From positions 1-20,909 of IMG/VR virus record IMGVR_UViG_3300035698_006736: a stretch of 20,909 bases of DNA; one strand, written 5' to 3'. Of the stretch, positions 1 to 20,909 are shown in pieces (the first letter of the stretch is position 1; each line of letters begins with the position of its first letter). The position numbers and the translations under genes were made by a program. Source of the DNA: a virus. The notes beneath the pieces were generated by a model that saw only the letters and a program-made list of their open reading frames with translations, ran no database searches and was not told the DNA's origin.

Positions 1-148
1 AGCCACTTGTTATAATCATAGGTTTATTGAATTCGCTACGAATGGCTTGTAATATATCCATGAATAAAGAATTCATATTGCATTCTCCTGTTTCGTGGCA
101 AGCAAATTCTTTTTTTGAAAAATTAGGATATTTACTCCATTCCATCAT
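1..148 (-). CDS. M15-type peptidase (probable endolysin), N-terminal part, cut by window edge
   Basis: The first 49 codons are visible, and the frame is open to base 1. The segment starts MMEWSKYPNFSKKEFACH, continues with a TGECNM stretch, a helix containing LQAIR, and ends PMIITSG at the edge. This arrangement (W..YPNFS..EF.C, then a Cys/Gly segment, then L..IR and ITSG) matches my recollection of the start of Peptidase_M15_3 proteins, zinc D-Ala-D-Ala carboxypeptidase or endopeptidase domains common in phage endolysins. The zinc-binding His/Asp residues would lie outside the window, so activity cannot be judged. The role would be peptidoglycan cleavage at lysis. Two ATG codons in tandem (148 and 145) are possible starts; the ribosome site is weak (GACGG), and the start overlaps the stop of a 13-codon frame, suggesting translational coupling. 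It is the last gene of the visible late operon, a usual place for lysis genes. Confidence 0.7.
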   Translation of the reverse strand, partial: MMEWSKYPNFSKKEFACHETGECNMNSLFMDILQAIRSEFNKPMIITSG

Positions 149-186
149 CCGTCAGCAGCCACAATATCCCAGTCAAGTTCAGTCAT
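145..186 (-). CDS. 13-residue mini-frame coupled to the M15 peptidase gene
   Basis: An ATG at 186 opens a frame reading MTELDWDIVAADG and ending in TGA at 145-147. A GAGG ribosome site lies 9 nt upstream of the ATG. Its ATG overlaps the end of the HNH frame and its TGA overlaps the tandem ATG of the peptidase. It may be a coupling or leader peptide, or simply the remnant of a longer N-terminus. No family is recognised. Confidence 0.25.
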   Translation of the reverse strand: MTELDWDIVAADG

Positions 187-411
187 TAGGTATAACCTCT
201 AAGTGTTTAAATTCCATGTAATCACCCCTCGTGCATGTTTTATTTGTACCGCCATTCCAAGTATGAAACGCCATATGATAGTTAGCGGAAAGAACCACGC
301 AATTACTGGCTATATTCCTGCCGCCGATAGCACGAGCCAACAAATGATGCAGCACTAGAAACCGCTTATCTGTTTATTATATTACTTTTCTTCAATTAAG
401 GCTTTTATCAT
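179..411 (-). pseudogene. HNH endonuclease remnant (frame-disrupted)
   Basis: An open minus frame from 373 to the TGA at 179-181 encodes an HNH core: LVLHHLLARAIGG, then N..SN and LS..YHMAFHTW. This gives the HH, Asn and final His pattern of the HNH nuclease fold (H-N-H, beta-beta-alpha metal). No ATG lies in this frame; two TAA codons sit just upstream, and the only internal candidate is a GTG at 355. In another frame an ATG at 411, with a good AAGGA ribosome site 6 nt upstream, reads MIKALIEEK, then TAA, then YNKQISGF. Joined to the HNH core by a one-base shift, this would make a normal HNH N-terminus. I infer a small free-standing or homing HNH gene broken by one nonsense codon and one frameshift. 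The alternative is a short GTG-started protein (179-355, 58 aa). HNH genes near lysis or packaging genes are common in phages. Confidence 0.5.
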
Positions 412-452
412 AGTTATCCTTTTAAGTTAATTATTAATGAAGCCCGTGAATC

Positions 453-1130
453 TTAAGAGTACTCCGAGACTATTATTAGCCCTGCTGAACCAGCACCGCC
501 GGCAAAACTTACGGTGGTAGCGGCAGCCCCACCCCCTCCCGAACCATAGTTCTGAGCGTTTGCACCAGCAGCAACAATACCGCCCCGACCTCCACCACCA
601 AAGGCAGAGCTAGCTCCGACTGCACCCATAAGCAAACCTGAAATATTTAGGCCAGACCCTCCCGGAGCACCCCCGGCATTCACATCGCCATTCGTGCCAA
701 CCCCACCTGCTCCACCAACTTGAGATGTTCCAGAGCCAGTTGAAGTTGCAGGTCCACCCACTCCGCCAGCACCACCAGTTGCTTGCAAAGAAGAAGCGCT
801 AAAAGTTGTTGTGCCTCCTGTAGAGCCAGTGTTGTTACCGGCCGCACCGCCAGCGCCCAGAGCGCCAACAGTATAAGCATACGTTGCAGCAGGAGAAGAA
901 ATAAATAATCTAGCGTACCCGCCAGCACCACCCGCGCCAGGGGAACTAACTGTACCGCCACCACCAAGAGCACCACCACCACCGCCGCCACCGCCAATCA
1001 CCTCAACCATAATAGCCGAAATTCCAGCCGGCTTTGTATATGTACCAGAGCCAGACGTAAAGACCTGAGTACTCTTAAGGCTTCCAGCCCCACTGCCGCC
1101 GCCGCATAAAAAAGAAGTTAATAAACTCAT
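453..1130 (-). CDS. Glycine-rich tail tip / receptor-binding protein
   Basis: 225 aa. After a short N-terminus, residues about 18-45 read VFTSGSGTYTKPAGISAIMVEVIGG in shortened form, followed by a long array of Gly-rich blocks (GGGGGGGG, GGAGG, GGTVSSPGAGGAGG and so on). The C-terminus is hydrophobic: SAGLIIVSEYS. The 'F...GS.TYTKP.G.....VEV.GGGGGGG' opening and 'G.GLI.V.EY' ending are the hallmark of glycine-rich phage tail proteins. By analogy with adhesins such as phage S16 gp38, the Gly blocks may form a polyglycine-II sandwich presenting variable loops to the receptor; that fold is inferred. The ATG overlaps the stop of the previous gene (TAATG) and has an AGGGGG ribosome site 8 nt upstream. 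It ends the adsorption cluster, after the tail fibre and a 117-aa beta protein. A 13-bp inverted repeat brackets nearly all of the gene. Confidence 0.75.
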   Translation of the reverse strand: MSLLTSFLCGGGSGAGSLKSTQVFTSGSGTYTKPAGISAIMVEVIGGGGGGGGALGGGGTVSSPGAGGAGGYARLFISSPAATYAYTVGALGAGGAAGNNTGSTGGTTTFSASSLQATGGAGGVGGPATSTGSGTSQVGGAGGVGTNGDVNAGGAPGGSGLNISGLLMGAVGASSAFGGGGRGGIVAAGANAQNYGSGGGGAAATTVSFAGGAGSAGLIIVSEYS

Positions 1131-1483
1131 TATTTAAACCCCCTAAACATTAGTTCAACAATTCTTTCTGCTCCTTCGGCAGAACCTGAAACAATTTTCA
1201 AATAACGGGGGCTAACAAAATCAGAAGGGCAAAAAGCAATCATCCGACTTGTACTTACTGTTACAGATAATTCAGTTCCGGCAGAATCGTACATAGCAAC
1301 AAAAGTATTATTATCAAATGAACCTTGAAAAGTAAGAGTAGTACCAGTAAAAGCTGCAGGGATTATAATTCCAACCAAACCATGACCTTGAACGTCTACA
1401 ACATCACTAACAGTTTCTCCATTAGCAATAGTTAGTTTGCGTAATGTCATTGAAATATCACCGGTATAACTATATTCAGACAT
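1130..1483 (-). CDS. Small beta-rich tail-associated protein
   Basis: 117 aa with no signal peptide or membrane segment. It is dominated by beta-prone segments: VSDVVDVQGHGLVGIIIP, TTLTFQGSFDNNTFVAMYD, SVTVSTSRMIAFCPSDF, then RYLKIVSGSAEG. The pattern 'LTFQGS.D..TF...YD..G.E' followed by 'P..F...RYLKI.SG' is one I recognise from small conserved phage proteins near tail fibre genes; no biochemical role is assigned to them. It has an AAGGAG ribosome site 7 nt before the ATG and is coupled by TAATG to the glycine-rich adhesin. It may link fibre to adhesin or be a baseplate-like sandwich domain (inference). Confidence 0.6.
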   Translation of the reverse strand: MSEYSYTGDISMTLRKLTIANGETVSDVVDVQGHGLVGIIIPAAFTGTTLTFQGSFDNNTFVAMYDSAGTELSVTVSTSRMIAFCPSDFVSPRYLKIVSGSAEGAERIVELMFRGFK

Positions 1484-1498
1484 TTTATATCTCCTTAA

Positions 1499-2422
1499 TT
1501 AAGCCTTTAGGCCGTATAATTGACATTGACCAGCGGCCACTGTACCAGTTTGAAATGCTAATATAATCGCATTCACCGCAGTCATATCTTTCCATTGAGC
1601 ACCAACAATACTGTTTTGAATTGCTCCATCACTTGCAACACTGAATAATTGACCATTAACAGTTGTATATAGAACGGTATTAGCAGGATCGTAAATTGTT
1701 AACTCACCCCAGACACCTTTTGCACTAGCAGCATTACCAACATTTGCCACAAAGATCATACCAGTGGTCGTTGTGCTTGCCGCTGTACCATTCATGGTAC
1801 GGCTTCCATCGTAATTTGTTATTTGTGCGCTTGATCCATTATTCGTGCTTACATATACAGCAAAAGGAGCGGCATCCGTTGTTGGATGAAAATAATCAAA
1901 CACCACCTTATAAGCATAATAATCAGAACTTAAATTCGCAAAAACAATCGAACTTACAGAAGACGCGGTCTTTGTATTAATTAAAGTCCAACCAGAAACT
2001 GTTTTGGGAAACGATGGGTTTCCAGGCGTTAATATACCAACAGCTGCCGCGCTCAAAGTGGCAGACATTACACCACTATCAAAATCAACAATAACGTTTG
2101 TGGTTGTAGTTGATGCTGATGCCTCTGTCACTGTTCCGTATAATGTTTTTGAACCTTCTGTAATTTTAATGCGTCGATTAGGAGCATACCAGGCAATAGC
2201 TGTTGACGTGGCACTTGATACAGAAAATTTCGTATTTGATATGCGCGATAAAGTAAAACCATAATTTAACCATTGAGCATCTAGGTACCATGATTTTACT
2301 TGACTCATAACTTCCCTAGCCGAATTGTTCACGGTACTAGGAGCCATACCTTCTGGAAAGCCGTCTGGAGGCGTCATATTATTATCTGCTGCGTTTGTAC
2401 TCCATGTGCTAATAGCTGACAT
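1499..2422 (-). CDS. Tail fibre / receptor-binding protein
   Basis: 307 aa. The N-terminus carries NMTPPDGFPEGMAPSTVN followed by NSAREVMSQVKSWY. This PPDG.PEGM.PS.VN...RE.M module is common at the start of fibre and tail-needle-like proteins of tailed phages and probably mediates virion attachment. The remainder is Ser/Thr/Ala/Val-rich beta structure. The C-terminal half (about 145-307) reads SGWTLINTKTASSVSSIVF, then DYYAYKVVFDY, then WGELTIYDP, and ends QCQLYGLKA; it resembles a jelly-roll carbohydrate- or receptor-binding domain. The start has AAAGGA 6 nt upstream. The gene sits between the kinase-methyltransferase and two small adsorption genes. I see no C-type-lectin variable region or template repeat that would mark a diversity-generating element. 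Confidence 0.72.
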   Translation of the reverse strand: MSAISTWSTNAADNNMTPPDGFPEGMAPSTVNNSAREVMSQVKSWYLDAQWLNYGFTLSRISNTKFSVSSATSTAIAWYAPNRRIKITEGSKTLYGTVTEASASTTTTNVIVDFDSGVMSATLSAAAVGILTPGNPSFPKTVSGWTLINTKTASSVSSIVFANLSSDYYAYKVVFDYFHPTTDAAPFAVYVSTNNGSSAQITNYDGSRTMNGTAASTTTTGMIFVANVGNAASAKGVWGELTIYDPANTVLYTTVNGQLFSVASDGAIQNSIVGAQWKDMTAVNAIILAFQTGTVAAGQCQLYGLKA

Positions 2423-2433
2423 GTTAGATCCTT

Positions 2434-3492
2434 TTATTCAAAAAAAAACTTTATTAATGGCCTATCGGCAAACTCATTTGAACCTGAATGCAACAATTTA
2501 AAAGAATAACCTTTACTTATAAAGTAACTTTTTATTTCTTGTAATTCTTTGTCATTATGACACTCAATTAACACACGTGGAAACTTAGATAAATAATTTA
2601 ATAAATCTTCTTTATCTTGAACCCAATGATATAACGATAATGCACTCACAAAATCCCAATCATAGCCCAATTCATCTTTCCAATTCGTATCAGATAAATA
2701 TTTTTTATTTCGTTTATCACCATCAGCAATATTCAATTGTTTAAAATAAGAAACTACTTCATTTATTGCCGCATAATAATTAGCTGCTAATAAAATCTCT
2801 GGCGTTGCATCAACACCAAGAACAAACGCCGGGCTAAAATTTTCAGCAATAGAGCTTGTAAATACACCCTGATTACAACCTAAATCTAAAACGCGTGAAT
2901 CATTATAATCAAATGCATCTTTTAAAATATTCCAGCGCTTTTCCCACATGCGAACGCCAAGCTCACCGTCGATACCATAATAAGGCTTGCCGCCACCATG
3001 CGAACGCGAATTAGAAGCAAACTCAACTATATTTTTTTGCAATGTGTTTTTGGCGTTATCGTCTAACTCAACTAAATGTAAATGATTGAAGAAAGGAAAG
3101 TTAGCCTTTGATTTTGTGGCATGACCAAAATCTATAAATGTAATTTTTTCACCATCAAATAAAATATTAGACGGCTTAATATCATTATGATAAATATTTG
3201 CCTTATGTATTAAATCACGCTCTGTGTTTTTGATGCGTAAAAATTGATTGAACGTCAATTCGCCTAAAGGCTCTCCGCAATAAGTCATATCATAACTATA
3301 TTCTTGTACATCTAATACTTTAGGAACACTTATCGCAGCCTCAGCAAACTTCATCATAGTTACTTCATTTAACATTTCTTTGCGCCATTGCTCCGGCGAT
3401 AACCCTTTGCGATAACTATCTGAAAAAGTCTTGCGAATAATGTTGCTAGATATTTTTTTTACTTCAATTGCTCTTGCACAATCATACTGCAT
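2434..3492 (-). CDS. Kinase-methyltransferase fusion protein
   Basis: 352 aa from the ATG at 3492, preferred because AAGGA lies 9 nt upstream; a GTG at 3522 would add ten residues but has no good ribosome site. Residues about 1-140 form a compact protein-kinase-like fold. They show the catalytic loop YHNDIKPSNIL (H102, D104, K106, N109) and a DFG metal motif at 121-123, with a short N-lobe that includes an NEVTMMKFAE helix. Residues about 165-352 are a Rossmann SAM-dependent methyltransferase: motif I VLDLGCNQG (191-199), acidic motif GVDAT (216-220), and a later SALSLYHW segment. Kinase plus methyltransferase pairs are known in glycan chain-terminating enzymes such as E. coli WbdD, but there the methyltransferase comes first. 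The substrate here is unknown: a glycan, a lipid-linked sugar or a virion protein are all possible. It lies between ejection-type genes and the tail fibre. Domain calls are strong; the role is inference. Confidence 0.75.
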   Translation of the reverse strand: MQYDCARAIEVKKISSNIIRKTFSDSYRKGLSPEQWRKEMLNEVTMMKFAEAAISVPKVLDVQEYSYDMTYCGEPLGELTFNQFLRIKNTERDLIHKANIYHNDIKPSNILFDGEKITFIDFGHATKSKANFPFFNHLHLVELDDNAKNTLQKNIVEFASNSRSHGGGKPYYGIDGELGVRMWEKRWNILKDAFDYNDSRVLDLGCNQGVFTSSIAENFSPAFVLGVDATPEILLAANYYAAINEVVSYFKQLNIADGDKRNKKYLSDTNWKDELGYDWDFVSALSLYHWVQDKEDLLNYLSKFPRVLIECHNDKELQEIKSYFISKGYSFKLLHSGSNEFADRPLIKFFFE

Positions 3493-3512
3493 CAATAAAG
3501 TTCCTTTTTGTA

Positions 3513-3541
3513 TTGCAATCACTTGTAATATGCCATATAAT
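3513..3541 (+). promoter_or_regulatory. Sigma70-type promoter for a plus-strand micro-gene
   Basis: TTGCAA (3513-3518) and a perfect TATAAT (3536-3541) are separated by exactly 17 nt. The expected start near 3548 leaves a leader of about 24 nt before the ATG at 3572. It faces against all other genes in the window. Activity has not been tested. Confidence 0.55.
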
Positions 3542-3571
3542 TAAACATTAATAAGTTATAAGGGTTTTAAA

Positions 3572-3643
3572 ATGTTTATATTAAATTTCATGTTTTGGTT
3601 TACTGTAGTTTATTTAATTTCAAAATGGCGTCAAGATCGTTAA
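3572..3643 (+). CDS. 23-residue single-pass membrane peptide, antisense to the operon
   Basis: The only plus-strand gene I would support. ATG at 3572 and TAA at 3641-3643 encode 23 residues: a hydrophobic aromatic stretch (MFILNFMFWFTVVYLIS) followed by a basic tail (KWRQDR). This is the shape expected of a tiny inner-membrane peptide with a cytoplasmic C-terminus by the positive-inside rule. AAGGG at 3560-3564 lies 7 nt before the ATG, and a good sigma70-type promoter sits just upstream. Its stop overlaps the stop of the convergent ejection gene (they share TTAA) inside an inverted repeat. Phages often encode very small membrane peptides acting in superinfection exclusion, lysis timing or toxicity, but no family is recognised here. 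The AT-rich gap could produce such a frame by chance; the coincidence of promoter, ribosome site and transmembrane pattern is the evidence. Confidence 0.45.
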   Translation: MFILNFMFWFTVVYLISKWRQDR

Positions 3644-3671
3644 AAGATTTGTTTTGTTAAAGATTTTAACG
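3638..3671. repeat. 8-bp perfect inverted repeat at two convergent stop codons
   Basis: CGTTAAAA (3638-3645) and TTTTAACG (3664-3671) are exact reverse complements separated by 18 nt; inside, TTT and AAA could extend the stem past two mismatches. The left arm contains both the minus-strand TAA (3640-3642) and the plus-strand TAA (3641-3643). No T tract follows on either strand, so it is not a canonical intrinsic terminator. Confidence 0.5.
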
Positions 3672-4602
3672 GGCTTGGCAACCCAAGCAATCTCATTGCT
3701 GGATCAATTGCTAGCGCGCCAATTATGCCTTTTTTTATTGGTGCAAATCTTGCATATCTTCTATATTGATCGCGCCCAAGCCTATTAAGTGCCGCAATAT
3801 CTTCTTGCCCACCTGCTTCAAGTGCTGAAAGTTTTTCGGTCAAAAGCCTATCTCTTGTTCGAAGGGCTTCTCTGCCAAAACTTCTTTCGGCAAAAGAAAA
3901 TGGATTTTTAGAATGCCCTACTCCAATTTTGCGCAAATCAGATTGAAGCTCGAACAAATCCTGGTAACCGCCTTGTCGCGCTCTGCTCATTAAATTTCTA
4001 TATGGTTGTGTGTTTGGCAAATATTGTTCAATATCATTTAAAACAGGTTCAGATATTCTTATAGGCTGCAATCCTCTTTGTTCCGCTAGCCTGCTTGCCT
4101 CTATCAAAGGAGCGGCGGCACTTCTTTGAAATAATAATGGAGCGGCAGCCCTAGCAATTCCAACCCCTGCAATCGCCTCGGGAGCATATTTGGCTGATGC
4201 TTGAATAGCCTTATCTGATAAAGTTTTATGTTCTGGTAAGCCTACAGCTTTTGAATAATCAAAATCTTTTGATGGTAAATAATCTAATGGATTAAGGTTT
4301 GCATATCCTTCTTGAGCAAATGGGGATAGATCAACCATTCCTGCCTGTTGCGCCCCACTTGTTAGCTCTGTCAATCTATTTTGCAATGGTTTTAACATCC
4401 CTAAAGAAGAACTACCACCCTGCGCTAAACCAGATAATATATTTCTAGGCAGTTTATTTAAAAATCCCATTTCATTTTGTGGTTGCGTTTTGTTTTGATC
4501 ATATTGTTCTGGTGATATGCCACCAAACAAATCATTGCTGTTAGAAACAGTTGCATTATTTTGCATGCCAGTCGGAGCAACACCACCAAATAAATCAGCC
4601 AC
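3640..4602 (-). CDS. Probable internal virion / DNA ejection protein C
   Basis: 320 aa, starting at a GTG (4602) with AAAAGGGG immediately upstream; it overlaps the previous gene by 8 nt. The N-terminus contains two DLFGG.(A/S)P repeats (MADLFGGVAP and NDLFGGISPEQ), like short peptide tags in some virion cargo or ejection proteins. Residues about 45-110 are low-complexity and polar. A segment near 135-165 (YAPEAIAGVGIARAAAPLL) is amphipathic or membrane-active. The C-terminal half is helical and rich in Arg, and ends IIGALAIDPAMRLLGLPS. No enzyme motif is visible. Position, as the last of four consecutive proteins after the gp10-like and GNAT genes, and composition fit the ejection proteins of podoviruses (P22 gp7/gp20/gp16 or T7 gp14-16 class by role only). 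I would not assign it to a specific family. Confidence 0.5.
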   Translation of the reverse strand: MADLFGGVAPTGMQNNATVSNSNDLFGGISPEQYDQNKTQPQNEMGFLNKLPRNILSGLAQGGSSSLGMLKPLQNRLTELTSGAQQAGMVDLSPFAQEGYANLNPLDYLPSKDFDYSKAVGLPEHKTLSDKAIQASAKYAPEAIAGVGIARAAAPLLFQRSAAAPLIEASRLAEQRGLQPIRISEPVLNDIEQYLPNTQPYRNLMSRARQGGYQDLFELQSDLRKIGVGHSKNPFSFAERSFGREALRTRDRLLTEKLSALEAGGQEDIAALNRLGRDQYRRYARFAPIKKGIIGALAIDPAMRLLGLPSPLKSLTKQIF

Positions 4603-5704
4603 GAGAACCCCTTTTCTTAATTTCGTCTATTACTTGTCGAGGAGACATATTATATTTTGCCGCTGTATCTTTTATGTCATTAAGAGATATTCCGAGTTGT
4701 TGGGCTTCGGCTGTTATCTCTACTAGGCCCTTTCCAATATCCTCACTTTCGTTTTTTAATTCGCTCCCTTCTTGTTCTCTTTTTTTGTCAAAATATTCTG
4801 TAACATAAGGGGGAACAGCTCTATGTCCCAACTCCGTAGATTCATTAATAACATTTAAAAATCTTTCATTAGCCTTCTGTAAAGCTGATGGAGGCAATGC
4901 AAACTGTTTGAGAAGAGTTTCAATTTTTTTGGGTATGTCTGATGCGTCTAGGGAATTATTTATTTTTTCAAAAACAGCTTTTTGTTTACCACCACCAAGA
5001 GTTACAGCTTCTTTAATAGTCGTGGCAGTCCTTAACTTATCAGCTAATAAATAATCATCTATGGCTTTTGTTGCTTCTGGATTAGTTTCATATTCTGACG
5101 CGTATTTCGCAAATCTTGTAATAGAACCCTGGCCGCCTGCCCACGATGCATTATTAATTATAGGTAAAACATGATTTAAAGCACCCCTACCACTGTATTC
5201 GTCTCGTTCTTTTTGAGTTGGTTCCCGTTGTTTGCCTAATATCGTTTTTTTGTCGTCACTATAAAGCCATCTTTCACCAGTTTTAAGACCAGTAATAGTT
5301 CGATCCCTAGTCTGACTCAAATCATCCCTAGCCTGCATCTTTGCTTCGTAAGCTCTTTTTGCATTCAAAACCATGGGGCTATCTTTTCCAAATTGATTTT
5401 CCAATCTTTGAACGTCATAAGCTTCTCGCGCAACGCCTTCAAAAGGAATTTGTTTATCTCGTGTGGCTTTCATTTCTTGTTTTTTTAATTCCAATAATTG
5501 ATTTTTTCGCGCCATATCAGCCGCCAAACCAAACCCACGCGTTAACCCACCTCCAATACTTTGCGGCGTAGATGAAGGTTGCGACGCACTAATTAACCCA
5601 GAAGCCAAGCCGAGAAGAGGATTAGAAAACATATCATTTATGCCTGAACCGGTTGCGGTTGGGGCTTGTGGTTGTTGAGGCATTAAATTATTTTGACCGC
5701 CCAT
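4595..5704 (-). CDS. Probable internal virion / DNA ejection protein B
   Basis: 369 aa. The N-terminus is Gln/Pro/Gly-rich (MGGQNNLMPQQPQAP), followed by PLLGLASGLISASQ and GGGLTRGFGLAADMARK, a Gly/Ala-rich hydrophobic helix pair common in phage internal virion proteins. The rest is charged and helical with likely coiled coil (LLELKKQEMKATRDKQ; KREQEGSELKNESEDIGKG). A WLYSDDKKTI segment (about 146-155) suggests a small beta insertion. The basic C-terminus includes SPRQVIDEIKKRGSRG. The start follows the preceding stop by 1 nt, with a purine-rich GGGGGG site upstream inside the previous gene. No catalytic motif such as a lytic transglycosylase Glu site is recognised. Role inferred from position and composition. 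Confidence 0.5.
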   Translation of the reverse strand: MGGQNNLMPQQPQAPTATGSGINDMFSNPLLGLASGLISASQPSSTPQSIGGGLTRGFGLAADMARKNQLLELKKQEMKATRDKQIPFEGVAREAYDVQRLENQFGKDSPMVLNAKRAYEAKMQARDDLSQTRDRTITGLKTGERWLYSDDKKTILGKQREPTQKERDEYSGRGALNHVLPIINNASWAGGQGSITRFAKYASEYETNPEATKAIDDYLLADKLRTATTIKEAVTLGGGKQKAVFEKINNSLDASDIPKKIETLLKQFALPPSALQKANERFLNVINESTELGHRAVPPYVTEYFDKKREQEGSELKNESEDIGKGLVEITAEAQQLGISLNDIKDTAAKYNMSPRQVIDEIKKRGSRG

Positions 5705-5705
5705 A

Positions 5706-6098
5706 TTAAAAGCCCCCCATGTTTTGACCTTGTTGGTCTAACATCATAAGTAATTGCGCTAAATCTGGCTTGCCTTCTTTAACTTTCGGAGCGGTTGCGC
5801 CTAATCCCATGCCGTCAAAATTTTCTGGGTATCTTTGATCAATACCTTGCTGCGGCTGCATATTAGGCATTTGTTGCGGCATTTGCGGCATTTGTTGAGG
5901 CATTTGTTCTTGACCCATTGCCATTGCATCCATAGGGTTTTGTTGCATCATTTGTGGGTTTTGTTGATCTTGACCAAATGGCGCAGGTGAACTCATAGGC
6001 ATTGATTCTAAAGAAGGAAACGCCAATGGGTTTTGCCCCATACCTTGTAATGATGCCATCAATTGCGCTATTTCATCGTTGTTTATATCAAAAGCCAT
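5706..6098 (-). CDS. Gln/Met/Pro-rich low-complexity virion protein
   Basis: 130 aa. The N-terminus is ordinary and helical (FDINNDEIAQLMASLQGM), then from about 25 to 95 the protein is low complexity with QNP, MPQQ and MPQ units repeated in tandem (QQMPQMPQQMPNMQPQQ). The last 30 residues are helical again and end LLMMLDQQGQNMGGF. The matching short tandem DNA repeats (ttgttgcggcatttg variants, about 5866-5905) suggest growth by slippage. Its start overlaps the preceding stop (TAATG) with GGGAG upstream, so it is translated within the ejection block. A disordered linker or assembly factor is likely; no family is recognised. Confidence 0.55.
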   Translation of the reverse strand: MAFDINNDEIAQLMASLQGMGQNPLAFPSLESMPMSSPAPFGQDQQNPQMMQQNPMDAMAMGQEQMPQQMPQMPQQMPNMQPQQGIDQRYPENFDGMGLGATAPKVKEGKPDLAQLLMMLDQQGQNMGGF

Positions 6099-6718
6099 TA
6101 TAAATATCTCCCTGCAAGTGCACCAATTCCAGCCCCAAGAGCCATACCAGCAGGGCCGCCGAGAGCACCGATAGTTCCAAGACCAGCAGCAGTTCCGCCA
6201 GCCATGCCACTGCCAAGACCAAACATATTACCAAGCTGCGCCCCACCAATTGCACCGCCCAACATGCCTGCGCCCTTAGAACCTGGGTATATAGGTTGTT
6301 GATTAGCTAAAGCACCTAACATAGGGCTAGCATAGTTCGCATACTGTGACATATTAGAAAGCCCGGGAAGTGCCGCCCCTGCTTGTTGTTGCAAACCGCG
6401 TTCTTGACCATAAAGATTTGCAAAAGCATCACCAATGCCGCCAACTTCCGCAGCTCGCGCTAAACCGCTATCTAATCGCCCACCACGCGCAAACCTGCTT
6501 TCAACATCAGGTATGATTTTGTTTTGTGCGGCTTGTAGTGCTGCGTTAAATCCTTCACCACCATATAAATACTTGCCAGCCGCGGTATCGCCATATAATT
6601 GCTGAGCTTGTTGTAATTGCGGATTAGCTTGATCGTAGCTGCCTTGAACTTTGCTGTAATAATCTTGCATTTGAGGATTAAGCGGTGCGTACGTTGGATT
6701 CTGCTTTTTTCCACCCAT
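6098..6718 (-). CDS. Probable internal virion / DNA ejection protein A
   Basis: 206 aa. The N-terminal half is polar and helical (YSKVQGSYDQANPQLQQAQQ), followed by SRFARGGRLDSGLARAA, which resembles the 'R..RGGR..SGL....' segment I associate with podoviral internal virion proteins of the P22 gp7 / T7 gp14 size class. The C-terminal 75 residues are almost wholly Gly/Ala/Met/Leu (GAGMLGGAIGGAQLGNMFGLG and GGPAGMALGAGIGALAGRYL in shortened form), giving glycine-zipper-like helices able to insert in a membrane. That fits a protein ejected to form a channel for genome entry. AAGGA lies 7 nt before the ATG. It is first in a run of four ejection-type genes directly after a GNAT-like gene, a common podovirus order. 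Confidence 0.62.
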   Translation of the reverse strand: MGGKKQNPTYAPLNPQMQDYYSKVQGSYDQANPQLQQAQQLYGDTAAGKYLYGGEGFNAALQAAQNKIIPDVESRFARGGRLDSGLARAAEVGGIGDAFANLYGQERGLQQQAGAALPGLSNMSQYANYASPMLGALANQQPIYPGSKGAGMLGGAIGGAQLGNMFGLGSGMAGGTAAGLGTIGALGGPAGMALGAGIGALAGRYL

Positions 6719-6728
6719 AATAAATTCC

Positions 6729-7136
6729 TTATAAATTAGAAGTCATACACACGTAACTGACTTTAAAATTTCTTTTTTTTAGTTTTTTTTCCCAACCACG
6801 TCGCCCGTATAATTCCACTTTTGTGCAGTTGTGAGATTTTGCCCATTCGCCTATTTCATCATAATGATTCAAACAAACGTCTATATCGTCGCCTACCATT
6901 AAATAATACAACAAGTGCTTATGATTACCATAATCAACCATCGCAGTAATTACAATCGAAAGCAGTTTTTTGCCTTCGTAAATCAACCACAATTGTTTGT
7001 TGCCTATTTTAATATCATGAACTATTTCTGATATTGTAGCATTGTCGATTAAACGCTGCTCACCTCTTTTTAAAAAAGGAAAAATAGCTAAATAAATTTG
7101 CTCATTTAAAACTTTAGTTAAAATAATTTCAGTCAT
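6729..7136 (-). CDS. GNAT-like acetyltransferase-fold protein
   Basis: 135 aa from the ATG at 7136, whose A is also the last base of the previous TGA stop (TGATG); a TTG one codon upstream is less likely. Segments in GNAT order: an N-terminal helix (YLAIFPFLKRGEQ), a strand with KQLWLIYEGKKLLSIVITAM, a following strand HLLYYLMVGDD, then a helix and final motif WAKSHNCTKVELYGRRGWEKKLKKRNF. The 'QLWL...', 'GR.GW...LK...F' pattern is conserved among small phage GNAT-like proteins coded next to gp10-like and ejection genes. The canonical acetyl-CoA pyrophosphate loop (R/Q-x-x-G-x-G/A) is not obvious, so catalysis is uncertain; it could be a structural or assembly factor. Substrate unknown. Confidence 0.65.
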   Translation of the reverse strand: MTEIILTKVLNEQIYLAIFPFLKRGEQRLIDNATISEIVHDIKIGNKQLWLIYEGKKLLSIVITAMVDYGNHKHLLYYLMVGDDIDVCLNHYDEIGEWAKSHNCTKVELYGRRGWEKKLKKRNFKVSYVCMTSNL

Positions 7137-7492
7137 CAACCTACCAAAACATAATTAAAAGTTCTGTCTGCTTGCGCGTTATTCGCATGAGTAATAGTAA
7201 ATTGATTGCTTAACACCGCACGACTTGAAACGTACAGCCCACCAGCACCAACCTCAGCGGCCGCATTTGCCGTTGTTGGCGTAAACAAAATAACTGTATC
7301 TTCGCCTAACCTGCCTTCGGCAAGCGTCACAACTGTTGTTGCAACGCTTGCGGTTAATGTTACCGAATCAGTATTATTGGTTTTGCCGTTCATCATTCCA
7401 TCTGTTACCACTTGCACTGAATAAGTCCAATTGGTTAAATCCGAACCGGTGTATTTGCTTATAGTTTTATGCCGTTTAGTTCTATCGACCAT
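7136..7492 (-). CDS. Small beta-rich virion protein of unknown role
   Basis: 118 aa, no signal peptide. After a basic start (MVDRTKRHKTISKY) comes TDGMMNGKTNNTDSVTLTAS, then TTVVTLAEGRLGEDTVILFTPTTANAAAEVG, and it ends FTITHANNAQADRTFNYVLVG. This 'DG.MNGK.NN...VTLTA...TT...R.G..T.ILF.PTTANAA', then 'FT.THAN....DRTF.Y...G', is a conserved phage protein I recognise immediately downstream of gp10-like stabilisation genes. Its alternating polar and hydrophobic strands suggest a small beta-sandwich, perhaps decorating the tail hub. The start overlaps the gp10-like stop (TAATG), so the two are probably translated together. No experimental role is known to me. Confidence 0.65.
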   Translation of the reverse strand: MVDRTKRHKTISKYTGSDLTNWTYSVQVVTDGMMNGKTNNTDSVTLTASVATTVVTLAEGRLGEDTVILFTPTTANAAAEVGAGGLYVSSRAVLSNQFTITHANNAQADRTFNYVLVG

Positions 7493-9009
7493 TAACGATC
7501 ACCTTTGTTCTTGAAATCAGTAATATCAAACCCTTGAATGCCTTTAAAATTTCCAGTAGTAGTTAATTTTATTCGATGATAACGACCTGAACTTCTAGCG
7601 GTGGCATAACCTGAATTAGTTAAACTCAAATTGTTAGACCATGAAACATTATCAGATAAAGTATCACGCGCACCAATGCGCATATAAACCGATGCACTAC
7701 CACTATCAGAATCAACAAACGGGCGTATTCTATTTATTTGAACGCGCCCACCTGGTTGCAATTGGAACTCACCAGTTACAATTTCAGTGTCTAACGCATC
7801 GCCATCTAACGTTGAAAAAGAATAAACGTATGGTGGTTCACTATTCCCTATGCGCATAACCCCAAATAAATTTTTATTACCCATGTATGCCGGGCTATCT
7901 AATGAGTATGGCAATGTTTCTAATGTTTGACTGCCACTACCATAATTGTCTAATTCCTCTAATGTATAACCTTTAGATAGAGTATTAAAAATCAATGAAT
8001 TTTTTATTTCTGCAATTGTCCATCTGCTTGTTGCATCTTTTGCGTAATTAAAAAATATTATTTTGTCGTTTTCAAGCGTAGGCGCATTTACAGAACGGTA
8101 TGACCAGGCGCAAATTGTAGTGTAGGGATAGCGCATTGTGGTAATTTGATTTACAAAAGATGGATCAAAATCATCAAAGAAAAACTTGTTAACTTTATCG
8201 GTTCCAACAGGTACGCTAGTTTGACCATCAAACAAATAAAATCCATCTTGCCCAATGTACGCAATAACATCACCTAGGTTTATTTGTCCGCCACGTGATA
8301 ACGCGCCATTTGCATTATTCACAACGTCAAATTGGAATATTATCGGGCTTCCAACGTACGTCATTCTCACAATGCCTTTTTCTTGGAAAATTACACCGCC
8401 AAAATCACAACTGTGGATACTTTGAACCCATCCAAATGTATTATTTAAATCTTGATAATCTGCCTGCGTTGTTGCGGATACAGTCCATGAAGTATGTGCG
8501 CCAATACCAGACCATCGAACTCGTTGCGGATAAAATGTACCACCATCATTGGTGTTTCCCACTACAACAAAGTTATTTATTGATGCAATATGCCGAGCTT
8601 TTGGGGGCGATCCCCCAAGAACTGCAAAAGCCGATGAACTGGTTATGTTCCATACTTGAATGGCATCTTGAAAATTAGTTGCTAAAACATAATTGCCGAA
8701 CTTGGTGAATTCCCATCTATCTAATTCAGTACCGTTATAACCACCGCTGACTGAAACATCAGCGAAATTGGTATCAGCAGTATATAACTTGCTTGCAGTC
8801 CCTACCCAAGTATAAGTAACGCCTGCATCTTCTTCGTCACGCGCAGAAAATGCCCCAATAGGTTCTTCATCAATAGTATTACCGGATGAATCAACAACTG
8901 ATGGAATTGGCAAATATTCATTATCGCCAGGCAAAACGTTTGTTGCGGTAATTAGCCCCTGATTATCAAAAGGTGAATCATCTGGTCGCCATTCCCCGAA
9001 CTTAATCAT
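7492..9009 (-). CDS. P22 gp10-like packaged-DNA stabilisation / tail hub protein
   Basis: 505 aa. It opens MIKFGEWRPDDSPFDNQGL with ATNVLPGDNEYLPIPSVVD. This 'FGEW.PD...F.N.G...A.NV.P....Y.P.P' start, followed by GAFSARDEEDAGVTYTWVGT and SKLYTADTNF, is typical of podoviral stabilisation/hub proteins. The repeated WEFTKFGNYVLATN, RHIASINNFVVVGNT and VIAYIGQDGFYLFDG units fit beta-propeller-like blades. The protein closes the portal channel after packaging and forms the tail hub with the adaptor. Length fits P22 gp10 (about 470 aa) with a C-terminal beta extension (SASVYMRIGARDTLS, YATARSSGRYHRIKLTT). AAGGGG lies 5 nt before the ATG. It follows the adaptor gene and is coupled to a small beta protein. 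Confidence 0.72.
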   Translation of the reverse strand: MIKFGEWRPDDSPFDNQGLITATNVLPGDNEYLPIPSVVDSSGNTIDEEPIGAFSARDEEDAGVTYTWVGTASKLYTADTNFADVSVSGGYNGTELDRWEFTKFGNYVLATNFQDAIQVWNITSSSAFAVLGGSPPKARHIASINNFVVVGNTNDGGTFYPQRVRWSGIGAHTSWTVSATTQADYQDLNNTFGWVQSIHSCDFGGVIFQEKGIVRMTYVGSPIIFQFDVVNNANGALSRGGQINLGDVIAYIGQDGFYLFDGQTSVPVGTDKVNKFFFDDFDPSFVNQITTMRYPYTTICAWSYRSVNAPTLENDKIIFFNYAKDATSRWTIAEIKNSLIFNTLSKGYTLEELDNYGSGSQTLETLPYSLDSPAYMGNKNLFGVMRIGNSEPPYVYSFSTLDGDALDTEIVTGEFQLQPGGRVQINRIRPFVDSDSGSASVYMRIGARDTLSDNVSWSNNLSLTNSGYATARSSGRYHRIKLTTTGNFKGIQGFDITDFKNKGDR

Positions 9010-9018
9010 GTTTTCCCC

Positions 9019-9645
9019 TTATGATTGAAAAGGGCGGTTCATAACGCCTTTTTGGAAGTTTTCAGTTTGATCCATTAACATTTGATAAGCATCCATTTCT
9101 AATTCTTTAGCGTCTGCGGATGAATCTTTATCGTGTAAAATTTGTTTATATAATATCCATTCAGCGCGCGCACGAATTAAATCCGTGGCAATTGATATAG
9201 TGGTGAAATCGTTTTCATCGGTATCGGCACTTAAATCAGTATATTCTTTATCGTAATACACTGTAATAGTTCGAACCGCGTTAGGATTAGGGCTAAACCA
9301 AATTTCTTGTTGATACCATGCGTAATCGGTTGGATCACCATCGTAATTAGTTGGATCGGTATTTAATATATAATCTAAACTACGCTTAAAAACCTCATAA
9401 TTAAAACCGTTAGTCGTGATCTCTAAATAATTAATCTCTCGAATATCAGACGGAATACCTTCCGCAGTTCCATAAACAGAAGTTCCCGAAACTAAAGAAA
9501 AAGTACCATTCGTTTCTTGAAAATAAAAACCTTCAGTAGAATAATGAGAAATCGCCCTATTAATCGCGTTTTGTATCTGACTGTTTAAATCAGTTCTATC
9601 AATGTCATCTGCAATAAATGCTTGTAATTCAGCGAATGTGCTCAT
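9019..9645 (-). CDS. Head-tail adaptor protein (P22 gp4-like)
   Basis: 208 aa. Starts MSTFAELQAFIADDIDRTDLNSQIQ and continues with an alpha helix containing AINRAISHYSTEGFYF; then a beta region (SDIREINYLEITTNG, YAWYQQEIWFSPNP, RTITVYYDKEY) and a C-terminal helical bundle (DLIRARAEWILYKQIL, then SSADAKELEMDAYQMLM). The 'I..AI.....E.F.F.E', 'P.......YY....L', 'LI.ARA...L......D' layout is that of podoviral adaptors, which form a 12-fold ring under the portal. The ribosome site is AAGGTAGG inside the end of the preceding 54-aa gene. The next gene is the gp10-like hub, the expected partner. Confidence 0.68.
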   Translation of the reverse strand: MSTFAELQAFIADDIDRTDLNSQIQNAINRAISHYSTEGFYFQETNGTFSLVSGTSVYGTAEGIPSDIREINYLEITTNGFNYEVFKRSLDYILNTDPTNYDGDPTDYAWYQQEIWFSPNPNAVRTITVYYDKEYTDLSADTDENDFTTISIATDLIRARAEWILYKQILHDKDSSADAKELEMDAYQMLMDQTENFQKGVMNRPFQS

Positions 9646-9648
9646 AAC

Positions 9649-9813
9649 CTACCTTTTTTTTCGCGGCCTTCCTTTTTTAGGAGCGCCAAGTTTTCCAGCA
9701 ACCTTAATTAAATCTTCCGATTGTATTGGTGGCACGCGTTTTATTGTTTTTTCTGCAAAATTAAAATTATCATTATCTTTTGCATTTTCAATCAATACTT
9801 GACGTCTACGCAT
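9649..9813 (-). CDS. 54-aa basic protein with C-terminal AT-hook-like motif
   Basis: Encodes 54 residues starting MRRRQVLIENAKDNDNF and ending KLGAPKKGRPRKKR. The C-terminal KKGRPRKKR matches the AT-hook core (basic-GRP-basic), which binds the minor groove of AT-rich DNA and would suit this AT-rich genome; the middle is acidic/polar with no recognised fold. Its ATG lies within the last codons of the GT8-like gene (8-nt overlap, TTTGATGCGTAG), and the next gene starts 3 nt after its stop, so it fits the operon tightly. It may be a small DNA-binding or virion-packaged protein; the role is unknown. Lack of a clear AGGAG site is compensated by coupling. Confidence 0.6.
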   Translation of the reverse strand: MRRRQVLIENAKDNDNFNFAEKTIKRVPPIQSEDLIKVAGKLGAPKKGRPRKKR

Positions 9814-10510
9814 CAAAATTACCCATTACTTTATATAAAGGAACTTTTTTCCCATCGGCATCCGTTGCTGAATGAACCGAACCGCCCATTACAGTTTCCC
9901 ATGACTCATGAATCCTAGACGCATACGCTGCATCATGCCACCAAATCTGCGAGTGCTCGCAATCACTTGTTTCTTGAAATCCTGGCACGCCTTGAGTGTA
10001 ATGAATCAATGATACGTCGTTAGTCGGTTTATCGTAACCCACTAAATGATTCCAGCGTTGCGGCAATTCCCCGATTTCTTCATCAGGCAAAAAACCAATA
10101 GCATGCAGGTTTTTAGCTGTTTCTATATATTCAGGCGTTAACATCTTGCATTTTTCATTATTGAAAAGCATGACCGACGCCCATTCAAATTTTAACTTCC
10201 CTTTACGCACAAAAATAGAATGTTCATCGTCTGCAAAATCAAATAATTTCGCTATGTCATCAACTAACAACATATCTGCATCTAAAAACAAACTCCATCC
10301 TTTGTAATCGCATAACCACGGAGCTAAAAACCTAGAAAAAGTAAATTCTGTTAATCCTTTCCTTTCAATAGGCAATTGATGCAAAACTAAAGGAGTAATT
10401 GCCACGGGCTTGCTGCTGCGCATGGCAATACTCGAATTTAACACAGTTAAAGATAATGGTTGTCTAGGATCAACACCAATGAAAACCCTTAACGGTACAT
10501 TTTTACTCAT
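9806..10510 (-). CDS. GT8-like glycosyltransferase (GT-A fold)
   Basis: 234 aa. Starts with PLRVFIGVDPRQPLSLTVL, the nucleotide-sugar-binding first strand, then AITPLVLHQLPIERKGLTEFTFSRF and GWSLFLDADMLLVDDI, with the DXD metal/donor motif at about 77-79. Later segments: WASVMLFNNEKC, RWNHLVGYDKP, LIHYTQGVPGFQETSDCEHSQIW in shortened form. I recognise this as a phage and bacterial family of GT-A (GT8-like) enzymes, often beside the class I methyltransferase with the TLPDGRNAHL motif that also occurs here. Donor and acceptor are unknown; host LPS/capsule or a virion protein are the main possibilities. Ribosome site AGGTG 4-5 nt upstream. It lies in a carbohydrate module between head and tail genes. 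Confidence 0.78.
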   Translation of the reverse strand: MSKNVPLRVFIGVDPRQPLSLTVLNSSIAMRSSKPVAITPLVLHQLPIERKGLTEFTFSRFLAPWLCDYKGWSLFLDADMLLVDDIAKLFDFADDEHSIFVRKGKLKFEWASVMLFNNEKCKMLTPEYIETAKNLHAIGFLPDEEIGELPQRWNHLVGYDKPTNDVSLIHYTQGVPGFQETSDCEHSQIWWHDAAYASRIHESWETVMGGSVHSATDADGKKVPLYKVMGNFDA

Positions 10511-10527
10511 ACGACACCTACTTATTT

Positions 10528-10695
10528 TTAATAACCCATTTTCTTTGAAGATTTAGCGCTTTTCATAGAATCAGCCATAGGTATTGTTCGACCCGCTGGA
10601 TTATGATCAATCGCTTTTTTTTGCATGGTTAATTTACTGCTAGAAGCATTAACGCGTTTACCAATGTTTTGTGTTTCCATATCATTTCTTTTCAT
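10528..10695 (-). CDS. 55-aa basic Lys/Ser-rich protein, unknown
   Basis: Encodes 55 residues starting MKRNDMETQNIGKRVNASSS and ending MKSAKSSKKMGY. It is strongly basic and polar, with no membrane segment or Cys; probably disordered. AGGAG lies 7 nt before the ATG, a clear site that supports translation. The gene starts inside the last codons of the upstream methyltransferase (14-nt overlap) and ends 17 nt before the GT8-like gene. No family is recognised; it could be a small DNA-associated virion protein like the 54-aa neighbour. Confidence 0.6.
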   Translation of the reverse strand: MKRNDMETQNIGKRVNASSSKLTMQKKAIDHNPAGRTIPMADSMKSAKSSKKMGY

Positions 10696-11239
10696 TTTGA
10701 ATCTCCTTGGGTGACGCTAAAATTAAATAATCTTGTAGTGGTATTTCGTAACCTTCATCAATTTTGTTATTAGTATACGAAATGATTGTATAATATTCAC
10801 TAATTTTCGAAAACCACCAAGCACCATCTTTAACTAATAAATGAGCGTTACGCCCATCAGGTAAGGTTTTTTTCGCTACATTGCCGCTAACAACTATTAA
10901 AGCTATTTTTTTAGTCTTGCTCGCCATATGTTCAATAACGTTTTCAATACAATCTGGCTCTATGTGTTCTAATACGTCACCGCAAAAAAGCAAATCAGCA
11001 GGTTCAGGATCTAAACTATGAACTTTAATCGCAGGATCGTATTGTTTAATTAAAAATGGCATGTTTTGCTGCAACATACCCTTACCACAACCATAATCTA
11101 AAACATCATGAGTATCTAAACTCTTTAACAAATCCATCAAATGGCCAACGTATTTTTTGCAATTAGCCCCAAAGCCTTCTTTGTTTTTGTGCATTTCTTC
11201 TAATTGCTTTTTGTATTCATCGCTTATCAATTTTTTCAT
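10682..11239 (-). CDS. Class I SAM-dependent methyltransferase
   Basis: 185 aa. SAM-binding motif I VLDYGCGKG at 46-54, a shortened acidic region (YDPAIKVHSLDPEPADLL), then motif GDVLEHIEP at 87-95 and a signature TLPDGRNAHLLV (about 125-136) followed by WWFSKISEYY. The 'VLDYGCGKG', 'PADL....DVLEHIEP', 'LPDGRNAHL' series marks a methyltransferase family widespread in phages, usually next to glycosyltransferases. The acceptor is unknown; sugars or a small molecule are more likely than DNA because no target-recognition domain is present. GAGGGTGA ribosome site 4 nt upstream of the ATG, 23-nt overlap with the TPR-glycosyltransferase gene, and overlap with the next small gene make a tight translational chain. 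Confidence 0.8.
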   Translation of the reverse strand: MKKLISDEYKKQLEEMHKNKEGFGANCKKYVGHLMDLLKSLDTHDVLDYGCGKGMLQQNMPFLIKQYDPAIKVHSLDPEPADLLFCGDVLEHIEPDCIENVIEHMASKTKKIALIVVSGNVAKKTLPDGRNAHLLVKDGAWWFSKISEYYTIISYTNNKIDEGYEIPLQDYLILASPKEIQNEKK

Positions 11240-12704
11240 TTATCACCCTCACCGCTTCGTCTATACAATAATCCCAATCATTAAACTCTTGTTGCCAAAT
11301 GTTATGAACCGAATTAAACCATGGCATACCTTCACCATATACCCCTTGTTGCCACATGCCACGTTTAGGGCACAACTGATATGTTTCAACACCCAACGCA
11401 CCAGCTAAGAAAATAACGCTTTGTGGGGCGCATACAATGAAATCTAATTCATCTAACAAACAAGCCGTTAAATCATAATCATCTATTATATCTTGATACA
11501 CAAAAACATTTTTTAATTTGTTTTCTTTGGCAACCTTCATCAATTGTTCGTTGTGTTCTGGCTTATATTGCAATGAAATAAAATCAGCATCACATTTTAA
11601 TATTCGTAATAATTGATCAAAAGCAATCGTTCTAAAATGACCGTTAGTTTTCATTAAACCACCAGTCCATGAAAACCCTATTTTTAAACGTTTGGATTTT
11701 TTCTTAATGGTTTTAGGCAATAATTGTTTTAACTTATCATCCGCTTTCAAATAAGCTTCGCCCGAAAAATCCTCTTTCTTATTCCGATAAAACTGCGCAA
11801 CTTCTGTTATAGGAATAAATGAATCTGGCTTTATTCCCAATTGCCAAACGCTGTCCATGTCTTTTCGTGTTCCATAAATAGGAGCTTTAGGCCAAGCTCT
11901 TTTAAATAAGTTTTGTAATCGTGGGTGACAATCAAAAATAATGCGAGTGTCTTTCATCATGTCCGGCAAAATAGACGCGAACATTAATTCATCGCCCAAA
12001 CCTTGTTCGCCTAACACGGCCACAATTTGAGTTTTGTCGCCTTCCCATTTAGGCGTTGTGGATTCTTCATCATGATAATTTTTAACGCGCTTATCGGGAT
12101 GAACTACAGAATAATATTTGTAATTTTCCCAGCCTTTTTGATAATCGCCTTTTTCTAAATAAGCTAACGCCATATTAAATCGTGGTGTATCTCTATCTAT
12201 ATTATCTTTTAAAGCCAAGCTTTTATTATAATAATCTAACGCAATATCAGGCGTACCGTTATTGGTAAAGCAAGAACCTAAATTACTGTATATATCGGCT
12301 AGGGTATAATTGAATTGCTCTTTATTGGGAAATAGATTGCTACCTTCTTTTTCCATGGTTTCGATTAATTCAAGGTAAAGAGCAACAGCTTGTTTGCGTT
12401 GTTCGTTGTTTTTATAGAGGATACCTAGATTGCTACCAGCATTAACGTGGCGTTTGTCTGCGCGATATACTACAGAAAATAATACTTGCGCTAAACCTTC
12501 ATGTTTGCGAAGCATCTGTATGCAACCAATGTAAAATATTGCAGCAATGTTTGTGGGATCGATATTTAAAACGCGTTGAATGTAATGTTCTGCTTCATGC
12601 AGTATTTCTATATCATCAGTTTCACGAGCTTGATTAATTAATGGTTGAGCTTTTTCGAAAAGAGCATCTATTTTTATTTTTACTTCTTTTTCCAAATCGT
12701 TCAT
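11217..12704 (-). CDS. TPR-repeat glycosyltransferase (GT-B, GT9/GT41-like)
   Basis: 495 aa. Residues about 30-190 hold tetratricopeptide-type helical repeats (EAEHYIQRVLNIDPTNIAAI; NAGSNLGILYKNNEQRKQAVALY in shortened form; YSNLGSCFTNNGTPDIALDYYNKSLAL; FNMALAYLEKGDYQKGWENY). The C-terminal half is a GT-B fold: the GEQGLGDELMF loop at 222-232, IGFSWTGGLMKTNGHF near 332-347, and the donor-side stretch FIVCAPQSVIFLAGALGVETY near 424-444. This architecture matches TPR-linked heptosyltransferase/GT41-like proteins; the TPR part usually binds a protein or chain acceptor. It is the first gene after a terminator and begins the carbohydrate module. The ribosome site is weak (GTGA), and a TATAAT lies about 18 nt upstream of the ATG, so the leader would be very short. 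Sugar and acceptor are unknown. Confidence 0.8.
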   Translation of the reverse strand: MNDLEKEVKIKIDALFEKAQPLINQARETDDIEILHEAEHYIQRVLNIDPTNIAAIFYIGCIQMLRKHEGLAQVLFSVVYRADKRHVNAGSNLGILYKNNEQRKQAVALYLELIETMEKEGSNLFPNKEQFNYTLADIYSNLGSCFTNNGTPDIALDYYNKSLALKDNIDRDTPRFNMALAYLEKGDYQKGWENYKYYSVVHPDKRVKNYHDEESTTPKWEGDKTQIVAVLGEQGLGDELMFASILPDMMKDTRIIFDCHPRLQNLFKRAWPKAPIYGTRKDMDSVWQLGIKPDSFIPITEVAQFYRNKKEDFSGEAYLKADDKLKQLLPKTIKKKSKRLKIGFSWTGGLMKTNGHFRTIAFDQLLRILKCDADFISLQYKPEHNEQLMKVAKENKLKNVFVYQDIIDDYDLTACLLDELDFIVCAPQSVIFLAGALGVETYQLCPKRGMWQQGVYGEGMPWFNSVHNIWQQEFNDWDYCIDEAVRVINEKIDKR

Positions 12705-12721
12705 TTCACAACTTACAAGTA

Positions 12722-12750
12722 ATTATAATGTAAAACGATTGTAATAAAAA
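12722..12750 (-). promoter_or_regulatory. Possible promoter for the carbohydrate module
   Basis: On the minus strand a perfect TATAAT (12727-12722) follows, after 17 nt, a poor -35 (TTTTTA, 12750-12745) that lies within the T tract of the upstream terminator. The -10 sequence is part of the palindrome ATTATAAT, so orientation is ambiguous. Its position, directly between a terminator and the first gene of a module, is the main support. Confidence 0.35.
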
Positions 12751-12776
12751 AAAGGGGCGATAGACACCCCTTTTTT
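12746..12776 (-). terminator. Intrinsic terminator at the end of the packaging/head block
   Basis: Read on the minus strand: an A6 run, GGGGTG, loop TCTAT, CGCCCC, then T8. This is a 6-bp stem (with one T-G pair) and a 5-nt loop with a strong T tract, starting 3 nt after the stop codon of the 153-aa head protein. The flanking A run makes it potentially bidirectional. Confidence 0.85.
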
Positions 12777-12778
12777 AA

Positions 12779-13240
12779 TTAACCTACATCTTGATCGTTA
12801 TTCGGCTCAATTATTATTGTTGCACGAATTACGGTGCTAACTGTACCCGTTACAGATTTATACAATGCTTTAACAATAGAATATTCTCTATCATTAGCAG
12901 TTGAATTAACCTGAATCGGCAATCTTTTTGTTACATTTGCACGGTTAACTGTTCCTTTTGCTAATGCTGTTGCAATTGCGCTGGTAGCACCAACAGAATT
13001 TGCACCAAGATCGGCAGCAGGCAAACCAAAGTCAAATGCAGCGGCAACACTTGCAGGCGAAGTATGATCTTCAATAAACTCGATCACCTTACATCTAGCA
13101 GGTATTTTCGCTAACAAAATGACATCGCCTTGACTAACTGTGCTGTTACCAGCGTTAAATGTCGCATAAATCGCATTTAACCCAGGAGGCGCGTTAGTCA
13201 CAACTTTACTATGAAAACTTGAAGCTGTTAATGTAGCCAT
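12779..13240 (-). CDS. Probable head accessory / decoration protein
   Basis: 153 aa, beta-rich: VVTNAPPGLNAIYATFNAG, then DVILLAKIPARCKVIEFIED, AAFDFGLPAADLG, VKALYKSVTGTVSTVIRATIIIEP. 'GDV..L.KIP....V.........' followed by '.FD.G' and a late 'ATI.I' strand is a pattern I recognise in proteins that directly follow N4-gp56-type capsid genes. Head decoration or stabilisation is inferred from that position and size. The ATG has AAGGGGG upstream, 11 nt after the capsid stop. A strong terminator follows, so this gene closes the head block. Confidence 0.62.
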   Translation of the reverse strand: MATLTASSFHSKVVTNAPPGLNAIYATFNAGNSTVSQGDVILLAKIPARCKVIEFIEDHTSPASVAAAFDFGLPAADLGANSVGATSAIATALAKGTVNRANVTKRLPIQVNSTANDREYSIVKALYKSVTGTVSTVIRATIIIEPNNDQDVG

Positions 13241-13251
13241 TATATGCCCCC

Positions 13252-14325
13252 TTATCCTTGAGCTTTAGCAAAAGTTGACATAACAACCGTGCTAAAATCT
13301 TGCGAGTTAAATACAGACTTCTTCTGACCATAAATAAACCCAGCAGAAACACCAAGCTGATTACCATAGTCAAACATTTCCTCAACCCATGACGCTTTGT
13401 TGTCGGAATTGTCTTGCCCAAAGCCACAAATCAACGATTGCGCACCACATAAAACAGCACGTCGCACACCATCAGTTGCAGTACCCAGAGTAAACGGAAT
13501 GTATGTACTCTCATGCAATACAACATTGTTGTACACACCCAACGCGCCCGTGAATATTGGATTAGTCGCAACTTCACTTTTACCAGCATAACCAGCAAAA
13601 GCCGCTTTTTGAATATCCAACCATTGACCCGTATCAGTAGACGTACGCAAAGCAGTCGTTTGATAAGGATGCAAGAAACAAACATAATAATCTTCGCCCA
13701 TATATTTAAACGGACGTATAGCAGGACTATTTGTTTTGGCAATCTCCACCGCGTAATCAATGAATTTCAAATTCATAGCATTCGAAGCCGAAGCCGATAA
13801 AACCTCAGCTTCACTAAGAAGACCATTCGCGTAATACCAATTGTTTGAACTTGGCGCAACTGGAGAGTTATTACCCGTGAATCTAGTATCCGTTTGTGAG
13901 GTGTTACCACATAATTGGTTAAACCCACCTGTATCAAATCGAGCCGCCCACCAATCTTGAAGACCCATAAACGCTTCATTTCTCATAGAATAAGGAACTC
14001 GTTGCTCACTCATTTTACCAGCAGAACGTACAGCATTACGCAATTGATTAATCAATAGTGAATCACTATAGAAGTCCATCGCTTCTTCTTGACCTTCCAA
14101 TGTTCCATCACCTTGGACACCGTTACCAGACAATTGCATACGCAAACCTACAGTAACTTTATCGCCAGCACCTTTTGAAGGCTCAACCATTTTTTGAATC
14201 ATTGAATCGGCAGTATCACCAATAAATTGATATAAACGTGTTTGTTTAAGAGCTTCTCGAAATAGACGCTCTGACCATAATTTAACGGCTAAGGGATTAT
14301 TCACCCCAAAATTGGTAGTAGCCAT
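13252..14325 (-). CDS. Major capsid protein, N4-gp56 family
   Basis: 357 aa from the ATG at 14325, preferred over the GTG two codons upstream because AAGGAG lies 5 nt before it (the GTG overlaps the AAGGAG itself). The sequence MATTNFGVNNPLAVKLWSER, followed by LFREALKQTRLYQFIGD and KGAGDKVTVGLRMQLSGNGV in shortened form, then DGTLEGQEEAMDFYSDSLLI, is the conserved start of the N4-gp56 major capsid family (HK97-type fold). Later: MRNEAFMGLQDWWAARFDTG, MGEDYYVCFLHPYQ, and a C-terminal VEEMFDYGNQLGVSAGFIYG. It assembles the icosahedral shell with the scaffold encoded just upstream. A 164-nt untranslated leader precedes it, the longest untranslated gap in the late block. Confidence 0.88.
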   Translation of the reverse strand: MATTNFGVNNPLAVKLWSERLFREALKQTRLYQFIGDTADSMIQKMVEPSKGAGDKVTVGLRMQLSGNGVQGDGTLEGQEEAMDFYSDSLLINQLRNAVRSAGKMSEQRVPYSMRNEAFMGLQDWWAARFDTGGFNQLCGNTSQTDTRFTGNNSPVAPSSNNWYYANGLLSEAEVLSASASNAMNLKFIDYAVEIAKTNSPAIRPFKYMGEDYYVCFLHPYQTTALRTSTDTGQWLDIQKAAFAGYAGKSEVATNPIFTGALGVYNNVVLHESTYIPFTLGTATDGVRRAVLCGAQSLICGFGQDNSDNKASWVEEMFDYGNQLGVSAGFIYGQKKSVFNSQDFSTVVMSTFAKAQG

Positions 14326-14489
14326 TAGCACTCCTTGTTAAAAGTTAAAAACAAATTTCTCTCTTGTGTTTCTAACGCTGAAACTATGCGAAATGGCTCT
14401 TTAACGTAAGAACGAAACGAATAAATTTTAAACGGGCTTGACGCGCACCAACGAAATGTTTTTTTATATTACACCAAACGGAATATCAA
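14326..14489 (-). promoter_or_regulatory. Untranslated leader of the capsid gene with weak promoter candidate
   Basis: No start codon gives a plausible frame here on the minus strand. TTGATA (14489-14484) and TATAAA (14468-14463) are 15 nt apart, a near-consensus but short-spaced promoter that would place a start about 130 nt before the capsid ATG. Repeated ATTTCG/TTCGTT elements lie between. A separate capsid promoter or processed 5' leader would raise capsid expression; this is inference. Confidence 0.3.
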
Positions 14490-15527
14490 TTACAACTCAC
14501 CCTTTGCATACTTCTTAAACATCTTCTCGAACTCTTTATCATTTAATCGTGATAATTCATCCAATGTTATTTTCTTAGAGCCTGATTCACCACCAGTAGA
14601 ACCCAGGCTTTTGCCTTTCTTCATGCCTTGATTAATAGTCTCTAATTGTGGCTTGCTTTTATTCGCAATTGTTTTTGGAACTTGAAATCCTCTTGCCCGT
14701 GCAATATTCATAATCAATTCAGGCGCGGACATATTGCGCTGTTTAGCATCATTTAATAATGATAATTTATCTTGTAATAATAATTCACGTGTTTGTTGAT
14801 CGTTATACCCTAATGCTTTGTATTCATTTACAACTGATTCTTCTAAGAATCCAGCTGCACCGTCAAACTCTGGGTTTTCCTTGGCGTATTCTTGACGTTC
14901 TGCAATATATTCATTGTTTAGAGTCATGGCTTGTTGTTGCGCTTGTTGATTTTGACCTTGTTGCGATAAATATTGCTGTTGTTGCTGAACATTTTGCGTT
15001 AATTGTTCGTTTTGCCATTTTAAATAAGCTATGGGATCGCTTTCATAATCAGGAGATACTTCTTTTTGATTAACCATTTGTTGATTGGGATTCATTAAAG
15101 ATGTTAAAGCATCTTGTAATTTAGCGGTTTGCGCCTGCAAATCATTAAACTTTTTATCTTGTTCTTTGCGTTTATTTCTTTCTTCTTTTAAAGCCGCTTT
15201 TAAATTGTTGGCCATCTTTGTGGATTTGTCACTCTCTGGCTGTTCTTCTTGTCCTTCGTCTGATTCTTGTTCTTCTTCTAATTCTGACTCTTCGTCTGAA
15301 TAATCAACGTCATTTTCTTCTGTTTGCTCGCTTTCATTATCAGTGGTGGTTTCGTCATTCGATTCATTTTCGCTTTCTAGTTCAATTGTGGTTGTTTCTT
15401 GCTCGTCGGATGAATCGTTTGTTTCGACACTTTCCGTATTTTCGGCAGCCTCCGTAATACCTGCGTCCCCACCACTTTCAAAATAATTACTGTATTGTTG
15501 TTCAAACCCTTTTGAATTTTCAGACAT
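14490..15527 (-). CDS. Scaffold-like head assembly protein
   Basis: 345 aa. Residues about 18-103 are extremely acidic, with Glu, Asp, Ser, Thr and Asn making up most positions (ESENESNDETTTDNESEQTEEN; DEESELEEEQESDEGQEEQPE in shortened form). Residues about 105-140 are a charged coiled coil (LKAALKEERNKRKEQDKKFND), then a Gln-rich tract (NVQQQQQYLSQQGQNQQAQ) and a helical C-terminus with a basic end (KITLDELSRLNDKEFEKMFKKY). Acidic/disordered start, coiled coil and basic C-terminal helix are typical of phage scaffolds, in which the basic helix binds the capsid protein. It lies directly before the major capsid gene. GAGG lies 6 nt before the ATG. No protease motif is seen. Confidence 0.75.
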   Translation of the reverse strand: MSENSKGFEQQYSNYFESGGDAGITEAAENTESVETNDSSDEQETTTIELESENESNDETTTDNESEQTEENDVDYSDEESELEEEQESDEGQEEQPESDKSTKMANNLKAALKEERNKRKEQDKKFNDLQAQTAKLQDALTSLMNPNQQMVNQKEVSPDYESDPIAYLKWQNEQLTQNVQQQQQYLSQQGQNQQAQQQAMTLNNEYIAERQEYAKENPEFDGAAGFLEESVVNEYKALGYNDQQTRELLLQDKLSLLNDAKQRNMSAPELIMNIARARGFQVPKTIANKSKPQLETINQGMKKGKSLGSTGGESGSKKITLDELSRLNDKEFEKMFKKYAKGEL

Positions 15528-15538
15528 TTAAAACCTCG

Positions 15539-15682
15539 TTAATCTTTGGAATGTAAAAAAGCCACGTGCAAACAACGCGTGCAAGTATGCGCATATGAAT
15601 CGTGCACAGCATAATACCATTTTGCTTCGCCAAACTTATGACCAAACCATTTACATAATAGTTTATTAAATAGCTTTTTCAT
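15539..15682 (-). CDS. 47-aa Cys/His (zinc-ribbon-like) protein, DUF1660-type
   Basis: 47 residues: MKKLFNKLLCKWFGHKFGEA at the start, then HTCTRCLHV. Cys10, His15, Cys34 and Cys37 (C-x4-H ... C-x2-C) suit one zinc ion. The 'LLCK.FGHK...C.RC' pattern resembles the small prophage proteins grouped as DUF1660. Function unknown. It starts 14 nt after the portal stop with a weak ribosome site and ends 11 nt before the scaffold start, so it sits in a head-gene block where no extra gene is required. Classification from pattern memory only. Confidence 0.6.
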   Translation of the reverse strand: MKKLFNKLLCKWFGHKFGEAKWYYAVHDSYAHTCTRCLHVAFLHSKD

Positions 15683-15696
15683 TGGTTCGCCGCATG

Positions 15697-17667
15697 TTAA
15701 AGGTAATTATTGTTGCTTGCGCCTGACATATCAAGCATTTTCAATACTGATTCTAAAACTTCTTTTTGAGTTTTAACGCTATCCATTTCAGTTAAAGAAC
15801 GTTCGCGCATAGCTTTTGTAATATCATAACCAGTATCAGCGTACGTTTTAGCAACATCAGCTTGAGTTTTTTTAATGTCAACTTTCCCTTGTTCTAGTGC
15901 TTGTTCTTTAGATGCTATTTCTAGTTCGGCTAATTTTTTCTTAACTTCATTCGCTAAAGTTTCCATTTCATCTGGTTTTTGTTCGTTGATTTGTTTTTTC
16001 CATTTGATTTTTAAATCAGCAGGTAATGGAGAGAAATCTATAATTTCAGGTGGAACCGGGATGCCTGCTTGCATTAATTGTGGGAGCATAGACACTAACG
16101 TTTCAAATGTGCGTTGTTGTGTGTTTTGCGACGTTGGAGCTGCATCCACTACAATATCGTATTTGAAGTCTAATTTATCACGCAGCAACGGCACGTATTG
16201 CGCCATTTCATCACCTTCGATTTTAATTAGGCGACCATCAGAGATATAATTCAATACGAAATCAGCTAACACGCGGCCTTCTGTTTTTCTATATTTGCGT
16301 AAACCATCAAAGAAATCTGCCAATATTGTAATGCCTGCTTGTTTTCGGCCTTCTTCTACGGCTACGGCTTGATCGCGATTTGCAGCACCTAACAACTCCA
16401 GATTGATACCGACCAATTCGTTAACTGATTCAACCGCAAAACCTAACAGTCTATCAATTCCTTGTGGATAATCAGGTTTAACTTTTGGTTGTAATTTGCC
16501 TAATCCACCAGGTTGCAGTTGTACGTTTTTAGCAGGGTGTGAAATATCATTTTGAAAACGCGATAAATCAGCAATAGCACCTTTTTCATAAAAGTAGCCG
16601 CCAGAAGGGTTACTATTAAGAATATATAATATTTGAGATAGCCATTTATTAGCATACATTTGTGGGTCGTGAATCAATTTCAATAGGCCAAACCATGAAT
16701 TGTTATTTCTATCAGTTAAGCCCGTCATACAATTAAAGGTAAACATATTAATTGGGCAATCGCCTTCGTCTAGTTTTTCTTTCCCGTAAAAAAACGCTTG
16801 TTTGAATTTTCTTTTAGTTTGACGAACCCAAGTTAAGCCCAGTAATTCAACACGTGATTTAATTTTTTTAAATTCTTTTTCACTTTTAGTTTCAATTTCC
16901 CCGTCAACATCAATTCGATAAAATATCTCTCTTTCCCACCATTGATATTGAACTACTGTTATTTTGTTATTGTTTTCGGCTAAATCATTGCTTTGATCAC
17001 TACGATAAAAACGCGCTTCTTCTACATCAATTGGTTGCGATACATTGTCATCAAGATTATACATATCGTTTTGGCCTTCTTGAAACAATTCTGCATCAGG
17101 CCAAATTTCTTTGAAATCTTCTTTGCTGTATTTCTTTTTGCGTGCGCGCCAACGAGTATCTTCTAAATTTCTTTTGCGTGCAGAAGGATCCCAGCTCATT
17201 TCTAAAGGATCGACTCTATCAATAATAATTTCACCATCGGGATCGCTTTCGTAACTCAAACGCGTTTCAGTCCACCCCATGCCGCAAATAACGCAATCTT
17301 TAAACGCTTGGCTTTCTTCATCTTCTGCATCTGTATTATCACGAACCCAGTCAACAGCACCTGTTAATAATTCGCTTGTAATTGCATCGCCTTGCTCGCG
17401 GGCGGTATAAGAAACTGTTTGTCTGTTTTGTATTTCAATACCAATTACTGCATTAACCACACGCACTGTTCTATTAAACGTTATTGCTGGGCGTTCTTCT
17501 TCGCGTAGTCGAGCTAAGTCTTCTTCGCTCCATTGATGGCCTGCATAAAAATCATAAGCCGTTACGGCTTGTTCTTGCCATGTCTTTTGAAACTTTTCAG
17601 CGTTTTTTATGTTGTCAAAAACTTTTTTGCTTAAAGGTTTGTCCAAATTCGTATCGTCATTTGACAT
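15697..17667 (-). CDS. Portal protein, P22-like
   Basis: 656 aa. The N-terminus contains WQEQAVTAYDFYAGHQWSEE, then ERPAITFNRTVRVVNAVIG and IEIQNRQTVSYTARE, the conserved P22-type portal start (YDFYAGHQW, RP..TFNR). Next come CGMGWTETRLSY, IDRVDPLEMSWDPSARKRN, then long clip and stem helices and the loop FFYGKEKLDEGDCPINMFTF. The C-terminal third is charged helical (LANEVKKKLAELEIASKEQ; DIKKTQADVAKTYADTGY), the barrel-like region. It forms the dodecameric DNA channel at one vertex and docks the terminase. Length is close to P22 gp1 (about 725 aa). Its ATG follows the terminase TAA directly (TAAATG), with GGAG 8 nt upstream in the terminase end. Confidence 0.85.
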   Translation of the reverse strand: MSNDDTNLDKPLSKKVFDNIKNAEKFQKTWQEQAVTAYDFYAGHQWSEEDLARLREEERPAITFNRTVRVVNAVIGIEIQNRQTVSYTAREQGDAITSELLTGAVDWVRDNTDAEDEESQAFKDCVICGMGWTETRLSYESDPDGEIIIDRVDPLEMSWDPSARKRNLEDTRWRARKKKYSKEDFKEIWPDAELFQEGQNDMYNLDDNVSQPIDVEEARFYRSDQSNDLAENNNKITVVQYQWWEREIFYRIDVDGEIETKSEKEFKKIKSRVELLGLTWVRQTKRKFKQAFFYGKEKLDEGDCPINMFTFNCMTGLTDRNNNSWFGLLKLIHDPQMYANKWLSQILYILNSNPSGGYFYEKGAIADLSRFQNDISHPAKNVQLQPGGLGKLQPKVKPDYPQGIDRLLGFAVESVNELVGINLELLGAANRDQAVAVEEGRKQAGITILADFFDGLRKYRKTEGRVLADFVLNYISDGRLIKIEGDEMAQYVPLLRDKLDFKYDIVVDAAPTSQNTQQRTFETLVSMLPQLMQAGIPVPPEIIDFSPLPADLKIKWKKQINEQKPDEMETLANEVKKKLAELEIASKEQALEQGKVDIKKTQADVAKTYADTGYDITKAMRERSLTEMDSVKTQKEVLESVLKMLDMSGASNNNYL

Positions 17668-19206
17668 TTATGCGCTCCATTGACTGAAATTGTGGTTTTT
17701 GTTTTTCTTAGTATAGCGATCTGCTTTTGGATCATCCAAATATAAATCAGGCCAGCAAGTATTCATATTTTCATCTAAGATTCTAGCTAATGCATCTAGC
17801 ATATCATCGTGTGCGCAATACGGAAAACGTTTGTACTCTTCATCTACAAAGATGCGTGTTAAATCTTCTAGTTTACCTTCGGAAGTTGTGTAATGAATTC
17901 CAGTTGGTATATAAAATCTTTTTTGTTCGAAATAAGGAACTAACTTTTTAATCCTATCAATTTTTGATAAACGCCCACCAAGTTCTATTACATGAAAATG
18001 ATAATTATGTTTATTCATACATTGCTGTAGATATTCAGTATCTGCTTGTACACCGTATCGTTCATAACCCACATGCAATGGTCTCCACCTGCGATGCAAA
18101 TTAAATAAAGTTTCGGCGCGCTGTGTTAATGAAAGTCTATCGCGCACCATATCAAGCAAATAATAATTATTATCTTGGCCTAATCCTACAACGCACATCA
18201 CGGTATAGTCGGCATTTGCTTTTTTACTGCTTGCGGAGTCTACGGTAATGTATACGTTCATGCCGTCGTGGTGTTCATAATCGAAATAAGATAGCCATTC
18301 TAGTTTGAAATTTTGATCTTTTTCTGGGAGTGGATTTAGTAGCATTTGTGAATTGTATACGTATGCTCCTTGATCTTGTTTCTTTTGATCTAATTCTTCA
18401 CGAGTCAACAAGTGCGGGTTTCCTTCTTCATCTTCACACGGGTGAATTCTAGGTATCACAGTGCCACGCTCCATCATTGACGCATAAGTATCATCATAAT
18501 GATATCGCGTGCCAATATAACGAAACCATGCGCCTTTAGCCCCTAGATTTAGCGATAACTCCCAAGCTTGCGTTGTTTTATCAATCATCTCTTTCGAACG
18601 AACATTCTCAATTGTTACCACATCATCATAAACCAATACTTCAAAATGCTTCGATGTTGGTTGACCTTCAACAATTCCCCACGCTTCAACCGTGCATTCT
18701 TTCGGGTTGGATTTGCGTTTAACTATTATCCCTTCATCAGACCATTTAAGGCTATCCTTCGAAGGCTTTTCGAATAATACATCAGGAAACAATTGTTTTA
18801 ATAATTCGTTTGATTCTAATTCACGTTTGATTTGTGATAGAAATTGTTTGGCAATAGGGCGCGTACAACTAAAAATACCAAAAGTTAATTCATGCGGGAT
18901 AATGGGATGATCACCATGCGACGCCAATAAATCTTGAATGGTTTTCGCAAATGTAATTACACTTGATTTGTAATGCGCCCTAGCCCATAAATCAAGTCGC
19001 CCATTTGGGTTCGCTTGAACCTCACGACAGCGCGCTAATAACCACGGATGAAATACATCAGGCCGATTAAGACCGAACCACAACAAAAAGAATAAATCAG
19101 TCCTTATCAGATATCGCATCGTCGCTATTTTTTCCTGCGGCGACGAGTTTTGCAAAACGCTCATCAATTGCTTGTAGTGCGTTAATTGAGTCAAATTGAA
19201 TTGCAT
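17668..19206 (-). CDS. Terminase large subunit (TerL)
   Basis: 512 aa from the ATG at 19206. Other ATGs at 19164 and 19119 are possible; a TTG at 19263 would extend it but is unlikely. Numbering from 19206: RYLIRTDLFFLLWFGLNRPDV at about 31-51 (shortened), an unusual Walker A LDLWARAHYKSSVIT near 71-85, Walker B VLVYDDV (Asp204-205), coupling motif YIGTRYHYDD near 250-259, and the RNaseH-like nuclease with YITVDSASSKKANADY (Asp323). The C-terminus carries YCAHDDMLDALARIL, supplying late catalytic Asp residues. It cuts the concatemer and pumps DNA into the prohead through the portal encoded next. It overlaps the 99-aa gene upstream by about 110 nt from this start, less from the later ATGs. Confidence 0.88.
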   Translation of the reverse strand: MQFNLTQLTHYKQLMSVLQNSSPQEKIATMRYLIRTDLFFLLWFGLNRPDVFHPWLLARCREVQANPNGRLDLWARAHYKSSVITFAKTIQDLLASHGDHPIIPHELTFGIFSCTRPIAKQFLSQIKRELESNELLKQLFPDVLFEKPSKDSLKWSDEGIIVKRKSNPKECTVEAWGIVEGQPTSKHFEVLVYDDVVTIENVRSKEMIDKTTQAWELSLNLGAKGAWFRYIGTRYHYDDTYASMMERGTVIPRIHPCEDEEGNPHLLTREELDQKKQDQGAYVYNSQMLLNPLPEKDQNFKLEWLSYFDYEHHDGMNVYITVDSASSKKANADYTVMCVVGLGQDNNYYLLDMVRDRLSLTQRAETLFNLHRRWRPLHVGYERYGVQADTEYLQQCMNKHNYHFHVIELGGRLSKIDRIKKLVPYFEQKRFYIPTGIHYTTSEGKLEDLTRIFVDEEYKRFPYCAHDDMLDALARILDENMNTCWPDLYLDDPKADRYTKKNKNHNFSQWSA

Positions 19207-19396
19207 TATTATCTTTTCCGCTGATTTCCATATTTTGGGTAGGTTTTCCAAGCATTCTATCAAGAACTGTATTAATTGCTTGCATATCGCCTTTGAGTGC
19301 TTTTTTAATTAACGCTTTTAAAATGTGTTGCGCCAATTCGTCGCCATCTATTTGCTGCTCGAGTAATTTATTTAACTGGTTCGATAACTTGCTCAT
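19097..19396 (-). CDS. 99-aa packaging-associated protein of unknown role
   Basis: 99 aa, helical: LSNQLNKLLEQQIDGDELAQ, then ILKALIKKALKGDMQAINTVLDRM in shortened form, then LGKPTQNMEISGKDNN. The 'KAL.GD..AI...LDR.LGKP.Q.ME' segment is one I recognise in small phage proteins coded before TerL, some grouped with terminase small-subunit or DUF5681-like proteins. There is no clear HTH, so it is probably an accessory to the TerS coded farther upstream. AAGGAG lies 10 nt before the ATG; the start overlaps the glycosyltransferase by 29 nt, and the end lies inside the TerL gene. Confidence 0.6.
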   Translation of the reverse strand: MSKLSNQLNKLLEQQIDGDELAQHILKALIKKALKGDMQAINTVLDRMLGKPTQNMEISGKDNNAIQFDSINALQAIDERFAKLVAAGKNSDDAISDKD

Positions 19397-20186
19397 TTTC
19401 GATTAACTCCTTGGCTCGATATTTTAAATTGCCTTTCAAATGTGTTGCGTAGTCAGCTAGAAAACACTTAGAAAAAACATCTTCGCCCAGCTCGCCCTCG
19501 CACATTTTAACAAAGTGGTTTGAATCCATGGACTTTCTTATTTCATCAAAAACAAAACTATCGTGCCATTCAGGCAATTTGAATACGTCATGAGTTGAAT
19601 AAGCATCGCAGACACCATTAATCAAATCCATTGATGCAGAGCCGCTTTTAAATATCATGAATCCGCATTCACTATGAATATAATTTCTAGCTAAATATGC
19701 AATTGATGCGCCATTGATGAATAGGTTTTTAATTTCTTGTTCAAGGTTTTGCATGTAATCAATCATCATGATATCGGCATCAAGCCATATCAAATAAAAG
19801 TTTTCATGATGCCGCATAGCTTTTTTAAATGCGTGTTGCATTGCATACCATTTACGGCAAAAAGCAAAAGCATTTAATTTGTAATTGTAACCACTTTTCT
19901 TTTGATCATCGAGCCAAATTCCTTCATGAATCGGTAAAAATTCTTTACCTTTTTTGCTTTCATCAGATTTTATTTCTAATAAAAACTTAAGCAATTCAGG
20001 CGAGCAATGATAAAGGTTTCTATAGTTTGTACTTTCATAACTTATTTTTGGGGTTAAAGTTATATTATTCTCATAATAAACTTTGAGATAATGTTCTTTT
20101 GTGGCTTTTACCATCAACGGCAAAGTGTATTGAGCGATTTTGTCAAAATAAGATTCGCCGAAACTCGTTACAAATTCAATGTTCAT
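19368..20186 (-). CDS. GT-A glycosyltransferase-like protein in the packaging block
   Basis: 272 aa. Starts MNIEFVTSFGESYFDKIAQY, a first strand then helix typical of GT-A folds. FLPIHEGIWLDDQ (about 83-95) and KLNAFAFCRKWYAMQHAF lead to YLIWLDADIMMIDYM, with the DXD motif at 136-138. Later SIAYLARNYIHSECGFMIF and PEWHDSFVFDEIRKSM give the acceptor-side elements; HDS-type segments occur in galactosyltransferase-like families. Substrate unknown. It is placed between TerS and the 99-aa protein, where packaging genes are normally contiguous, so it looks like an inserted moron without its own promoter. The ribosome site is weak (GAGAC). It differs from the GT8-like enzyme at 9806-10510 in size and motif context. 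Confidence 0.7.
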   Translation of the reverse strand: MNIEFVTSFGESYFDKIAQYTLPLMVKATKEHYLKVYYENNITLTPKISYESTNYRNLYHCSPELLKFLLEIKSDESKKGKEFLPIHEGIWLDDQKKSGYNYKLNAFAFCRKWYAMQHAFKKAMRHHENFYLIWLDADIMMIDYMQNLEQEIKNLFINGASIAYLARNYIHSECGFMIFKSGSASMDLINGVCDAYSTHDVFKLPEWHDSFVFDEIRKSMDSNHFVKMCEGELGEDVFSKCFLADYATHLKGNLKYRAKELIENEQVIEPVK

Positions 20187-20198
20187 ACGTCTCTATCG

Positions 20199-20525
20199 TT
20201 ACAATTTATCAATGATTTTATCAGCTAATTGTTCCAATTTGTCGTCATCGCTGCGATCTTTTTCACGCCATCGAGCGCGCGTTTTTAACCAAAAAATAAG
20301 GGCTTTTATATCACCTTCATCAACTGCTTTTGAATACAGCCGATTCGCAACCCTAGCGTTTGCCCTTGTCAATGCGGTGTCTAATTCGTGACGATAATAC
20401 AAACGCAATGTTTCATCACTTATACCAATATGTTTTGAGATTTCATCTTGAGTGTGACCAAAACTGACTAAAGCGGCCACCTCCGCTCGTGTTTTATCAG
20501 TTGGTTCGTGTTTTGGATTACCCAT
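20199..20525 (-). CDS. Terminase small subunit (TerS)
   Basis: 108 aa from the ATG at 20525, chosen because AAAGGAG lies 8 nt upstream; an upstream in-frame ATG at 20564 has no such site. Residues about 10-46 make a helix-turn-helix: TRAEVAALVSFGHTQDEISKHIGISDETLRLYY in shortened form. Residues 60-90 read ANRLYSKAVDEGDIKALIFW followed by LKTRARWREKDR, the 'A..FWLK...GWRE' element seen in many phage TerS proteins; the basic/acidic C-terminal helix (LEQLADKIIDKL) likely contacts TerL. TerS recognises the packaging site and regulates TerL. TerL is two genes downstream, separated by a glycosyltransferase and a small gene. A promoter candidate precedes it. Confidence 0.75.
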   Translation of the reverse strand: MGNPKHEPTDKTRAEVAALVSFGHTQDEISKHIGISDETLRLYYRHELDTALTRANARVANRLYSKAVDEGDIKALIFWLKTRARWREKDRSDDDKLEQLADKIIDKL

Positions 20526-20553
20526 ATTTGCAACTCCTTTAAATGTTTTTGTC

Positions 20554-20583
20554 ATTATAGCCATGTAATCTGTTAATCACCAA
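20554..20583 (-). promoter_or_regulatory. Promoter candidate before terminase genes
   Basis: On the minus strand a perfect TATAAT (20559-20554) lies 18 nt after TTGGTG (20583-20578, three of six consensus bases). Expected start near 20547, giving a leader of about 22 nt before the TerS ATG. The -35 overlaps the stop region of the preceding small gene. Score is moderate. Confidence 0.45.
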
Positions 20584-20719
20584 CATATTGAAACGATGCA
20601 GTTAAACGCCTACTGCTTGCAGATGCTTGTTGTGATCCTGTGTTTGACTTGCTCGTATGGCCTGGCTTCCTGGTCATTACCCATTTATCTGTTTCGACTA
20701 CATGGACAATATTCGGCAT
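20573..20719 (-). CDS. 48-aa protein, possibly DUF2188-like
   Basis: 48 aa: MPNIVHVVETDKWVMTRKPG, then HTSKSNTGSQQASASSRRL, ending ASFQYVGD. 'HVV...W.V...G..' with a following Ser/Thr/Gln-rich helix weakly resembles the start of DUF2188 proteins, though the usual C-terminal strand is not evident. AAGGA lies 6 nt before the ATG, a good site, and the gene overlaps the end of the methyltransferase gene by 22 nt. Function unknown. Confidence 0.55.
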   Translation of the reverse strand: MPNIVHVVETDKWVMTRKPGHTSKSNTGSQQASASSRRLTASFQYVGD

Positions 20720-20909
20720 TTATATCCTTTTTGTGACATTTCTTTGTATAGTTTTTCTTGTTCGAGTTCTGTTTGGCATTCGATAACTAGTTCAAAGACT
20801 GAATTATATTTTTCTTCTTTAGGTGGTTTAAATAAGTCTTCGTTATCTTCTGAATCGTTAAATAAATCCACTAATTCGTCTGGTTGAAACCCTGTTAACG
20901 ATAAATCAA
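20698..20909 (-). CDS. C-terminus of probable phage DNA methyltransferase (ParB/N4-type), cut by window edge
   Basis: Seventy codons, open at the right edge. They begin DLSLTGFQPDELVDLF, an element typical just after the catalytic part of phage DNA methylases of the ParB plus N4/N6-methylase type. An acidic linker follows, then KYNSVFELVIECQTELEQEK and LYKEMSQKGYKCRILSM, a small alpha-beta C-terminal domain I recognise from the same proteins. Catalytic and ParB-like motifs would lie outside the window. Likely role is DNA modification against host restriction, or regulation. It overlaps the next small gene, so it is in the same operon. Confidence 0.6.
   Translation of the reverse strand, partial: DLSLTGFQPDELVDLFNDSEDNEDLFKPPKEEKYNSVFELVIECQTELEQEKLYKEMSQKGYKCRILSM

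Follow-up and report, generated by a model that had tools for sequence, protein, structure and literature searches.

Capping of chain ends with methyl phosphate is a known step of O-antigen assembly in bacteria: the cap terminates the chain and permits its export. In the O8 and O9a clusters of Escherichia coli, the place after wzm-wzt is where chain terminators, WbdD among them, typically stand. WbdD of E. coli O9a joins a kinase and a methyltransferase that together make a methyl-phosphate terminus, and its methyltransferase requires residues H132, H133, R203, and Y16 (PMC3482155). ORF6 of Klebsiella pneumoniae O7 is a second methyl-phosphate terminator, in which a different type of kinase accompanies the methyltransferase (PMC11231755). 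The NoeA/Lani_1194 family, tied to glycan decoration, has the kinase first and the methyltransferase second, and the Lcin_0519 family, also a kinase with a methyltransferase, is remotely related to WbdD, often carries a coiled coil, and occurs with Wzm/Wzt and glycosyltransferase genes (PMC9758233).

The window analyzed here is a stretch of 20,909 nucleotides, positions 1 to 20,909 of IMG/VR virus record IMGVR_UViG_3300035698_006736. Its minus strand carries a late virion operon (terminase, portal, capsid, head, and tail genes), and the window shows no sign of lysogeny genes along its length. One gene of this operon encodes a kinase-methyltransferase protein that we read, with a probability of roughly 0.6 and from sequence comparison, as a bifunctional glycan-modifying enzyme of a rare kinase-then-methyltransferase family, one that would phosphorylate and then methylate a sugar of either host polysaccharide or a virion glycan.

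A kinase-methyltransferase fusion gene

The gene and the features read within and next to it are as follows.

2434..3492, minus strand: kinase-methyltransferase fusion gene, 352 aa; a single ORF with a ribosome-binding site, Pfam matches to Pkinase (9.4e-8) and Methyltransf_12 (2.8e-8), and six full-length bacterial relatives
3501..3506, minus strand: Shine-Dalgarno-like AAGGAA, 8 nt before the ATG at 3492, read from the sequence
3016..3492, minus strand: kinase half, about residues 1-159 (K21, E43, H102-N-D104, N109, D121-F-G123), from Pfam, NCBIfam, and alignment
3166..3189, minus strand: catalytic loop HNDIKPSN, residues 102-109, read from the sequence and the alignment
3124..3132, minus strand: DFG motif, residues 121-123, by alignment; the bacterial relatives have DFD
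2434..3015, minus strand: methyltransferase half, about residues 160-352, from Pfam Methyltransf_12 (residues 202-302) and alignment
2932..2952, minus strand: family signature R181-M-W-E-K-R-W187 (R[PM]WxxRW), ahead of motif I; R, W, R, and W invariant in 7/7 members
2866..2886, minus strand: SAM motif I, D203-L-G-C-N-Q-G209, from Pfam and alignment

The frame is intact from the ATG at 3492 to the stop at 2434. The mechanical ORF opens farther upstream, at a GTG at 3522, but the ATG is preferred as the start because of the AAGGAA element ahead of it. The GC content of the gene is low (0.326), but its GC3 of 0.252 is that of the neighboring late genes; the gene therefore appears adapted to the phage genome and no very recent arrival, and a recent transfer from host to phage, which the low GC might bring to mind, is unsupported. 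The 147-bp gap upstream of the gene (3493-3639) holds a very short plus-strand frame with an ATG near 3573.

Pfam and NCBIfam detect both domains in this one ORF, which confirms the fusion of a kinase to a SAM methyltransferase proposed earlier from the letters alone. In the kinase half, the Pfam match to Pkinase exceeds its cut-off by 0.5 bits, and the matches to APH (9.5e-6) and RIO1 (3.6e-5) are both over cut-off. The top NCBIfam kinase match is Bud32 (3.1e-10, residues 16-130), with a score of 39.9 bits that falls under the cut-off of 125 for that profile. Five residues, E43, H102, D104, N109, and D121, are identical in all seven aligned family members, that is, the phage protein and the six bacterial relatives described below. 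K21 was paired with the family Lys by eye (IIRK vs IIIK), MAFFT being off by one at that place.

The sequence-only reading had called this half a complete small kinase domain. The catalytic motifs HND, N, and DFG are indeed all there, but completeness does not extend to the C-lobe, which must be very short, since the half spans about 157 aa vs about 232 aa in the Bacteroidota relatives (about 75 residues fewer). The helix ahead of the catalytic loop is short as well. Such shortening might point to a degenerate kinase half, in which case the protein would work as a methyltransferase only. We consider this unlikely: E, HND, N, and DFG are all kept, together with a Lys at the expected place, and in the Verrucomicrobiota relative L199, encoded beside wzm-wzt, the stretch after DFD is just as short. 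Structure models computed without an alignment had pLDDT values of 38.8 (whole protein) and 37.6 (residues 1-165), both too poor to read.

The second half is placed by Pfam and NCBIfam as a class I SAM methyltransferase at about residues 197-302, with the Methyltransf_12 match over the Pfam cut-off. All three motifs of the family are found in the phage protein, namely RMWEKRW (R[PM]WxxRW), DLGCNQG ([DE]LG[CA]NxG), and ECH (E[CG]H), and invariant positions in 7/7 members further include Y171, Y172, R181, W183, R186, W187, G205, N207, G209, W290, E310, H312, and R344. The chain stops with the methyltransferase domain, with no coiled coil after it.

Comparison with WbdD and other described enzymes

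WbdD (PDB 4azs/4ax8/4uw0) resembles the phage protein in that a single chain holds a kinase of the HxDxxxxN/DFG type together with a class I methyltransferase, in a glycan setting. The kinase catalytic residues of the phage protein, HND...N and DFG, are those expected from WbdD. The order differs, however: WbdD runs methyltransferase, kinase, then coiled coil, whereas the phage protein runs kinase, methyltransferase, then end, so that the C-terminal coiled-coil ruler of WbdD is missing. When the family profile was compared with PDB, WbdD was the top whole-sequence match (3.3e-15), in two stretches of swapped order. The proposal that WbdD combines the same activities in reverse order is thus fair as an analogy. 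Its top rank arises because two modest domain matches add up. With the kinase profile alone, phosphorylase kinase and others rank above WbdD; with the methyltransferase profile alone, WbdD ranks about 32nd (0.0027), behind a field that favors arginine methyltransferases, phosphoethanolamine methyltransferases, and the 7SK methyl-phosphate capping enzyme. Because single-domain profiles rank other proteins closer, WbdD is, as far as sequence can tell, the best architectural analogue rather than a strict or near homologue.

The residues essential in the WbdD methyltransferase are matched in part. H132 corresponds to H289 of the phage protein and H133 to W290, and most relatives have N-W at this pair. 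Phage R344 and Y171/Y172, which are invariant, stand at places comparable to R203 and Y16 of WbdD, with no alignment joining them.

K. pneumoniae O7 ORF6 differs further from the phage protein, having its methyltransferase first, then an AmiN-like kinase, a carbohydrate-binding module, a coiled coil, and GT modules. That O7 reached methyl-phosphate termini with another type of kinase makes convergence on a capping function plausible. The family described here, set against the Lcin_0519 family by description only, could be a branch of it.

A different assignment would make the phage protein a member of the NoeA/Lani_1194 family, decorating a secreted lipo-oligosaccharide. The domain order and the glycan-type setting are indeed alike (PMC9758233), but the kinase motifs differ: a NoeA-like ORF in locus L090 has SDATAYN and IDH where the phage protein has HxDxxxxN and DFG. 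The two profiles align over only 41 columns around the SAM motif, with no homology over both domains, and we reject this membership as very improbable. Among methyltransferases lacking a kinase, the nearest plasmid neighbors of the Bacteroidota relative belong to TIGR04290, with E-values of 1e-4 to 1e-6.

A rare family in bacterial polysaccharide loci

Searches of 2.9 million viral contigs, 50,697 phage records, and 72,556 plasmids recovered no relative, the plasmid collection giving matches to single domains only. The viral contigs were queried with the whole protein, each domain, a two-member alignment, and three motif patterns, one of which demands an AAA Lys codon and would miss the window itself, where the codon is AAG. 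Six HND-type matches among these contigs proved to be ordinary full-length protein kinases. Among related viral loci this absence counts for little, because most are fragments that end before the fiber region. Motif scans of 84,980 genomes returned 0 and 43 matches, and the three of the 43 with the right motifs were ordinary kinases.

Searches of whole bacterial genomes, with each taxon represented by a sample, found the family. The first relative was a Bacteroidota protein in a 421-aa frame, 35% identical over residues 133-319 (5.2e-21); used as a query it identified three more proteins with the same domain order, for a total of four in 164 genomes. An enlarged family profile then added two Verrucomicrobiota relatives from 115 genomes. 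In all, 1,948 genomes yielded six full-length bacterial relatives (L144, L150, L151, L152, L195, and L199), four from Bacteroidota and two from Verrucomicrobiota, each with the kinase followed by the methyltransferase. Phyla are named here after the record titles of the center loci. No full-length relative turned up in the sampled Pseudomonadota (398 and 299 genomes), Gammaproteobacteria (114), Cyanobacteria (146), or deltaproteobacterial group (58); profile matches in Cyanobacteria and Gammaproteobacteria covered one domain only and were not accepted as members. The family is rare.

In the multiple sequence alignment, the phage protein is 25-32% identical to its bacterial relatives. Pairwise comparison by blastp with the Bacteroidota member L152 scored 104 bits, with the two domains collinear across residues 32-316, while 50 shuffled versions of the protein reached a top score of 30.8 bits. 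The relatedness is therefore no chance match, and membership of the phage protein in the kinase-methyltransferase family stands on sequence.

All six full-length bacterial relatives sit in polysaccharide loci, with GT2, Wzx-like flippase, and Wza/Wzy-type genes nearby. In genome G547, the gene begins about a dozen bases after a GT2 gene, with more glycosyltransferases and a sugar-transferase-like gene close by. Two other relatives have a Wzx-like flippase immediately downstream, recognized by eye (Pfam gave no call for either), and Pfam confirms Bac_transf and Glycos_transf_2 neighbors in the Bacteroidota loci. In the Verrucomicrobiota locus L198, the gene directly follows a Polysacc_synt_3 flippase gene, and Poly_export and Wzy_C are encoded in the same locus. 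In L199, also from Verrucomicrobiota, it comes directly after the wzm-wzt pair, which encodes an ABC2_membrane permease and an ABC_tran/Wzt_C ATPase. The L199 protein (7520-10096) is about 830 aa long, with the kinase-methyltransferase as its C-terminal part and a first stretch of about 450 residues without a Pfam match.

These contexts bear on the choice of substrate. A Bud32/APH-type kinase with a methyltransferase might instead act on tRNA, protein, or an antibiotic, as the Bud32 and APH matches of the kinase half and weak matches to tRNA-methyltransferase profiles would allow. Yet all of these matches span short catalytic stretches or one domain, and in the loci read no full-length relative lies beside KEOPS, tRNA, or resistance genes, which leaves such a substrate quite unlikely. 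Homologues acting on tRNA or an antibiotic, which the sequence-only reading had named as grounds against a glycan role, were thus not what emerged: the homologues lie in glycan loci, and Bud32 and APH are profile neighbors of the kinase half only. Its link from enzyme to glycan, drawn there by inference, gains support from the context of all six relatives, one of them directly after wzm-wzt. We propose glycan modification because every full-length relative lies in a glycan locus and because the catalytic residues and R[PM]WxxRW are conserved; the function would then be one that the phage protein and its bacterial relatives have in common.

The phage neighborhood

The phage gene itself stands outside any polysaccharide locus, in the late virion operon, with a glycosyltransferase cassette 6 kb away. 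Its flanking features are these.

3640..4602, minus strand: late gene upstream of the kinase-methyltransferase gene, without a family match in Pfam or PHROG
1499..2422, minus strand: fiber-like virion gene after an 11-bp gap downstream of the kinase-methyltransferase gene; matches PHROG 14820 and 30879 (function unknown), N-terminus in common with a virion gene in locus L059
453-1130: clearer tail-fiber match, by PHROG

The gene had been placed immediately before the tail fiber. The gene order bears this out as far as the fiber-like ORF 11 bp away is concerned, but the PHROGs matched by this ORF are all of unknown function, and the clearer fiber match is the one at 453-1130. In L059, the site ahead of the fiber-like gene is taken by a different ORF (9219-9917), which reads like an HNH/AP2-type gene without a Pfam call, and the kinase-methyltransferase gene may therefore occupy a cargo slot. 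Contig L003 (IMGVR_UViG_3300022821_000357) encodes terminase, portal, and capsid proteins 99-100% identical to those of the window and ends before the kinase-methyltransferase region. Beside the terminase genes of the window, a 272-aa ORF (19368-20186) resembles a further glycosyltransferase by its DADIMMID motif; it had no match in Pfam, PHROG, or NCBIfam, and a 50% identical copy is present in L002.

Directly behind the capsid gene, at 9806-12704, lies the cassette of three genes.

11217..12704, minus strand: TPR protein with a probable GT9-like C-terminal half, a possible glycan-modification partner; Pfam TPR matches
10682..11239, minus strand: small methyltransferase; PHROG 24759 methyltransferase, 1.4e-26
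9806..10510, minus strand: GT8-like glycosyltransferase; Glyco_transf_8 at 9.6e-4, below cut-off

The GT9-like half of the TPR protein is suggested by a Glyco_transf_9 match of 6e-4 in one relative, PDB matches coming through the TPRs only, and a profile of the GT8-like family picks up WbbM, an O-polysaccharide transferase (8e-6). In the 40 related loci whose sequence continues for 5 kb or more past the capsid gene, all three genes occur in that order in 12 (L006, L013, L023, L026, L036, L039, L042, L050, L055, L057, L078, and L092), two of the three in 3, and none in 25. This distribution marks the cassette as a nearly all-or-none mobile module. The cassette may glycosylate the virion. A 1,958-aa Bacteroidota ORF in L212 (3557-9430; also in L147) has a TPR-like start and a C-terminal methyltransferase followed by a kinase, the order of WbdD, and lies among flagellin genes, a location suggesting that kinase-methyltransferase pairs can act on protein glycans such as those of flagellin.

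Discussion

By analogy with WbdD and K. pneumoniae O7, phosphorylation would come first and methylation of the phosphate second. The kinase half would phosphorylate a sugar hydroxyl, probably at a chain end. The product would then be methylated by the other half, in the simplest case on its phosphate, to give a methyl-phosphate type cap as in WbdD; methylation of another hydroxyl would look the same in these comparisons. The phage enzyme would be expressed with the late structural genes, as its place in their operon suggests, and its target would be either host surface polysaccharide or a glycan attached to the virion. Modification of the virion fits the data as well as capping of host polysaccharide does.

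If host surface polysaccharide were the target, capping might alter or stop its chains and so block rival phages or re-adsorption of progeny. The surface-polysaccharide loci of all relatives are consistent with this, as are the adjoining fiber-like gene and the use of O-antigen as receptor by Burkholderia phage CSP3, a distant relative by its capsid (PMC10269572). The position of the gene within a late structural operon, the window's lack of visible lysogeny genes, and the want of a partner gene for glycan export argue the other way, and we hold this target to be possible, at well under even odds.

A putative virion glycan, built by the TPR-glycosyltransferase, methyltransferase, and GT8-like proteins of the phage and finished by the kinase-methyltransferase, is a comparably tentative proposal. 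The cassette is present in the window, is complete in 12 of the 40 related loci, and directly follows the capsid gene, and the giant TPR/methyltransferase/kinase ORF among the flagellin genes of one Bacteroidota genome offers a parallel. Against it, the kinase-methyltransferase gene lies 6 kb from the cassette and is seen in no relative that carries the cassette.

Returning to the glycan-modifying enzyme that we favor, its fullest form is a speculative one, in which a podovirus-type phage captured a glycan-capping kinase-methyltransferase of an undescribed family and might combine it with the glycosyltransferase cassette that it carries, giving methyl-phosphate ends to a virion glycan or to host polysaccharide. 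The bacterial relatives, one of them beside wzm-wzt, are candidates for a further class of kinase-methyltransferase terminator. Should the phage copy prove active, it would represent a new means by which a virus alters a receptor or its own coat.
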